Below, in pieces: positions 1 through 64,000 of a stretch of DNA of 64,000 bases. This stretch comes from an uncultured Mailhella sp. (GTDB lineage Bacteria > Desulfobacterota > Desulfovibrionia > Desulfovibrionales > Desulfovibrionaceae). A model generated the notes under the pieces. That model worked only from the letters and a program-made list of their open reading frames with translations, was not told the origin of the DNA and did no database searches. Each line of letters begins with the position of its first letter. The first letter of the stretch is position 1. The DNA lies in contig NZ_CALUYL010000001.1 in assembly GCF_944324995.1 (NCBI RefSeq), positions 124,001 through 188,000 on the forward strand, written 5' to 3'. The position numbers and the translations under genes were made by a program.

Positions 1-242
1 TCGTCGAGCAGCGCCTCAAGACGCGCCTCCCGCTCCTGCGGCGCAACCAGCCTTCCGCCCACGCCGGGATGCACGGCTATCTTGCCGTCAAACGCGCGGG
101 AGAGAGGATCCGCATCCTCTCTTGCAAAATACTTCTCCACGCTCCAGTCGTCCGACTGCGGAGCGGAAAACGCCGCGCCGTTCAGGCGAGGCTCTTCGGA
201 ATCAATCCGTTCCCGATCAAACCGTTCTATGGCGGCGCTCAT
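1..242 (-). CDS. N-terminal part of an unrecognised protein, cut by the window edge
   Basis: About 80 codons of a minus-strand gene are visible; the rest lies left of the window. The ATG at 242 has a GAGAGGA ribosome site a few bases upstream, and a promoter with consensus spacing lies at 303-331, so the start is well supported. The visible part is hydrophilic and rich in Glu, Asp and Arg. It shows no signal peptide, membrane segment or metal motif. It follows trkAH on the same strand but is separated from it by a terminator and its own promoter, so it is an independent unit. I do not recognise the family and assign no function. Confidence 0.7.
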   Translation of the reverse strand, partial: MSAAIERFDRERIDSEEPRLNGAAFSAPQSDDWSVEKYFAREDADPLSRAFDGKIAVHPGVGGRLVAPQEREARLEALLD

Positions 243-302
243 GAAATCCTCTCTCAACGTTTTGCCGCTGGGCAAAAGTTATACTCATCAAACTTTTTCT
301 GA

Positions 303-331
303 GCAATAAAGAAATTGAAATTCAATGTCAA
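303..331 (-). promoter_or_regulatory. Sigma-70-type promoter of the leftmost gene
   Basis: On the minus strand TTGACA (331-326) is separated by 17 bases from TATTGC (308-303). The predicted transcript would carry a leader of about 50 bases before the ATG at 242. That leader contains a short stem, TTTTGCC/GGCAAAA, at 260-277, which may only be structural. The surroundings are clearly AT-rich compared with the flanking genes. Confidence 0.6.
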
Positions 332-660
332 CTTAAAAACGCAATTTTCTCTTTGCCTTCAGGCTGTGCCCGCAGCTTTCCCTTGAGGAAAACATGCGGA
401 CCGGAGGAAAAATCCATTCGTTTTTATTGACGATTTTCACGAAAAACGAACACGGCCCACAAAGACAAAAGGCCGCCGACCTTTCGATCCGCGACCGAGC
501 TTGCGACGTTCTGAAACGCCGCGCTGCGAAGCTTTCCGACTGCGCGCACCTGTGCCGGACCCGGCCCTGGCCTCATCCCGTCCACGGCCATGAAAAGACG
601 TTACGGCATGTTCCGGGCGGCCCAACGCCAGCGAGGCATCGCCTTCCTTCCCCGCCTGCC
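332..660. other. Intergenic stretch without a supported gene
   Basis: This lies between the promoter of the cut-off gene and the trkH terminator. Short open frames exist on both strands but none has a ribosome site or a recognisable protein. I see no repeat or RNA gene. Confidence 0.5.
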
Positions 661-696
661 AAAAAGCCGGAACAGGACTTCTCCTCCTGCTCCGGC
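661..696 (-). terminator. Intrinsic terminator of trkA-trkH
   Basis: On the minus strand a 12-base arm beginning GCCGGAGCAGGA (696-685) pairs with TCCTGTTCCGGC (677-666), with one G-U pair, and is followed by five T residues. It lies 60 bases after the trkH stop. Confidence 0.8.
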
Positions 697-755
697 CTGT
701 GTTCTGTCTGTCCGCAGCACTCCGGCAAAAACGTCGCACCCGGCGTCAGCGCGGC

Positions 756-2228
756 TTACAGCCCTCCCGGCTTTCGCCAGAGCGAGGGATGAAGCAGAAT
801 CAGAAGCGCGTAAAATTCCAGACGCCCCGCAAGCATGCAGAAGGAAAGAATCATTTTGACGGCCTGCGGCATCCATCCGAAGTTGTCCACGGCTCCCACA
901 CGGCCAAACCCCGGTCCGGCATTGGAAAGGCACGTCAGCACGGCGGAAAAGCTCGTCAAAAAGTCGATGTTCCAGCAAAGAAGCAGGCCCGTACACAGAA
1001 ACAGCATGAGCATGTAGGTAACGAAGAAGACGCCGCTGCCGGAGATGATCTTTTCCGAAAGAGGCCTGTCCTGAAATTTGATGGTGTACACCCCGCGCGG
1101 ATGCAGCATGGAAAAGAACTCACGGCGCAGCACCTTTCCCAGAACCATGATGCGCATGATTTTGAATCCGCCGGCGGTGGAGCCCACGCATCCGCCGACG
1201 AAAACGGCAAACAGCAGCATCGGCATCGTGCCGAGAGGCCACAGACTGTAGTTCTCACTGACGAAACCGGTGCTGGTGATGAGGGAAACTATCTGGAACA
1301 TCGCGCCGCGCAGCAGTTTTTCCGCATCGGAAAAAGACTGCACGGAGGCGCTGTTCTCCGCATACAGAAAGCCTGCGGTAAGCAGCGTAAGCACAGTGCA
1401 GAGCAGCACGAAGAAACGGCACTCCTCGCTTTTGCCGTAGGCGTTCCACCTTCCCGAAATAAAACGAAAATGCAGAGTAAAGTTGATTCCGGCCAGAAAC
1501 ATGAAGACAATGATGATCCACTGAACGGCCGGGGAAAACGCCGCCGCCGAAGCATTCTTCGTAGAAAATCCTCCCGTGGCCAGCGTGGCAAAGGCATGAT
1601 TGACCGCGTCAAGAACATTCATTCCCGCCATCATCAGGCACACGACCATGACGGCGGTAAGAACGCAGTAGCCGCTCCACAGAATCTTGGCGGTATCCTG
1701 AATCCGGGGAGCCAGCTTGTCCGGCGTGGGGCCGGGCACTTCGGCCCGGTAGAGCTGCATGCCGCCGACGCCGAGATGCGGAAGCACGGCCAGAGACAGC
1801 ACGATGATGCCCATGCCGCCGCACCACTGCGTGAGACTGCGCCAGAACAGCAGACTCTGCGGCAGGGCCTCGATATCGGAAAGAATGGAAGACCCCGTCG
1901 TGGTAAAGCCTGAAACGGATTCAAACCAGGCGTCCACGGGGGTCATGAATCCCGTGGACACATAGGGAAGCGCTCCGGCGCAGGTGGCGGCTATCCAGCA
2001 CAGGCCCACGCAGGCCAGCGCCTCGCTGTTGCTGAGTATGGTGCGGCGTTTTCTGCTCCCTGCGCGCACCAGAAGAAGGCCGAACAGCACGGACGCCGCG
2101 CAGGTCAGCGCAAGAGAAACCGCGTGCCCGTCGCCGAAGCCTGCGGAAAGAGCCAGAGGAAGGATCTGCATGACGCCGACGCAGGCGATCATGATGCCGA
2201 CAAGGTAGATGATATTCCAGAGCGTCAT
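756..2228 (-). CDS. trkH: TrkH-type potassium uptake channel subunit
   Basis: The 490-residue protein is an integral membrane subunit of the Trk/Ktr potassium uptake system. It conducts K+ across the inner membrane and is gated by the cytosolic TrkA ring. The sequence is a series of hydrophobic spans. It includes the pore-loop pattern SGFTTTGSS and further Gly-rich filter segments such as TSTGF and STAGGF, as expected for the four-repeat SKT superfamily. The ATG at 2228 overlaps the trkA stop in an ATGA arrangement, which implies translational coupling, so I prefer it to the in-frame ATG at 2246. The length matches the family. The gene is second in a two-gene operon and is followed by a terminator. 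Confidence 0.93.
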   Translation of the reverse strand: MTLWNIIYLVGIMIACVGVMQILPLALSAGFGDGHAVSLALTCAASVLFGLLLVRAGSRKRRTILSNSEALACVGLCWIAATCAGALPYVSTGFMTPVDAWFESVSGFTTTGSSILSDIEALPQSLLFWRSLTQWCGGMGIIVLSLAVLPHLGVGGMQLYRAEVPGPTPDKLAPRIQDTAKILWSGYCVLTAVMVVCLMMAGMNVLDAVNHAFATLATGGFSTKNASAAAFSPAVQWIIIVFMFLAGINFTLHFRFISGRWNAYGKSEECRFFVLLCTVLTLLTAGFLYAENSASVQSFSDAEKLLRGAMFQIVSLITSTGFVSENYSLWPLGTMPMLLFAVFVGGCVGSTAGGFKIMRIMVLGKVLRREFFSMLHPRGVYTIKFQDRPLSEKIISGSGVFFVTYMLMLFLCTGLLLCWNIDFLTSFSAVLTCLSNAGPGFGRVGAVDNFGWMPQAVKMILSFCMLAGRLEFYALLILLHPSLWRKPGGL

Positions 2229-3634
2229 AGATCCGAGCCTCCGCACTCGGAGGCCTCCGCATCGCCAAGGATGCGCTCCAGTTCCGCAATGTGCTGCTTT
2301 TCCGCCAGAATCAGCACGCGGGCGTCCGACTGAATGACCGTGTCGCCCTTGGGGATGAACACATTGTCCCCCTGAACGACGGCGAGGAAGAGCACGCCCT
2401 TGGGCAGGCAGATGTCGCGCAGACGCCGGCCGCAGAGCGCGGAATTCTGCTCGACGAAGACTTCCATGGTTTCGGCGGCTTCATTGCTCACCGCCACCGA
2501 GGCCAGCACGTTGCCGTGCCGGATGTAATGCAGAATGCTGCTCACGGTGGCTATGCGCGGGCTCACGATATGATCGATGCCCACGGTTTCCACCAGCGGC
2601 AGATATTCGGCCTTGTTGATGCTGGCCACCGCCAGCCCGGCGCCGAGCTTCTTGGCCAGCATGCAGGAAAGAATATTGGACTCCTCGTTCTCGGAAACGG
2701 CGACAAAGGCGTCCATCTCGCCTATCCTCTCTTCTTCAAGAAGACTGCGGTCTCTGGCGTCGCCGTGCAGAATCAGCGTAGATCCGAGACTGGAGGAAAG
2801 CTTTTCGCACTCCCCGGCATTGCCGGCGATCAGGCAGACCTGCACGTTCATCGACTCCAGTCTTCTCGCAAGCGCCGTTCCGATGAGTCCTGCGCCGTAA
2901 ATGCACACGCTGCGCACGGGACGGCGCTTCTGCTCCAGCGCGCGGAGTATGGAAGGAAGCGCCGCAGGCTCGTAGATGAAATGAACGATGTCGCCCTGCC
3001 GTATGACATCGGAACCGGAAGGAATGATGAGCCTGTTCTCCCGGTAAATCGCGCCTATCATGACGCGCTCTTCCTGCATCACCTCACGGAAGCGGAAAAG
3101 CGGCAGATCGATGAGGGGGCCTCTGTCCACCTTCATGCCCGTCATGCGGATGCGGCGATTGGCGAATTCGTGATATTCCACGGAACCGGGCATGGTGATG
3201 AGGCGGGATATGGACCGGACGATTTCCTCTTCGGGATTGACCAGAAGGCTGAGCCCGAGACTTTTTTCCAGAAAGCCCGGCAGAAGATGATAGTCGGGAT
3301 TGCGCACGCGGGCCACGCGTGTGGCCTGAGGCGCCAGCTCTCTGGCGAACATGCAGGCCATGATGTTCACCTCGTCGGAGTTCGTCACCGCAAGAACCAG
3401 CTCGGCCTTGTCTATTCCGGCGTCCCGCAGCACCTGCGGGCTGGCCCCCGAGCCCGTCAGCGTCTGCACGTCAAACGCTTCCTGTATCTTGCGCAGCTGC
3501 TCTTCGTCATGGTCGATGACAATGACCTGCCGCTGTTCCTCGGCAAGCCGTCTTGTCGTATGAAAGCCGACTTCTCCTGCGCCGATGATGACGATTCGCC
3601 CGGAGGAAGGCGCAGATTTTTCCTTAAAAAACAT
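2225..3634 (-). CDS. trkA: TrkA, NAD-binding regulator of the Trk potassium channel
   Basis: TrkA is the peripheral cytosolic subunit that binds NAD(H) or ATP and controls K+ flow through TrkH. The 469-residue protein has the usual duplicated layout: RCK/TrkA-N Rossmann domain, TrkA-C domain, then a second copy of both. Nucleotide-binding glycine motifs are visible as GAGEVG near residue 18 and GAGLIG near residue 246. The N-terminal extension of about 14 residues before the first beta strand is slightly longer than in Escherichia coli. The stop overlaps the trkH start by four bases. A GGGGTAG ribosome site precedes the ATG at 3634. Confidence 0.94.
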   Translation of the reverse strand: MFFKEKSAPSSGRIVIIGAGEVGFHTTRRLAEEQRQVIVIDHDEEQLRKIQEAFDVQTLTGSGASPQVLRDAGIDKAELVLAVTNSDEVNIMACMFARELAPQATRVARVRNPDYHLLPGFLEKSLGLSLLVNPEEEIVRSISRLITMPGSVEYHEFANRRIRMTGMKVDRGPLIDLPLFRFREVMQEERVMIGAIYRENRLIIPSGSDVIRQGDIVHFIYEPAALPSILRALEQKRRPVRSVCIYGAGLIGTALARRLESMNVQVCLIAGNAGECEKLSSSLGSTLILHGDARDRSLLEEERIGEMDAFVAVSENEESNILSCMLAKKLGAGLAVASINKAEYLPLVETVGIDHIVSPRIATVSSILHYIRHGNVLASVAVSNEAAETMEVFVEQNSALCGRRLRDICLPKGVLFLAVVQGDNVFIPKGDTVIQSDARVLILAEKQHIAELERILGDAEASECGGSDL

Positions 3635-4068
3635 GACTACCCCATGTAAAGGTGGCTGATGAAGACCTATGCCATACGTGCATGAAACATACCATCATGA
3701 CCATATTTTTCAACGTGTCTTACCGAACACTTGTCTTCCTGCAATCATGCATGTATTTCCTTCATAAACAAAAAATAAAACACATGTCATCATATTGCAT
3801 GCCTGTGCAGCAGTCATGCAGAAAACTTTTTACAAGCATAATTCATCATCATTCGGCAACCTGTTGAACAGAAAAAAGAGAATGTTTTCCTCCGTCTGTT
3901 GAAAAGCAGCAGGTTGGGCTCTTCCCATTCAGAGTCGTGACCGGCAGCATACGTCAGACTCCGGCAACGTGCGTCCGGCAGCCTTTCCGGACGGATACCC
4001 CCCGGCCTTTCCGAGGCATCCGCCCTCATGTTGCGCTGAACGCCCCGCCCCGCCGGGACATCCCTTGC
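3635..4068. other. Upstream region of trkA; no gene seen
   Basis: This 434-base stretch separates trkA from tRNA-Val. On the minus strand a possible promoter for trkA is TTGAAA (3713-3708), a 16-base spacer and TATGTT (3691-3686). The half nearest trkA is AT-rich and contains scattered CATG/CATGCA words of unknown meaning. No open frame has a ribosome site or a recognisable product. Confidence 0.4.
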
Positions 4069-4097
4069 TTGACAGAACAGGGCACTTCCCCTAGAAA
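4069..4097 (+). promoter_or_regulatory. Promoter of tRNA-Val
   Basis: TTGACA at 4069-4074, a 17-base spacer and TAGAAA at 4092-4097 form a near-consensus sigma-70 promoter. The expected transcription start is only a few bases before the mature tRNA 5' end. Confidence 0.8.
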
Positions 4098-4106
4098 AAA
4101 CGGCGG

Positions 4107-4182
4107 GGGCGGTTAGCTCAGTTGGTAGAGTATCGGTCTTACACACCGACTGTCAGGGGTTCGAGTCCCTTACCGCCCACCA
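4107..4182 (+). tRNA. tRNA-Val (anticodon UAC)
   Basis: The 76-base sequence folds into a standard cloverleaf. The acceptor arms GGGCGGT and ACCGCCC pair, the D arm has GCTCAGTTGGTAGAG, and the T arm carries GGTTCGAGTCC. The anticodon loop CTTACAC gives anticodon TAC at 4140-4142, which reads valine codons. The discriminator is A and the CCA end is encoded. It is transcribed alone, with its own promoter and terminator. Confidence 0.97.
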
Positions 4183-4199
4183 GCATTTGACGTTCCGAA

Positions 4200-4233
4200 G
4201 AAAAGCCGTGTGTTTGCATGGCTTTTCTTTTTT
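4200..4233 (+). terminator. Intrinsic terminator after tRNA-Val
   Basis: GAAAAGCC (4200-4207) pairs with GGCTTTTC (4220-4227), followed by a run of T residues. It lies 17 bases after the CCA end. Confidence 0.8.
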
Positions 4234-4265
4234 AACAAGCGATCAATGCCCTCAGGCCTGCGGCA

Positions 4266-4469
4266 TCAGAGCTTTTCCCACTTGCTGAAGCGCAGGCAGG
4301 AACCGCCGGAGAGCATCTTCATCTTGCGTATGGGGCAGTAGGCCGGGGCCGAATCGCAGCGGATTCTGACCACGCCCTTGAACACGTGAATCTCGGGAAC
4401 GCGCCTGCCTTCCCACCAACGGCAGGCTCCGCACTTCTTGTCCTGGGGAAAAATGGTATTCGTCGCCAT
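4266..4469 (-). CDS. Small cysteine-containing protein of unknown function
   Basis: This 67-residue protein starts at the ATG at 4469, behind a GGAGA ribosome site with seven-base spacing. It has five cysteines: CGAC near residues 13-16, then one each in CDS, YCP and SCL contexts. The pattern suggests a zinc or iron-sulfur site, but it matches no ferredoxin signature I can name. There is no signal peptide or membrane segment. The protein is basic at its C-terminus. It lies between tRNA-Val (opposite strand) and a second unknown gene on the same strand. I do not recognise a family. Confidence 0.7.
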   Translation of the reverse strand: MATNTIFPQDKKCGACRWWEGRRVPEIHVFKGVVRIRCDSAPAYCPIRKMKMLSGGSCLRFSKWEKL

Positions 4470-4733
4470 AACAATTTCTCCTTTGCCGCGCCTTCCGCAC
4501 AACACGCGGACGCTCCATGCCTCCCCGATATCACACCCGCACGCCCTTCTCAACGTGGACGCACGGAAAAGAGCCCCGCGCGTTGCCGCATGTTCCTGCT
4601 CCCGAGAGACACTCCGAAGAGATCACGCCTTCTCTTTCCGAACAAGACGCGTCTTTCCGCTGCCTGCGCGGCTCTCCTGGCGTTCCGCTTTCCGCGTCGC
4701 CGCCCCGCGCAGGTCTCCGAAGCCGCCTTCTCG

Positions 4734-5375
4734 TCAGGACGCCTTCCGCCGCTCCATGTCGAGCACATACTCGACTACGTTCCAGTATTCGGAAACGCCG
4801 CCGAGGCCGGTGGTGGCGTCGAACACGAACATTTTTCCTTCGGTCGGACGCTCCTTCGGTCGCATGATCCAGAACGGCTTGCAGAGCAGACGGGACGACG
4901 ACTCCGAGCATCGGATGTCCGCGCGCGGGCCGAGGGGAAGATTGCAGCGTCGCCCCCACGCGGAAATTGCAAACGCCTCCGCCTTTGACGCCGCCTCCGC
5001 CTCGTCGAGAACGGCTGCGGCAACATGCGCAGACGCTTCAAGAGCCTGCCCGTCCGCTTCCACGCGCGCGGGGGCAAACGCAGGCTCCGCATCGCCGTGC
5101 TCAAAAACAATCCGCTCTTCGCAAACTTCGGGAAACGACGACACCCGAAGGCACTTGCCCGTGCGCGCATCGACCACAAGCAGCATTTCCAGCGGTCTTT
5201 TTCCGAAAAAGCGCCAGCTCGCCTGCCCCCGCAGATGAAAAAGCCGGTAGGGGTAATATAAAAGATCGAGCCGAACCTCCTCCCGTCTTTTGCGCAGAAA
5301 GGCATACCGCGCACAAAGCGCCTCCGCGTCCCACGCAAGGCCGGAAGAGTTCAGCGTCAGCGTCGTCGTGTCCAT
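4734..5375 (-). CDS. Unknown 213-residue protein with an apparent internal repeat
   Basis: The protein is soluble, with no signal peptide or membrane span. Two parts resemble each other. Residues 40-50 (YYPYRLFHLRG), followed by VVDARTGK at 67-74, echo residues 165-173 (CKPFWIMRP), followed by VFDATTGL at 184-191. The middle, about residues 95-140, is rich in Ala and Glu and probably helical. The repeat suggests two copies of a small beta-rich unit joined by a helical linker. The gene lies downstream of the SSS symporter gene on the same strand, after a terminator-like hairpin, so it may or may not belong to that operon. I assign no function. Confidence 0.75.
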   Translation of the reverse strand: MDTTTLTLNSSGLAWDAEALCARYAFLRKRREEVRLDLLYYPYRLFHLRGQASWRFFGKRPLEMLLVVDARTGKCLRVSSFPEVCEERIVFEHGDAEPAFAPARVEADGQALEASAHVAAAVLDEAEAASKAEAFAISAWGRRCNLPLGPRADIRCSESSSRLLCKPFWIMRPKERPTEGKMFVFDATTGLGGVSEYWNVVEYVLDMERRKAS

Positions 5376-5511
5376 GAGTCACCAGCATGCCGGAAATGCG
5401 GCCTGACCGAATCAAGAAAATACTGAAAGCGCCTGTTCCGAGCGCCCGTCGCTCAAGGCTCCGGGGCCGAGTCAGGCAGAGCGGCAAACGGAAACTCCGC
5501 CCAAAATGTTG

Positions 5512-5547
5512 CAGGGGCCTTCCGACGAAGCGGCCGGAAAGCCCCTG
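5512..5547 (-). terminator. Hairpin after the SSS symporter gene
   Basis: On the minus strand CAGGGGCTTTCCG pairs with CGGAAGGCCCCTG (one mismatch), and an ATTTT tract follows within a few bases. It starts six bases after the symporter stop and probably ends the transporter/flavoprotein operon. Confidence 0.6.
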
Positions 5548-5552
5548 AACGA

Positions 5553-7019
5553 TCAGAGCTGACGGAACTTTTCCCACAGCTCGCGGATGTCCGGATCGAG
5601 CTCGCGCTTTTTGAACACGGCGTTGACGGCAAAGAAGATGAGCGGCGCGCCGATCAGCCCCACCAGAAGCGCGGGGATGCCCGTGGGCTTCTGCAGCCAG
5701 ATGGTCCACACGGGAATGATGATCATGATGCTCACCATCTGCGCCAGCGCGGCCTGTTTGGAAGCGCCGGGAATGAGGATGACGCCGATCATGGGCATGA
5801 GGAAGGTGAACACCAGGAAGCCGAAGGCGAACACGCCTATCCAGAAAATGATGGTCGGCGGCTTGACGGCAAAGAGCAGCGGCAGCAGCACGAACACGGC
5901 GGCGCCCAGACGGTTGTAGAACATGGGATGCCGGGTGTAGCGCTCCGGAATGGCAAGCTTGAAGATGTCTTCCGTGAGCGACGAGGCCGCCACCACGATG
6001 GAGCCGCTCACCGTGGACATGATGGCGGCGAGCACGGCGGCGAGATAGATGCCGCCCGTAATGGGCGAGAGCACCTTGGGAATGAGCAGCGGAATGACCA
6101 TGTCGGGATTCTTCACCTCGCCGGGCGCAAGCACCATGTGACTCATCATGCCGGTGGTGGCCAGCGTCCAGGCGAGAATGGCGGAGAACACCACGCACAC
6201 GATCATGGCCACGCGGGCGGTGCGCACGTCGCGCATGGAGAAGATGGCCACGCTCTGCTGAGGCATGGCAATACCCACGAGCATGGTGATGGCGAGAATG
6301 ATGAACAGATTGGACCAGCTCATTTTTCCGCCGCCCGTGACGTCGAGCAGATTGGGATCAATGGAGCCGAGCGCGGCGTTGAGCTGGGAGAGCAGATCCG
6401 CCGACACGCCGCCGAAGGCCGCCTGGGCCGTGGCCGTGAAGATGGCGATGGAGCCGAGCACCATGATGATGCCCTGAATGAAGTCCGTCCACACCGAGGC
6501 GAGATAGCCGCCCATGACGCAGTACACGCCCACGACGACCGCGCCGATGAACAGCCCCGAAAGATAGTCCAGACCGAGAATGGTGGAAAAGATTTCTCCC
6601 GTGGCCTTGAACTGCGCCACGAGCGAGCCGCCGAGGCCTATGAGGATGGCCACGGCCGCCACAATGCGGATGGCGCGGCTTTTATAGCGCTTTTCCAGCA
6701 TCTGCGGCAGGGTGAGCACGTTGAAGTGATCGAAGGCCAGCTTGAGGCGCTGCCCGAACACGCGGAAGGAAAAGAAATAGCACAGCGGCGTGCCTATGCC
6801 CATGGCGAGCGAAGACCAGCCCGCATTCCAGGCCATGCCGGGGCTGCCCACGAGCTTGACGCCGCTCTCCCAGGTGGCCGCGAACTTGAAGGCCGTGAAC
6901 CACGGCCCGAAGCCCTTGCCGCCGAGAAAATAGTCTCTCGAATCCCTCACCTTGCGGGAGGCGAGGTAGCCTATGAACAACATGAGTCCGAAATAGACGA
7001 CGAGTATGGCAATCATCAT
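5553..7019 (-). CDS. Sodium:solute symporter (SSS family), cassette 1 transporter
   Basis: The 488-residue polytopic membrane protein belongs to the SSS family, which imports small solutes with Na+. It opens with an N-out first helix and then a TM1-TM2 loop ending YFLGGKGFGPW, which is the SSS signature region. Hydrophobic spans continue to about residue 460. The substrate cannot be read from sequence, since members carry sugars, amino acids, short carboxylates or vitamins. It is the last gene of an apparent four-gene operon after a flavoprotein, a ferredoxin and a 46-residue partner. I infer that it imports the substrate of the flavoprotein. The gap to the small partner is 12 bases. Confidence 0.9.
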   Translation of the reverse strand: MMIAILVVYFGLMLFIGYLASRKVRDSRDYFLGGKGFGPWFTAFKFAATWESGVKLVGSPGMAWNAGWSSLAMGIGTPLCYFFSFRVFGQRLKLAFDHFNVLTLPQMLEKRYKSRAIRIVAAVAILIGLGGSLVAQFKATGEIFSTILGLDYLSGLFIGAVVVGVYCVMGGYLASVWTDFIQGIIMVLGSIAIFTATAQAAFGGVSADLLSQLNAALGSIDPNLLDVTGGGKMSWSNLFIILAITMLVGIAMPQQSVAIFSMRDVRTARVAMIVCVVFSAILAWTLATTGMMSHMVLAPGEVKNPDMVIPLLIPKVLSPITGGIYLAAVLAAIMSTVSGSIVVAASSLTEDIFKLAIPERYTRHPMFYNRLGAAVFVLLPLLFAVKPPTIIFWIGVFAFGFLVFTFLMPMIGVILIPGASKQAALAQMVSIMIIIPVWTIWLQKPTGIPALLVGLIGAPLIFFAVNAVFKKRELDPDIRELWEKFRQL

Positions 7020-7031
7020 GGCGCGCCCCTT

Positions 7032-7172
7032 CTAATTCCTCTTTTTCTTATTGTCGGGGCGGGTTCTGCCCTGAAGGCACCACCAGATGCCGTAGCCTAT
7101 GACGAACACAAACTGCACCAGAAACGCGCCGATGTAGAGAAGAAAGGTTGAAGTGGGCATATTGGCAATCAT
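7032..7172 (-). CDS. Small one-span accessory protein of the SSS symporter
   Basis: This is a 46-residue protein with one membrane span (residues about 8-31) and a basic tail ending in RPDNKKKRN. Its ATG at 7172 follows a GGGAGA site at seven bases, and its stop is 12 bases before the symporter gene. Very small hydrophobic proteins encoded next to SSS or similar symporters are a known pattern and are thought to be transporter subunits. The position, single span and charged tail fit that group here. A role in stability or gating is an inference. Confidence 0.8.
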   Translation of the reverse strand: MIANMPTSTFLLYIGAFLVQFVFVIGYGIWWCLQGRTRPDNKKKRN

Positions 7173-7240
7173 GAGCGAATCTCCCGCGTTGTTCCGATGC
7201 GTTTGCAAACGGCAGGCCGCCCCGGAGGGCGGCCGCGCCA

Positions 7241-7462
7241 TCAGATCTTCCAGGGCAGAATGGGACGGCGTTCCCGGTCTGCGGAAACGGCGATGGCCCC
7301 TGCCGGGCAGTATTTTTCACACAGAAAACAGGACTGGCAGTCCTGAAGATAGGCGATGTACGGATGCTTGTCCTCGTCGGCCCGCAAGACGTCCTGCGGG
7401 CAGTAGGTGACGCAGCGCAGGCAGCGGATGCACTTGTCGTAATCGATATGACGGATGCCCAT
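7241..7462 (-). CDS. AprB-like ferredoxin with two [4Fe-4S] clusters, cassette 1
   Basis: The 73-residue protein has two cluster motifs: CIRCLRCVTYCP at residues 11-22 and CQSCFLCEKYCP at residues 42-53. Each is a Cys-x2-Cys-x2-Cys-x3-Cys-Pro set. The size and position beside an AprA-like flavoprotein resemble AprB, the electron-transfer subunit of adenylylsulfate reductase, but the long AprB tail is missing. It probably carries electrons to or from the FAD of the flavoprotein. The ATG at 7462 shares one base with the flavoprotein stop (TAATG), so the two are translationally coupled. There is no signal peptide, which places it in the cytoplasm. Confidence 0.9.
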   Translation of the reverse strand: MGIRHIDYDKCIRCLRCVTYCPQDVLRADEDKHPYIAYLQDCQSCFLCEKYCPAGAIAVSADRERRPILPWKI

Positions 7463-9207
7463 TAGATGTTCTCCCCAAGTTTTCTGGCCGCGGCAATGGA
7501 GGCGTGAAGTTCGCGCTTGTGCTCGGGACGCAGCGGATAGCGGTCGATGGGAATATCCTTCGTGCGGAGCGCAAGTTCGCCGTTCTGCTGTTCCACGAGA
7601 ATCCATTTCAGCCAGTTCTCGTTGTCGATTTCCGGGTAGTCGAGGCGCAGATGCGAGCCGCGGCTTTCCTTGCGGTACAGGGCGGCGGTAAGCATGACTT
7701 CCGCGCTCAGCACCATGTTGCGCGCCTCCAGGGCAAAGCGCAGGCCGTGCGCGTCGAGCGCGCGCAGACGGGGCACGTCGTACTTCTTGATTTCCCGAAT
7801 GCGGTTCAGCGCGGCGAGCATTTTTTCTTCGGTGCGCAGAATGTACACGTCGTAGGGGAAGAGCGCCTCCTGCACGGCGATGACCACATGGGAAGGATCC
7901 ACGCCCTGCGGATGCCTGAGCGGCGTGGTGAGCTTTTCCACCACCTGCTCGATTTCCTTCTCGTCCACGTCCGGTTCGCCCACTGTGCGGGCGTATCTTG
8001 CGCTGGATTCGCCCACCACCGCGCCCGTGGTGGACGCCGCAGGCATGGCGTAGGCGCAGAAGCCCTCCACGCCCGAAGTGGGGCCGAACGTGGCGTCGCC
8101 CGCGGCGTACAGGCCTTCCAGCGTGGTGCGGCCGTCGAGATCAATGTACAGGCCGCCGCCGAAGCCCACGTTGCCTATGAGCGCGGAAACCCAGCTCAGC
8201 TTGCCCTGAATCACCTTGCGGTTCTTGTCCACGTAGCCCGCCTGTTCGTAGGAGCGGTACATGAGCGGCAGCGTGCGTTCAAACAGTTCCCAGTCCTTGG
8301 GCGTGAAGGAGGAATAATCGAAATAGAGCGGGCCGCGGCCGAAATGCACTTCCAGGGCCATGGAGGCGGAAATGCGCCACAGGTTGCCGTGGGAGGCGTA
8401 TTCCGGGTCGTACTTGGCGGTGAAGTCCTCGCCGAGAGCGTTGACGAACTTGGCGCCGAGCCCCTGCGAAACGTTCATGCCGTGCGTGGCGAAGTTGCCG
8501 TGCGTGAGCTGATGGCAGTTGAATTCGTAGTTGGCGAGCGCCGCACCGGCTTCAAGGCCCATGATGTGCGCGTCGCCCGTTTCCATGTGCAGATCGGCGT
8601 AGTGAGACTTGTAGGCCTGCGCGCCGGTGGTGAGCACCACGGCCCGGGCCTTGACCACGTACACTTCGCCGGTCACGCCGTGGAATCCCACCACGCCGCG
8701 GATGACACGGTCGTTGCCTTTTTCATGAAGCAGCGCGTCCACCATGACGCGATCCACGATGGTCACGCCCTTTTCCTTGCAGACTCTGCGCATGACTTCC
8801 ATGAACTGCGGCCCGTGGAACATGAGCGTCTTGATGGGGCGCTGATCGGAAGACCCCTGTCCTTCAATGCGGCGATAGGTGCCGTCTTCATTCTTTTCAA
8901 ACACCACGCCCCAGGATTCCAGTTCCTTCACCCTGTCGCCGATGGTGTCGAAATGCTTTTTCAGCCAGTCCTGATCGTTGATGTAGAAGCCTTCTTCCAC
9001 GGCCTTGCCGTACCACAGGTCGAGGGAGTCCTCTTCCTTGAGATAGGCCTTGAACGAACCGGCCCCGAACGTGCCGCAGCCGCTCTTGCCGACATAGCCC
9101 TTGTCCAGAAGAATGACGTCGGCGCCGTTTTCCGCCGCCTTCACGGCGGCGAAGGTTCCGGCCGGGCCGCCGCCCACGACAACGACATCGCATTGCAGAG
9201 TTTTCAT
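7462..9207 (-). CDS. FAD flavoprotein of the AprA/FrdA superfamily, cassette 1
   Basis: The 581-residue protein begins with a Rossmann FAD site, VVVGGGPAGTFAAVKAAENG, at about residues 9-28. Further C-terminal it has the second FAD motif GLYAAGD and the superfamily tail pattern YRKESRGSHLRLDYP. These are features of fumarate reductase, L-aspartate oxidase and adenylylsulfate reductase alpha subunits. The start at 9207 has a GGAG site at six bases; longer in-frame starts lack one. There is no Tat signal, so it acts in the cytoplasm, with the adjacent ferredoxin as electron partner. The linked SSS importer suggests an imported organic substrate. True AprA is unlikely, since no sulfate-activation genes are nearby. 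The exact reaction is unknown. Confidence 0.88.
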   Translation of the reverse strand: MKTLQCDVVVVGGGPAGTFAAVKAAENGADVILLDKGYVGKSGCGTFGAGSFKAYLKEEDSLDLWYGKAVEEGFYINDQDWLKKHFDTIGDRVKELESWGVVFEKNEDGTYRRIEGQGSSDQRPIKTLMFHGPQFMEVMRRVCKEKGVTIVDRVMVDALLHEKGNDRVIRGVVGFHGVTGEVYVVKARAVVLTTGAQAYKSHYADLHMETGDAHIMGLEAGAALANYEFNCHQLTHGNFATHGMNVSQGLGAKFVNALGEDFTAKYDPEYASHGNLWRISASMALEVHFGRGPLYFDYSSFTPKDWELFERTLPLMYRSYEQAGYVDKNRKVIQGKLSWVSALIGNVGFGGGLYIDLDGRTTLEGLYAAGDATFGPTSGVEGFCAYAMPAASTTGAVVGESSARYARTVGEPDVDEKEIEQVVEKLTTPLRHPQGVDPSHVVIAVQEALFPYDVYILRTEEKMLAALNRIREIKKYDVPRLRALDAHGLRFALEARNMVLSAEVMLTAALYRKESRGSHLRLDYPEIDNENWLKWILVEQQNGELALRTKDIPIDRYPLRPEHKRELHASIAAARKLGENI

Positions 9208-9533
9208 ACTGTTCTCCATGGTGAGAGCGACAGACGCTTCCGTCCGAAAAAATGCGGAAAGACGCCGGGCCGCTTGTTCGAGAATACATGACGCAGCCGC
9301 GGAGCTCAACAACATTTTACGCTATTTCGCTGCGATACGTTTATGTTTCCCCCAAAGAACCCCCTACCTTCATAATCAACGCAAAAGCGGGCCGGACGAC
9401 GTGTTATTTACAAAAAAGTTCTTCTTCGCGATCCAAAAAACGAACAGGATTCCCGCTCTCCCGCGCGCTGCTGCAGAAGATTGCGGCAAAAGCATCGGAA
9501 GGCTTCCCGCCCATCGGCATCGAAAAGCGTTCG
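9208..9533. other. Spacer between the sigma-54 activator and cassette 1; possible promoter region
   Basis: This 326-base gap precedes the cassette 1 flavoprotein on the minus strand. A partial -24/-12 match is visible at about 9383-9396, reading GGCCCGCTTTTGC on the minus strand. It has nine rather than ten bases between the GG and GC doublets, so it may not be functional. I see no gene in the gap. Confidence 0.35.
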
Positions 9534-12500
9534 TCACTCCATGCCGGAAGCGTCCTCCCGCGCCTCGTTCTCCCGGGAAAGACCGTATTTGCGCATTTTC
9601 GCGTACAGCGCGGAACGACTTATTTTCAGCACGGCCAGCGCTCCGTACCGGCCGTCGATGCGCCAGCCCGTCCGGCGAAGCGCGGCGAGGATGCATCGCT
9701 TTTCCGCCTCCTCCACGGAACAGACGGGCTCTTCCCGCTCCGCCGGAGGATCGTTGCGCCCGCTAAACGCCGCGCTTCTGACGGGCGCTTCATAGAAGCC
9801 CTCCTGAAAGGCGAGCGTGCGGCCGCCGCTGAGAATGACGGACTGCTCGACCACGTTGCGCAGCTCGCGGATGTTGCCCGGCCACGGCCACTGTTCGAGC
9901 AGACGGCAGTTGGCTTCGGAAAAATCCTGCACCACGTCGCGGCCGTGCCGGTGGGCAAAATGATGCAGGTAGTAGCGGGCCAGAGGAAGAATATCCTGAC
10001 GCCGTTCCCGCAGCGGCGGAATGTGGAGACAAATGACCGCCACCCGGTAATAGAGATCGGCGCGGAACGCGCCCGTGCGCACGGCCTCGCCGATGTTGCG
10101 GTTGGTGGCGGCCACCAGCCGGAAATTGATGCGTATGGGCCTTGTGCCGCCCACACGCAGAAAACTCCGCTCCTGCAGCACCCGCAGCAGCTTGGCCTGC
10201 CCCCTGGGACTCGCCTCCGTCAGCTCGTCCAGAAAAAGCGTGCCGTTCTCGGCAAGTTCCACCAGTCCAAGCTTGCTGTTCATGGCTCCGGTGAACGCGC
10301 CTTTTTCATGCCCGAAGAACTCGCTTTCAAAAAGCTCGTCCTGCAGGCTCGCCATGTTGATGGTCACAAGGCGGCCGCTTCTGCCGCTCCGCTCATGAAT
10401 GCGCCGGGCCAGCATTTCCTTGCCCACGCCGGATTCGCCGTTGAGCAGCACAGCCGCATCCGTGCCCGCCGCGTTGTCCACGTCCGCCAGAAAATTCCGC
10501 ATCGTCGGGGAAACCCATATCATTTCCCGCGTGCTCTCGCCCGGGGCGGAAACGCTCTGCGTGCGGCGTTCCGTTTCCAGCGTGAGCATGCACGGCCAGG
10601 TAAGCACCCGGGCTATGTCGCGCAGAAGCGTTTCGTCCAGCACCGCCCGCAGCTTTTCGGGAAACGTGCCCGCAAGGCAGAGCACGTATAATCCATAGGG
10701 CCGGCAGTCCAGCGGAAGCCCGACAAACATGCCCGGCACGCTCTTTTCGCCGTCCGTCACGCTGTCCAGAATGACCGGCTCCCCTTCCGCCACAAGTTCC
10801 GCCATTTCCTCCACCGTGGCGGGCCCCAGAAAACCTTCAAGAGCAGAGCCGCTTTTTTCCACAAGACGCAGCGGCGCGGATGGCTGAGAACGATGATACA
10901 GCCACCCCTCCGACGCGCCGAGCAGCCTTCCCGATTCCGTCAGCAGCATGCGGGAAAATTCCTCAAACGACAGCCCGGAACGCCGGGGCGCAAAATTGTC
11001 GCGGAACGCCTCCACCAGCGCGTGGGCGGAAACGGCGCCCTCTTCTCCCGCGTTCAGATACGACGGCACCAGCCGAAGCAGCCTGTCGGACCAGAAGAAC
11101 GGCTTCTGGTACCTGTAGGATCGCCAGGCTTCGTTGACGAGCAGCGCCGCCTCCTTCTCGTTCTCATCCAGCAGCAGCGAGGCCAGAAAAAGACGCGTCT
11201 GATCCGCTTCGAGCGTGTTGTGAATGGCGTCCAGCAGGGCAATGCTCCTGCGGTAGGCCTCCACGGCCCCGGCCTTTTTCCCCGCCCGTTCCAGCAGCCG
11301 CCCCTGCACGCGGAAGGCCACCCCGCGCAGCAGACGGTTCGGCCCCGAAAGACAACGGGCCAGCTCCTCTTCAAAGGAATAGCACGGCAGAGGCGGCAGT
11401 CCCTTTTCGTGCATGCAGGCCAGCAGTTCGAGAAACACGCCGTTGAGATACACCGGCCGCTGATACCCCTGCGCCTCGGCCTTGCGCAGGGCGGGCAGCA
11501 GCACCTTGAAGGCCGCCTCAACGTGCCCGGAAAACATGTGATAGCAGGCCAGATGACGCAACGTGGTCACGGCGCTGGCAATGTCCGTCTTCCTCGTTAT
11601 GCCGGTGAGGGCTATGTCCAGCTGTTCCAGCGCCTTTTCGCTCCTGCCCATGCGCAGATACACGAAGGCAAGCTGACTGCGCATGTTGCGCGAAAGCGAG
11701 GAGTCGCTGCTCACTTCGGCCTGCCGGAGTCTCGTGAGCAGAAGCCTCACCGCCAGATCGAAATCCCTGCGGTTGGCCGCCGCAAATCCCCAGTGCCGGG
11801 CATAGAACATTTCAAAGTAGCGGCGGCGCTGAATGCGCATTTTCCGGCTGGCGCGGGAGAAAAAGTTCATGGCCTGTTCGTAGTCGCCTTCCAGAAACGC
11901 GAAAATGCCGAGATAGGGCACGGCCGTCTCCACGAGAACAGGATCCTTCACCGTATCGAGCTCCGCCCTGCCCCGGGCCATGATTTCATGAAAATACGCG
12001 CTGTTGTGCTCGGGAATGTTGCACACGTTGAGCGAGCCTATGAGAAGATCCATCAGGGCCGTCTCTCCCATGTCTCCGGTGCCGAGCGCCGTTTCCCGCG
12101 CCTGAAAGAAGAACTGCGGAAGCCCGGGAATGAAGATGCCCGAACACACGATGAACAGATTGAGCTCCCGGCACAGCCCGAGAAAGCGCTTTATCTGCAA
12201 AAGCGAGGAAGGAGAAAGATTCCGCAGCCTCTCCAGCGCGAACATGAGCATGGCGCGCATGTCGTCCGTGGAAAGCGCACGGATGCGCCGCTCGCCCTGC
12301 TCCAGAAACGTTTCCAGAGCGCCCAGCTCGTCCCCTTCGGCAAGGCTGCGCAAAAAGCGCTCGAAGGGAGAGGTTCCGGCAAGAGAGCGCAGACGCGCGG
12401 CCGCCTCTTCGTGCCCGGCCAGCAGAACGTCCAGCGCCTGCCATTCCGCCGCTTCTTCTCCGGCCGGAGCAAAGCAGCCCCGACCCGCGGCCGAAGGTTC

Positions 12501-12611
12501 GAGTCCGGCCAGCTTCACCAGCATTTCAGGACGCCAGTGCCTTCCGAAAAGTTCCCGCAGAAACGCTCCCGTTTCCGTGCTGTTTTCCCAGTCCGTCTTC
12601 TGCTGCCGCAT
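9534..12611 (-). CDS. Very large sigma-54-dependent activator with TPR-like and GAF-like sensor region
   Basis: The 1025-residue enhancer-binding protein starts at the ATG at 12611 behind AGGAG/AAGGAG. Residues about 225-520 are repeated amphipathic helices resembling TPR or MalT-like repeats. Residues about 545-670 look like a GAF domain. The AAA+ domain spans about 695-925, with Walker A GESGVGKE (725-732), the sigma-54 contact loop GAFTGA (771-776) and Walker B TLFLDEL. A Fis-type helix-turn-helix ends the protein (about 969-1011). It is divergent from cassette 2, whose -24/-12 promoter lies at 12783-12798, and codirectional with cassette 1. It most likely activates one or both. The TPR-GAF sensor half is unusual for this class. 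Confidence 0.9.
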   Translation of the reverse strand: MRQQKTDWENSTETGAFLRELFGRHWRPEMLVKLAGLEPSAAGRGCFAPAGEEAAEWQALDVLLAGHEEAAARLRSLAGTSPFERFLRSLAEGDELGALETFLEQGERRIRALSTDDMRAMLMFALERLRNLSPSSLLQIKRFLGLCRELNLFIVCSGIFIPGLPQFFFQARETALGTGDMGETALMDLLIGSLNVCNIPEHNSAYFHEIMARGRAELDTVKDPVLVETAVPYLGIFAFLEGDYEQAMNFFSRASRKMRIQRRRYFEMFYARHWGFAAANRRDFDLAVRLLLTRLRQAEVSSDSSLSRNMRSQLAFVYLRMGRSEKALEQLDIALTGITRKTDIASAVTTLRHLACYHMFSGHVEAAFKVLLPALRKAEAQGYQRPVYLNGVFLELLACMHEKGLPPLPCYSFEEELARCLSGPNRLLRGVAFRVQGRLLERAGKKAGAVEAYRRSIALLDAIHNTLEADQTRLFLASLLLDENEKEAALLVNEAWRSYRYQKPFFWSDRLLRLVPSYLNAGEEGAVSAHALVEAFRDNFAPRRSGLSFEEFSRMLLTESGRLLGASEGWLYHRSQPSAPLRLVEKSGSALEGFLGPATVEEMAELVAEGEPVILDSVTDGEKSVPGMFVGLPLDCRPYGLYVLCLAGTFPEKLRAVLDETLLRDIARVLTWPCMLTLETERRTQSVSAPGESTREMIWVSPTMRNFLADVDNAAGTDAAVLLNGESGVGKEMLARRIHERSGRSGRLVTINMASLQDELFESEFFGHEKGAFTGAMNSKLGLVELAENGTLFLDELTEASPRGQAKLLRVLQERSFLRVGGTRPIRINFRLVAATNRNIGEAVRTGAFRADLYYRVAVICLHIPPLRERRQDILPLARYYLHHFAHRHGRDVVQDFSEANCRLLEQWPWPGNIRELRNVVEQSVILSGGRTLAFQEGFYEAPVRSAAFSGRNDPPAEREEPVCSVEEAEKRCILAALRRTGWRIDGRYGALAVLKISRSALYAKMRKYGLSRENEAREDASGME

Positions 12612-12670
12612 GCTCCTTCTCCTGTACTGACAAGCGCCCTGCGCACAGACGCAGGCCCGCTCATCGTAAC

Positions 12671-12712
12671 TGTATTTTTTACGCACAGCAATAAGACGTT
12701 TTGTATTTTTTA
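12671..12712. promoter_or_regulatory. Direct repeat, candidate activator site upstream of cassette 2
   Basis: TGTATTTTTTA followed two bases later by CAC occurs twice, at 12671-12681 and 12702-12712. The copies are 31 bases apart, about three helical turns. They lie 70-110 bases upstream of the -24/-12 promoter, a normal distance for enhancer binding. Assignment to the divergent sigma-54 activator is an inference. Confidence 0.45.
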
Positions 12713-12782
12713 AACACGAAATACCCCTGATTCACAAAGGGCAAAAACAACAAACACCAATAAATAAAACATATTATAATTA

Positions 12783-12798
12783 TGGCACGCTTCTTGCT
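12783..12798 (+). promoter_or_regulatory. Sigma-54 (-24/-12) promoter of cassette 2
   Basis: TGGCACGCTTCTTGCT matches the consensus TGGCACG-N4-TTGC[A/T] at every defined position, with GG and GC separated by ten bases. It is 65 bases upstream of the first gene of cassette 2 and next to a divergent sigma-54 activator gene. Confidence 0.92.
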
Positions 12799-12862
12799 AC
12801 ATAAGGGGCAATTCATCTGAAACAACCATCGGTCCTGCATTGCAACCCGCCAAGGAGATTCC

Positions 12863-14503
12863 ATGATTCAGAGTATCGACCCCGCAGCCTGTACCGGATG
12901 CGGCACATGCACCAAAACATGCCCGCTCGACGTTTTCCGTCTTGACACGCAGCAGGAAGAGCTGTCCCCCTGCATGGCGGCCTGTCCCGCCGGCGTGGAC
13001 ATCCGCAGGAACAACTATCTCATCCAGCAGGGCAGGCTCGACGAGGCGGCGGAAAACTTCCTGAACGCCAACCCGTTCCCGGCCATCACCGGACGCGTCT
13101 GCTTCCATCCCTGCGAATCCAGGTGCTCCCGCGCCAAGGTGGATCAGGCCGTGAACATCAACGCCATCGAACAGGTGCTCGGCGACCGCGGCATGACGCT
13201 TCCGCAGAAGGAAAAGGTGCAGCGGCACATCACCAAGGTGGCCGTGGTGGGCTCCGGTCCCGCCGGACTGTCCTGCGCGTGGTTCCTGGCCAGCATGGGC
13301 TATCCCGTCACGGTATTTGAAGCCCGTCCCTTCCCCGGCGGCATGCTGCGCTACGGCATTCCCGCCTATCGCCTGCCCGACGCCGTGGTCACGGGGCAGA
13401 TTGAACGCCTGGAACGCCTGGGCGTGACGTTCTGCTGCAACACCCTCGTGGGCGACAACGCCGACGTCAGTCTCGCCGATCTGAAAAAGCGCGGCTTCAA
13501 GGCCGTCATGCTCGCTCCCGGCGCAAGCGCCGCCAAGAAGGTGGACATCGAGGGCGCGGACGCCGAAGGCGTTCACTGGGGACTCGATTTTCTGCGCGCC
13601 TGCCGTGACGATGAAAAACCGGAAATTTCCGGCGACGTGGTGGTCATCGGCGGCGGCGACGTGGCCGTGGACGCGGCCATCAGCGCCAAGCGCCTCGGCG
13701 CGGCCCGCGTGTACATGGCCTGCCTTGAAAGCCGCGACGCCATGCCCGCGTACCCCCACAATCAGAAGGACGCCGAAAACGAAGGCGTGGAATTCCACTG
13801 CGGTTTCGGCCCGGCGCGCATTCTCACCGAAGACGGCCACGTTTCCGGCATAGAGCTGCACGCCTGCACCCGCCTCAAGGACGAGGAAGGACGCTTCGCC
13901 CCGCTCTTCGACGCCGACTCAACGCTGCATCTTGCCGCCTCCCACGTCATTTTCGCCATCGGCCAGACTCCGGAACTGAGCGGCTTTGCCGGCGAGGTAA
14001 CGGTGGAGCGCAACCGCATCGTCGTGAACGACGTCACCTTCGCCACGTCGGCATGGGGCATTTTCGCCGCGGGCGACGCGGCTTCCGGCCCGGCCTCCGT
14101 GGTGGCCGCCATTGCGGGCGGCCGTGAATGCGCCTGCTCCATCGACCGCATGCTGAAAGGCGCGGACCTCACCGGCGAACGCGGCAGAAAGCGCCCCTGC
14201 GTGCCCGAAGACAAACTGCCCGGCGAAGGCATCCGCCACGAAGTGCGGCACGAACGCGCCGCGCTTCCCGCGGACCCGGAACATCCCTTTGCGGAACACA
14301 CGAAGCCTCTGGACATGGAAGCCTGCTTTGCCGAAGCGCTGCGCTGCATGACCTGCGGCAGCAAATCCCGCATCACCTACACCGACGACTGCATGACCTG
14401 CTTCAACTGCGAGCTCCACTGCCCCTCCGGTGCCATTTTCGTTCATCCCTTCAAAGAACGTTTTGCCCGAACCCTTGACCAGATTGAAGTCGCCAAGAGC
14501 TGA
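12863..14503 (+). CDS. GltD-like NAD(P)H oxidoreductase flanked by two halves of a ferredoxin
   Basis: The 546-residue protein starts behind AAGGAG. Residues 10-21 hold a [4Fe-4S] motif (CTGCGTCTKTCP). The next ~90 residues are the GltD-type Fe-S entry region, with CMAACPAGVD and CFHPCESRC. Two Rossmann sites follow: VVGSGPAGLSCAWFLASMG near residue 130 for FAD and VIGGGDVAVDAA near 268 for NAD(P)H. The C-terminus has CMTCFNCELHCP (about 513-524). It probably passes electrons between NAD(P)H and the flavoprotein encoded next. The first and last motifs correspond to the two clusters of the separate AprB-like ferredoxins elsewhere in the window, as if GltD were inserted in the middle. A glutamate synthase role is unlikely, as there is no GltB. 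Confidence 0.88.
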   Translation: MIQSIDPAACTGCGTCTKTCPLDVFRLDTQQEELSPCMAACPAGVDIRRNNYLIQQGRLDEAAENFLNANPFPAITGRVCFHPCESRCSRAKVDQAVNINAIEQVLGDRGMTLPQKEKVQRHITKVAVVGSGPAGLSCAWFLASMGYPVTVFEARPFPGGMLRYGIPAYRLPDAVVTGQIERLERLGVTFCCNTLVGDNADVSLADLKKRGFKAVMLAPGASAAKKVDIEGADAEGVHWGLDFLRACRDDEKPEISGDVVVIGGGDVAVDAAISAKRLGAARVYMACLESRDAMPAYPHNQKDAENEGVEFHCGFGPARILTEDGHVSGIELHACTRLKDEEGRFAPLFDADSTLHLAASHVIFAIGQTPELSGFAGEVTVERNRIVVNDVTFATSAWGIFAAGDAASGPASVVAAIAGGRECACSIDRMLKGADLTGERGRKRPCVPEDKLPGEGIRHEVRHERAALPADPEHPFAEHTKPLDMEACFAEALRCMTCGSKSRITYTDDCMTCFNCELHCPSGAIFVHPFKERFARTLDQIEVAKS

Positions 14504-14517
14504 ACCCGGAGGATATC

Positions 14518-16236
14518 ATGAAAGAAACCAGAGGATACGAATACACGACCGACCTTCTCGTCATCGGCTGCGGCTTCAGCGGCATGTGGGCCGCCATGCG
14601 GGCCAAGGACTTTCTTGACGACGTGCTCGTGGTGGACAAGGGCCCCCGCGACTGGGGCGGACTCGGCGGACTTTCCGGCGGCGACATGATCGTCAAGCAG
14701 CCCGACATGAACCTCGACGACCTGCTCGACGACCTCGTGTACTACTACGACGGCCTGGCCGATCAGCGCATTCTCGGCCAGATTCTCACCCAGTCCTACG
14801 AGCGCTTCATGGACTTCGAAAACTGGGGACACAAGTTCGTGCGCAACGACAAGGGCGAACTGTGCTTCATTCCTCAGCGCGCGCTCGATCACATGCGCTA
14901 CTACTATTATCATCCCTACGGCATGGGCGGCATTGAAAAGGCCCGTCTGCTCAAGCAGGAATGCGAAAAGCGCGGCGTGCGCCGCCTCGGCCGCACCGTG
15001 ATCACCGACGTCATCACCGACGGCGACCGCGTCACCGGCGCGGTGGGCTTTCATGCGCAGAGCGGCGTTCCGGTCTTCATCAAGGCCCGCGCCGTGCTGC
15101 TCGCCACCAACACCGGCGGCTGGAAGCCTTCCTACCATCAGAACACGCCGGCGAGCGAAGGCGTGAGCATCGCCTGGAACGCGGGCTGCGCCATGCGCAA
15201 CTTTGAATTCTGGAAGGTGTGGAACGTGCCCGTGGATTTCGCCTGGGAAGGTCAGACCGGCCTGCTGCCCAAGGGCGCGCGCTTTCTCAACAACAAGGGC
15301 GAGGACTTCATGCGCAAGTATTCGCCGAAGTTCGGCGCCAAGGCCGATCCGCACTACAACACCCGCGGCATGGTGTGCGAAGTGCGCGCGGGCAACGGCC
15401 CCATCGTGTTCGACTGCAGCCAGATGAAGCCCGAAGACGTGGAAACCATGCGTCCGCGCGCCGGATGGATGGGCCTCAACGACAAGAAGCTGCGCGCCAT
15501 GGGCATAGACTTCTTTGCCCAGAAGCTCCAGTGGATGCCGCAGGTGCGTCACACCTACGGCGGCATTGTGGCCGACCTCGACGGCTCCACGGCCGTGAAG
15601 GGTCTTTACGCCGCAGGCCTTGCGCGCAACCCCGATCCCGGCGTGTACATGGGCGGCTGGGCCACCTGCATCACCGCCACCACCGGCTACTGCGCGGGCG
15701 AAGCCGCCGCGCACTTCGTGCAGGGACACGACGCCGTGGCCTTCGACAGAGCCTACGCCGAAGACAAGGTGAACGGCCTGCTCAAGTATCTGGGCAGAGA
15801 CGGCATCGCCCCCAAGGACGTCATCGCCGACATGCGCGAAGTGATGAGCGCCCCGGACATCGCCCTCATGAAGACGGGGCAGGGCCTCACCCGCGGCCTC
15901 GACCGCGTGGCCGAAGTGCGCGAGGAATTCGCTCCGCGCATGGGAGCCCGCGACGCCCACGAGCTGGCCAAGCTCTTCGAGGCGCAGTCCACCATTCTGC
16001 TCACGGATCTCAGCCTCACCGCCGCCCTTACCCGCAAGGAATCGCGCGCGGGCCACTTCCGCGAAGACTTCCCCGAACGGGACAACGCCCACTGGCTCAA
16101 GTGGATCGAACAGAAAATGGTGGACGGCAGACGCGAACTGCACACCGTGCCCGTGCCCGTCAACGAATATCCCATCAAGCCCTACCGTTACTACATGGAC
16201 AACTTCACCTGGCCTGAACACCGGCATGCAGGCTAG
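14518..16236 (+). CDS. FAD flavoprotein of the AprA/FrdA superfamily, cassette 2
   Basis: The 572-residue protein has an N-terminal FAD site, LLVIGCGFSGMWAAMRA, at about residues 13-29, a second FAD contact region around GLYAAGLARNPDPGVYMGG, and the tail pattern TRKESRAGHFREDFP. This matches the cassette 1 enzyme, although overall identity is clearly limited. There is no signal peptide. The start is 14 bases after the oxidoreductase stop, with a GGAGG site. It is expected to receive electrons from, or give them to, the upstream GltD/ferredoxin fusion and to act on a substrate imported by the downstream permease. It could be a reductase of an unsaturated acid or a dehydrogenase; the sequence does not decide. 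Confidence 0.88.
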   Translation: MKETRGYEYTTDLLVIGCGFSGMWAAMRAKDFLDDVLVVDKGPRDWGGLGGLSGGDMIVKQPDMNLDDLLDDLVYYYDGLADQRILGQILTQSYERFMDFENWGHKFVRNDKGELCFIPQRALDHMRYYYYHPYGMGGIEKARLLKQECEKRGVRRLGRTVITDVITDGDRVTGAVGFHAQSGVPVFIKARAVLLATNTGGWKPSYHQNTPASEGVSIAWNAGCAMRNFEFWKVWNVPVDFAWEGQTGLLPKGARFLNNKGEDFMRKYSPKFGAKADPHYNTRGMVCEVRAGNGPIVFDCSQMKPEDVETMRPRAGWMGLNDKKLRAMGIDFFAQKLQWMPQVRHTYGGIVADLDGSTAVKGLYAAGLARNPDPGVYMGGWATCITATTGYCAGEAAAHFVQGHDAVAFDRAYAEDKVNGLLKYLGRDGIAPKDVIADMREVMSAPDIALMKTGQGLTRGLDRVAEVREEFAPRMGARDAHELAKLFEAQSTILLTDLSLTAALTRKESRAGHFREDFPERDNAHWLKWIEQKMVDGRRELHTVPVPVNEYPIKPYRYYMDNFTWPEHRHAG

Positions 16237-16338
16237 TTCCGTCCGCAGCGGAACGATATCGGCGCGGCCGTCCCCCGGCGGCCGCGCCTCTGCCGCGCAT
16301 CCTGCGTGAAAAATATCCCATCTTTTTCGAGGAAAAGC

Positions 16339-17802
16339 ATGAGCACCGCAACTCCCGCGCACAAACGCCCCCTCTCCCTTTCGTACTACATTCACACCGC
16401 CGTCTGCCTCATCATCATGTTCGGCGTGGGGCAGCTTCCGCCTCTCGCCCCGCTCACGCCCCTGGGCATGAATCTTGTCGGCATCTTCCTCGGCGTGCTC
16501 TACGGATGGATCTTCATCGAAATCGTCTGGCCCAGCCTCGCCGGACTGCTGGCCATGATGCTCATCGGCGGCATGACTCCGGTAAAGCTGCTCAACAACA
16601 GCTTCGGCCACCCCATCGTGCAGATGATGTTCTTCATCTTCGTGTTCTGCGCCACCATCAACTACTACGGCCTCTCCAAGTTCATTTCGCTCTGGTTCAT
16701 CACGAGAAAGTGCGTGTGCGGAAAACCGTGGCTGTTCACCTTCACGTTTCTGGCCTCCATGTTCATTCTCGGCGCGCTCACCAGCGCCTCGCCCGCAGCG
16801 CTCATAGGCTGGAGCATCCTGTACGGCGTGTGCGAAGTGTGCGGCTACAAGCGCGGCGACGGCTACCCCACCATGATGGTGTTCGGCATCGTGTTCGCCA
16901 CCCAGATAGGCCAGTCCATGATTCCCTTCAAGCAGGTGGCGCTCACCGTGTTCAGCGCCTATGAAACCATGTCCGGCAGCGGCATAGACTACGCGAAGTA
17001 CATGATCATCGCCTGCCTCATCTGCGTGCTCTGCTCGCTGTTCTTCATTCTCATGGGCAAGTACGTGTTCAAGCCCGACATGTCCAAGCTGCGCGACCTC
17101 AGAGCCGACGATCTGGACAGCGAAGGCGCGCTCAACCTCAACAACGTGCAAAAGACCATTCTCGTCTTTCTGTTCATGCTGGTGCTCCTGCTGCTCGCGC
17201 CGAGCTTCCTGCCCGCCGACTTCTTCCTCACCCGATTCCTCAAGGCCATAGACAACACCGGCGTGGTCATTCTGCTCGTCACCATCATGGCCTGCATCCG
17301 TGTGGACGGAAAGCCCCTGCTCAACTTCAAGGTCATGGTCGATTCCGGCGTCACCTGGGGCATCGTGCTGCTGCTCGCCTTCGTGCAGCCGCTCACCATA
17401 GGCATGGCCGCGCCGAGCAGCGGCATCACCGACTTCCTCATGGGCCTCATCATGCCGCTCTTCGGCGAAAGCTCTCCCATGACCTTCGCCCTCATCATCG
17501 GCTTCGGCGCCATGCTGCTGACGCAGGTCATGAACAACGGCGCCGTGGGCGTGGTGCTCATGCCCGTCATCTACAGCTTCAGTCAGGCCACCGGCATGGC
17601 TCCCGAAATTCCGCTCATCATGGTGGTCATGTGCGTGCACTTCGCCTTCCTCACCCCCGCCGCCAGCGCCAGCGCCGCCCTGCTGCACGGCAACGAATGG
17701 AGCAACACCGCCGTCATCTGGAAGACCGCGCCCATCGCCATCATAGGGGCCTACCTTTCCACCGCCGTAGTCACCATGCTTCTCGGTCCCGTGCTCTTCT
17801 AG
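16339..17802 (+). CDS. SLC13/DASS-like anion permease, cassette 2 transporter
   Basis: The 487-residue polytopic membrane protein has about 12 hydrophobic spans. It resembles the divalent anion:Na+ symporter or citrate/succinate permease superfamily. Two related halves are visible, with polar re-entrant segments such as GALTSASPAALIGWS in the first and LTPAASASAALLHGNEW near the end. These sit where SLC13 proteins bind carboxylate. The ATG at 16339 follows GAGGAAAAG; an upstream in-frame ATG at 16306 lacks a site. Its position as third gene behind the -24/-12 promoter suggests that it imports the substrate of the flavoprotein, perhaps a dicarboxylate. The substrate is inferred from family only. 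Confidence 0.82.
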   Translation: MSTATPAHKRPLSLSYYIHTAVCLIIMFGVGQLPPLAPLTPLGMNLVGIFLGVLYGWIFIEIVWPSLAGLLAMMLIGGMTPVKLLNNSFGHPIVQMMFFIFVFCATINYYGLSKFISLWFITRKCVCGKPWLFTFTFLASMFILGALTSASPAALIGWSILYGVCEVCGYKRGDGYPTMMVFGIVFATQIGQSMIPFKQVALTVFSAYETMSGSGIDYAKYMIIACLICVLCSLFFILMGKYVFKPDMSKLRDLRADDLDSEGALNLNNVQKTILVFLFMLVLLLLAPSFLPADFFLTRFLKAIDNTGVVILLVTIMACIRVDGKPLLNFKVMVDSGVTWGIVLLLAFVQPLTIGMAAPSSGITDFLMGLIMPLFGESSPMTFALIIGFGAMLLTQVMNNGAVGVVLMPVIYSFSQATGMAPEIPLIMVVMCVHFAFLTPAASASAALLHGNEWSNTAVIWKTAPIAIIGAYLSTAVVTMLLGPVLF

Positions 17803-17867
17803 CCTCACGCCTGCCGCGCCGTGCCGGACAGCGCGGCACCAACGGGGAACCTCCCCATTCCCCATCG

Positions 17868-17893
17868 GCGGACGGACCGCAAGGTCCGTCCGC
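17868..17893 (+). terminator. Strong hairpin after cassette 2
   Basis: GCGGACGGACC (17868-17878) pairs perfectly with GGTCCGTCCGC (17883-17893) over a GCAA tetraloop. There is no clear T tract, so it may act as a 3' stabiliser or a weak terminator. Confidence 0.55.
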
Positions 17894-17952
17894 TTCCGGC
17901 CTCCGCCGCTTCGACCGGAACACTCTCCCGGCCGTCCTCCGAAGCGCGCAAA

Positions 17953-17984
17953 AGACGCGCGGCGACTTCCGTCTCCGCGCGTCT
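17953..17984 (-). terminator. Terminator of the amtB-glnB operon
   Basis: On the minus strand AGACGCGCGG pairs perfectly with CCGCGCGTCT over a 12-base loop and runs into TTTTG. It is 62 bases after the glnB-like stop and faces the cassette 2 operon. Confidence 0.65.
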
Positions 17985-18045
17985 TCCAGAGGAGGACTCA
18001 GGTCCTTTCTTTTTCCGTTTTCCGTTCCCGTTTACGTCGGAAAAT

Positions 18046-18402
18046 CTACAGCGCCGCCTTGCCCGACTCGCCCGTGCGGATGCGTATGACGTTGTCCACG
18101 GGCAGAATGAATATCTTGCCGTCGCCGACGGCCCCGGTGCGGGCGTGTTCCAGAATGATCTTGACGGCGTCGTCCACCTTTTCCTCTTCCATCACGATTT
18201 CCAGCATCATTTTGGAGCGGAAGTCCACTTCCATGCGCTGCGAACGATAAATTTCGGTATGGCCGCGCTGACGTCCAAATCCGCGCACTTCCATGAGCGT
18301 GGCGCCGCCTATGCCTATGGAGCTCAAGGCTTCCTTCACGCGGTCCACGGTTTCCAGTCTAAGAATAACCTGCAACTTTTTCAGGGAATTTTCTTTCTGC
18401 AT
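18046..18402 (-). CDS. glnB: PII signal protein (GlnB/GlnK family) lacking the uridylylated tyrosine
   Basis: The 118-residue protein is a PII trimer subunit. It senses ATP/ADP and 2-oxoglutarate and, when encoded next to amtB, usually plugs the ammonium channel. The family signature GFGRQRGHTEIY (residues 41-52) and the C-terminal motif HARTGAVGDGKIFI are intact. The T-loop then reads RSQRMEVDF, where Escherichia coli has RGAEYMVDF. The position equivalent to Tyr51 is therefore methionine (residue 57), and classical uridylylation is not possible there. The gene follows amtB by 24 bases with a GAGGA site and should share its -24/-12 promoter. Confidence 0.92.
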   Translation of the reverse strand: MQKENSLKKLQVILRLETVDRVKEALSSIGIGGATLMEVRGFGRQRGHTEIYRSQRMEVDFRSKMMLEIVMEEEKVDDAVKIILEHARTGAVGDGKIFILPVDNVIRIRTGESGKAAL

Positions 18403-18426
18403 GACAGTATCCTCATCAGTCGGTAG

Positions 18427-19632
18427 TTATATCTGGTAGCCGGATTCGGAATGTTCCGAAATGTCGAGACCCGTCACTTCCTTGTCCAGCGGCACGCGCA
18501 GGCCCACGAGCATGTCGGTAAGCTTGAGCAGCACGTAGCTGACCGGGAAGCAGAAGCCCACCGTGGCGATGACGGATACGAACTGCACCCAGAGCTGATG
18601 GGGATTGCCGTACAGAAGTCCGTCCACGCCGTTGACTTCGGCACAGGCGAACACGCCCGTCAGCAGCGCGCCGAGCACGCCGCCCACGCCGTGAATGCCC
18701 ACGACGTCGAGAGCGTCATCATAGTTGAAAAGTCTCTTGAGGAAAATACCGCCGTAGCAGACCGCACCGCCGAGCAGACCGATGATGATGGCCGCCCAGG
18801 GTTCCACGAAGCCGGCGCCGGGAGTGATGGCCACAAGGCCCGCCACCGCGCCGGAAGCCGCGCCGAGCACGGTGAAGTGACCGGTGTGCCAGCGTTCCAC
18901 GGCGAGCCAGCCGAGGATGGCGCAGCCGGCGGAAAGATGGGTGGTGACCAGAGCGTTGGCGGCAAGGCCGTTGGCCGCGAGCGCGCTGCCTGCGTTGAAG
19001 CCGAACCAGCCGAACCAGAGCAGTCCCGCGCCGAGCACGGTCATGGGAATGTTGTGCGGCAGACCGGCTCTGCGGCCCATGGTGGAACGCTTGCCGAGCA
19101 CGATGGCGGCGGCGAGAGCGGCCGAACCGGAGCTCATATGAACCACCGCGCCGCCGGCGAAGTCAAGAGCGCCCATCTGCATGAGCCAGCCGCCGCCCCA
19201 CACCCAGTGGGCCATGGGGCAGTACACCACGAGCAGCCACAGCGTGGAGAAGAGCAGCATGGCCTGAAAATGAATGCGTTCGGCGTACGCGCCGGAAATG
19301 AGCGCGGGCGTGAGCGCGGCGAACATGCACTGGAAGGCCATGAAGGCCAGCGCCGGAATGGAGCCGCCGTTGAGAGGCTCCTTGCCCACGCCGAAGAGCA
19401 TGATGTTTTCAAAACCGCCGATAAGGCCGTGAATGTCGGGACCGAAGGCCAGCGTGTAGCCCACGATAGGCCAGAGCAGCGCGCCTACGCCGAGAAGAAC
19501 AAAGCTGTGCATGGTGGTGGAAAGCACGTTGCGCGAGGCCACGAGTCCGCCGTAGAACAGAGCGAGTGCCGGCACCATAAGCATGACCAGCATGGCGCTG
19601 ATAAGAACAAAACCGGTATCAGCAGCGTTCAT
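18427..19632 (-). CDS. amtB: AmtB ammonium transporter
   Basis: The 401-residue membrane protein is an Amt/MEP/Rh ammonium channel. Eleven membrane spans are expected. The conserved pore segments VVHMSSGSAALAAA and DVVGIHGVGGVLGALL carry the twin histidines. The start MNAADTG at 19632 has a perfect AGGAGG site; the longer frame to 19695 lacks one. The N-terminus goes directly into the first span, without an evident cleaved signal peptide. It is the first gene of an amtB-glnB pair. A -24/-12 promoter 48-63 bases upstream indicates nitrogen control by sigma-54 and probably an NtrC-like activator, which is not in this window. Confidence 0.95.
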   Translation of the reverse strand: MNAADTGFVLISAMLVMLMVPALALFYGGLVASRNVLSTTMHSFVLLGVGALLWPIVGYTLAFGPDIHGLIGGFENIMLFGVGKEPLNGGSIPALAFMAFQCMFAALTPALISGAYAERIHFQAMLLFSTLWLLVVYCPMAHWVWGGGWLMQMGALDFAGGAVVHMSSGSAALAAAIVLGKRSTMGRRAGLPHNIPMTVLGAGLLWFGWFGFNAGSALAANGLAANALVTTHLSAGCAILGWLAVERWHTGHFTVLGAASGAVAGLVAITPGAGFVEPWAAIIIGLLGGAVCYGGIFLKRLFNYDDALDVVGIHGVGGVLGALLTGVFACAEVNGVDGLLYGNPHQLWVQFVSVIATVGFCFPVSYVLLKLTDMLVGLRVPLDKEVTGLDISEHSESGYQI

Positions 19633-19679
19633 AGATATTTCCTCCTTCATCCAGAACGTCAGATTCTGTTCTTGACGAT

Positions 19680-19695
19680 GCATAAACCGTGCCAA
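19680..19695 (-). promoter_or_regulatory. Sigma-54 (-24/-12) promoter of amtB-glnB
   Basis: On the minus strand TTGGCACGGTTTATGC runs from 19695 to 19680. The -24 element TTGGCACG is perfect. The -12 element is ATGC rather than TTGC, with the GG and GC doublets ten bases apart. The position and the nitrogen-related operon fit well. Confidence 0.85.
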
Positions 19696-20216
19696 CTCCC
19701 CAAAAATAATTCAACGCGGCAAAATAACTGACATCTTCATCAAAACGCCGATTGCCGCATTGATACAATAACGTTTCGGCACAATCCTGTTTCCCGCCGG
19801 TCGCCCTCCTGTGCGTTTTTGTGCCCGGAAATATTTTCTCCAATTTTTTCAAAAGGAAAGATCGGACAATATTTTTTTGTATCAATCCAGAAATAACGAT
19901 GAATCCTTTTCGTACCCCGCGCCTCAAAAAACGACGGGCTCCGGGGCCTCAAACTGTGTTCAAGGGAAAACGCCGGGCCCGCCTTCCGGGAGGCAGCGCA
20001 GCAGCCGACCGGAGCCAGGGAAGCCGGAGCAAATCGCCTGTCGCCGGATCTCTCCCCACAGGTTCAGCAGCACGACGAGCCGTCGAGCGGCCGCGCCTGC
20101 CTCTGAAAGAACGCTCGCCGAAGCCGGAGCAGCATCCGCCGCATCGGAGCGACGCCGACAGCCCCAAAGGCAAGACGCCCGGCCATCTCAAAAGCCGGGG
20201 GCCCAAACGACGGCGC
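19696..20216. other. Upstream region of amtB and spacer; no convincing gene
   Basis: The part next to amtB is AT-rich and could hold activator sites. The remainder is GC-rich. A plus-strand open frame beginning ATGAATCC (about 19899) and running to 20270 would encode a Lys/Arg/Pro-rich peptide. It lacks a proper ribosome site, overlaps a minus-strand terminator and resembles no family, so I do not call it. Confidence 0.4.
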
Positions 20217-20252
20217 AAAAAAAACGGGACGCTCCGGCCAGCGAAGCATCCC
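20217..20252 (-). terminator. Intrinsic terminator of the 110-residue protein gene
   Basis: On the minus strand GGGATGCT pairs with AGCGTCCC (one G-U pair) and is followed by G and eight T residues (20224-20217). Confidence 0.75.
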
Positions 20253-20312
20253 GCGGATGAAAAAACATGAAGAAAAGGAAACTGCGAGGAACGGCGCGCC
20301 GTTCGGCCTCGC

Positions 20313-20645
20313 CTAGTGCATGGAGCAGGCTTCCAGCGCCTTGTCCAGCGTGGCCGTGTGATCGCGCAGACGACCGTAGGCAAAAAAGTACCGATGCAGC
20401 GTCCACGCCTCAAGGTCAAGGATGTCGAGCTTGCCCTCGCTCTGATCACAGAGAAAGGGGCGCAGAGCCTCCACCACTTCGGCGTCGGGAAACACCTCGC
20501 CTTCGTAGCTGATGCGCAGAAGATCGCCCTTCAGCTCCACGGCGTCGGGAATGTACCAGTCTTCAAGCACGGCGCGCACGGCGCGATAGGTTTCCTCCGT
20601 GGCGGGATTCAGGGCCCCGTAGGCCTTCACGAGCACTGGTCTCAT
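20313..20645 (-). CDS. Conserved-looking hypothetical protein, 110 residues
   Basis: The ATG at 20645 is preceded by CGGAG at five bases, and a terminator lies 60 bases after the stop, so this is a small independent gene. The product is acidic and soluble. It has alternating helical and strand-like stretches, several Tyr and Trp residues, and no signal peptide, membrane span or metal motif. The sequence VELKGDLLRISYEGEVFP suggests a small beta hairpin in the middle. An overlapping longer frame that extends upstream lacks a start signal. I do not recognise the family. Confidence 0.75.
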   Translation of the reverse strand: MRPVLVKAYGALNPATEETYRAVRAVLEDWYIPDAVELKGDLLRISYEGEVFPDAEVVEALRPFLCDQSEGKLDILDLEAWTLHRYFFAYGRLRDHTATLDKALEACSMH

Positions 20646-20693
20646 AATTGCTCCGTATCCGCCTTTCCGCAGAGAAAGGCGTTCAGACTGAAA

Positions 20694-20721
20694 CGCCGCG
20701 TCCGGAAAACCGGACGCGGCG
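20694..20721 (-). terminator. Terminator of the YajG-like lipoprotein gene
   Basis: A perfect 12-base-pair stem, CGCCGCGTCCGG/CCGGACGCGGCG, closes a four-base loop. On the minus strand it is followed by TTTCAGT. It lies 110 bases after the lipoprotein stop. Confidence 0.6.
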
Positions 20722-20830
20722 CAATGTTCACACTTCAGCGTCGAAGCGCAGAGTCTTCCGCCCTTCGCGATGCCGGACCGCGGCGCAAAGGCGCGCCGGA
20801 CGCCGTCAGCATCGGGAAGGCGCAAGCGCT

Positions 20831-21418
20831 CTAGCGCATGGCTCCCATGATGGACATGGACGCGTTCTTGAGCACGTCGGCCAGCGTGCTGGACAGGGTC
20901 TGTTCGGCAAGCGCCGCGCCGGGAATGCCGGTCTTTTCCTGCTGGGAGGCAAAGCTTCTGGACACCGTGGCCTGCTTCTGGCTGTAGAGGCGGGTCTGGA
21001 TGCGGATGACGGCGTCGTAGCTGCTGATGCTCTTTTCCGTGAGCCACACGCGTTCGACCACGCCGCCCACGATGTAGTCGGGCTGTCCGGCCTGGGCCTG
21101 CGCCATGCTGGTGGCCAGAGACACCTGTGCGCCCTGACGCGCGAGTTCGTCGGCCAGAGACTGGCTCACCCATTCCGCCACGCTGGAGCTGGGCTGGAAG
21201 GGGCTGCCGTCCTTGCGGGCGCCGATGTCGATGCGGCCGCGCTGATCTTCAAACACGACCACGGCCACGCGCGGAGCCGTGGCCACGGGCAGGGCGGCCG
21301 TTCCGCTGGGATTATAAAGCAGGCGGACATTATTCTGGGCCAGGCAGCCGGTGAGGGCCACAGCGGCGAACATCAGAACCGCACACATGGACAGGGAAAG
21401 ACGACGGAAATGAATCAT
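20831..21418 (-). CDS. YajG-like lipoprotein
   Basis: The 195-residue protein has a lipoprotein signal ending in LTGC, with lipid attachment predicted at Cys25. The mature part contains a VAVVVFEDQRG strand, a Ser-rich VAEWVSQSLADELARQGAQV helix, and the strand segments DYIVGGVVERVW and YDAVIRIQTRL. This layout resembles the YajG/lipoprotein family with an ABC-auxiliary-like fold. The role in that family is unknown, and it is presumed to sit at the inner face of the outer membrane. An AGGAG site precedes the ATG. The HtrA-type protease gene lies 72 bases upstream on the same strand, so cotranscription is possible. Confidence 0.8.
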   Translation of the reverse strand: MIHFRRLSLSMCAVLMFAAVALTGCLAQNNVRLLYNPSGTAALPVATAPRVAVVVFEDQRGRIDIGARKDGSPFQPSSSVAEWVSQSLADELARQGAQVSLATSMAQAQAGQPDYIVGGVVERVWLTEKSISSYDAVIRIQTRLYSQKQATVSRSFASQQEKTGIPGAALAEQTLSSTLADVLKNASMSIMGAMR

Positions 21419-21490
21419 ACCTCAACTCCTGAAAAAGGGATTTCACACCTTAGCCTTTTTATGTCCGGGACGCAACGCCGGGCCGATCTG

Positions 21491-22840
<1,350 letters not shown>

Positions 22841-22912
22841 GGCAAAGACCCTCCGGAAAGCGGAGGTCTGTCGTTTTATCGTTGCGGAACCGGAGAGCGT
22901 CGGCGCGCGAGG

Positions 22913-23314
22913 CTATCTTCCGGGAGCCGGACGACGGGGTTCACTGTTTCCGGGCGCGGGCGCTCTGCCGCCGTCCTTGCGGGGCTCGGGCCGACGCTGC
23001 ACGGACGGGCCGGAAGGCTTGCCGGGGCGGGCAGGCGACACATGGGCGTCGGGGCGCGGCGCGGGCCTGGAAATCTGCGGCTTCGGCGCAGGCGCGGGTC
23101 TGTTCGCCTGAGGCCGCGGAGCAGGCCGGTTCGCCTGCGGACGGGGCGCGGGAGCGGGCTTGTGGACCTGCGGGCGCGGGGCCGGACGGGGCGCGGGGCG
23201 CACCTCGTGACGCACGGGGCCGGGATAGGACTCCGCATACGTGTATCCGGGCTGCGGCGGAAGGCAGCCGGCCAGAAGGAAAAGACATCCTGCAACAATG
23301 GGCAGCGCGCGCAT
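22913..23314 (-). CDS. Proline-rich lipoprotein with RPxPRPQ-type repeats
   Basis: The 133-residue protein has a lipobox LLAGC, so Cys17 should be lipidated. The mature part is almost entirely Pro, Arg, Ala, Lys and Gln. It has short tandem units such as PAPRPQANRPAPRPQANRP and no hydrophobic core, so it is likely extended and basic. The ATG at 23314 has a GGAGG site at six bases. Such proteins could span the periplasm or contact peptidoglycan, but I can only describe the composition. The repetitive sequence makes it prone to length variation between strains. Confidence 0.78.
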   Translation of the reverse strand: MRALPIVAGCLFLLAGCLPPQPGYTYAESYPGPVRHEVRPAPRPAPRPQVHKPAPAPRPQANRPAPRPQANRPAPAPKPQISRPAPRPDAHVSPARPGKPSGPSVQRRPEPRKDGGRAPAPGNSEPRRPAPGR

Positions 23315-23487
23315 GGCATACCTCCAAGATGATGGAACAGGCGGCGCAGAAGGCGGACTTCCGAACCGACAAGCCCGGCAAGACGCCCTGCGGACGTTTC
23401 GCCGAGGTTCTGCGCCGCGAAAAAACGCCGCGCCGCAAACGCTCACGGCGCGAAAGTCTCAGCCGCTCGAAACGCCCCAGAGAAAAC

Positions 23488-23515
23488 GCCCGGACAGCGC
23501 AAAGCTGATCCGGGC
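23488..23515 (-). terminator. Terminator of the small His/Pro-rich lipoprotein gene
   Basis: GCCCGGA pairs with TCCGGGC, with an inner CAGC/GCTG pairing. On the minus strand GTTTTCTC follows. It lies 30 bases after the stop. Confidence 0.6.
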
Positions 23516-23545
23516 TTTTCCGAGGTCCGCCGAAGCGGCCTCACG

Positions 23546-23707
23546 CTAGCGGCTTCTCGGGCCCCAGTAGGGATGATAGTCCGGGGGCGGAGGCCTGTGC
23601 CCGCGGGGCTGATCGTATTCCGGGCCGTCGTGATGAGGCGGCGGGACGGCGCATCCGGCCAGAGCAAAACTTACGCAGAGAAGCGCGATAAGACCAAAAC
23701 GAATCAT
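23546..23707 (-). CDS. Small lipoprotein with a Pro/His-rich tail
   Basis: The 53-residue precursor has a signal with lipobox ALAGC, leaving a mature peptide of about 35 residues. That peptide is rich in Pro, His, Tyr and Arg (for example PPPHHDGPEYDQ). The ATG at 23707 follows AAGGAG. The gene is 29 bases downstream of a histidine kinase gene on the same strand and may be its cotranscribed partner. Together with the His/Met-rich sensor loop of that kinase it hints at metal binding in the envelope, but this is an inference. No family is recognised. Confidence 0.72.
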   Translation of the reverse strand: MIRFGLIALLCVSFALAGCAVPPPHHDGPEYDQPRGHRPPPPDYHPYWGPRSR

Positions 23708-23736
23708 GACAACTCCTTTTGTTTCCACCTTGCCGT

Positions 23737-25314
23737 TCACGTCCGCTTGAAGGTGGCCGTGGCTTTCAGCCCGCCTTCCGGCCTGTTTTCCAGCGTCACG
23801 TCGCCGCCGTGCATGCGGGCCATGCTCCGGGCGATGGACAGGCCGAGTCCTGTTCCGCCCGTGCTGCGGTTGCGTGAACGTTCCACCCTGTAGAAGGGCT
23901 CAAACACCTTTTTGAGTTCCGACTCCGCGATGCCGGGGCCGCTGTCGGAAATGATCACGGACAGCATGTCGTCGCCGTCCCTGACGTCCACGACCACGTG
24001 ACCGCCGTAGCGCAGCGCGTTGTCCATGAGATTGGCCAGACAGCGCTTCATGCTGAGCGGACGCGCCTTGAGCGGACGGATCGAGAACATGGCCTCGGGC
24101 GTCTGAAGACGTTCCTCCATGCGGATATCCTGCCCCATATCCTGCCGGTCTTCAACCAGACTTTCAATAAGGGACATGACGTCCACCACGGCGACATTCT
24201 CGCTCTTGCTGCGCGCGATGTCTATGGTTGTGTCCATGATCTGCTGCAGCTCCCCGATGTCCTTCTGCAGCGGGCCGCGCTGACTTTCGTCGAGCTGCTC
24301 CACGCGCAGGCGCATGCGGGTGAGCGGCGTGCGCAGATCGTGCGACACCGCGGCGAGGGTGCGTTCCCGCTCGTCGAGAAATTCGCGGATGCTCGTCTGC
24401 ATGCGGTTGAAGGCCTGCGCGGCTTCGCGCACTTCGGTGGGACCGGTTTCGGGAAGGGCAGGCGTGTGGATGTCGCGGCCGAAGCGGTCGGCGGCGCGGG
24501 CGAGCCTGCGCAGCGGCTTCACGCAGAGATAGAACGCGAGGAAGCTGATGACCACAAAAAATATCTCGATGGCCATGATGCTCGTGAAGGGGAAATACGG
24601 CATGGGCGGATAGCCGGGCGCGGAATCCTCAATGACCACCCATGTGCCGTCGTGCAGCGGAACCACGGCCGTGGCCTGATACACGGAAGGGCCGCGCTTT
24701 CTTTTGTCCTCGGTGAAATACTGGCACACCGACTGTCCGAAGGATTCCATGGGGCTCGGCAGGTTCAGTTCGCGCACGGCCAGCATGCCGCGGCGGGGCA
24801 CGTCGTCGCCGTGGCCGTCGCTTTCGTGCATTCTGCCGTGACGGCCCATGCCTCCGCCATGTCTGCCGCTCATCATGCCGCCGGAGCTCCCGGGCATGTC
24901 GCCGTAGAGGCGCGACAGGGACACGTTGAGCATGTATTCCATGAGCGCGGACACGTCCTTCATATCCTCATGCACGGACAGGGACGGACGCGAACTCGTA
25001 AACGTGACGAAAAATCCGCGGCTGTTGAACTGCTCGCGCAGCACGAAGCGGATTTCCGGCGAGGTGGAATCGAGCAGCGCGGCCACTTCGGCCATGCGCC
25101 GGGCCCTGTCGGCCATGAGGCCGCGCATGAAGTAGAAGTGGCGGGATTCTCCCGCGTAAATGGTGGTAAGCAGCAGCAACGCGAAGAAGCCGCCCGAAAA
25201 AATAAGTATGAGCTGCGCCAGAAGGGAATCGGGCGAGAGTCTGGAAACAAGATGTCTCAGCCCGGAAAGAAAGCCCTTCCCTTCCGCGTGCGTCCGGCTT
25301 TCCGCGGCAGCCAT
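23737..25314 (-). CDS. Membrane sensor histidine kinase with a Met/His/Gly-rich periplasmic loop
   Basis: The 525-residue kinase has a first membrane span at about residues 31-54, a long periplasmic domain, a second span at about 245-264, a HAMP linker, a HisKA domain with the phosphorylated His near 325 (AAVSHDLRTP), and an HATPase with DSGPGIAE and GTGLGLSIA. Within the periplasmic domain, residues about 142-172 are a low-complexity stretch with six His and several Met (GGMMSGRHGGGMGRHGRMH). That looks like a site for a soft metal or protons. It is encoded four bases after the response regulator. The overall layout is close to CpxA/RstB/EnvZ kinases. The signal is unknown. Confidence 0.9.
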   Translation of the reverse strand: MAAAESRTHAEGKGFLSGLRHLVSRLSPDSLLAQLILIFSGGFFALLLLTTIYAGESRHFYFMRGLMADRARRMAEVAALLDSTSPEIRFVLREQFNSRGFFVTFTSSRPSLSVHEDMKDVSALMEYMLNVSLSRLYGDMPGSSGGMMSGRHGGGMGRHGRMHESDGHGDDVPRRGMLAVRELNLPSPMESFGQSVCQYFTEDKRKRGPSVYQATAVVPLHDGTWVVIEDSAPGYPPMPYFPFTSIMAIEIFFVVISFLAFYLCVKPLRRLARAADRFGRDIHTPALPETGPTEVREAAQAFNRMQTSIREFLDERERTLAAVSHDLRTPLTRMRLRVEQLDESQRGPLQKDIGELQQIMDTTIDIARSKSENVAVVDVMSLIESLVEDRQDMGQDIRMEERLQTPEAMFSIRPLKARPLSMKRCLANLMDNALRYGGHVVVDVRDGDDMLSVIISDSGPGIAESELKKVFEPFYRVERSRNRSTGGTGLGLSIARSMARMHGGDVTLENRPEGGLKATATFKRT

Positions 25315-25317
25315 GAA

Positions 25318-26094
25318 CTACTCCACGGTGATGGCGCTGGTGAACACGTAGCCGTCACCGCGCACCGTCTTGATGAGCTTGTTTTCGCGGCCCTTGTCGC
25401 CGTCGCCGGTGTCGCGCAGGCGGGCGCGGAGGCGGCAGACCTGCACGTCGAGGCTGCGGTCGAAGGGACTGCGGTCGGTTTCCTGGCCCTGAAGCTCGTC
25501 CTGAATGAAGTCGCGGCTGAGCACCTTCTGCGGATGCTCAAGGAAAATGGTGAGCAGACGGTATTCCGCGCCGCTCAGGTTCACCACCATGCCGCCGGGA
25601 GCGATCAGGTGACGGGCCGAAATGTCCAGGGTCCAGCCGCTGAAGTGATAGGCCTTTTCCGGGCGTCCTGCATCGGCGGGAGCGCCGGGCGCGCGACCGG
25701 AACGGCGAAGCACGGCGCGGATTCTGGCCAGAAGCTCGCGCGGCTGGAAAGGCTTGACCACATAGTCGTCCGCGCCGAGTTCCAGGCCCACCACGCGGTC
25801 GGCGGTGTCGCCGAGGGCCGTGAGAAAGATGACCGGCACGGACGAGGCGCTGTCCATGGCGCGCAGGCGGCGGCACAGGGAGAGTCCGTCCTCGCCCGGC
25901 ATCATGATGTCGAGCACGATGAGATCGGGCACTTCCTGTTCAATGCTCTCGAACATGGCCTTGCCGCCGTCGGCCACCCGTACAAGAAAGCCGTGCTGGC
26001 GCAGGTACTCGGCCATGAGGTCGCGGATATCCTGATCGTCGTCAACGACAAGAAGGGACAGGGCAGGCATCTGAGAAGTATCGGTATCGGGCAT
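25318..26094 (-). CDS. OmpR-family response regulator
   Basis: The 258-residue protein has a receiver domain with the acidic pocket VVDDD, phosphoacceptor Asp62 (VLDIMMPGEDG) and the KPF lysine. A winged-helix DNA-binding domain of OmpR type follows (about 160-255), ending with the RGDGYVF wing. It is the partner of the kinase encoded immediately downstream, with a four-base gap. Probable targets are the neighbouring envelope genes, but no binding repeat is evident to me. An N-terminal extension of about ten residues precedes the first strand. Confidence 0.93.
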   Translation of the reverse strand: MPDTDTSQMPALSLLVVDDDQDIRDLMAEYLRQHGFLVRVADGGKAMFESIEQEVPDLIVLDIMMPGEDGLSLCRRLRAMDSASSVPVIFLTALGDTADRVVGLELGADDYVVKPFQPRELLARIRAVLRRSGRAPGAPADAGRPEKAYHFSGWTLDISARHLIAPGGMVVNLSGAEYRLLTIFLEHPQKVLSRDFIQDELQGQETDRSPFDRSLDVQVCRLRARLRDTGDGDKGRENKLIKTVRGDGYVFTSAITVE

Positions 26095-26199
26095 GGTAAG
26101 GTCCTCCAGAACATTCTGGAAAGACTATAGCCGGGAGCGGACTTAATCGCACCCTTTTTCCTGTTACAATATGTTGCAGGAAGCTTGCCGCTTCTTGCC

Positions 26200-27057
26200 T
26201 CACAGAAGGCGCAGCCTTTTTTCCACTTCGTCGATGATGTAGCGCGGCGTGGACGCGCCTGCCGTGAGCCCCACGGTGCGCACGCCGGAAAAATCGGCGG
26301 CCTTGAGCTCGTTGGCGGTTTCCACGAGCACCGTGGGCACGCCGCGCATGCGGGCAAGTTCGGCCAGACGCTTCGTGTTGCCGCTCGACTTGCCCCCGGC
26401 CACCACCATGGCCTGCACGCGCGCCGCAATTTCTCCGGCCTCCTCCTGACGCTCGCGCGTGGCGTCGCAGATGGTGTCGAGCACGGCGAGCGATGAGCCG
26501 AACCGCGAGGAGAGGCGACGGTGCATTTCATCGAAGATGAGGCGGTCCTGCGTGGTCTGGGCGGCGAGCACCAGCGGGCGGCCGTCCAGCTCCGCGCCGG
26601 AGAGCAGCGCGTCCAGATCGGCCAGCGAGGAAAAAATATGACTTGCGCCCGCGGCGTAGGAAATGAGACCCCGCACTTCGGGGTGCGACGCCTCGCCGTA
26701 GAGCAGCAGCTCGCGGCCGTCGGCCGTGGCCTCGGCAATGGCGAGCTGGGCGTTCTTCACGCGGGGGCAGGTGGCGTCCTCCACGCGGGCGCAGCGTTCG
26801 CGCAGTCTCGCCTCCACGTCTCTGGGAATGCCGTGCGCCCGGATGAGCACCGACATGTCGCTTTCGGCCTCCTCCACGGCGTGCAGGCAGCGCACGCCCT
26901 TGCGTGCGTAGTCTTCGAGCACCTGCGGGTTGTGGATGATTTCGCCGAGCGTGGCCACGCGCTGACCGGGGCGCGAGGCGACGATGGTGTCGAGCTTGTG
27001 CAGGGCAAGCGCCACGCCCATGCAGAATCCGGCGTGACTTGCGCGGATGACGTTCAT
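26200..27057 (-). CDS. ispH: IspH, 4-hydroxy-3-methylbut-2-enyl diphosphate reductase
   Basis: IspH is the last enzyme of the MEP pathway. It reductively dehydroxylates HMBPP to isopentenyl and dimethylallyl diphosphate on a [4Fe-4S] cluster. The 285-residue protein has the three cluster cysteines, Cys12 (GFCMGV), Cys97 (ATCPRV) and Cys197 (TICDAT). It also has the substrate histidines in IIHNPQV, RAHGIP and GEASHPEV. The length is slightly below the 316 residues of Escherichia coli, as in many deltaproteobacteria. The gene starts 12 bases after the murJ stop, so isoprenoid supply and lipid II export are cotranscribed. Confidence 0.96.
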   Translation of the reverse strand: MNVIRASHAGFCMGVALALHKLDTIVASRPGQRVATLGEIIHNPQVLEDYARKGVRCLHAVEEAESDMSVLIRAHGIPRDVEARLRERCARVEDATCPRVKNAQLAIAEATADGRELLLYGEASHPEVRGLISYAAGASHIFSSLADLDALLSGAELDGRPLVLAAQTTQDRLIFDEMHRRLSSRFGSSLAVLDTICDATRERQEEAGEIAARVQAMVVAGGKSSGNTKRLAELARMRGVPTVLVETANELKAADFSGVRTVGLTAGASTPRYIIDEVEKRLRLL

Positions 27058-27069
27058 GAAAATCCTCCG

Positions 27070-28656
27070 TCAGGACTGCCGGACGCGCTTCACGCGCCGC
27101 AGGAAAGGAGAGGTGACAAGGCGGAAATAGTCGCGATGGAAGAACCAGGCGATGACGAGCCACGAGGCGACGAACAGCACGCCGCCCACGGCGAGCACGA
27201 CAAACTGCTGAAGCAGAGCGTTCCAGCCCTGCATGAGCCTGAATCCGTCGTGCATGACGGCGAGCATGATGCCGCAGCCCGGCATGGAAATGAGCGCGCT
27301 GCGCCACGCCGTGCCCCAGATGCCGGCAAAGGCTCCGGACGCCCAGCGGCGGCAGGCCACCGCCATGAGCACAAGCGCGTACAGCGCAATGGAGGCCGTG
27401 GTCACCAGCGCCACGCCTCTTGCGCCGAGGAGCGGAATGAGCAGCATGTAGCCCGGCACGGCGAGCAGCGTGACCACCGTGCCCACCACGGCAGGCGTGA
27501 CGGTGTCTTCCCGCGCGTAGAAGGCGCGGCCCGTCACCTGCTGCAGAAGCCAGAACGGCACGGCGAGCATCATGATCTGCAGAAGCGGCGCGGCCCCCCG
27601 CGTTTCGGCGACGGAAAAGCTGCCGCCCTCGAAAATGAATCCGAGCACCGGGCCGGAAGCGGTGATCATCCAGGCCGTGACGGGCACGGCCACGATCATG
27701 CTGTTCGTCATGGTGCGGCGCAGGGTGGCGCGAAATTCGTCCATGTCGCCCCTGGCGGCCAGAGACGCGAGGAACGGGAACGACGCCACGCCCGCGGCCT
27801 GCGCCACCACGCCCACGGGCACCATCATGATGCGCCGTGCGTAGTTGAGCAGGCTCACGGCTCCGTCGCCGGCCATGCTGCCGAAAATGCGCACGAACTG
27901 CTCGTCGAGCACCACCACGGACTGACCGATCATGAGCGGCAGGGCCATGAGCAGAAATTTCTTCATGAGCGGATGCAGAAGACCGAAGGAAAGGTGAAGC
28001 CCTCCGGCCCGCACGGCCGCAAAAGGCAGCGCGAACGCGCCGAGGGCGGCGCCTGCAAGCACGCCCCAGCAGAAGCCTTCCATGCCCTGCGCCAGTCCGA
28101 GCCACGGCAGCCCCACGCCGAAGAGCAGAATGCATCCGTTGTAGATGAGGGGCATGAGCGCGGGCACCGTGAACTGATGCCGGATGTAGAGCACGGCCGA
28201 AAGACACGCGCCCGGCAGGAAGAACACCTGCGCCGGCAGCACGATGCGCAGAAAATCCGCAAGACGCGCGCACTGCTCCGGCGTAAAGCCCGGAGCCACC
28301 AGCGGCGCAAGGCGGGAGGCCGCCGCCCACGCGACCACGGAAAGCAGACCGATGGACAGCGTGGCCCAGGAGAACACCACGCCAAAGAAGCGCCAGCCGT
28401 CGACCTCGTCTTCCTCGAAGCGCCGGGAAAGCAGCGGAATGAGCGTGATGGAAATGTAGCCGCCCGCCAGAAGATAATTCAGAAAGTCGGGCACGACGAA
28501 GGCCGCGAAATAGATGTCCGTTTCGCCTCCGGCTCCGAACTGCCAGGATATGATCTTGTCGCGGAAAAGCCCCATGAAGCGCGAAACGAGCACGCTGAAC
28601 GCCATGATGAGGGCGGCCGCCCCCATTTTCTGCCGAGATGTAAGTGCCATACTCAT
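27070..28656 (-). CDS. murJ: MurJ lipid II flippase
   Basis: The 528-residue membrane protein belongs to the MOP superfamily (MviN/MurJ) and moves lipid II across the inner membrane for peptidoglycan synthesis. About 14 membrane spans are visible, with the signature RDKIISWQFGAGGETDIY in the first loop. The ATG at 28656 overlaps the stop of the upstream gene in ATGA form, which fixes the start. A much longer in-frame reading upstream is only the absence of stops. The gene is the middle of a three-gene set with a papain-like protein and ispH. Confidence 0.95.
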   Translation of the reverse strand: MSMALTSRQKMGAAALIMAFSVLVSRFMGLFRDKIISWQFGAGGETDIYFAAFVVPDFLNYLLAGGYISITLIPLLSRRFEEDEVDGWRFFGVVFSWATLSIGLLSVVAWAAASRLAPLVAPGFTPEQCARLADFLRIVLPAQVFFLPGACLSAVLYIRHQFTVPALMPLIYNGCILLFGVGLPWLGLAQGMEGFCWGVLAGAALGAFALPFAAVRAGGLHLSFGLLHPLMKKFLLMALPLMIGQSVVVLDEQFVRIFGSMAGDGAVSLLNYARRIMMVPVGVVAQAAGVASFPFLASLAARGDMDEFRATLRRTMTNSMIVAVPVTAWMITASGPVLGFIFEGGSFSVAETRGAAPLLQIMMLAVPFWLLQQVTGRAFYAREDTVTPAVVGTVVTLLAVPGYMLLIPLLGARGVALVTTASIALYALVLMAVACRRWASGAFAGIWGTAWRSALISMPGCGIMLAVMHDGFRLMQGWNALLQQFVVLAVGGVLFVASWLVIAWFFHRDYFRLVTSPFLRRVKRVRQS

Positions 28657-29234
28657 ACCGGAAGCCCCACGGCTCGGGAAACGGACAGAATCCTCACGCT
28701 CTCCGGCGGAATGACCACGTATTCCCGACTGAGCGGTCGCCAAGGATCCGTCAATTTTGCATAGGGCAGGCAGAAGAGCGCGCCCGCCTCCAGACTGCAG
28801 TCGAGAAAATGCAGCCCCTCCATATCCATATAGTGTCCCACCGTCCAGTGATCCACGTAGGGCCGTTCCGAGGGCGGGGCAATGCGCAGAAAGCGAAATA
28901 TCGACACCAGCGGCATGGGCGGTCTCGCGCAGGAACGCAGCGCCTCCCACACCTTGTCGCATGACGTGTCCGGCGCAAAGGGCGCGCTCACGCAAAGGCC
29001 GGGAAACTCGTGCCGGCGCACGTCGTCGAGCATGAAGTCCACCAGAGAAACGTAGTCGGTGCGATGTTCGAGAATTCTTCCGAACATGTCCGGATCGGCG
29101 GCCTGCGCGTACAGCGCGCGATTGAAAATTCTCCGGGCCTGATGCGGACCTATGCTGAACAGCACCTGCAGCGCGTTGAGCACTGCGTACATGGCGCAGA
29201 AATTGTCGATTTTTCCCTGATAGAAAGGCTGCAT
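28653..29234 (-). CDS. Papain-like (C39-type) cysteine hydrolase candidate
   Basis: The 193-residue soluble protein begins MQPFYQGKIDNFCAMYAVLN. The spacing Gln-x3-Asp-x2-Cys at the start of a helix is typical of papain-fold enzymes with an oxyanion Gln and nucleophile Cys (residue 13). A later VDHWTVGHY segment could supply the catalytic His, with LDCSLEAG as a third conserved patch. I chose the ATG at 29234 because it has GGGAG at six bases; the ATG at 29294 has none at proper distance. There is no signal peptide, so a cytosolic role is expected. The four-base overlap with murJ suggests coupled expression. The substrate is unknown. Confidence 0.7.
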   Translation of the reverse strand: MQPFYQGKIDNFCAMYAVLNALQVLFSIGPHQARRIFNRALYAQAADPDMFGRILEHRTDYVSLVDFMLDDVRRHEFPGLCVSAPFAPDTSCDKVWEALRSCARPPMPLVSIFRFLRIAPPSERPYVDHWTVGHYMDMEGLHFLDCSLEAGALFCLPYAKLTDPWRPLSREYVVIPPESVRILSVSRAVGLPV

Positions 29235-29384
29235 GGCGTACTCCCGGACAGGCACGTGAAGCAGGAGGACCCGTCGGCCCGCACCAGGAGCCATCCTTCT
29301 GTTTTCCCTTTCTTAGGGGATAACGTGACGATGATATCCCGTCAAGAAGCTGGACAGCCCGCATTTCCCTGTGTATAGTGTCGG

Positions 29385-29447
29385 AGTGAAAGGCATATTA
29401 CCATAGCTTGATATAAAGATATGTCCTTTCCCGGATGCCTTTCGCTC
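29385..29447 (+). promoter_or_regulatory. Structured leader upstream of metK, possible switch
   Basis: AGTGAAAGGCAT (29385-29396) can pair with ATGCCTTTCGCT (29435-29446), with one G-U pair. A middle segment, ATATGTCCTTT (about 29420-29430), can instead pair with the same 5' strand. Two mutually exclusive stems in the 120 bases before metK look like a regulatory leader. It does not match a SAM or SAH riboswitch class that I can verify by eye. Confidence 0.4.
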
Positions 29448-29505
29448 ACGGTGTCCGGTGCATGCCGCATCCCTCCGAGCGCCCCGTGAACTTCAAGGAG
29501 ACTCC

Positions 29506-30681
29506 ATGATCCCCCCTAAAGGCAAATACCTCTTCACTTCCGAATCCGTCACTGAAGGTCATCCCGACAAGGTGGCCGATCAGATTTCCGATGCCGTGCT
29601 CGACGCCCTGCTTCAGCAGGATCCCGATTCCCATGTCGCCTGCGAAACGCTGGTGACCACGGGCATGGCCATTGTGGCCGGCGAAATCACCACCAAGGGC
29701 TACGCCGACCTGCCGGCCATCGTGCGGCGCACCATTCGCAACATCGGCTATCTCGGCACCGACATGGGCTTCGACGCCCAGACCTGCGCCGTGATTTCCT
29801 CCATCGACAAGCAGTCTCCCGACATCGCGCAGGGCGTGAACCGCGCCAAGCCCGAAGATCAGGGCGCGGGCGACCAGGGCATGATGTTCGGCTTCGCCTC
29901 CAACGAAACCGACACGCTCATGCCTGCTCCCATCTACTGGGCGCATCAGCTCTCGCTCCAGCTCTCGCGCGTGCGCAAGAACGGCATCGTCGATTTCTTC
30001 CGCCCCGACGGCAAGACGCAGGTTTCCTTTGAATACGTGGACGGCAAGCCCGTGCGCATCAACAACGTGGTGGTGTCCACGCAGCATTCCCCCAAGGTAA
30101 GCCACGACGACATCGTGGAAGCCGTGAAGAAGGAAGTCATTCGTCCCATTCTCGAGCCCACCGGCTACTTCGACGAAAAGGACTGCGAAATCTTCATCAA
30201 CACCACGGGACGCTTCGTCATCGGCGGCCCCATGGGCGACTGCGGTCTCACCGGCCGCAAGATCATTCAGGACACCTACGGCGGCATGGGCAACCACGGC
30301 GGCGGCGCGTTCTCCGGCAAGGACCCCTCCAAGGTGGACCGCTCCGGCGCGTACATGGCCCGCTACGTGGCCAAGAACATCGTGGCCGCCGGTCTGGCCG
30401 ACCGCTGCGAAGTGCAGATTGCCTACTGCATCGGCGTGGCCGAACCCGTGTCCGTGCTGGTGCACACCTTCGACACAGGCAAGCTGCCCGACGAACAGCT
30501 CACGAAGGTCGTGCGCGAAGTGTTCGATCTGCGCCCCTACTTCATCTGCAAGCGCCTCGATCTGAAGCGCCCCATCTACAGCAAGACGTCCTGCTACGGT
30601 CACTTCGGCCGCGAACTTCCCGAATTCACCTGGGAAAAGCGCGACGCCGTGAACGATCTCCTCACCGCCGCCAAGCTGTAG
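29506..30681 (+). CDS. metK: S-adenosylmethionine synthetase
   Basis: MetK makes S-adenosylmethionine from methionine and ATP, releasing phosphate and diphosphate. The 391-residue protein carries the signature segments [11 protein letters not shown] at the N-terminus, [12 protein letters not shown] near residue 123 and [16 protein letters not shown] near 265. These hold the metal, phosphate and ATP ligands. The ATG at 29506 has AAGGAG at the right distance; the frame is open further upstream without a site. It is a single-gene unit with a possible structured leader and a strong terminator. Confidence 0.97.
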
Positions 30682-30700
30682 TCTTCCCTTTCTGAACGCG

Positions 30701-30743
30701 AAAGCGGAGGAAGAACATCGTTGTTCTTCCTCCGCTTTTTTTT
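30701..30743 (+). terminator. Intrinsic terminator of metK
   Basis: GCGGAGGAAGAACA (30704-30717) pairs perfectly with TGTTCTTCCTCCGC (30722-30735), extended by AAA/TTT and followed by eight T residues. Confidence 0.93.
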
Positions 30744-30846
30744 CGGAAATCCACCCGGCCGCCCGCAATCCGCGGAAACGCCGATGCGTCACGCCCGGCG
30801 CATCGCCGCGTCGGCCTGAACGCAGGGCGGAACAAAAAACGTTTGC

Positions 30847-31716
30847 CTACTTCAGCACGCGCGGTTCGGTGAAGGGCACATGGGAGCCCACCACCAGCCA
30901 GCCGCCGCGACGGGCGCGGTTCAGCATGTCTTCACGCACGCGGGCCGCGGCCGCGGGATCCATGTCGAAGCTCGTGGAGACCGCAGGGTTCGCTTCCTGC
31001 ACGTCGAAGGCGTGCAGAAGATCGCTCCAGAAGAGGAACGTGCGGTCTTTTCCGGAAACCATGATGCCCACGTGTCCGGGCGTGTGTCCGGCCTCGTCCA
31101 CGGCCAGAACGCCAGGCAGCTGCGCGCACACGCTCTCTCCGGCTTCAAACGTGGCCACGCGGCCCTTGTACGCGGCAGCAATGTTCGCCACGTTCTCGAA
31201 AATCTTCACCGCGCCGCCCTTCGCCGCCTGACGGTTCGCCTCGCTGGTCCAGTACGAAAGCTCCCTCTCGGGGAACAGCACCACGGCCGACGGGAACGCG
31301 GCCACGCCGTCCTTCACGAGACCGCCCACATGATCGCCGTGCGCATGCGTGACGATGACGTGCGTCACGTCCTTTCTCTCAAGTCCGGCTCCGCGCAGCG
31401 CCGCGTCCATCTGGGCATCCGTCCAGTCGAAGCCCGTGTCCACCAGCGCCGCCACGCCGGGGGCGCGCAGAAGCAGCACGTTGAGCACGTTGTGAATCGC
31501 GCCGTCGGGGTAGGCGTCGGCCACGGCCTTCTTCTGCTGCGCCGTGCCCGGCAGCAGAATGGACGCATTCAAGTCCTTCTGCACCAGAGACACGACTCTG
31601 ACGTTCACATTGCCCACGGAAAGTTCATGAAACGGAATGTCCCCGGTCTGCGCGGACGCGTTGCCTGAAGCAATCATCATAACGACTCCCAACAGTTGAA
31701 CAACCTTTTTCCACAT
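30847..31716 (-). CDS. Exported metallo-beta-lactamase-fold hydrolase
   Basis: The 289-residue protein has a signal peptide ending ASA-Q at about residue 22, so it is periplasmic. The MBL fold shows the zinc motif THAHGDHVGG, a later DEAGHTPGH and C-terminal GSHVPF, giving the usual two-metal His/Asp set. The arrangement is like N-acyl homoserine lactonase/AttM-type and arylsulfatase-like exported hydrolases, but the substrate cannot be named. The ATG at 31716 has GGGAGG; the longer frame starting at 31854 has no signal and would mask the signal peptide. The gene stands alone, convergent with metK. Confidence 0.85.
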   Translation of the reverse strand: MWKKVVQLLGVVMMIASGNASAQTGDIPFHELSVGNVNVRVVSLVQKDLNASILLPGTAQQKKAVADAYPDGAIHNVLNVLLLRAPGVAALVDTGFDWTDAQMDAALRGAGLERKDVTHVIVTHAHGDHVGGLVKDGVAAFPSAVVLFPERELSYWTSEANRQAAKGGAVKIFENVANIAAAYKGRVATFEAGESVCAQLPGVLAVDEAGHTPGHVGIMVSGKDRTFLFWSDLLHAFDVQEANPAVSTSFDMDPAAAARVREDMLNRARRGGWLVVGSHVPFTEPRVLK

Positions 31717-31992
31717 AACGACCTCCCTGATCAGCGGGGAATGCCGCCGTCGCCGTGCGGCAGTGCGGCATGATTTTTCTGCCGAAGGCGGACGTTCCGG
31801 GTCTCCTGCGGCAGCGCCGCAGGCTTGCGGCGCAACACGTCTGCCGACATCCAATCGGGCGCGCTCCCAGCACGCGCCCCGCTCTGCCGGTCTCTTCCGA
31901 TGCGCCCGGAACGGATCGCCCTGTTTCCATGATACGGCAAGACGTTCTTCTCCGCCAGTCTTCCTTCGCGGGGTTCAGCGGCCAAAAAACTG
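31717..31992. other. Spacer between the MBL hydrolase and uup; no gene
   Basis: Together with the adjoining terminator this makes a gap of 332 bases. It should hold the promoter of the MBL-fold gene on the minus strand. I see no convincing -35/-10 pair and no small gene. Confidence 0.4.
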
Positions 31993-32025
31993 AAAAAAAA
32001 GCCCGCGTCGAACGACAACGCGGGC
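31993..32025 (-). terminator. Intrinsic terminator of uup
   Basis: On the minus strand GCCCGCGT (32025-32018) pairs with ACGCGGGC (32008-32001), followed by eight T residues. It lies 24 bases after the uup stop. Confidence 0.9.
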
Positions 32026-32048
32026 GCATGTTCCGGCGAAATTCCGGG

Positions 32049-33953
32049 TCAGATTTCCAGTTCCCTGAGTCTTGCCTCTATTTCGTCGCCGCGCTCAAGC
32101 AGCGCGAGCTGCTCTTCCTCCACCTGCGGCAGGCGGGCAATCTTGGCGTTGAAGGCGTCGGGATCGCGGCTGAACAGATCGGGATCGGCCAGCGCCTCTT
32201 CCAGCGCCTTCTGTTCCTTTTCCAGCGCGTCGAGCTTTGCAGGCATTTCCGCCTGTTCCTTGAGCAGGGCTTCCTGCTCGCGCTGCTCCTTGTAGGAAAG
32301 ACGACGCTTCTTCGGCGCGTTTTCCTTCCACGTTTCCCTGGACGAGGCCGCCTTCTTCTCCTCCGGCTTCTGGCGCTGACGCAGCCAGTCGGTGTAGCCG
32401 CCCACGTATTCGCGCACCTTGCCGTCGCCTTCCAGCGCAATGGTGCCGGTCACCAGCTCGTCGAGGAAGGCGCGGTCGTGGCTCACCACGATGACCGTGC
32501 CCTTGTAGGAAGCCAGCATTTCTTCCAGAAGTTCCAGCGTTTCGGCGTCGAGATCGTTGGTGGGTTCGTCGAGCACCAGCAGGTTGGAAGGCCGGGTGAA
32601 GAGCTTTGCAAGCAGCAGACGGTTGCGCTCGCCGCCGGAAAGAAGGCCCACCGGCGTTCTCAGGCGGCTGGAATCAAAAAGAAAATCCTGAAGATAGCTC
32701 GCCACGTGACGCGGTTCGCCGTTGATGGTCACTCTGTCGTTGCCTTCGGCCACATTGTCCATCACGCTCTTCTCGTCGTCCAGCGAGTCGCGGAGCTGAT
32801 CGAAATAGGCGATCTGCAGTCCCGTGCCGAGGCGCACCGTGCCGGAGGTGGGCGCAAGCTCCCCGAGCAGCACACGCAGAAACGTGGTCTTGCCCGCGCC
32901 GTTGTCGCCGATGAGGCCTATCTTTTCGCCGCGCTGAATGATGACGTTTGCGTCTTCAAACACCTTGTAGCCGTCCGGCCAGACAAAGGACACGTTCTTC
33001 ATCTCGGCCACCAGCTTTCCCGACTTCTCCGCCTCCTGCACGTTGAGCGTGGCCGTGCCCATTCTTTCCCGGCGGGCGGCGCGCTCTTCGCGCATCTTCA
33101 TGAGCTCGCGCACGCGCCCCATGTTGCGGGTGCGCCGCGCCTTGATGCCCTGCCGTATCCACACTTCCTCCTGCGCGAGCTTCTTATCGAACGCGGCGTT
33201 CTGCATGTCTTCCGCGTGCAGACGCTCCTCGCGGCGCTCCAGGTAGGTATCGAAGCCGCAGTCGTAGCAGTAGATCCTGGCGCGGTCGAGCTCCGCCATG
33301 CGCGTGGCGAGACGCCGTACGAAGGCTCGGTCGTGGCTGATGAACACCAGCGTGCGCGACTGCCGGGCCAGATACTCTTCCAGCCAGCTGATGGTGCTGA
33401 TGTCCAGATGGTTGGTGGGCTCGTCGAGAAGCAGCACGTCCGAGGCGATGAGCGCCCGGGCCAGCGCCACGCGGCGGCGCGTTCCGCCCGAAAGCGTGGA
33501 GAAGTCCGCCTCCGGATCCAGCGCCAGGCTGTTGATGACGCCGAGCACTTCGCCGTGCCGCTCCCACACCTCGCCGTGTTCCATGACGAGATCCGCCTCT
33601 CTGGCCAGATCGGGCGGCAGAAGATCGCGCCTGTCCGAGGCGATGAGGTGCGCCGCGGCCAGAAGGTGTCCTTCCTTGCCGAGCGCGTCGGCCGTCACGC
33701 TGAACACCGAGCCCTTCCAGTGATCGGGCACGGCCTGCTGCACGTAGCCTATGCGCAGCCCCGGTTCCTCGTGACGCTCTCCGGCGTCCAAGGGAAGGCG
33801 TCCGGCCAGCACCGACAAAAGCGACGACTTGCCCACGCCGTTGCGGCCCACGATGCAGAGCCTGTCGCCCTGCTCCACGAATATTTCGGTATGATCCAGA
33901 AGCTGTCTGTTGCCCAGCGTAAGGCTGGCGTCCTGAATGGAAAGAAGTGCCAT
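32049..33953 (-). CDS. uup: Uup, ABC-F ATPase
   Basis: The 634-residue protein has two ABC ATPase domains without membrane spans. Walker A sites are GRNGVGKSS near residue 36 and GDNGAGKTT near residue 347, each with a signature (LSGGTRRR and LSGGERNR) and Walker B LLDEPTNHLD / VLDEPTNDLD. The DEPTNxLD form is typical of ABC-F ribosome-associated factors. After the second domain comes a charged coiled-coil of about 90 residues (Glu/Lys/Leu heptads), which is the mark of Uup rather than EttA. ABC-F proteins act at the ribosomal E site, and Uup also affects transposon precise excision. The start MALLSIQD fits homologues, though its ribosome site is weak. Confidence 0.92.
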   Translation of the reverse strand: MALLSIQDASLTLGNRQLLDHTEIFVEQGDRLCIVGRNGVGKSSLLSVLAGRLPLDAGERHEEPGLRIGYVQQAVPDHWKGSVFSVTADALGKEGHLLAAAHLIASDRRDLLPPDLAREADLVMEHGEVWERHGEVLGVINSLALDPEADFSTLSGGTRRRVALARALIASDVLLLDEPTNHLDISTISWLEEYLARQSRTLVFISHDRAFVRRLATRMAELDRARIYCYDCGFDTYLERREERLHAEDMQNAAFDKKLAQEEVWIRQGIKARRTRNMGRVRELMKMREERAARRERMGTATLNVQEAEKSGKLVAEMKNVSFVWPDGYKVFEDANVIIQRGEKIGLIGDNGAGKTTFLRVLLGELAPTSGTVRLGTGLQIAYFDQLRDSLDDEKSVMDNVAEGNDRVTINGEPRHVASYLQDFLFDSSRLRTPVGLLSGGERNRLLLAKLFTRPSNLLVLDEPTNDLDAETLELLEEMLASYKGTVIVVSHDRAFLDELVTGTIALEGDGKVREYVGGYTDWLRQRQKPEEKKAASSRETWKENAPKKRRLSYKEQREQEALLKEQAEMPAKLDALEKEQKALEEALADPDLFSRDPDAFNAKIARLPQVEEEQLALLERGDEIEARLRELEI

Positions 33954-34082
33954 GAGATTCTCACAAGTTGCCGGGCCGAAGCCCATACCATCCGCCGCGG
34001 CCGGAACAGCCGCGGCAAAAAACATGTCCGGCGGCCTTTCAGCCGCCCCCTGCGCCCTTGCCCTGCCGGAAAGGCGGCCGGG

Positions 34083-36746
34083 CTAGTGCGCCTCGCCCCA
34101 GTTGCGGCCGACGCCCGCATCCGCCACCAGCGGCACATGCAGTTCCAGCCCCCAGGCCGAGGTGTCGGTCATGAGCGAGGCCAGGCGCGAAGCCGCGGCT
34201 TCGGCGTTTTCCTCCGGCGCTTCCACAATGAGTTCGTCGTGAATCTGGAGAAGCATTCTCGCCTTCATGCGGCGCAGTTCCCCGTCGTTGTACACGGAGA
34301 GCATGGCCAGCTTGATGAGGTCGGCGGCCGAGCCCTGAATGAGCGTGTTCACGGCCTGCCGCTCCGCGAGCGCCCGGGCCTGACCGCTCTGGGAAAGCAT
34401 GTCCGGCAGCGGACGGCGACGCCCGGAAAGCGTGGTGACGTAGCCGTTTTTGCGGGCCTCCTGCTCCACGGAGTCGAAGAATTCCTTGATGTGCGCAAAG
34501 CGGGCGAAGTAGCGCTCGATGAACATGCGCGCCTCCGAAAGCGGAATGCCGAGATCCTGCCCGAGCTTGCGCGCGCCCATGCCGTAGATGAGGCCGAAGT
34601 TGATGGTCTTGGCCCTGCGGCGCTGATCCGGGCCTATCTGCGCGGGATCGACGTCGAAGAGCAGCGCGGCCGTGCGGGTGTGGATGTCCTCGCCGTTGCG
34701 GAAGGCGGAAAGCAGGGTGGGATCCTGCGAATAGTGGGCGAGCACCCTGAGTTCCACCTGCGAGTAGTCCGCGGAAATGAGCTTCATGCCCGGCCCGGCC
34801 GTGAAGCAGGTGCGCATGCGCCTGCCGAGCTCGCCGCGCACGGGAATATTCTGCAGATTGGGATTGCTGGAGGAAAGGCGTCCCGTGGCCGTGGCCGTCT
34901 GATTGAAGGTGGTGTGAATGCGGCTGTCCGGCCCGGCGAGGCGCGGCAGGGGCTCAAGGTAGGTGGAACGCATTTTTTCCAGCTTGCGGAATTCAAGCAG
35001 GGCGTCCACCACGGGATGCTGCCCGGAAAGCTTTTCGAGCACCGCCTGCGACGTGGAAGCCTGCCCGCCCTTGGTGGACCTGGCCGCCGCAAGGCCCAGC
35101 TTCTTGAAAAGAATCTCTCCTATCTGCTGCGCGGAGCGGATGTTGAACTGCTGCCCCGCCTCCTGATAGATGCGTTCGGTCAGCGCGTCGAGCTCGGTCT
35201 GCACTTCGTCGAGAAAATCCCTGAGCGCGGCCTTGTCGATGGTGATGCCCGCGTTCTCCATGGACACCAGCACCGGAATGAGCGGCATTTCCATGTCGTG
35301 CAGCAGGCGCAGCAGCCCGTCGTGTTCGAGACGCTTCACCATGTCGTCGTAAAGAGAAAGGGCGATGGAGGCCGGGCGCTCCATGGGCAGGCCGCTCTTT
35401 TCCGCATGACGGGCGGAAAGGCTGGGCCAGCCGTAGTCTCTGTCTTCGGGCGCGAGAAGATAGGCGGCAAGGCCGAGATCGAAGCAGCGCGACGGCGAAA
35501 TGGTGCCCCAGGCCGGATGTGCGTGCAGAAGACGCTTCATGTCCGGCGTCACGACAAGGGAGGCGGCGGAAGCCCAGGCCACGAGCGCCCGGGAGTCGCC
35601 GGAATAAAGGCTCTCCTCTACGTCGGAGCCCTTGCGCACGGCCACGCACAGCCCGTGACTCTGCGAACGGTTCACCACGGGCGCAGGCGTGACGGCAACC
35701 ATGAGCCCGGCGCACACGGGCAGACGCGAGGCGTCCTGCACGTCGTCCATGGCCGGAACGGGCGCGGGTTCGTCGAACAGGGAAAGCTGACGCGCCGTGC
35801 GCGCACCAGGCGCGGCTGCGCCGGAAACGTCCTCGGCCTCGCCCTGAAAGGCCACCACGCCCTGACGCATCAGGCTGTCGAGCTCGCGCAGAAGCGAATT
35901 CATTTCAAATTCCCGCAGGAAGGTGCGCGCGTGCTGACGATCCAGCGGCTCCACGGCGAGCTCTTCCAGAGGCTGCGCGCAGCAGTCGGTGTGCAGGCGG
36001 GTGAGCTCCCGGTACAGGAACATGGCCTCTTCGTTGCCTTCGAGCTTCTTGCGGATGGAGGGCGGCACCTCGGCCATGCGGTCGCGCACGTCCTCAAGGC
36101 TGCGGAAGTCGCGGAACAGCTTTTCCGCCGTTTTTTCGCCTATGCCCTTCACGCCGGGCACGTTGTCGGCGGTGTCGCCGATGAGCGCCTGCACGTCCGG
36201 CCACTGGGAAGGTTCAAGACCGGTTTCCGTGCGGAAGGAATCGAGAGTGAGCAGCTTTTCCTCGCGGGAGGCGGGATCCCACATGACCACCTCCGGCGAC
36301 AGGCACTGACGCAGATCCTTGTCCATGCCGATGATGACCACGGGCCGCTCCGAACCGTACTTTGCGGCCAGACTCGCGATGCAGTCGTCGGCCTCGCAGC
36401 CGTCGGACACCAGCACCTTCATGCCGAGCGCCCGCACCAGATTCTGCAAAGGCTCTATCTGCATGACGAGCCCTTCCGGCGCCGGAGGACGGTTGGCCTT
36501 GTAGGCCGGAAAGATGTCGTGCCTGAAATGCTTGCCGTGCCCGTCCATGATGAACACGAAATGCTTCGGCCGCTCCTCGCGCAGCAGCTTGAGCAGCACG
36601 CGCCCCACGATGTGCAGCGCGCCCGTGGGAAAGCCATCGGAACGGGACATGCTGGAATTGGCAAAAAATCCCCGGAACAGAAAGGCGTTGCCGTCCATCA
36701 CGTAGAGGGGTTCTTTGGTAAAGCCGAGGCGCTGCTTCAATGACAT
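34083..36746 (-). CDS. polA: DNA polymerase I, apparently without proofreading
   Basis: The 887-residue enzyme repairs DNA and removes Okazaki primers. The N-terminal 5'-3' nuclease domain (about 1-300) is intact, with DGCEADDCIA, GMDKDL and DTADNVPGVKGIGEKTA. The C-terminal polymerase domain has motif A DYSQVELRVLAH, motif B RRRAKTINFGLIYGM and motif C IHDELIVEAP. In the middle domain the exonuclease I motif Asp-x-Glu is absent and the region is short and divergent, so 3'-5' proofreading is probably lost, as in Thermus and Bacillus PolA. The ATG at 36746 has AGGAG. It is a single gene lying 129 bases upstream of uup on the same strand. Confidence 0.95.
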   Translation of the reverse strand: MSLKQRLGFTKEPLYVMDGNAFLFRGFFANSSMSRSDGFPTGALHIVGRVLLKLLREERPKHFVFIMDGHGKHFRHDIFPAYKANRPPAPEGLVMQIEPLQNLVRALGMKVLVSDGCEADDCIASLAAKYGSERPVVIIGMDKDLRQCLSPEVVMWDPASREEKLLTLDSFRTETGLEPSQWPDVQALIGDTADNVPGVKGIGEKTAEKLFRDFRSLEDVRDRMAEVPPSIRKKLEGNEEAMFLYRELTRLHTDCCAQPLEELAVEPLDRQHARTFLREFEMNSLLRELDSLMRQGVVAFQGEAEDVSGAAAPGARTARQLSLFDEPAPVPAMDDVQDASRLPVCAGLMVAVTPAPVVNRSQSHGLCVAVRKGSDVEESLYSGDSRALVAWASAASLVVTPDMKRLLHAHPAWGTISPSRCFDLGLAAYLLAPEDRDYGWPSLSARHAEKSGLPMERPASIALSLYDDMVKRLEHDGLLRLLHDMEMPLIPVLVSMENAGITIDKAALRDFLDEVQTELDALTERIYQEAGQQFNIRSAQQIGEILFKKLGLAAARSTKGGQASTSQAVLEKLSGQHPVVDALLEFRKLEKMRSTYLEPLPRLAGPDSRIHTTFNQTATATGRLSSSNPNLQNIPVRGELGRRMRTCFTAGPGMKLISADYSQVELRVLAHYSQDPTLLSAFRNGEDIHTRTAALLFDVDPAQIGPDQRRRAKTINFGLIYGMGARKLGQDLGIPLSEARMFIERYFARFAHIKEFFDSVEQEARKNGYVTTLSGRRRPLPDMLSQSGQARALAERQAVNTLIQGSAADLIKLAMLSVYNDGELRRMKARMLLQIHDELIVEAPEENAEAAASRLASLMTDTSAWGLELHVPLVADAGVGRNWGEAH

Positions 36747-37017
36747 GGCGTGCTCCTGAAAAAAGGTCTTCCGCATCCTAGCCTGATGCGCAGGCCGCCG
36801 CAAGTGGCGCGTTTTCGTCTGAAAAACAAGGCGACTTGCGTCGCGCCGCATGCCTTTTCAGCCGTGCGGGCACCAGAGATTGCAGAGCGCAAGGCTTGTC
36901 ATCGGCAGGGAATTTTTATATCGTTGACGTTCCTTTAATAAGGGGAGCAACGGACAGGAACGCCTGCCCGTCCATGTTTCGGTTTTTCCACTTTCAGCCT
37001 ACCTGTCGGGGGTATGT

Positions 37018-39096
37018 ATGACTTTCATTTCTCTGGTAATCGTCTTCGCGTGTGCGGCCTTTGCGCTGTACTACGCCTTCAAGACGGCCAAAAACATCCT
37101 CGCCGCCTCCACCGGCAATGAGGATATGCAGCGTATTGCCGGCGCCATTCAGGAAGGCGCTCAGGCGTACCTCAAGCGTCAGTACCGCACCATCGCCATC
37201 GTGGGCGTGGTTGTCGCCGTGCTGCTGCTTCTGACCATGTCCTTCCTCACCGCTCTCGGCTTCGTGCTCGGCGCCGTGCTCTCCGGCCTCGCCGGCTTCA
37301 TCGGCATGAACGTGTCCGTGCGCGCCAACGTGCGCACCGCCGCTGCTGCGGAACAGGGCATGGTTCCCGCGCTGAACATCTCCTTCCAGTCCGGCGCCAT
37401 CACCGGCATGCTCGTGGTCGGCCTCGGCCTGCTCGGCGTGTCCGTGTACTACGCTCTGCTCGCCATTTTCGGCGTTCCCACCGAAAACATCATGCAGGCC
37501 CTCGTGGCCCTGTCCTTCGGCGCTTCCCTCATCTCCATCTTCGCCCGTCTCGGCGGCGGCATCTTCACCAAGGGCGCCGACGTCGGCGCCGACCTCGTGG
37601 GCAAGGTGGAAGCCGGCATTCCTGAAGACGACCCCCGCAACCCCGCCGTCATCGCCGACAACGTGGGCGACAACGTCGGCGACTGCGCCGGCATGGCCGC
37701 CGACCTCTTTGAAACCTACGCCGTCACCGTGGTGGCCACCATGCTGCTCGCCTCCATCTTCTTCGACGGCGCGCTCCAGACCAAGATGATGATGTTCCCC
37801 CTGCTCATCAGCGGCGTGTGCATCATCGCTTCCGTGCTCGGCACCTTCTTCGTCAAGCTCGGCGACGACCGCAAGATCATGCGCGCTCTGTACAAGGGCC
37901 TCATCGCCACGGCCGTCATCTCCGCCGTGCTCATCGCCCTCGTCACCATGTTCGTGTTCTGGCACGAAGGCGACATGACCATTCAGGGCATCAGCTTCAA
38001 CGGCTTCAGCCTCCTGCTGTGCAGCCTCACCGGCCTCGTCGTCACCGGCCTCATCGTGCTCGTCACCGAGTACTACACCTCCACCTCCTATCGCCCCGTG
38101 CGCAGCATTTCCAAGGCGTCCACCACCGGTCACGGCACCAACGTGATCCAGGGCCTCGCCGTCTCCATGGAAGCCTGCGCCGCGCCCGTCGTCATCATCT
38201 GCGCGGGCATCCTCTTCGCCTACACCCAGGCCGGTCTGTTCGGCATCTCCCTTGCCGCCACCACCATGCTCGCCCTCGCCGGCATGATCGTCGCCCTCGA
38301 CGCCTACGGCCCCGTGACCGACAACGCCGGCGGCATCGCCGAAATGTCCGGTCTGCCTGAAGACATCCGCGAAACCACCGACGCCCTCGACGCCGTGGGC
38401 AACACCACCAAGGCCGTCACCAAGGGCTACGCCATCGGTTCCGCCGCTCTGGCCGCCCTCGTGCTCTTCGCTTCCTACACCGAAGACCTGAGCCGCTACT
38501 TCCCCAACCTCGACGTGACCTTCGCCCTGCAGGATCCCTACGTGCTGGTCGGCCTGTTCATCGGCGGCCTGCTCCCCTACCTGTTCGGCTCCATGGGCAT
38601 GAAGGCCGTAGGCCGCGCCGGCGCCGCCGTCGTGGTTGAAGTGCGCCGTCAGTTCCACAACATCCCCGGCATCATGGAAGGCACCGGCAAGCCCGACTAC
38701 AGCGCCTGCGTGGACATGCTCACCCGCTCCGCCATCAAGGAAATGATCGTTCCTTCCCTGCTGCCCGTGCTCGCCCCCGTGGTCGTGTACTACGTCATCA
38801 AGGCCTGCGGCGGACAGGCTGCCGCCTTCGCCTCCCTCGGCGCCATGCTCATGGGCACCATCGTCACCGGTCTGTTCGTGGCCATCTCCATGACCTCCGG
38901 CGGCGGCGCGTGGGACAACGCCAAGAAGTACATCGAAGAAGGCAACTTCGGCGGCAAGGGCTCCGAAGCCCACAAGGCCGCCGTGACCGGCGACACCGTC
39001 GGCGACCCCTACAAGGACACCGCCGGCCCCGCCGTCAACCCCATGATCAAGATCATCAACATCGTTGCCCTGCTTCTCCTGCAGGCCCTTGCCTAA
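37018..39096 (+). CDS. hppA: Membrane proton-pumping pyrophosphatase, K+-independent type
   Basis: The 692-residue protein hydrolyses pyrophosphate and pumps H+ (in some subfamilies Na+) across the inner membrane. About 16 hydrophobic spans are present. The active site is clear in [21 protein letters not shown] followed by [21 protein letters not shown]. The subclass marker reads [16 protein letters not shown], with Lys and Thr at the two key positions, which indicates the K+-independent group. Such enzymes are usually H+ pumps. In an anaerobe this recovers energy from the pyrophosphate released by biosynthesis and activation steps. A GGGGGT element precedes the ATG. Two large hairpins follow the gene. 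Confidence 0.95.
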
Positions 39097-39105
39097 ACGT
39101 TGAAC

Positions 39106-39177
39106 GGGGGCGGATCTTCCGCCCCCGAGCGCAAAAGAGAAAGCCGCGGCCCGTCCGCGGCTTTCTCTTTTGCGCTC
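39106..39177 (+). terminator. Tandem hairpins after hppA, the second with a perfect 23-base-pair stem
   Basis: Hairpin 1 is GGGGGCGGA/TCCGCCCCC at 39106-39126. Hairpin 2 follows immediately: 23 bases at 39127-39149, starting GAGCGCAAAAGAG, pair perfectly with 39155-39177 over a five-base loop. The inner part contains CTTTCTCTTTT. The pair probably terminates hppA and insulates the next gene. Confidence 0.8.
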
Positions 39178-39341
39178 TCGCCCCTCAAAATAAAAAAAGA
39201 CACATCATTTTTCGCCGTTTCACGCCGCCTTTGCGGGAGGGCGCCGCAGCCTCCCTGCCGCCCCTCCCGCAAAGGTGCGCTCCAAAACATCCGCCGCGCG
39301 TTGCGGCCTGCGCCCCGGGCGCCAAGCATCCAAGGAGTCCC

Positions 39342-40514
39342 ATGAAAGCCATCGTTTCCAGCGTGTCAGGCAATACGCGCATGTATTTCTTCCTCTTTCT
39401 GCTCACCTTGGGCAGCACGATAGGCCTTCAGGGCTCATCCCTTCTCTACACCAACTACGCCGTGGAAGTCGGCGGCTTTTCCGCCGCGGACAACGGCTTC
39501 GTCGTGGCCCTGCGCGAAGTGCCGGGATTCCTCTGCTTTCTCGTGGCGCCGCTCATGCTCATCATGCGCGAACACAGGCTCTGCGTGCTCTCCGTCGTCG
39601 TCTGCGGCGTGGGCACGGCCGTCATCGGCATGTTCTCCTCCTTCTGGGGCATCGCGGGCGCGGTGTTCGTCATGTCGGCGGGCTATCACTTCTTCGAGAC
39701 CATCAATCAGTCGCTCATGATCCAGTACTACGACCTCGCCAGCACCCCCCTCATCATGGGACGCATGCGCGGTCTCGCCGCGGGCGGCAGTCTCGCCGTT
39801 TCGCTGCTCGTCTTTTTCGGATCCGGGCATCTTTCCTACGAAGCCATGTTCGCGCTCATGGGCGCGGTCGTCGTGGCCCTCGGTGCGGCGTGCCTGTTCT
39901 TCGATCCGTCCAGCCCCAGAGTCGCCCCCCAGAAAAAAGGCATGGTCTTCTGCTCGCGCTACTGGCTCTTCTACGCGCTCACCCTGCTCATGGGCGGCCG
40001 CAGGCAGATCTTCACCGTGTTCTCCCTGTTCCTGCTCGTGGAAAAGTTCGGCTTCTCCGTGCGCACGGTGGCCATTCTCTACATGGTGAACTACGCGGTG
40101 AACTGGTTCTTCAATCCCCTCATCGGCCGCATCATCAACCGCATCGGCGAACGCCGCCTCCTCACCATCGAATACACCTCCGCCTTCTTCATCTTTCTCG
40201 GCTACGCCTGGACAGACAGCGCCCTTCTCGCCGGCATCATGTATGTGCTCGACAGCCTGACCTTCAACTTCGCCATCGCCGTGCGCACCTTCTTCCAGAA
40301 AATCGCCGATCCCTCCGACGTGGCCCCCAGCATGGGCCTTGCCCAGACCATCAACCACATCGCCGCCGTGCTCATTCCGCCCCTCGGCGGCTGGCTTTGG
40401 GTGACCTTCGGCTATCAGCTGCCCTTCTACTGCGGCATGGGCCTCACGGTGCTCTCTCTGCTGCTCATTCAGTTCATGGACAGGGAAATAGCCCGGGCCA
40501 GAAACAGAGCCTGA
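39342..40514 (+). CDS. Major facilitator superfamily permease
   Basis: The 390-residue protein has about 11-12 membrane spans in two halves joined by a basic linker (about residues 185-200). It has MFS-like loops such as GRIINRIGERR in the second half, corresponding to motif A. The ATG at 39342 follows AAGGAG; the open frame continues far upstream into hppA but only by chance. The substrate is not evident: no drug- or sugar-specific motif stands out. It is separated from hppA by strong hairpins and from nikR by 133 bases, so it is probably a separate unit. Confidence 0.85.
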   Translation: MKAIVSSVSGNTRMYFFLFLLTLGSTIGLQGSSLLYTNYAVEVGGFSAADNGFVVALREVPGFLCFLVAPLMLIMREHRLCVLSVVVCGVGTAVIGMFSSFWGIAGAVFVMSAGYHFFETINQSLMIQYYDLASTPLIMGRMRGLAAGGSLAVSLLVFFGSGHLSYEAMFALMGAVVVALGAACLFFDPSSPRVAPQKKGMVFCSRYWLFYALTLLMGGRRQIFTVFSLFLLVEKFGFSVRTVAILYMVNYAVNWFFNPLIGRIINRIGERRLLTIEYTSAFFIFLGYAWTDSALLAGIMYVLDSLTFNFAIAVRTFFQKIADPSDVAPSMGLAQTINHIAAVLIPPLGGWLWVTFGYQLPFYCGMGLTVLSLLLIQFMDREIARARNRA

Positions 40515-40647
40515 GCCGGTTTCCGCAAAGCCTGCCCGAAACGAAGCCCGAGCGGGCAACGTACTCGCGCCGACGCGCCGTTCATAAACGCTTGAGGCTC
40601 AGGCCGCGCTGGTGTACGCTTCAAAAAGCATTCAACCGGGAGAAAAC

Positions 40648-41097
40648 ATGAGCGAAGTGGTACGTTTTGGAGTTTCGCTGGAGCGCGACCTGCTCACGGC
40701 CTTTGACCGTCACAGCGAGCGCAAGGGGTTTGCCAACCGTTCAGAGGCGCTGCGTCACTGCATACGCCGCGAGCTGTCGGAAGAAATCGTTTCCGATCCC
40801 GACGCGCCCGTGGCCGGCGTGCTCACGCTGGTGTACGATCATCACGACAACGACCTGCCCGGCCGTCTCACCTCCCTGCAACACGAAGCGCACGGCCTGG
40901 TGCTCGCCACCATGCACGTGCATCTCGACGAACATCACTGTCTGGAAACCATGGCCCTGCGCGGGCCCGCCGCGGCCGTGAACGAACTGGCCGACAGGCT
41001 CCGCTCCTCGCGCGGCGTGCTGCAGAGCTCCTGCGCCCTCACCGCCATCGAAGCCGCGCCCGAGCACCATGTCTTCCACGACCATGCCCATAAATAA
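40648..41097 (+). CDS. nikR: NikR-family nickel-responsive regulator
   Basis: The 149-residue protein has a ribbon-helix-helix DNA-binding domain at the N-terminus (VRFGVSLERDLLTAFDRHSE..NRSEALRH) and a C-terminal ACT-like metal domain. The nickel ligands of NikR are present in MHVHLDEHHCLE (residues about 91-102). An extra His-rich tail, EHHVFHDHAHK, closes the protein. NikR represses nickel uptake or nickel-enzyme genes when Ni2+ is bound. Its ribosome site is GGGAGA. The folE2 gene starts nine bases after the stop, so the two genes form an operon. No NikR target operator was identified. Confidence 0.93.
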   Translation: MSEVVRFGVSLERDLLTAFDRHSERKGFANRSEALRHCIRRELSEEIVSDPDAPVAGVLTLVYDHHDNDLPGRLTSLQHEAHGLVLATMHVHLDEHHCLETMALRGPAAAVNELADRLRSSRGVLQSSCALTAIEAAPEHHVFHDHAHK

Positions 41098-41106
41098 GGA
41101 TCACGC

Positions 41107-41934
41107 ATGAGCACAATTTCGGAATCCGGCGCGCCCCTCACGGACGTACAGAGCAGCCCCTCCAGCGTGGCGCTCGACATCGACCGCGTCGGCGTCAAGC
41201 ATGTGGAACTGCCCCTGGTGGTGAAGGACAGAGACAAGGGCCGCCAGCACACCGTGGCCAGCGTCGACATGGGGGTCGATCTTCCGGCCGCCTACAAGGG
41301 CACGCACATGAGCCGCTTTGTGGAAGCCCTGGAAAACTGGCGCGAGGCCAGCGCCGAAGAGCTGGACTACACGTCCATGAAGCGCCTGCTTTCCGACGTG
41401 CTCACCCGCCTGAACGCCCACAGAGCCTACGCAAGATTCAGCTTTCCCTATTTCCGCACCCGCCGCGCGCCCGTTTCCGGGCAGGCCGCGCCCGTGCGCT
41501 ATCGGTGCCGCCTCACCGGCGAACTGGAACAGGGACAGGAAGGCCCACGCTTCCTGCTGGAGCTCGAAGTGCCCGTGACCACCGTGTGCCCCTGCTCCAA
41601 GGCCATCAGCCGCGCCGGAGCCCACGGTCAGCGCGCCATGGTGCGCATGGGCATACGCATGAGCCGCTTCGAGTGGCTGGAAGGCTTCATCGACATTGCC
41701 GAGGAATCCGGTTCCGCGCCCATCTACACGCTGCTGAAAAGACCCGATGAAAAATTCGTGACCGAACAGGCCTACGACAACGCCCTCTTCGTGGAAGACG
41801 TGGTGCGCAACGTGGCCACCAAGCTCGAACAGCACGCCCACGTCACCTGGTTCCGCGTGGAAGTCGAAAGCGAGGAATCCATTCACGGCCACAACGCCTT
41901 TGCAAGCATAGAGCGCTCCGTAACCAGAGCCTGA
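41107..41934 (+). CDS. folE2: GTP cyclohydrolase IB (FolE2)
   Basis: FolE2 converts GTP to 7,8-dihydroneopterin triphosphate, the first step of folate and related pterin synthesis. It replaces the zinc enzyme FolE and can use other divalent metals. The 275-residue protein has the family segments [19 protein letters not shown] (metal Cys) and [17 protein letters not shown] (Glu and His at the end). The N-terminal 30 residues are variable. It is encoded directly downstream of nikR and is followed by a terminator. No other folate gene is near. Confidence 0.95.
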
Positions 41935-41943
41935 CACCTCTCT

Positions 41944-41972
41944 CCCGCAAAAAGACGCGGGGGAATTTTTTT
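41944..41972 (+). terminator. Terminator of nikR-folE2
   Basis: CCCGC (41944-41948) pairs with GCGGG (41957-41961) over an AAAAAGAC loop and is followed by AATTTTTTT. Confidence 0.75.
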
Positions 41973-42311
41973 GATTTTATTTTTTTAAAAAACGGACTAT
42001 GCTCCCATAAAACGGCATTTCCACAACCTCTCCTCAACGAGGCGTCTCATGAGAACCTGTCACGCACACAAGTCAGCCGGCGGCGGTCTGATCCCGCCAT
42101 GGCGTCGTCATGCGTCTGAAAGCGTTCTCCTTCTGCACGGCTTCTCCGTCCGGCAGCCCCGCTGAGGCTTCGTCGCCGATTTTCCTCCGGGCCCCTTCCG
42201 CCGACGGCCCGCCCCTTTCAGAAGCAGCGCCTTCTCTTCCGCCCCTTGTCCCGGTCTGCATCCGGGCTCTCCGGCAATATGCCGACACTTCCTTTTCCCC
42301 GAGTATCTACC

Positions 42312-43844
42312 GTGAGCGACTATCAGATCTTCATATACATCGCCATTGCCATTTATCTGCTTCTCATGCTCTACATCGGCCTCATCTGCGCCAAACGCAA
42401 CAGCAACGCCCATGAATACTATCTGGGCGGCCGCAAAATGGGCCCCATCGTCACCGCCATGAGCGCGGAAGCCTCCGACATGTCCTCCTGGCTGCTCATG
42501 GGCCTGCCGGGACTCGCCCTGTTCACCGGCATCGCCGAACCCGGATGGACCGCCATCGGCCTGGCCATCGGCACCTATCTGAACTGGCTCATCGTGGCGC
42601 GCCGCCTGCGCGTGTACAGCGAAAAAATCCACGCCATCACCATTCCCGACTTCTTCGCCCGCCGCTTCCATGACTCCAGCAGTCTGCTCGTCGGCATCTC
42701 GGCGCTCATCATCGTCATCTTCTTCATTCCCTACACCGCCGCCGGTTTCGCTTCCTGCGGCAAGCTCTTCTCCACGCTCTGCGGCCTCGACTACGTCACG
42801 GGCATGCTCATCGGCACCGTGGTCATCGCAGGCTACACCATCCTCGGCGGATTCCTGGCCGCCTCCATGACCGACCTCGTGCAGTCCATCATCATGACGC
42901 TCGCGCTCTTCATCATCGTGGCCTTCGGCATCCACATGGCCGGAGGCTGGGACGCCGTGAAGGCCTCCGCCAGCCTCGAAGGCTACATCAGCCTCTCGCA
43001 CGCCACCAACGTGGTGACCCACGAAATTTCGGAATACGGCACCCTCACCATCTTCTCCACCCTGGCCTGGGGCCTCGGCTACTTCGGCATGCCCCACATT
43101 CTGCTGCGCTTCATGGCCATCCGCGACGAAAACGAAATCGCCATCTCCCGCCGCATCGGCTCCACCTGGGTGGTCATCGCCATGGGCTGCGCCATCTTCA
43201 TCGGCGTCATCGGCTACGCCATGATTCAGGCCGGAGCCCTCGCCCCCTACCAAACCGGCTCCGACGCCGAAACCATCATCATCAAGATCAGCAGCCTGCT
43301 GAGCTCCTTCGGCGTCGTGCCCGCGTTCATGGCCGGCCTCGTGCTCGCCGGCATTCTGGCCAGCACCATGTCCACGGCTTCCGGTCAGCTCCTCGCCGCT
43401 GCCTCCAGCGTGTCGGAAAACCTCTTCAAGGGCGTGTTCCACATCCAGATGACCGACCGCTCCACCATGCTTTCGGCCCGCGGCACCGTGCTCCTCATTT
43501 CCATCATCGGCACCGTCATCGCCTGCGATCCGGAAAGCTCCATCTTCCAGATCGTGTCCTTCGCCTGGGCGGGCTTCGGCGCGTCCTTCGGCCCGGTCAT
43601 GCTCTTCGCCCTGTTCTGGCGGCGCTGCAACCGCTGGGGCGCGCTCTCCGGCATGGCCGCCGGCGGCGTCATGGTCTTTGTGTGGAAGTACCTCGTCAAG
43701 CCTCTCGGCGGCGTGTGGGGCATCTATGAACTGCTGCCCGCCTTCCTCGTGGCCTGCGCCGTCATCGTCGTGGTGAGCCTGCTCACCGCCAAGCCCGACG
43801 AGAACATGCTCAAGGACTTCGACGCCGTGAACAAAGCGAAATAA
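42312..43844 (+). CDS. putP: PutP-like sodium/proline symporter
   Basis: The 510-residue membrane protein of the SSS family resembles PutP closely. The loop after TM1 reads YYLGGRKMGPIVTAMSAEASDMSSWLLMGLPG, counterpart of the PutP segment that holds the Na+-site residues, and RLRVYSE follows TM3. Thirteen spans are expected. The start is uncertain. The GTG at 42312 gives the family-typical N-terminus SDYQIFIYI. The ATG at 42279 adds eleven residues, and neither has a strong ribosome site. The likely substrate is L-proline, judged from family resemblance. The gene is a single unit between two terminators. Confidence 0.85.
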   Translation: MSDYQIFIYIAIAIYLLLMLYIGLICAKRNSNAHEYYLGGRKMGPIVTAMSAEASDMSSWLLMGLPGLALFTGIAEPGWTAIGLAIGTYLNWLIVARRLRVYSEKIHAITIPDFFARRFHDSSSLLVGISALIIVIFFIPYTAAGFASCGKLFSTLCGLDYVTGMLIGTVVIAGYTILGGFLAASMTDLVQSIIMTLALFIIVAFGIHMAGGWDAVKASASLEGYISLSHATNVVTHEISEYGTLTIFSTLAWGLGYFGMPHILLRFMAIRDENEIAISRRIGSTWVVIAMGCAIFIGVIGYAMIQAGALAPYQTGSDAETIIIKISSLLSSFGVVPAFMAGLVLAGILASTMSTASGQLLAAASSVSENLFKGVFHIQMTDRSTMLSARGTVLLISIIGTVIACDPESSIFQIVSFAWAGFGASFGPVMLFALFWRRCNRWGALSGMAAGGVMVFVWKYLVKPLGGVWGIYELLPAFLVACAVIVVVSLLTAKPDENMLKDFDAVNKAK

Positions 43845-43865
43845 CGATCCCCAAATCTGCATCAA

Positions 43866-43905
43866 GGAAGGGCCGCCGGATACATCCGACGGCCCTTCCT
43901 TTCGT
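43866..43905 (+). terminator. Terminator of the putP-like gene
   Basis: GGAAGGGCCG (43866-43875) pairs perfectly with CGGCCCTTCC (43890-43899), with an inner pairing, and TTTCGTTC follows. It lies in the 325-base gap between convergent putP and ppsA; I see no gene in that gap. Confidence 0.8.
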
Positions 43906-44011
43906 TCTCCGGGCAAATTCTGCGGGAGCGCAACGCTCTGCCCGTCTCTTTCCTGTTTCGAGCGGAAACGCCCTCTCAGAGCGTTTTTCCGCCCTGCTCT
44001 TCTCCGGCGCC

Positions 44012-44047
44012 AAAACAGAAAGCCGACCCCCGGGAGCAGAGGTCGGC
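44012..44047 (-). terminator. Terminator of ppsA
   Basis: On the minus strand GCCGACC (44047-44041) pairs with GGTCGGC (44028-44022), and TTTCTGTTTT follows. It is 122 bases after the ppsA stop. Confidence 0.7.
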
Positions 44048-44169
44048 CGTCTGAGAAGGCGGGAGAAACGCCGATGCCCGCCGTGGTGCGGAGCCGTTTG
44101 CGCCTTGCGGCGCAGCGCCTGCTCCGGGCGCTCGGGCGGAGCGCGAACGCCCCGCCCGGACAGGATTCC

Positions 44170-47100
44170 TTATTCAGCGGCAAACTTTTCGCGCTGAACT
44201 CTCATGGCCTCGGCCTGCTCTTCCCAGCTGGAGAAGCCTGCCTGCTGGAGGGCGTCGAACACGGTGGCGTCCCAGTCCCAGGAGGCGTAGGTCACGGGCT
44301 TGTGGAACGTGCGGCGGAACTCGGCCAGCTTGTGACGGGCGTCGTGTTCAAACGGCGTGCTGAAGCAGGCGGAAAGCTCCTTGTGAAGGCGGCCAACCTC
44401 TTCGTCGTACCAGGCGCGGATGGCCGCAGGTTCCGTGAGCTTGGCGGCTTCCTCGTAGCCGTGCTTTTCCAGCAGCGCGCGCAGCTTGGCGGTATGCTGC
44501 CTGCCCAGCCACGCGCCGAGGCCGGACGTGGGAATGTTTTCCGCTTCCACGGCGGCGAAGTCGGCCTTGGTGCGCATGTAGGTGTCGGGCACCACGGAGG
44601 CGGACACTATGCCCGCAATGGCCACCATGCCGCGCAGAATGACGCTGTTGGCCACGCCCTGACCGCAGAAGCCCACCTTCTTGCAGAACTTCTGACCGGT
44701 GAAGATGGTGGTCAGAATGGCCCAGATGACGGCCGGATCCTCTTCGTCGTAAATGTGCGAGAGTTCCGCGTTGTCGCGGTCGGTGGCGAGCACCATCTGC
44801 GTCATGTCGTTGGAGCCGATGGAGAAGCCGTCGAACTCGCTGATGAACTGCCGCGCCAGAATGGCGTTGGAAGGAAGTTCCGACATGAGCAGAATCTTGA
44901 GTCCGTCTTCGCCGCTGCGCAGACCGTGAACGTCGGCCAGATAGGAGCGCATGGAGCGAGCCTGTTCCAGCGTGCGCACGAAGGGCAGCATGAGCATGAG
45001 GTTCGTGCCGCCGTAGAGCGTGCGGGCGCGCTTGAAGGCCTCGATTTCCCAGTCGTGAATGTCGCGGGAAACGCCGCGATAGCCGAGCATGGGGTTGTCT
45101 TCGTTGTGCTCGAACAGGCAGCCGCCGAGCAGGTTGCGGTATTCATTGCTCTTGAAGTCCGTGGTGCGGTACACGATGTCCTTGCCGTAGAAGGCCATGG
45201 CGAACAGGGCAAGGTTGCGGCCGAGCGTGCGGATGTAGTGATCGCGGCCGCTCACGTGGCCGTTGGTCACGATGAGCTGCTCAATCTTTTCCGGAATGCT
45301 GCGCACTTCCTCGATTTCCTTGCCGAGACGGGTGCGGGCGGCCACGCTGCGGCGTATGGAACCTATGCGCATGAGCACTTCCTGCACGAGCGGCTTCTTG
45401 GAAGCCGCGGCCATGGCGGCCTTCACGTCTTCCTCGGTCACGGTAGAACCGGGTTCGTCCGCGCCCATGACCACGCGGATGTGCGTGCGCAGATCGTCGG
45501 AGGTCTGAAGCACTTCACGATTCATTTCCGCGCGCTGCATGTACTCGGCCATGAGGGCTTCGGCGCGGGGCACGCTGGAGGTGTTGGCGTAAAGCGAAGC
45601 CATGTCCATGAGCTGCACCACGTAGGGCTTGAGCTGCACTTCGGCAAAGGGCGCGGGCACCTGACCCACGGCAATCTGCTCGGAAACGCGGCGGCTGACC
45701 TGATCTTCCAGTTCCGCGAGGCGGCGTTCCACAAAGCCTTCCAGGGTGCCGTTGTCGTAGGCTTCCAGGGCGGCGGGATGCGCGCCTATGTTGCCCAGCA
45801 TGAATTCCGCGCGCAGCAGGCCCACTTCAAAGTCGGGCACGTCGCGCAGGCGGGAGAGGAACAGCGCCTGGTTCACGTCGGCCAGCACGATGCCCACATG
45901 CGTGCGGGTCTTGGGCAGTTTGGAAATGTCCAGTTCGCCGCCCACCTCGCACAGCGGCAGCAGGCCGCGATACACGAGGCCGCGCGTGCCGTCCACGGTG
46001 ACGGGCATGCCGTCCATGGCGCGCATGGCCAGCGGATTCTGCACGCCGATGACCGCGGCAATGCCGAGTTCGCGGGAGCTGATGGCCGCATGGCTGGTGT
46101 CGCCGCCCACGTTGGCGATGATGGCGGAAGCCACGCGCATGCCGGGAACCATGTCGGGATCGGTGCGTTCGGCGGCAAGGATGTCGCCGGGATGGATGCG
46201 GTTCAGTTCCAGAGCGGAGCGCAGGAAGCGCACCGTGCCCTGACCTGCGCCGCGCGACGCGCCGTTGCCGGAAAGCAGCACTTCGCCCTTGGCCGCGGCG
46301 TCGGGCAGCACTTCCTTGCGGCGCATGAAAATGGTGTGGGGATGTTCGTCGAGTTCGGCGTTCCAGCGGGTTTCGGGTCGGGCCTGCACGAACCAGAGAC
46401 GCTGCTTGTCGTCGATGCAGAACTCGGTGTCCATGATGATGCCGCCGTAGGCCTTGCTGATGGCGCGCACGCCGTGGGCCACTTCGATGGGCTGATTCTC
46501 GCCGAGCGCCCACTGATTCACTTCGTCCGCGGGCACGGGTTCGATGTGCGTGCCGTCGTCGCCTTCGTTGTACACCATGCGCACGGTCTTGCGGCCCATG
46601 AAGCGCAGCACCACGTCGGTGCCGTCGTCGCGCTGGAACACGTAGAACTTGTCGGGCGTGACCATGCCGCCCACGATGGATTCGCCGAGGCCGTAGCTGG
46701 AATCGATGCTCACAAGGTCGTTGCGGGAGGTGCCGCGGCAGCCGGTGGCGGTGTCGGCGGAGAAGGCGGTGCCGGCCACCACGGGGCGGATCATGCGCAT
46801 GATGCACACCGAAAGAGCGGTGTTTTCAATGGCCCATTCCTTGCGGGCGTTTTCCGCAATGGAGGGATCGCCTTCCTTTTCGGCATGCGCCACGGCGTCG
46901 AGAATGGCCTCGCGACGATAGGTCATGGAGCGCAGATTGTAGGCCGAGGCGCAGTCCCAGAGATAGGCTTCGGCCACGGCGTCCTCGCCGGTGATGTTCA
47001 GGAAGGTGTCCTGCAGACCGGCGAAGGCCTTCTTGCGGGAATCCTCGCCCGCCGCGGACGAACGCACGGCCACGGGGAATTCACCCTCGCCGGCCTCGTC

Positions 47101-47628
47101 GCACATGTCGCGGTAGGCGCGGCGCACGGCCTCGTCCACTTCGGCGGGCAGGCTGATGGAAAGAATGGCGGCCTGCACCAGCATGGAGCGGCGGCGGAGC
47201 TGATCGATGTTCTCCTGCGATTCCGCAAAGCCGTGGACCACCTGGTTGATGAAGTCGCGCAGACAGGTGCTGGCGCTCTTGCCCGCGCCGCGTTCGCGGA
47301 TTTCCGCGGCCGCCTTGCGCACGAAGGTACCGAAAAACGTGTGATCGGAAGCCACGGCGGGAGAAGCCCAGTCCACCCCGCCCATGGCCGTGTCCACCAC
47401 CTCGTACACGAGGGATGCGTTCACGCGGCTCTCGTCGAGCACCACATGGAAGGCCGTGGCGGGAATGGCGCGGAACTGCGGCGTGCGTATGCCTTCCACG
47501 CGGCTGATGAGCGCGGTGTTGTAGTTTTTGCCGCCCACCAGCATTTCGGCGGATTCGCCCATGCGGACGATGTCCGCGCCGGTCATAATAAAACGGGAAC
47601 CAGTTTCGTTCATGGTGTCCATGCTCAT
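44170..47628 (-). CDS. ppsA: Phosphoenolpyruvate synthase, enlarged form
   Basis: The 1152-residue enzyme is of the PEP synthase/PPDK family. It makes PEP from pyruvate, normally with ATP and water. An N-terminal ATP-grasp domain (to about 430, with AVRSSAAGED) is followed by the mobile phosphohistidine domain, with His near 513 in GGDTSHAAISSRELG. A PEP-binding barrel at the C-terminal side has SIGSNDMTQMVLATDRD and the catalytic Cys in GFCGQG. Standard PpsA is about 790 residues. Here extra sequence lies between the His domain and the barrel, plus a C-terminal extension of about 130 residues. The start at 47628 has GAGG. The gene follows a GAPDH gene by 58 bases, suggesting a gluconeogenic operon. 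Confidence 0.88.
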   Translation of the reverse strand: MSMDTMNETGSRFIMTGADIVRMGESAEMLVGGKNYNTALISRVEGIRTPQFRAIPATAFHVVLDESRVNASLVYEVVDTAMGGVDWASPAVASDHTFFGTFVRKAAAEIRERGAGKSASTCLRDFINQVVHGFAESQENIDQLRRRSMLVQAAILSISLPAEVDEAVRRAYRDMCDEAGEGEFPVAVRSSAAGEDSRKKAFAGLQDTFLNITGEDAVAEAYLWDCASAYNLRSMTYRREAILDAVAHAEKEGDPSIAENARKEWAIENTALSVCIMRMIRPVVAGTAFSADTATGCRGTSRNDLVSIDSSYGLGESIVGGMVTPDKFYVFQRDDGTDVVLRFMGRKTVRMVYNEGDDGTHIEPVPADEVNQWALGENQPIEVAHGVRAISKAYGGIIMDTEFCIDDKQRLWFVQARPETRWNAELDEHPHTIFMRRKEVLPDAAAKGEVLLSGNGASRGAGQGTVRFLRSALELNRIHPGDILAAERTDPDMVPGMRVASAIIANVGGDTSHAAISSRELGIAAVIGVQNPLAMRAMDGMPVTVDGTRGLVYRGLLPLCEVGGELDISKLPKTRTHVGIVLADVNQALFLSRLRDVPDFEVGLLRAEFMLGNIGAHPAALEAYDNGTLEGFVERRLAELEDQVSRRVSEQIAVGQVPAPFAEVQLKPYVVQLMDMASLYANTSSVPRAEALMAEYMQRAEMNREVLQTSDDLRTHIRVVMGADEPGSTVTEEDVKAAMAAASKKPLVQEVLMRIGSIRRSVAARTRLGKEIEEVRSIPEKIEQLIVTNGHVSGRDHYIRTLGRNLALFAMAFYGKDIVYRTTDFKSNEYRNLLGGCLFEHNEDNPMLGYRGVSRDIHDWEIEAFKRARTLYGGTNLMLMLPFVRTLEQARSMRSYLADVHGLRSGEDGLKILLMSELPSNAILARQFISEFDGFSIGSNDMTQMVLATDRDNAELSHIYDEEDPAVIWAILTTIFTGQKFCKKVGFCGQGVANSVILRGMVAIAGIVSASVVPDTYMRTKADFAAVEAENIPTSGLGAWLGRQHTAKLRALLEKHGYEEAAKLTEPAAIRAWYDEEVGRLHKELSACFSTPFEHDARHKLAEFRRTFHKPVTYASWDWDATVFDALQQAGFSSWEEQAEAMRVQREKFAAE

Positions 47629-47686
47629 AAAGGCCTCTTGTCGTGTTTTCGGGGAAGCGCCCCGCTGACGTTCGGGATGGTTGCCG

Positions 47687-48694
47687 CTACGCTTCCAGAT
47701 GGGAAGCCACAAGGCGGATCAGACGTCCGAGCTGATGAGTGAAGCCGGATTCGTTGTCGTACCAGACCACGATTTTGAGCATGGTCTTGTTCATGACCGT
47801 GGTGAAGGAGGCGTCGATGGTGCCGCCGTGGGTGTCGCCCACGTAGTCGATGGAGACCAGCGGCTCGTCGCAGTAGCCGAGCGCCTCGTAGAGCCAGGTT
47901 TCGGAAGCGTACTTGAGGGCGGCGTTGACTTCCTGCGCGGTGACTTCCGTCTTGAGTTCGCAGGTGAAGTCCACCAGCGAGACGTCGGGCGTGGGCACGC
48001 GCAGCGCGCCGCCGTTGAGCAGGCCCTTGAGTTCGGGAATGACCAGTCCCACGGCGGCCGCGGCGCCCGTGGTGGTGGGAATGATGGAAAGTCCCGCCGC
48101 GCGGCCGCGACGCAGATCCTTCTGCGTGCCGTCGAGCAGGCGCTGACTCATGGTGTAGGAATGGATGGTGGTCATGAGACCGTGCAGGATGCCGAATTCG
48201 TTGTGCAGCACCTTGACGGCCGGAGCCAGACAGTTGGTGGTGCAGGACGCGGCGGAAATGACGTCGTGTCTGGCCGGATCGTAGATGTCCTGATTCACGC
48301 CCATGACGATGGTGGCGTCGGCGTCGTTGCAGGGCGCGGAAATGATGACCTTCTTCGCGCCGCAGTTCATGTGCAGGGCCAGAAGGTCGCGCTTTTTGAG
48401 GGTGCCCGAGGTGTCCACCACGATATCGACGCCGTAGTCGCCCCACTTCCACTCGCCCTTGTCGCAGCGGGTGATGGCGATTTCGTGCCCGTCGAGGCGC
48501 AGACCGTTTTCCGTGGATTCCACCTTGCCGGGGAATCGGCCGTGAACGGAGTCATACTTGAGCAGGTACGCCATTTCCTCGTTGCTCGCGCGGTGACCGT
48601 TGATGACGGCCACTTCACACTGAGGGAACAGGTGCATGACACGAAGCAGATATCTGCCGATGCGCCCAAAACCGTTGATGCCAATCCTTATCAT
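47687..48694 (-). CDS. gap: Glyceraldehyde-3-phosphate dehydrogenase with NADP-type residues
   Basis: The 335-residue enzyme has the NAD(P) site GINGFGRIGR, the catalytic Cys151 in ASCTTNC and His178. After beta-B the usual Asp32 (INDL) is replaced by Gly (INGH), and the usual Leu-Pro before the catalytic loop (LLDxPHKD) reads GT (LLDGTQKD). Replacement of these three residues is known to shift GAPDH from NAD to NADP. With ppsA downstream this suggests a biosynthetic, GapB-like role. The ATG at 48694 has AGGA nine bases upstream. A hairpin-bearing leader of several hundred bases precedes the gene. Confidence 0.92.
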   Translation of the reverse strand: MIRIGINGFGRIGRYLLRVMHLFPQCEVAVINGHRASNEEMAYLLKYDSVHGRFPGKVESTENGLRLDGHEIAITRCDKGEWKWGDYGVDIVVDTSGTLKKRDLLALHMNCGAKKVIISAPCNDADATIVMGVNQDIYDPARHDVISAASCTTNCLAPAVKVLHNEFGILHGLMTTIHSYTMSQRLLDGTQKDLRRGRAAGLSIIPTTTGAAAAVGLVIPELKGLLNGGALRVPTPDVSLVDFTCELKTEVTAQEVNAALKYASETWLYEALGYCDEPLVSIDYVGDTHGGTIDASFTTVMNKTMLKIVVWYDNESGFTHQLGRLIRLVASHLEA

Positions 48695-48864
48695 GAGGGA
48701 ATCCTTTTTTTGACGGCCATGAGGCGACCTGACGCCTCTCCGACTTCCGGAGAGGTCTTGCGCGGCGGCCTTATGGAGCAACCTTACAGAAAACCCGTGA
48801 CCGCAGCGCGGCAGAATCATGGCAGTTGCGTGACAGTATGTCCTGCCGCGGAGCGCTTAAAACA

Positions 48865-48904
48865 GAATCGACCCGGGACGGAAAGGAAGATCCCGGGTCG
48901 ATTC
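48865..48904 (-). promoter_or_regulatory. Perfect 14-base-pair hairpin in the leader of gap-ppsA
   Basis: GAATCGACCCGGGA (48865-48878) pairs perfectly with 48891-48904 over a 12-base loop. On the minus strand TGTTTTAAG follows. No minus-strand gene lies upstream within the window, so this terminator-like element sits about 170 bases before the gap start and may be an attenuator. The 459-base gap between gap and phoB otherwise shows no gene. Confidence 0.5.
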
Positions 48905-49052
48905 CATCCGGCCTCCTGCGGGTGTGGAGCCGGTGCTGCCGCATGCTCCGTTGCCACAAGAAGCATGAGGCCCATTCTGTTCTCTGAGGTTTGGCTGTTC
49001 CCTCATGAAAAGGCATAGTAGAGAATCCGAGTGTCTGCCTTAGGGCAGTTAT

Positions 49053-49070
49053 GTGTCAATTGTGTGACAG
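49053..49070 (-). promoter_or_regulatory. Pho-box-like site between gap and phoB
   Basis: On the minus strand CTGTCACACAATTGACAC agrees with the PhoB consensus CTGTCATAAATCTGTCAY at about 13 of 18 positions. It lies 84 bases upstream of the phoB start. A second, similar site, CTGTCACGCAACTGCCAT, is at 48819-48836. Autoregulation by PhoB is plausible but unproven. Confidence 0.4.
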
Positions 49071-49153
49071 TCTTCTCTTTTTTATAAAAATGTGGCATTC
49101 TCCCCAAAAAAAGACTGCCGACAGTCTTCATTTCGCTGAATATTGGGGAAATC

Positions 49154-49837
49154 ATGAGCGAAAGCCTCATTCTCGTCGTGGACGACGAACAGGACATACG
49201 CGATCTGCTGGTGTTCAATCTCAAACGCGAGGGCTACGCCACGCTGGAAGCGGCTGACGGCTGCACAGCTCTGGAACTGGCGCGATCCCGCAGACCCGCG
49301 CTCATTCTTCTGGACGTCATGCTGCCGCGCATGGACGGCCTTGCCGTCTGCCGCGAACTCGGCAAGGACAGAAGCACGGAACACATCCCCATCATCATGC
49401 TCACGGCCCGCGGCGACGACGTGGACCGCATTGTGGGCTTTGAACTCGGCGCCGACGACTACGTGGTCAAGCCCTTCAACACGCGGGAACTCATGCTGCG
49501 CATCCGGGCCATGCTGCGCCGGCGATCCGCCCAGGAAAACGACGATCCGCTGCTGCGCTGCGACGGCGTGTGTCTGGATCCGCAGGCCCACAAGGTCACC
49601 GTGAACGACAAACCCGTGGAGCTCACGGCCATTCAGTTCTGCCTGCTGCAGGATCTCATGCAGAATCCCGGCTGCGTGCGCTCCCGCGAGGAACTTCTCA
49701 TTTCCGTGTGGGACTATCAGTTCGACGGCTACGACAGAACCGTGGACACCCACATCAAACGCCTGCGCGCCCGTCTCGGCGAAGCCGCCGACATCATCGA
49801 AACCGTGCGCGGCATCGGCTACCGCTGCAAGGGATAA
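49154..49837 (+). CDS. phoB: PhoB-like response regulator
   Basis: The 227-residue protein has a receiver domain with VVDDE, phosphoacceptor Asp54 (LLDVMLPRMDG) and the VKPF lysine. A winged-helix domain ends in the PhoB-like segment DRTVDTHIKRLRARLGE..IETVRGIGYR. PhoB-type regulators control phosphate starvation genes. The gene is followed after three bases by its kinase. No pst or phoU gene is in the window, so the regulon is inferred from family only; other OmpR-class inputs remain possible. A GGGGAAA element precedes the ATG. Confidence 0.9.
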   Translation: MSESLILVVDDEQDIRDLLVFNLKREGYATLEAADGCTALELARSRRPALILLDVMLPRMDGLAVCRELGKDRSTEHIPIIMLTARGDDVDRIVGFELGADDYVVKPFNTRELMLRIRAMLRRRSAQENDDPLLRCDGVCLDPQAHKVTVNDKPVELTAIQFCLLQDLMQNPGCVRSREELLISVWDYQFDGYDRTVDTHIKRLRARLGEAADIIETVRGIGYRCKG

Positions 49838-49840
49838 CGC

Positions 49841-50977
49841 ATGAAAGCCCCGTCCATCGTTCCCAACCGGGAATCCTGCTTCACCGATCTCACGGCCGCC
49901 GACGACGCCCAGAACGACGCCTCGAAAAAACAGGAATCCTCCGCGTCGTTCGACAGCATTCTCGACAGCCTCGACGAAGGCGTGCTCATTCTGGACAAGC
50001 AGGGCGTCGTGCTCAAGGCCAATCCTTCGTTCTGCCAGCTCTTCACCACCAGCGCCGTGGGCATGCCCGCCTCCGCCGTGGTTCCCGGCTCCACCTTCCG
50101 GGAAATGCTCGACGCCTTCCTGCACGACTTTCTGCCCACGCCGCACGCCTCCCCCGCCTTTCGCATCACGCTGGAGAAGGACGTCATTCTCAGTGTGCGC
50201 ATTACGCCGCTCAAAAACCGCGACAGCCTCTTCACCTGCGAAACCGCGCCCTACGCCGTGGTGGTGTTCCACAACATCAGCGATCTTGTGCGCATGAGCA
50301 GAAGACGCCGCGAATTCATGGGCGAGGTGGCGCACGAACTGCGCACGCCCCTGACGACCATCATAGGCTTTGCCGAAACCATACTCGATCTGCCTCCCCA
50401 TCACACGGAAGACAGACAGAAGTTCACGAGCACCATTCTGCGCAACGCCCGTCACATGGCGCTGCTCGTGGAAGACATGCTGCGCCTCTCCAAGCTGGAA
50501 AGCGGAACCGTGCCCCTTCAGCTCACCTGCGTGCGCGCCGCCTTCGTGCTGGAAGACGCGCTCGACTCCTGCCTCCCCCATCTGGAGGCCAAAAATCTGA
50601 CGACCGACATTCACATCGACCGGAGCATGAACATCCGGGCCGACGCCCACTACATCACGCAGGTGTTCCGCAATCTGCTGGAAAACGCCTGCCGCTACGC
50701 TCCGGAAGGCAGCGCCATCACCATTACGGGCGAGCCCTCGCCGTTTGAATCCATGGCCGTGTTCACGGTGTCCGATCAGGGGCCCGGCATTCCGGCCGAA
50801 GACTGCGAACGCATTTTCGAGCGCTTCTACCGCGTGGAAAAGGAACGGGTCTCGCCCTCATCCACCGGACTCGGCCTTGCCATCTGCAAGCACATCGTGG
50901 AAAGACACGGCGGCATGATCCGTGCCGAAAAGGGGCCCGGCGGCATGTTTCTCTTCACCGTGCCGCTGGCGCAGTAG
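49841..50977 (+). CDS. phoR: PhoR-like histidine kinase without membrane spans
   Basis: The 378-residue kinase has a PAS-like domain (about 36-150), a HisKA domain with His165 in EVAHELRTPLTTIIGF, and an HATPase with N box NLLENACRYAPEG, DQGPGIP and STGLGLAICKHIVE. These are PhoR-like features and the gene is coupled to phoB. Unlike most PhoR proteins it has no N-terminal membrane segment: the first 35 residues are hydrophilic. It should therefore be cytosolic or recruited to the Pst/PhoU complex by protein contacts. A longer frame with a membrane span is not available, because the phoB stop is only three bases upstream. Confidence 0.88.
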   Translation: MKAPSIVPNRESCFTDLTAADDAQNDASKKQESSASFDSILDSLDEGVLILDKQGVVLKANPSFCQLFTTSAVGMPASAVVPGSTFREMLDAFLHDFLPTPHASPAFRITLEKDVILSVRITPLKNRDSLFTCETAPYAVVVFHNISDLVRMSRRRREFMGEVAHELRTPLTTIIGFAETILDLPPHHTEDRQKFTSTILRNARHMALLVEDMLRLSKLESGTVPLQLTCVRAAFVLEDALDSCLPHLEAKNLTTDIHIDRSMNIRADAHYITQVFRNLLENACRYAPEGSAITITGEPSPFESMAVFTVSDQGPGIPAEDCERIFERFYRVEKERVSPSSTGLGLAICKHIVERHGGMIRAEKGPGGMFLFTVPLAQ

Positions 50978-51015
50978 CCTGCGCCCCCTTCCCGCGGGAA
51001 ATGCCGTCCGCGGTG

Positions 51016-51044
51016 TTGACATCCCCCATGAAAACCCATAAAAA
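51016..51044 (+). promoter_or_regulatory. Promoter of tRNA-Thr
   Basis: TTGACA (51016-51021), a 17-base spacer and TAAAAA (51039-51044). The expected start lies just before the mature tRNA. Confidence 0.8.
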
Positions 51045-51057
51045 GAATGTCCGAAGC

Positions 51058-51133
<76 letters not shown>

Positions 51134-51142
51134 TAAAATTTT

Positions 51143-51180
51143 GGGCCTCCATGTTTCGGCATGGAGGCCCGTTTGTTTAT
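51143..51180 (+). terminator. Intrinsic terminator of tRNA-Thr
   Basis: GGGCCTCCATG (51143-51153) pairs perfectly with CATGGAGGCCC (51160-51170), followed by GTTTGTTTAT. Confidence 0.92.
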
Positions 51181-51344
51181 AAAGAACATACCTTTCATTC
51201 ATTACGACTGCCTGACCGCAGTCAGCAACGCTACGCCAGAGAAAAATGTTTCAGCGCAGCCTTCCCTCAGTTCTCTGCCACGACTGTCTTCGGCAAAATC
51301 AATTTCGGCTCTCCACGAGGCTCTCTGCCGCAACATGAACGACG

Positions 51345-51671
51345 TCAGGCATCTACGGCCTTTCTAAGCTCCTTGAACAAACTTCTCATGTCTTCGGGAA
51401 GATTCTCATAGGCCTTGTACGCCTTCTGCCGCCAAATGCGACGCTCCGATTCGGGAAGAACGTAGATCTCGCACCCGTTATCTTCCAGCTGCCTGATGAA
51501 CTTCTCCGTTGACGTCTCCACAGCGGCATTAATGGCTTCACGATATGCACGGGCCGCCTCATTAAACAGGCACTTGTCTTCCTCGGCCAGTCCGTTCCAC
51601 CAGTCGGCAGACGTAAATATGCTCGTGCATATATTGGTCTGATCGGTCAAAATAACATACTTTGTAACATA
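51345..51671 (-). pseudogene. C-terminal remnant of a TRAP solute-binding protein (DctP)
   Basis: The frame opens directly after a TGA at 51672-51674 and has no ATG and no ribosome site. The translated 109 residues match the last third of DctP/TAXI-type receptors: a strand leading to LTDQTN, the WWNGLAEEDKCLFNEAAR helix typical of the C-terminal lobe, then a long helix and a closing RRIWRQKAYKAYENL segment. The signal peptide and the first lobe are missing. It is not a copy of the intact DctP at 55806-56873. It lies between tRNA-Thr and a terminator, so it is probably the leftover of another TRAP system. Translation from a TTG at 51650 cannot be excluded. Confidence 0.75.
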
Positions 51672-51699
51672 TCAATTATAAAACACTCAACATAAAATA

Positions 51700-51762
51700 A
51701 TAATTAAATAAAATAAAAATGGAGAGAAAATACCATATAAGCACGGCATTTTCCCTCCATTT
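51700..51762 (-). terminator. Strong terminator of the TRAP/flavoprotein operon
   Basis: On the minus strand an 18-base arm (51762-51745) pairs with 51734-51717. Two G-U pairs make it fully paired on this strand only. A long T-rich tract follows. It ends the cassette 3 operon 54 bases after its last stop. Confidence 0.88.
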
Positions 51763-51815
51763 ATTTCTATTGATGAAAATGATTATATGGCAATCAATTC
51801 CATATCATGCCGACG

Positions 51816-53528
51816 TTAGAAATAACAATCTCCTGTCAAGGAAAGCACTTTATCGCGCCACTGCATCTGAACGCTTCCCTCTTTTTTCCACACCTGAAGG
51901 AACTTATTGTCCAGCAGCGGATTAGTAAACGTAAAATCGGAACGCTTGTGCAGGCCACGGGTTTCCTTGCGCTCCCGAGCAGCCCTCATGGTAATTTCAC
52001 CACAATCCATAAGATCCAGCGTTTCCGCCATGCGCATCAGCGTATGAGAACAGGGCGTGCGCACCTGATTCAGCGTAATGTCGCGAAGCTGATCGAGATA
52101 CTGGAGTCCTGCATCAAGCAGAGTTCTGGAACGCACCTTATCCGGTCCGGGAGGGGCATAATCAACCATGATCTGCTGCAAAGCCTGATTGGATTCCTTC
52201 CAGTCGGAGCCGGATTTTCTCTCATAAAACGCACTGTAGTACGCCATACGCTCCTGAAGCCATGCATCGTCAAGCTGTTCTTCCTGAGAAACCAGCCCGC
52301 GCTTCATGCAGGCTGCGCCGGCCTCTCTGCCGGCTATGCGGCCGTACACGGCAGCCCCGCCCATGTCTCCACGGAAATTGCCCACCGTATCGCCGGCGGC
52401 ATACAGACCGGGCACATTGGACTGCGCATTAATATCGATCTGTACGCCCTTGCCCACAATATAAGGTTCATACTGACGGAACTCCACCAAGTGATGCGCA
52501 GGATTCACCCCGAGCTCATCCATATAATGAATGAGTGCCGTCAAACCTTCGCTTTTCATGCCTTCACGCATGAAAGCCAAATCCTCGGGCGTATCGGAAG
52601 TACAATCCATATAGGTAGGACCATGACCGTTCAGCATGAGCTCGGTAAAGGCCGAATTCCACACGTCGCCTGTAATATCGCCGACTTCGCGTGTGGCGTG
52701 CGTAACAAACGGCCCGAGCAGCTCGCCGTCACCTCTGCGATACACGCCAATCCAGGTGTTTTTCCCGCCCCGGGAGAAATAGCAAGGGCCGGCATGATGA
52801 TTGGGCAGCTCCATATTGACGATTTTTGCTCCGACTCGCCAGGATTGGGCAATGGCGGCCGACGTGTTGGCAGGACAATCGCTGACGTTGAAAAGAATTC
52901 CCGGAGTCACTCGGGCCGGATACAGTCGGTTGCCGCAGCCGGCAGTGAAAATAACGCTGCGAGCCCTGATGAGCGTGAACGTCGGCTCCGGCTGAGATAC
53001 ATCGAGAGCCAGAGCTCCCGTCACGCCGCTGTCGTCGCAGGTAAGATCCAGCACGGAATGATGATTGAGAATATTCACGCCGACCTGTCTGGCTTTTTCC
53101 GTCAGCACGGCCTTCTGATTATGTCCGTCGTACTTCAAAAATATGCGCGGACGACCGGGAAACGCATGTCCCATGAAGGTCCAATCGTCATTGGCGATCT
53201 TCATGTTGATGCCCCAGCTGTGCCAGTCCTTCACCACTTCAAAGCTTTCATTGAAGAAACGTACGGCCAGCGGAATATCCATGTTCGCGCCGAACAGGGA
53301 ATCCTTCAGCTCGTTCAATACGACATCCACACTGCCGTGCTTTTCGGGAATATAGCACAAGAAGTGATCATTACCGGAAGCTCCGGATCCGCTGCGGCGC
53401 GTATCGGCCTTTTCCACCACCATGACGCGGGCCCCGCTCCGTCTGGCCGACATGGACGCCATGAGCCCGGCAATACCGCCACCGATAATAAGAATATCCG
53501 TCTCCAAATTTTTCGTTACCGGAAGCAT
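51816..53528 (-). CDS. FAD flavoprotein of the AprA/FrdA superfamily, cassette 3
   Basis: The 570-residue protein has an FAD site DILIIGGGIAGLMASMSAR at about residues 11-29, VPGLYAAGDTVGNFRGDMGG as the second FAD motif, and a tail ERKETRGLHKRSDF. These are the same landmarks as in the other two flavoproteins of this window, though the sequence is distant. There is no signal peptide. AAGGAG precedes the ATG. It is the last gene after dctP, dctQM and a ferredoxin. The clear reading is a cytoplasmic oxidoreductase for the compound taken up by the TRAP transporter, with electrons through the ferredoxin. Whether it reduces or oxidises is unknown. Confidence 0.87.
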   Translation of the reverse strand: MLPVTKNLETDILIIGGGIAGLMASMSARRSGARVMVVEKADTRRSGSGASGNDHFLCYIPEKHGSVDVVLNELKDSLFGANMDIPLAVRFFNESFEVVKDWHSWGINMKIANDDWTFMGHAFPGRPRIFLKYDGHNQKAVLTEKARQVGVNILNHHSVLDLTCDDSGVTGALALDVSQPEPTFTLIRARSVIFTAGCGNRLYPARVTPGILFNVSDCPANTSAAIAQSWRVGAKIVNMELPNHHAGPCYFSRGGKNTWIGVYRRGDGELLGPFVTHATREVGDITGDVWNSAFTELMLNGHGPTYMDCTSDTPEDLAFMREGMKSEGLTALIHYMDELGVNPAHHLVEFRQYEPYIVGKGVQIDINAQSNVPGLYAAGDTVGNFRGDMGGAAVYGRIAGREAGAACMKRGLVSQEEQLDDAWLQERMAYYSAFYERKSGSDWKESNQALQQIMVDYAPPGPDKVRSRTLLDAGLQYLDQLRDITLNQVRTPCSHTLMRMAETLDLMDCGEITMRAARERKETRGLHKRSDFTFTNPLLDNKFLQVWKKEGSVQMQWRDKVLSLTGDCYF

Positions 53529-53538
53529 AGGTCACTCC

Positions 53539-53772
53539 TTATTTCGGCAGAAGTTTTGCAGCGTCAACATGAAGAAGCATGAAAGGAATCGGCATGCGCA
53601 GAGACACGGCGTGCTTCGGACAATCCAGCACACAGGAGTTGCAGTGCCAGCACTCGTCTGGAAACGCCACTTCCGGCATTTGCCTGGGAGAGTACCGAAA
53701 TACGCCAAGCGGACATATGGAAGCACAAAGACCACAATGAATGCATTTTGTTTCGTCTATGACAGGAGGCAT
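53539..53772 (-). CDS. AprB-like ferredoxin with two [4Fe-4S] clusters, cassette 3
   Basis: The 77-residue protein has CIHCGLCASICP (residues 10-21) and CWHCNSCVLDCP (residues 41-52), each a full [4Fe-4S] set, plus a short C-terminal tail of about 25 residues. The spacing between clusters is close to AprB. It starts behind CGGAG and its stop is ten bases before the flavoprotein start. It is the expected electron carrier of the cassette 3 flavoprotein. Its two clusters align with the N- and C-terminal clusters of the cassette 2 fusion protein. Confidence 0.9.
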   Translation of the reverse strand: MPPVIDETKCIHCGLCASICPLGVFRYSPRQMPEVAFPDECWHCNSCVLDCPKHAVSLRMPIPFMLLHVDAAKLLPK

Positions 53773-53787
53773 AGCAATCTCCGCAGA

Positions 53788-55689
53788 TTATTTCATGATG
53801 GACGGCAGCCAAGTTGCGGTACCGGGAACGAAATAGACAATGGCAGTGAGAATTGTCATGGCAATGACAAACGGAATGGACGCAACAAACATCTTGCGCA
53901 GTGATATACCGGCGACCTCCTTGATCACAAAAAGGTTGATGCCGAAGGGCGGCGTAATGGTGGCCTGATTCAGAAGAATGACGAGAATGACGCCGAACCA
54001 GACAAGATCCCAATGAAACATCTTGGCTATGGGCAAAAACGTAGGCACGCAGACCAGCATGAGAGGCATGCTGGGCACAAAGCACCCGAGAATAAAAAGA
54101 ATGCAGACTATGGCGAGCATGGTTACGCCTGGTCCTATGCCGGCAGAGGCGATGCTGCCCGCCAGCAGCGAAGGAATACGACTGAGCGCCATGAAGTATC
54201 CGAACACCGCCGCTCCGGTAAGAATGACGAAGCTCACGGCAATGAACTTGGCCGCTTCATTCAGCGCTTCATAAAACTTATGGAAGGTAAAATTGCGCAG
54301 GGCCAGTCCGCACAGCAGCGCACCTATGGCACCGATGGATCCACCTTCCGTAGCCGTGAACACGCCGCCGTAAATGCCGCCGATGACCAGTACGAACAGA
54401 ACAATGATGGGAAAGGCGGAAATCAGAGCCGATATCCGTGCCGACAGGGGCTCCTTGGGCATGCGCGGAGCAAGAGAAGGATCACGATAAACCTTTATCC
54501 AGACGGCAAGGCAGAACAACGCCGTGCAGATAAGTCCCGGAATGGCGCCGGCCATGAACAGTTCCGCTACAGACTGCTCCGCCAGAACAGCATACATGAT
54601 GAATTCGGTGGACGGAGGGATGAGAACGCCGATAACGCCGGAACAGGCCAACGTGCCCACCGCCAGCTTGTCCTCATAGCCCGATTCCCTCATCTCCGGC
54701 AGGGCAATAGCCGACATGGCGATGGATCCAGAAAGCGTATCGCCCACTACGGCGCCGAAAGCCGCGCACGCGCACACGCTGCCCTGCGCAAGCCCGCCCC
54801 GATAATGTCCGAGCCAGCGCCGGGCACATCGATACAAGCCTCTTCCCAGATCGCCGTAAAAACAAAAATAGCCCATCAGCATAAAGAACATGAGGGGCGA
54901 CCACACATAATTGCCCGACGTATTGAACATCAGCTTGCCGTAAAAACCCAGCGTCGGGGTAAGCCCGCGAATCATACAGGAAAAGGTAAAGCCCGCCGCC
55001 ATCAGCGAAAAGGCCACAGGCATGCCTGCCAGAAAAAGAACGAAAAGAAATACGATGCCTGCACAACCGACAGCAACGGCGCTCAGCTGCGGAATTTTGT
55101 GCGTGGCAAGCCAGAAGCAGACAACTACCGGCACTATGCCCAGGATCAGGGAAAAAAGCGCGCGTCCTCTGCCCTGCTGTATCGTACGAGCCAGCAAGGC
55201 GAGCCAATCGACGATAAGCGTGAGCGTCAGCGTGCCGAAGCCGAAAACAACAAACCAGATGCACGGCTTGATGGAAAAACCAAGCTGAGGCGTAATGTTC
55301 TTGGTCTGTATGGCAAATCGTGCCGCCGTGTACATGGACAGCATACACACGGCAACAGACCAGAACGTTGTGGAGCATTCCAGCAGCAATCTATTGTCAT
55401 CGCTGAGGCTGCCGGTAACCACATCCATAACAACATGATTCTTGCAGCTCTGTACATAAGCTATGGATGAAAACACCACAAGAACCATAAGAAGACCCGT
55501 TATCTCAAACGTGGCAGACAGCGGACTATTGAAAAAATAGCGTAAAATGACATCCACGAAGGTCAGAACGACCATAATCATGAACACCAGCATACCGGCA
55601 AGAGAAAGCCCTTTGTTGAATCTGCGCAAAAACGATGCAGCAGTCTCGCAGGCAGAAAGGAAAGGGACGGTCTGAGATCCAGCAGACAT
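53788..55689 (-). CDS. dctQM: TRAP transporter fused permease (DctQM)
   Basis: The 633-residue protein fuses the small (DctQ, four spans, about residues 25-180) and large (DctM, about 12 spans, about 205-630) TRAP permease subunits. Typical DctM motifs are present: GMPVAFSLMAAGF, IPPSTEFIMYA and the C-terminal TPPFGINLFVIKEVA. TRAP permeases import substrates with a Na+ gradient after delivery by DctP. I chose the ATG at 55689 because GGAG lies six bases upstream; starts at 55695 and 55746 are less supported. It is the second gene after dctP. The fused form is common in this family. Confidence 0.9.
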   Translation of the reverse strand: MSAGSQTVPFLSACETAASFLRRFNKGLSLAGMLVFMIMVVLTFVDVILRYFFNSPLSATFEITGLLMVLVVFSSIAYVQSCKNHVVMDVVTGSLSDDNRLLLECSTTFWSVAVCMLSMYTAARFAIQTKNITPQLGFSIKPCIWFVVFGFGTLTLTLIVDWLALLARTIQQGRGRALFSLILGIVPVVVCFWLATHKIPQLSAVAVGCAGIVFLFVLFLAGMPVAFSLMAAGFTFSCMIRGLTPTLGFYGKLMFNTSGNYVWSPLMFFMLMGYFCFYGDLGRGLYRCARRWLGHYRGGLAQGSVCACAAFGAVVGDTLSGSIAMSAIALPEMRESGYEDKLAVGTLACSGVIGVLIPPSTEFIMYAVLAEQSVAELFMAGAIPGLICTALFCLAVWIKVYRDPSLAPRMPKEPLSARISALISAFPIIVLFVLVIGGIYGGVFTATEGGSIGAIGALLCGLALRNFTFHKFYEALNEAAKFIAVSFVILTGAAVFGYFMALSRIPSLLAGSIASAGIGPGVTMLAIVCILFILGCFVPSMPLMLVCVPTFLPIAKMFHWDLVWFGVILVILLNQATITPPFGINLFVIKEVAGISLRKMFVASIPFVIAMTILTAIVYFVPGTATWLPSIMK

Positions 55690-55763
55690 GGACATCTCCA
55701 AAGCGAAGGTATGTGTCAGGAAGCCTTTTCCGAAAAAAGACTTCATCCTCCAACAGCACGTGT

Positions 55764-55796
55764 GGAAAAAGAACGGGGCGGTTTCGACACCGCCCC
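55764..55796 (-). terminator. Intercistronic hairpin between dctP and dctQM
   Basis: GGGGCGGT pairs with ACCGCCCC over a six-base loop, followed on the minus strand by GTTCTTTTTCC. It would lower expression of the permease relative to the abundant binding protein, a common arrangement in binding-protein operons. Confidence 0.7.
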
Positions 55797-55805
55797 GGGC
55801 ATCAT

Positions 55806-56873
55806 TTAATTAATACCGATCAGCTTGACGTAGGGAGAATCGTTCCACCCCACTTCAGTGGATCTCTGAAGTTCACGAATACGATCGTATATTTTCTGAC
55901 CGGGCAGTCCCGCCTCATTCAACGCCGCAACCCATGCCTTGTCCGCAGGCTCGAACCGGCGACGAACTTCTTCATATTCCTCGGCAGTGAGCAGATGCAG
56001 CTGTCCGCCGTATTTTTCCTTCCATTCCTTGATGTACATGAGTTCAAATTGACGGTACTTATCAAAAAGATCATCGGTGAACTGACCGCACATGTCGTCT
56101 ATGACTTTCTTGAGATCGTCGGGAAGGTTGTCATAGGTGTCCTGACTCATGGCTCCAAACACCGAAGCGCCGAGCATGTTGATGCAGGTCAGGTGCTTGA
56201 TCATGTCTGCATATCGCCAGCTGATGAGCATGGAACTGTTGGTAAGCACGCCATCAACAATGCCGGACTGCAGCGCCATATAGATATCCGGGGGAGCCAT
56301 GGGCACAGGCACGGCGTCCAGCGCCTTGATGCGCTCAGACGTAATGGGACCGCCCCAGGTGGCTATCTTCAGTCCCTTGAAATCCGAAAGCCTGGTCACA
56401 GGCTTCTTGGTGCCTATGACATGCTCCGAGTTCATATCATAGGTGAACAGAAGCTTCGCTCCGGAAAACTCATCCATAACCTGGGGAAATTCCTTCTGAA
56501 TGGTCCGCATGATGCTGGTTCCCTGCGTGAGTGCCAGCGCCGGATCCGCTACTTCCCAAGTGCGCTCGTGATAAGGAAACTGCCCATGAGAATTACCCAG
56601 CACCGTTTCAGTGAAATCGGCCAGACCTTCCTTCACCGTATTGAAGCATTCGGACATGGGACTGAGCGCTCCGGCAAAATAGGGCTCAATATGAATTCGA
56701 CCGCCTGAACGCTTTTCCAGCTCTTCCACCCACGGTTTAAGAAACTCCGTCCACTGGGAATTGGTAGAAGTAACGGGAAGATTGAACGACAGGTCATACT
56801 CTGCCGCCGGCGCATATTGCGGAGTGCCTAGCATTGCGGCCATACCCAGGGCAGAAAGAAGAACTTTTCTCAT
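55806..56873 (-). CDS. dctP: TRAP periplasmic substrate-binding protein (DctP)
   Basis: The 355-residue protein has a signal peptide cleaved after about residue 24 (APA-AE) and a DctP fold. The usual conserved features are a Gly/Pro-rich segment, GLKIATWGGP near 150, with the KPVTRLSDFKGL strand before it. A region PDIYMALQSGIVDGVL (about 198-213) is followed by a long C-terminal helix. The conserved binding Arg in DctP normally lies in the segment before GLKI. GGAGG precedes the ATG. It delivers the substrate, usually an organic acid, to DctQM. It is the first gene of the cassette 3 operon, behind a -24/-12 promoter. Confidence 0.92.
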   Translation of the reverse strand: MRKVLLSALGMAAMLGTPQYAPAAEYDLSFNLPVTSTNSQWTEFLKPWVEELEKRSGGRIHIEPYFAGALSPMSECFNTVKEGLADFTETVLGNSHGQFPYHERTWEVADPALALTQGTSIMRTIQKEFPQVMDEFSGAKLLFTYDMNSEHVIGTKKPVTRLSDFKGLKIATWGGPITSERIKALDAVPVPMAPPDIYMALQSGIVDGVLTNSSMLISWRYADMIKHLTCINMLGASVFGAMSQDTYDNLPDDLKKVIDDMCGQFTDDLFDKYRQFELMYIKEWKEKYGGQLHLLTAEEYEEVRRRFEPADKAWVAALNEAGLPGQKIYDRIRELQRSTEVGWNDSPYVKLIGIN

Positions 56874-56932
56874 GCCATCTCCTCCTTATCGCTGCTTCCA
56901 AAACAGCACATTTCTTTCCACCAATTTGTGAA

Positions 56933-56948
56933 GCAAAAAACATGCCAA
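56933..56948 (-). promoter_or_regulatory. Sigma-54 (-24/-12) promoter of the cassette 3 operon
   Basis: On the minus strand TTGGCATGTTTTTTGC runs from 56948 to 56933, followed by T. The match to TGGCACG-N4-TTGC[A/T] is perfect except for T in place of C at one position. GG and GC are ten bases apart. It is 60 bases upstream of dctP, beside a divergent sigma-54 activator gene. Confidence 0.9.
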
Positions 56949-57024
56949 GTTTTTTAGCCATCTAATTCAATGGGATACAGACATAAAAGAGACATATATT
57001 GCAATTTCGCTAGTGCGTATGCTA

Positions 57025-57054
57025 TGAAAATACTCACATCAAAGAAAATTTTCA
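57025..57054. promoter_or_regulatory. Inverted repeat, candidate upstream activator site for cassette 3
   Basis: TGAAAAT (57025-57031) and ATTTTCA (57048-57054) are inverted copies about two helical turns apart. They lie about 80-105 bases upstream of the -24/-12 promoter. They are a reasonable binding site for the divergent activator, but short AT-rich repeats also arise by chance. Confidence 0.35.
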
Positions 57055-57094
57055 CATATTCACTTATAACGTACCGACACAAAATGGAAAAACG

Positions 57095-58651
57095 ATGAAA
57101 AGAGCAAGACCGGTCCGCATCAGACAGGAAAACACCTACTGGGATGACATCGGCAGCGCACTGTGCGAAGTCTACAGCGTCTATGGTCTGGAAAGAGCCA
57201 TCTTTTTTCTCCGTACCGCACTCGCGCCCCGCATTCCCATCTCTCAGATCAACATCATTTCCCTCTCCACGGACATGCGGGTGCTTACCCCTGTATGCAG
57301 TACCAATCCCGACTGTTCCGTACACAGAGAAATTACTCCCTCTGGACGAAAACTTCGCTATCTCTTTCCAGACTCCCCCATCAACGATGTTCTTGTACAA
57401 AATGATATTTCCGACAATATTCGCGATTTCAAACACTACTTTTCGGAAAAGGGAACCTGCTTTATTGGCCAGGAATCCCTGCTCCGCATACCGTTTTACA
57501 GTAAAGACAATGTAACATATCTCATTCACTTCTGGTCAAAAACACCCAGAACATTCACCAGTCAGCGCATTGCCGCCATTCAGCGGGTGCTGCTTCCCTT
57601 TTCGGAGCTTCTCTGGCAGGAAGGCTTTGAATTTCACGAAAAAATGCTCGCAGAAGAAGCGGCCGGAACCAAAACGCCCGGCTACGATCTGCTCTGTCGC
57701 TGCACGGATCTGACCGACGTGCTGAAAAAAATCGTACGTGTAGCCCCGAGCGACATTCCCGTTCTTATTGATGGAGAAACCGGAGTGGGCAAGGAAAGCG
57801 TGGCCGATGCCCTGCACGAGCTTTCCAACCGCAAAACCGGTCCGCTTATCAAGGTCAACTGCGGAGCCATTTCCGAAAATCTTATCGACAGTGAACTCTT
57901 CGGACATGAAAAAGGCGCTTTTACCGGCGCCATCAGCATGCACTACGGTTACTTTGAACAAGCCGACAAAGGCACCATTTTTTTGGACGAAATAGGAGAG
58001 CTTCCGCTGGCTGCCCAGGTAAAGCTTCTGCGGGTTCTGGACAATCACACCTTCCAAAGGGTAGGCAGCTCCAAAATTCAGCACACGGACGTCCGGCTCC
58101 TTGCCGCCACCAACAGGAACCTGGAAGAAATGGTGCGACAGGGCAAATTTCGGCAGGATCTGTACTATCGCCTTGCGGTATATCCCATCCATGTGCCTCC
58201 GCTTCGGGAACGACGCGAAGACATTCTCTCTCTTGTAGAGTATCTCGTACAGAAAACGGCCGTTAATCTGAACAAATGCGTATCCGGCTCGCTGACGGAA
58301 CGCGATATTGCCCCATTTTATCAGTACAGCTGGCCCGGCAATGTCCGCGAACTGAAAAATACCGTGGAAAGAGCCATGATAGACTATGTCAGCGGCAATA
58401 ATCTGGCCGAGGCCTTTCAATCGGTACAACTTGGTGGACACCTCGACCCCAGGGGAAACACCTTCTGCCCGCCTCCCGGCTGGCCCACATTGTCAGAACT
58501 GGAAGAAAGTTACATTTCCGCAGTGCTTAACCATGTTCACGGCAAAATGACGGGAGCCAACAGCGCATGCAGCATTCTGGGCATCCATTATACTACCCTG
58601 CGGGCCCATATACGAAAACTGTCCGCCAGCAGCAAGCCACAGGGAGCATAA
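57095..58651 (+). CDS. Sigma-54-dependent activator of cassette 3
   Basis: The 518-residue enhancer-binding protein has an N-terminal GAF-like sensor (about 15-175), an AAA+ domain (about 200-430) with Walker A GETGVGKE, the GAFTGA loop (274-279) and Walker [10 protein letters not shown], and a Fis-type helix-turn-helix at the C-terminus ([15 protein letters not shown]). It is divergent from dctP, whose promoter is of -24/-12 type 150 bases away, so it is very likely the activator of that operon. The GAF domain probably senses the imported compound or a product. No clear ribosome site is seen before the ATG, and the codon use is less GC-biased than in the core genes to the left. Confidence 0.92.
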
Positions 58652-58808
58652 CCCTCGCAGCTCGTGAAACACCGGTGTTTTTTAGAGCCGGATGCCGACG
58701 TGCTGTGCCTCTCTGCAGGCTGTGTCCTCGACAGACGCTGCAGGAAGCACATTTGAGCACCGCACGCTTTGTAGAAAGTTTCTCATTCTGCCGGATCAAA
58801 TACGACAC
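58652..58808. other. Left part of a 541-base gap without a gene
   Basis: The gap runs from 58652 to 59192, between convergent genes. Apart from the hairpin at 58809-58867 I see no supported gene on either strand. A 21-codon minus-strand frame at about 59080-59140 is too short and lacks a recognisable product. Confidence 0.45.
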
Positions 58809-58867
58809 AAAAAGGCTCCTTTGTGTGACAACTCGTTTTGCATAACGAATATACACACAAAGGAGCC
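58809..58867 (-). terminator. Terminator of the YeiH-like operon
   Basis: On the minus strand GGCTCCTTTGTGTG (58867-58854) pairs perfectly with CACACAAAGGAGCC (58827-58814), with an inner CGTT/AACG stem, and five T residues follow. It is 326 bases past the last gene of the operon, so the transcript has a long 3' end or an unseen small gene. Confidence 0.75.
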
Positions 58868-59192
58868 CCAAAAGCCGGTGCGAAAATTAACGTTAGAACG
58901 ACGCGCACTTCATTTGTACACCGACAAACAGATGGCTGCAGGAAAGTGCGCCACAGTCACTCTGCAAATATACAATTTCCGACGAAAAGACACGAACAGC
59001 AAGACAGATTCCGGCGTTCTGATTCAGCTCCACAGGCTTGAAGACGTCGAAAATTACAGTCATTCTCCCGCGCAGTCAGCAGGATGCACCTCGTCGATCA
59101 AGCTTCGCAGCGGCACAACGATCATGCATCTGCCCTCACTGAGGGATATCCTGCCTTTCAGATCGGATTGTTACCGGACGGCACGAACGTCG

Positions 59193-59447
59193 TCAGGCCT
59201 TGTTCTGAGAAGGCTTGTCATCCTTCTTGTCGTCAGACAGGAGCGCGGCCTCCCACATTTCCTGATAGTACATGCAGGTGCCGGGATTCCAGGCCGTAGC
59301 CGTGGCGTGATCGTAACTTTCCGTAATGGGCCAGTCCGTATGAGGACGCAGTGCCTCTTCAAAGGAAGGCGCTTCCACTATGCCGTCATATTCCAGATTG
59401 AGCGTATAGTTCGGGCCCTTAAGATAACGCAGATGATAGCGAGGCAT
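59193..59447 (-). CDS. Unknown 84-residue protein of the YeiH-like operon
   Basis: The ATG at 59447 follows GGAGTGAG, a good ribosome site. The protein is soluble, acidic in its first two thirds and ends in a very hydrophilic Asp/Lys tail. It starts with a beta-rich stretch (YHLRYLKGPNYTLNLEYDG). No cysteine pair, metal motif or membrane span is present. It is the third gene after a YeiH-like exporter and a 53-residue membrane protein, separated from the latter by a perfect palindrome. I do not recognise the family; a regulatory or subunit role for the exporter is possible. Confidence 0.75.
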   Translation of the reverse strand: MPRYHLRYLKGPNYTLNLEYDGIVEAPSFEEALRPHTDWPITESYDHATATAWNPGTCMYYQEMWEAALLSDDKKDDKPSQNKA

Positions 59448-59463
59448 AACTCACTCCAAACAA

Positions 59464-59496
59464 GTGCCGGAAAGAGAACAGTTCTCTTTCCGGCAC
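59464..59496. repeat. Near-perfect 33-base palindrome between two small genes
   Basis: Sixteen bases (59464-59479, GTGCCGGAAAGAGAAC) are followed by one base and their exact reverse complement (59481-59496). On the minus strand TTGTTTGG follows, then the ribosome site of the 84-residue gene. It can act as a processing or stabilising hairpin or as a partial terminator. Confidence 0.75.
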
Positions 59497-59521
59497 AAGA
59501 ATCATTCGTTCAGTAAACGGC

Positions 59522-59683
59522 TTAGTGCGTCGTCATCACGAACTTGCTGATGAGGAACAGCACGACCAGCAGGGTGACGCCAAGACCCCAGCTCCAGTGA
59601 ATGAGCTTGAGTTCGGTTTCATCCAGAGGCTCATACTCCATATTCTTTATTTCTTCATGGAGTTTAACTTCTTTATCTTCCAT
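59522..59683 (-). CDS. Small one-span membrane protein beside the YeiH-like exporter
   Basis: This 53-residue protein has AAAGGAG ahead of the ATG at 59683. Residues 1-24 are charged and acidic. Residues about 28-48 form one membrane span (WSWGLGVTLLVVLFLIS), and a short tail KFVMTTH ends the protein. Its position, 24 bases after the exporter stop, suggests a small subunit of that transporter, as with other tiny proteins next to permeases. The family is not recognised. Confidence 0.75.
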   Translation of the reverse strand: MEDKEVKLHEEIKNMEYEPLDETELKLIHWSWGLGVTLLVVLFLISKFVMTTH

Positions 59684-59707
59684 TTTATGCTCCTTTATAA
59701 GAATAGA

Positions 59708-61147
59708 CTAGGCACCGACGATGGGCGGGGTCATGCCATGGAAGAAAGCATAGGAAATGAACAGACCGACCCAGATGATGAAGCCGAACAGGCACACAAT
59801 GTACACGATGGCGAGGCGGCCGATGCCTTCTTCCTTCAGCTTGCGGAAGTTGGAAACCATGCCGATGCTGAAGAAGGTGAGCAGGAAGAAGATGGTGCGG
59901 AAGCCGTTGATGGCGCCGGACATGGCACCGCCCAGCTTGTGCATTTCAGAAGAAGAGAGGCACATGATGAGCAGGATGAGGAAGGTGCCGAGGTAGCCGA
60001 GCACGAAACGGGGGAAGCGGTCCATCACGTCGCCCCAGCTCATGGTGCGTTCGCCGTTGGTCTTGTCGAACTTGGCAGTCCACACGTAGGCGAGCACGAG
60101 GGCCCACACGCCGATGAACATATCGATGAAGATCTTGACGGTGGTGGTCACCATCACGATCCAGCCGGGTTCGTACTGCGTGCCGAGACCGGCAACCTTG
60201 GCGAGGATCAGAGCTTCGGTGATGGCACCGGAAGCGATAGCGCCGCCGTCGGACTTAACGGCCAGACCCATCCAGCCGCCGGCCACCATGGGTTCGCTGT
60301 ACAGGAAGTGCTGAGCGAGGAAGGGCAGAACCAGCATTTCAATGCAGGTGAACACAACGACCAGGGAAGAAACCATGATCGGAACCACAGGCCTGGCACG
60401 GATGGCGCCACCGGTGGCGATAGCGGCGGACACACCGCAGATGGAGATGCCGGAAGCCAGAGGAGCAGCCCATTCCTTGTTGAACTTGAAGTACTTACGA
60501 GCGACGTAGTAAACCACGGCCCAGTAGAGCAGGTAAGCTTCAACAATGGCGCAGAGGCCTCGGAAGATGACGTGACCGGCGAAACCGGCGGCATCGGCAG
60601 CCTTCACGCCGAGTTCGGCGCCCAGGATAACGATGGCGATCTTCACGAACAATTCGGGGCGGCAGGCTTCACGCACGCTGTCGGTGAAACCGGGAGCCAG
60701 GTTGCCGATGAGGATACCGGCAATCAGAGCGCAGATAAGACCGGCTTCAGTGCTGAGGCCCAGAGCCCACGGAATGCCCATCTTGGCGAGTTCGGTGGGG
60801 TTGGCGGCGATGTAGGCGTTGGCGCCCACGGTGTAGCAGGCGATGGCGATGAAGAAGATCAGCGTGAAGGAACCGACAAAGCGCTTCACATTGCCTCTCA
60901 TGAGCTTCACGCCCACGGAGAGAACCGCAGTGATGAAGACGTACGTGATAAGCAGCGCAGCCCAGCCGGGCACGAGTCCCTTCGTCGCCGAAGACAAACC
61001 GTCAAAGGGGTTGCTCACCCACATTCCGACCTTGAGGGTCCAGCCCAGAATATCCAGGCCGATCAGTTTGCCCAGTGCCAGCACGAAGATGAATAACCCG
61101 CATACGAGGGCTACTTTGTCTTCGTTGAAAGCAGCTTTCGTTGACAT
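59708..61147 (-). CDS. YeiH/UPF0324-type putative sulfate or sulfur-anion exporter
   Basis: The 479-residue membrane protein has about 12 spans. The segment ASGISICGVSAAIATGGAIRA resembles the family core of YeiH (UPF0324/Cons_hypoth698, often labelled putative sulfate exporter), and GAELGVKAADAAGFAG lies before it. It is longer than the usual 330-350 residues. GGGGAG precedes the ATG at 61147; the frame is open upstream to 61219 without a site. It heads a three-gene operon with two small proteins. A sigma-54 activator gene lies upstream on the same strand, about 825 bases away. Export of sulfite or a related anion would suit a sulfonate user, but that is an inference. Confidence 0.75.
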   Translation of the reverse strand: MSTKAAFNEDKVALVCGLFIFVLALGKLIGLDILGWTLKVGMWVSNPFDGLSSATKGLVPGWAALLITYVFITAVLSVGVKLMRGNVKRFVGSFTLIFFIAIACYTVGANAYIAANPTELAKMGIPWALGLSTEAGLICALIAGILIGNLAPGFTDSVREACRPELFVKIAIVILGAELGVKAADAAGFAGHVIFRGLCAIVEAYLLYWAVVYYVARKYFKFNKEWAAPLASGISICGVSAAIATGGAIRARPVVPIMVSSLVVVFTCIEMLVLPFLAQHFLYSEPMVAGGWMGLAVKSDGGAIASGAITEALILAKVAGLGTQYEPGWIVMVTTTVKIFIDMFIGVWALVLAYVWTAKFDKTNGERTMSWGDVMDRFPRFVLGYLGTFLILLIMCLSSSEMHKLGGAMSGAINGFRTIFFLLTFFSIGMVSNFRKLKEEGIGRLAIVYIVCLFGFIIWVGLFISYAFFHGMTPPIVGA

Positions 61148-61707
61148 ATAAACTCCCCTGTTAAAAAGATAATTTGCGTTGCGACACCCGCAACCGGCAC
61201 TCAAAATAATATTATTCAAAAAAAGTTCAACAAGTTTATTTTTCTCGGATATTTTTTGACCATTGCTGTTTTTACTAAATAATTAGTGATAGTTACAATT
61301 AAAAACTCAAAAAAAAGCCTCTTTTCGCCATGTGCCTGATAGAGCAAGCTCAACAGAACGAGCTTTTCTTTTTTTTTCTTTTTAATTCAAGATATTAAAT
61401 GGAGAGTTCTTTTTGTGCCATTTCATTTCCGAAAAAAATATTTTTTCTCAAAAAAAAATTTTTCAGTGCCGTAGGAGTTCTTCCCGTCAGAACACGGGCA
61501 ACACACAGGCGGATAAGCAACAATTATATAATTTCATTATCATTTTATTGAAGCTTTCGGATATGAAGCGCTCCAGAGATGAAAATTTCCGCTCGAAGTC
61601 GTCCCAAAAGGACATCTTTTCAGCACGCGACGCCAAAAAACGGAAAATCCGCCTCAAAATTTTTAAAAGCACAGCTTTTTCACCTGGTTGTCTCTATTTT
61701 TTCATAT
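61148..61707. other. AT-rich gap; possible small RNA region
   Basis: The gap between the YeiH-like gene and the third sigma-54 activator is 825 bases and markedly AT-rich, with many A and T runs. No protein gene is supported. A plus-strand frame from a TTG at 61413 to 61709 has a GGAGAG element before it but encodes a Lys/Phe/Ser-rich chain that resembles nothing. I see no clear -24/-12 promoter for the YeiH-like operon. The T-tailed hairpin at 61708-61731 implies some plus-strand transcript. Confidence 0.45.
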
Positions 61708-61731
61708 GACGCCGCATTTCGGCGTCTTTTT
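61708..61731 (+). terminator. Orphan intrinsic terminator on the plus strand
   Basis: GACGCCG (61708-61714) pairs perfectly with CGGCGTC (61720-61726) over CATTT, followed by five T residues. No plus-strand gene is known upstream, so it may end a small RNA. Confidence 0.7.
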
Positions 61732-61915
61732 GCCCCCTTTCCTCTCCTTCTTCAGAAGATTCGAGAAGTCTTTTGGCTTTTCCTCGTTTGAAGAAAACTT
61801 TTTCCCCAGACCGAGCGGCCTCCGCTCCAGCATTAACTTACTAAAAAATCAAGTAAATTTATGTATTCCTCAAACTGACGGCTCAGCAGTGCGCCTGTAC
61901 AAGCTTCGCAATAAT

Positions 61916-61937
61916 ACAGGCGGAGTCCGCCGCCTGT
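61916..61937 (-). terminator. Hairpin after the third sigma-54 activator
   Basis: ACAGGCGG (61916-61923) pairs perfectly with CCGCCTGT (61930-61937). On the minus strand only ATTATTG follows. It is 35 bases after the stop of the activator gene. Confidence 0.5.
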
Positions 61938-61972
61938 GCGACAAACTCCGCCCGATCTGCATTGTCAATTCA

Positions 61973-63994
61973 TCATGAAACATTATCTTTTAAATATTTT
62001 GCCAGATTTACAATCATGTCTATTTGTTCTTTGGACAAATTTCGTATTTCCCGACCGATGTCGCTTCTGTCGTTTTCATTTTTATCATGCCTCGAGATAT
62101 TATACTTTTTTATTTTATAATACAGTGTACTCCTCGGAATGTTCAATTCCTGAACGGCATTTTTTATATTCCATCCATTTTTCTCAAGAACATCAAGAAT
62201 ATGTTCACGCTCGTTATGTACTTTTATAGAATTTTTATGTCGCAAACTGCTTTCTTTGATCACACTCGGCAAATCTGAGGCAGAGATCACCGGCCCTGAG
62301 GTCAAGTATACGGCACGCTCCATAACGTTCTCAAGCTCTCGAATATTTCCAGGCCAGGAATAGTCATTGAGCATCTGCACAGCTTCCTGCGAAAGTCCCT
62401 CCACATGTTTTCCCGCCTGCTGCGAGCTCTTTCTGATGAAATATCGCGCCAGAACTTCAATATCGCCGGTTCGATCGCGCAGCGGCGGCAGACTGATGGG
62501 AAACACGTTCAGGCGGTAATACAGATCCTCCCGGAACCGATGCTCCCGAATAAGCTGCAGAAGATCCCGATTGGTGGCCGCAATCACGCGCACGTCCACG
62601 ATTCTCGCCGTCTTGCCCCCTATGCGCATCACCTCCCGACTCTGAAGCAGACGCAGCAGATTGACCTGCACGTCCATGGGCATTTCGCCTATTTCATCAA
62701 GAAAAATGGTTCCTTCGTCAGCGAGTTCAAATTTGCCCGGCTTGCCGTGCCTGCTTGCTCCGGTAAACGAGCCCTCCGTATAGCCAAAAAGCTCGCTCTG
62801 TATGAGCTCCCTAGGCAACGCGCCGCAGTTGACTACCACAAAAGGTTTTCCGGCGCGTCTGCTTGCATTGTGAATGGCCTGCGCAAACAACTCCTTGCCG
62901 GTTCCGCTCTCTCCCAAAAGAAGCACCGTGGAGTTGGACGGTGCTATGCGCCTGGCGCTGTTGAGCGTCTGTTCAATATTGGCCGAATTGCCGAGGATAT
63001 CTTTAAACTGAAATGTCGGCTTCATTCCGGTCATCCGATTGGCAAAATCGCGCATCCTTCCCATTTCCTTCAGGGTTATCAGCATGCTCCCCGACGATTT
63101 GTTGAGCGCGCCGGACATCACGCAGGGAAGGGAAACGTTGTCAATGCGCTGAATCAGCGTAGTGTCCACATCATTGAAAGGCGTTCCTTCATCCAGAAAC
63201 GCCCGCGTGCTTCTGCTGAACTCTATGACGTCCGTCACCAGACTGCCCACAGGCGTACTCTTTAGTTTCAATAATTTCAGTGCATTACTGTTCATAGTTC
63301 GGATATTTTTTGAAGCGTCGAGCGCAATGATGCCCTCTTCCAGAAGTTCGATGAGGGTGTGCTGTTCCTCAAGCAGCTCGCGCAGATGCATCTGCTGGGA
63401 AATGGCGTACACGGCCGTGCCCAGCATGCCCGATGTATGAGAATGAAAGCTTTCTGCGGCGGTGGTCACGCCCAAAATGCCGATCACATCGTGATTATGA
63501 CCGAAAATAGGCGCCGCCGAACACACCAGACCATGATGATACCGGCAGTAATGTTCCGCGCCGAATATCTCTATCTGTCGCTTTTCTTCCAGACATGTGC
63601 CTATGCCGATGGTGCCCAGATACTCTTCCCGAGAAAACATTCCGGGCACGTGCAACTCCGAGTCCTCGGGCAGCACTCTCAGAACCATGCCCATGCTGTT
63701 GGCCAGCACCATGGTGGTCATGGTGCCGGAGATCATGGAAAAAATTTTTTCCATGATGACCCGTGAAGACTCAATGAGGGGGGCATTGAGCACTGTCTGC
63801 TCCCTGAGCTGCGCAGGCGAGGCAACCTTGCTCACAGGCTTGAGAGGGTCCACCCCGTACTGACGGCAGCGCTGCCAGGAACGATAAATGAACTCCCGTA
63901 TGATGGTTCGATCGACGTCCTTTCCTTTCTGAAAATTTTCCCATTGTTCATAAATTCGCTGACTGTTTCTCAGGCTTGCTGCGGCAAATGTCAT
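61973..63994 (-). CDS. AcoR-like sigma-54-dependent activator with GAF and PAS sensors
   Basis: The 673-residue enhancer-binding protein is built like AcoR. A GAF domain (about 75-205) follows a helical N-terminus (RSWQRCRQYGVDP), then comes a PAS-like domain (about 210-315), an AAA+ domain with Walker A GESGTGKE (361-368) and Walker [10 protein letters not shown], and a Fis-type helix-turn-helix (LNIPRSTLYYKIKKYNI). The sigma-54 contact loop reads GSFTGA (408-413) instead of GAFTGA, a variant seen in part of the family. A C-terminal tail of about 40 charged residues follows. The gene lies upstream of, and points towards, the YeiH-like operon. The ATG at 63994 is six bases from the window end, so its promoter is not visible. 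Confidence 0.9.
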   Translation of the reverse strand: MTFAAASLRNSQRIYEQWENFQKGKDVDRTIIREFIYRSWQRCRQYGVDPLKPVSKVASPAQLREQTVLNAPLIESSRVIMEKIFSMISGTMTTMVLANSMGMVLRVLPEDSELHVPGMFSREEYLGTIGIGTCLEEKRQIEIFGAEHYCRYHHGLVCSAAPIFGHNHDVIGILGVTTAAESFHSHTSGMLGTAVYAISQQMHLRELLEEQHTLIELLEEGIIALDASKNIRTMNSNALKLLKLKSTPVGSLVTDVIEFSRSTRAFLDEGTPFNDVDTTLIQRIDNVSLPCVMSGALNKSSGSMLITLKEMGRMRDFANRMTGMKPTFQFKDILGNSANIEQTLNSARRIAPSNSTVLLLGESGTGKELFAQAIHNASRRAGKPFVVVNCGALPRELIQSELFGYTEGSFTGASRHGKPGKFELADEGTIFLDEIGEMPMDVQVNLLRLLQSREVMRIGGKTARIVDVRVIAATNRDLLQLIREHRFREDLYYRLNVFPISLPPLRDRTGDIEVLARYFIRKSSQQAGKHVEGLSQEAVQMLNDYSWPGNIRELENVMERAVYLTSGPVISASDLPSVIKESSLRHKNSIKVHNEREHILDVLEKNGWNIKNAVQELNIPRSTLYYKIKKYNISRHDKNENDRSDIGREIRNLSKEQIDMIVNLAKYLKDNVS

Positions 63995-64000
63995 ACGCTT

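Follow-up and report, generated by a model that had tools for sequence, protein, structure and literature searches.

The gene analysed here lies in a 64-kb stretch of DNA (hereafter the window) and encodes a protein of 546 residues, called below the nested protein, in which a GltD/NfnB-type module (residues ~33–499) is enclosed by two short ends that each carry a single cluster motif (Table 1). The gene starts with ATG, with the ribosome site AAGGAG upstream, and a single reading frame holds CTGCGTCTKTCPLDVF at the N-terminus and CMTCFNCELHCPSGAI at the C-terminus, the two CxxCxxCxxxCP motifs beginning at residues 10 and 510. Pfam analysis of the protein detected Fer4 (residues 5–24), Fer4_20 (35–109) and Pyr_redox_2 (125–420); Fer4 was scored for the N-terminal motif only, and the GltD flavin module was found without a second FAD domain in the 546 residues. 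The best NCBIfam model, PRK12771/NF009410 (a GltD-type family), covers residues 29–531 and aligns over profile positions 42–535 of 566, with a score of 435.9 bits that is below its cut-off of 516. The reading frame and the Pfam domains thus bear out the preliminary description of this DNA, which had reported a [4Fe-4S] motif at either end and a GltD-type NAD(P)H domain between them.

Table 1. Coordinates of the nested gene, its neighbours in the window and its shortened relatives.
Feature	Coordinates	Strand	Remarks
Sigma-54-dependent activator	9534..12686	-	TPR region, AAA, Fis-type HTH; divergent; probable regulator
Sigma-54 (-24/-12) promoter-like site TGGCACGCTTCTTGCT	12783..12798	+	~65 bases before the nested gene, upstream of the operon
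Nested protein gene	12863..14503	+	546 aa: ferredoxin half 1, GltD/NfnB-type NADH module, ferredoxin half 2
Ferredoxin half 1	12863..12952	+	Residues 1–30; Cys10, 13, 16, 20; beta 2–5, alpha 15–19, beta 25–28
Fer4_20 region	12953..13189	+	Residues ~31–109; Pfam PF14691; Cys37, 41, 80, 84, 88, Glu103
FAD/NAD(P)H two-Rossmann module	13235..14122	+	Residues 125–420; Pfam PF07992; Cys-Leu-Glu at 287–289
Cys495-x2-Cys498 (RCMTCG)	14345..14356	+	Predicted to supply the other two distal-cluster ligands
Ferredoxin half 2	14360..14461	+	Residues 500–533; Cys510, 513, 516, 520; beta 501–504, alpha 515–518, beta 525–527
Partner flavoprotein	14518..16236	+	572 aa; FrdA/SdhA/AprA superfamily (SdhA/FrdA/NadB/AprA); starts 14 bases past the nested gene
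CitMHS/DASS-type carboxylate transporter	16306..17802	+	Probable substrate importer
Shortened nested proteins	L055:9424-10581; L065:2797-3954; L091; L100; L109:7921-9090		Missing exactly the NAD(P)H domain
Relative L029	2222-3256	-	344 aa; own genome, contig C4; second nested type

The partner flavoprotein lacks, at the aligned places, the His and Arg that we take to be the succinate/fumarate site residues of this flavoprotein family, and it scores 38.2 bits with the aprA model TIGR02061, for which the cut-off is 641.75. Without these catalytic residues of fumarate reductases, calling the partner an organic acid reductase is guesswork based on its superfamily and on the transporter; the adjacent transporter suggests that the substrate is an organic anion. 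The likely role of the nested protein is in a soluble system that takes electrons from NADH to reduce an organic acid after its import. Flavoproteins of the FrdA/AprA superfamily number about fifteen in this genome of 2.9 Mb, and several of them are accompanied by a transporter and a regulator of their own; they form a large repertoire of putative organic-acid reductases.

The promoter-like site TGGCACGCTTCTTGCT is the sole exact match to the sigma-54 consensus in the 64 kb of the window (0.01 expected), and 5 of 22 related genes are likewise preceded by a site of this type, against a chance expectation of 0.02 per gene. A site with one mismatch lies at 56932-56947 (-) of the window, upstream of the TRAP transporter and ferredoxin genes of another cassette (cassette 3); about one such site per window is expected by chance. 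A GC-rich inverted repeat occupies the interval between the flavoprotein and transporter genes (16237-16305, +), and the transporter gene has a GTG start and no clear ribosome site.

Cluster ligands, electron donor and shortened relatives

The module resembles NfnB and GltD in its Fer4_20 region, its FAD and NAD(P)H module and the Glu at the place of a proximal-cluster ligand. In NfnB, the distal cluster is bound by Cys39, 42, 47 and 100 and the proximal cluster by Cys51, 90, 96 and Glu117 (PMC7596348). Aligned to NfnB, the nested protein presents Cys37 and Cys88 at distal positions and Cys41, 80, 84 and Glu103 at proximal positions, and the N-terminal CxxC of the NfnB/GltD distal cluster is absent from it. 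By analogy with NfnB (PMC7596348), these residues of the Fer4_20 region are predicted to bind the proximal cluster and to provide half of the ligands of the distal one. The module ends, on its C-terminal side, with an RCxxC segment in 107 of 109 relatives that have no N-terminal CxxC, and this segment is absent from the three sequences that have the N-terminal CxxC. This distribution suggests Cys495 and Cys498 as the remaining ligands of the distal cluster, whose CxxC would then be C-terminal in the nested protein instead of N-terminal as in NfnB/GltD; both ends of the insert would thus meet at one cluster. Fifteen Cys and Glu103 are invariant in 21 aligned proteins (the nested protein and 20 more, including one from Chloroflexota), which should be enough for four clusters.

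In NfnB, the triplet YRR is a mark of NADP specificity (PMC7596348). It is replaced by CLE at residues 287–289 of the nested protein and kept in the Chloroflexota relative, so that NADH is the likely donor of the nested protein, judging by this substitution.

Several relatives have lost parts of the module. The five shortened nested proteins (Table 1) lack the NAD(P)H domain (residues ~228–372) and, by inspection, two FAD-site features (the Asp of AGD, and YR), and they keep all cluster ligands; in two cases (L055 and L065) a complete nested cassette immediately precedes the shortened gene. In L029, the NAD(P)H domain, the FAD motif GxGxxG and Cys41, 80, 84 and Glu103 have all been lost, and Cys37, 88, 495 and 498 are retained together with the ferredoxin Cys. 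Since the shortened proteins lose the NAD(P)H and FAD sites and L029 also the proximal-cluster ligands, the losses begin on the donor side and proceed inwards, in agreement with a linear chain from NADH through FAD, proximal cluster and distal cluster to ferredoxin. L029 adjoins a flavoprotein gene and, by eye, a TctA-like transporter gene. A copy in Desulfovibrio piger (L063:5350-6389) is broken by a frame change and an internal loss, its remaining pieces being ~80% identical, and an intact copy of the second type is present elsewhere in that genome (L166).

Ferredoxin homology of the two ends

Both ends of the nested protein match the same stand-alone ferredoxin ORF of the same genome (E-values of 1.4e-5 for the N half and 5.5e-11 for the C half). 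This ferredoxin of 90 residues, encoded on contig C8, matches residues 1–30 and 501–534 of the nested protein, with 17/28 and 22/28 identical residues, respectively, and is the best match of both ends among all ferredoxins tried. The correspondence is specific for each half: the N half scores 100 with motif 1 and 52 with motif 2 of the ferredoxin, and the C half 129 with motif 2 and 49 with motif 1. The ferredoxin gene stands in the slot of the nested gene, beside a fourth flavoprotein of the family (45% identity), so that inserted and uninserted ferredoxins share one operon position. Where the stand-alone protein reads RLNEQGKAFIAYPDDC, the nested protein reads RLDT...GltD...SKSRITYTDDC, so that the insert falls at the turn linking ferredoxin strand 2 to strand 3. 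Moreover, MAFFT, unaided, divides seven stand-alone ferredoxins between both ends of the nested protein.

The ends had previously been likened to clusters 1 and 2 of the cassette 3 ferredoxin. The order of motif 1 and motif 2 stands, and the closest relative is instead the C8 ferredoxin: identities to the cassette 3 ferredoxin are 12/22 and 8/22, and it was set aside as the parent for this weaker match. Neither are the ends better matched by ordinary ferredoxin domains linked in tandem to GltD, a possibility raised at the same time, with 10/18 and 10/22 identical residues. The label AprB-like was not upheld other than as a loose, positional one, the C8-type stand-alone homologue scoring far higher with MvhB (polyferredoxin; 99 bits) and FwdF (75 bits) than with AprB (30–34 bits).

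A first AlphaFold model, computed from an alignment of the 21 nested sequences only, had a good core and pLDDT values below 50 at residues 505–527. A second model, from 41 sequences including the seven stand-alone ferredoxins as split by MAFFT, reached a pLDDT of 90.2 and a pTM of 0.88, with pLDDT values of 75–83 in the ferredoxin halves; owing to those ferredoxins in its alignment, it is not fully independent of the sequence comparison. Each end is modelled as a beta-alpha-beta half (strand 2–5, helix 15–19, strand 25–28; strand 501–504, helix 515–518, strand 525–527), and together they have the predicted secondary structure of a 2[4Fe-4S] ferredoxin (four strands, two helices) interrupted by the insert. 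A Foldseek search against the PDB returned matches to the GltD core only, its sequential alignment being of a kind that would not reveal a split ferredoxin. With the two ends identified as halves of one stand-alone ferredoxin, the common operon slot, the MAFFT division and the second model, the insertion of a GltD domain into a small ferredoxin, as originally proposed, is well supported.

Distribution of nested proteins

The window comes from a Desulfovibrionaceae genome with members of Mailhella as its closest named relatives. The architecture is not confined to this locus. A search recovered two more full nested proteins in the same genome (55% identity), each preceding a paralogue of the flavoprotein, and 20 further proteins could be aligned. 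In a scan of contigs, a homologous flavoprotein gene directly follows all 19 of the 19 complete nested genes of the Mailhella type, five shortened nested genes and seven stand-alone ferredoxin genes. In the Chloroflexota relative L062, the flavoprotein gene is directly upstream of the nested gene; of 201 Chloroflexota genomes searched, only two matched at E 1e-150. In the deltaproteobacterial relative L074, the flavoprotein encoded upstream comes with a separate ferredoxin, and little of the contig is left beyond the nested gene. Many other Desulfobacterota have a second nested type (CILDNLRL ... CWFCLPCEVECP), and a flavoprotein of the FrdA/AprA superfamily adjoins it in 13 of the 14 loci read. 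Uninserted, inserted and decaying forms are all found within one genus, and partly within one genome.

In a tree of the module cores, the 11 sequences of the window's type, among which the Chloroflexota one is not counted, group together with full support, and so do the 8 sequences of the second type. The deep branches are weak, and a single clade of all nested cores, a group named after the sequences had been seen, is rejected by the AU test (p 0.0082). One origin of all nested forms was rejected on this basis; repeated insertion, or movement of the module at a later stage, is likely.

Two further arrangements of the same parts were observed. On contig C8, next to the stand-alone ferredoxin cassette and beside another flavoprotein gene, a gene encodes GltD in tandem with a complete C-terminal ferredoxin (L026:9901-11718, -). 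In a protein of 900 aa (L126:1369-4068, -), GltD lies between the cluster motifs of a ferredoxin that represents a third host.

Proposed electron path and comparison with known systems

The explanation that we find fairly probable as a whole is that an NADH module inserted in the ferredoxin of a flavoprotein delivers electrons from NADH through a series of clusters to this partner and on to an organic acid. A GltD/NfnB-type NADH oxidoreductase would have entered a small 2[4Fe-4S] ferredoxin, at the turn that joins strand 2 to strand 3, and the host ferredoxin would have been the electron-transfer subunit of a cytoplasmic flavoprotein of the FrdA/AprA superfamily. NADH would pass a hydride to the FAD of the insert, and single electrons would then move to the proximal cluster (Cys41, 80, 84 and Glu103), to the distal cluster built from both ends of the insert (Cys37, 88, 495 and 498) and to the two ferredoxin clusters, one bound by Cys10, 13 and 16 with Cys520 and the other by Cys510, 513 and 516 with Cys20. 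These would reduce the FAD of the partner, which in turn would reduce an organic acid that the adjacent transporter imports. Because one cluster would be built from the two ends of the insert, a relay would lie at the insertion point itself and the ferredoxin halves would still be able to close; if true, this swap of ligands, with the distal CxxC at the C-terminal end, would account for the success of the insertion. Direct wiring from NADH to the partner flavoprotein is probably what the ligands and the gene order reflect. Domain insertion would in this manner have given a soluble reductase access to another source of electrons, and the findings point to a large number of NADH-linked reductases, apparently independent of cytochromes, in gut and sediment Desulfobacterota.

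Electrons might also flow the other way, the flavoprotein oxidising its substrate with NAD+ as acceptor, or the clusters might serve additional partners. GltD/NfnB modules can run their reaction either way, as DsrL does (PMC7596348), and the partner lacks the catalytic residues of fumarate reductase; however, every nested gene is strictly paired with a flavoprotein of its own, and in the same genome the cassettes also include a transporter. Such pairing fits a dedicated reductase, though an oxidase would still be compatible with it, and we regard reversal or a hub as rather unlikely.

A circular shift of a tandem fusion, in which GltD was joined, as in DsrL, to a complete C-terminal ferredoxin and one motif later moved to the N-terminus, would give an end product that looks and works alike. 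Tandem GltD-ferredoxin proteins do occur in the same genome and have the RCxxCG segment too, but the ends of the nested protein are far closer to the stand-alone ferredoxin than to the tandem domains, most tandem cores fall in clades apart from the nested cores and the nested gene occupies the operon slot of a ferredoxin, which makes this course of events improbable. That each end is an independent single-cluster appendage, without a joint ferredoxin, could be argued from the four Cys per end, the low confidence of the first model in the C-terminal half and the Fer4 score at the N-terminal motif only, but is very improbable given that one end corresponds specifically to motif 1 and the other to motif 2 of a single ferredoxin, that the second model has four strands at ferredoxin positions and that both halves are kept together in the shortened and gutted proteins.

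An insertion of GltD into a ferredoxin has already been published for HdrA; new here are the host and the variant. In type III HdrA of archaea, a GltD domain lies between the halves of a 2[4Fe-4S] ferredoxin domain, is predicted to take NADH and was proposed to have been inserted twice separately (PMC12054007, 2025). In type III HdrA as in the nested protein, the GltD module is flanked by the cluster motifs of one ferredoxin; the two differ in the host, which is a ferredoxin domain inside HdrA, a bifurcating flavoprotein, in the former and a small separate ferredoxin subunit in the latter, and the thioredoxin-reductase-like FAD core that surrounds the ferredoxin of HdrA is absent from the nested protein. 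Open-access literature on GltD with AprA/AprB or fumarate reductase yielded no description of a small flavoprotein-partner ferredoxin as host.

Other known systems share fewer of these traits. DsrL, an NAD(P)H:acceptor oxidoreductase (PMC7596348), likewise combines a GltD-type module with extra ferredoxin clusters that feed a separate redox enzyme, but its two-cluster ferredoxin, which serves DsrAB, is complete and C-terminal, past a linker of ~100 residues, whereas the nested protein has one half per end. The closest solved relatives of the core (33–35% identity) are the transhydrogenase subunits StnC and NfnA (PMC10482914; PDB 8oh5, 9n5u, 9bov), which also have the RCxxCG segment and a GltD region within a larger iron–sulfur subunit; StnC in particular has GltD inside a NuoG-like subunit (PMC10482914). 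Unlike the nested protein, they have this NuoG-like host and are part of an electron-bifurcating complex, and the proximal-cluster ligand predicted to be Glu in the nested protein is Lys in StnC. APS reductase AprBA and the archaeal PAPS reductase (8a8o) likewise pair a small two-cluster ferredoxin with a flavoprotein of the FrdA superfamily; AprB has no NADH module, the nested-type ferredoxin is not specifically AprB and the partner is not AprA.

We tentatively consider a broader reading, in which this GltD subfamily is a recurrent plug-in for hairpin turns of two-cluster ferredoxins (the small flavoprotein-partner ferredoxin, HdrA and at least one other), wired at once on arrival and later decaying from the NADH domain to the FAD and then the proximal cluster, with the relay clusters left for another donor. 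Insertion into different ferredoxins would be possible because the distal cluster would be built from the two ends of the module itself; we hold this reading to be about evenly balanced, leaning slightly against. In many Desulfobacterota, frames of ~1400–1500 aa (L122, L134, L148 and others) encode HdrA-type proteins with GltD between the cluster motifs of their ferredoxin domain, and these proteins correspond, in bacteria, to the type III HdrA of archaea.
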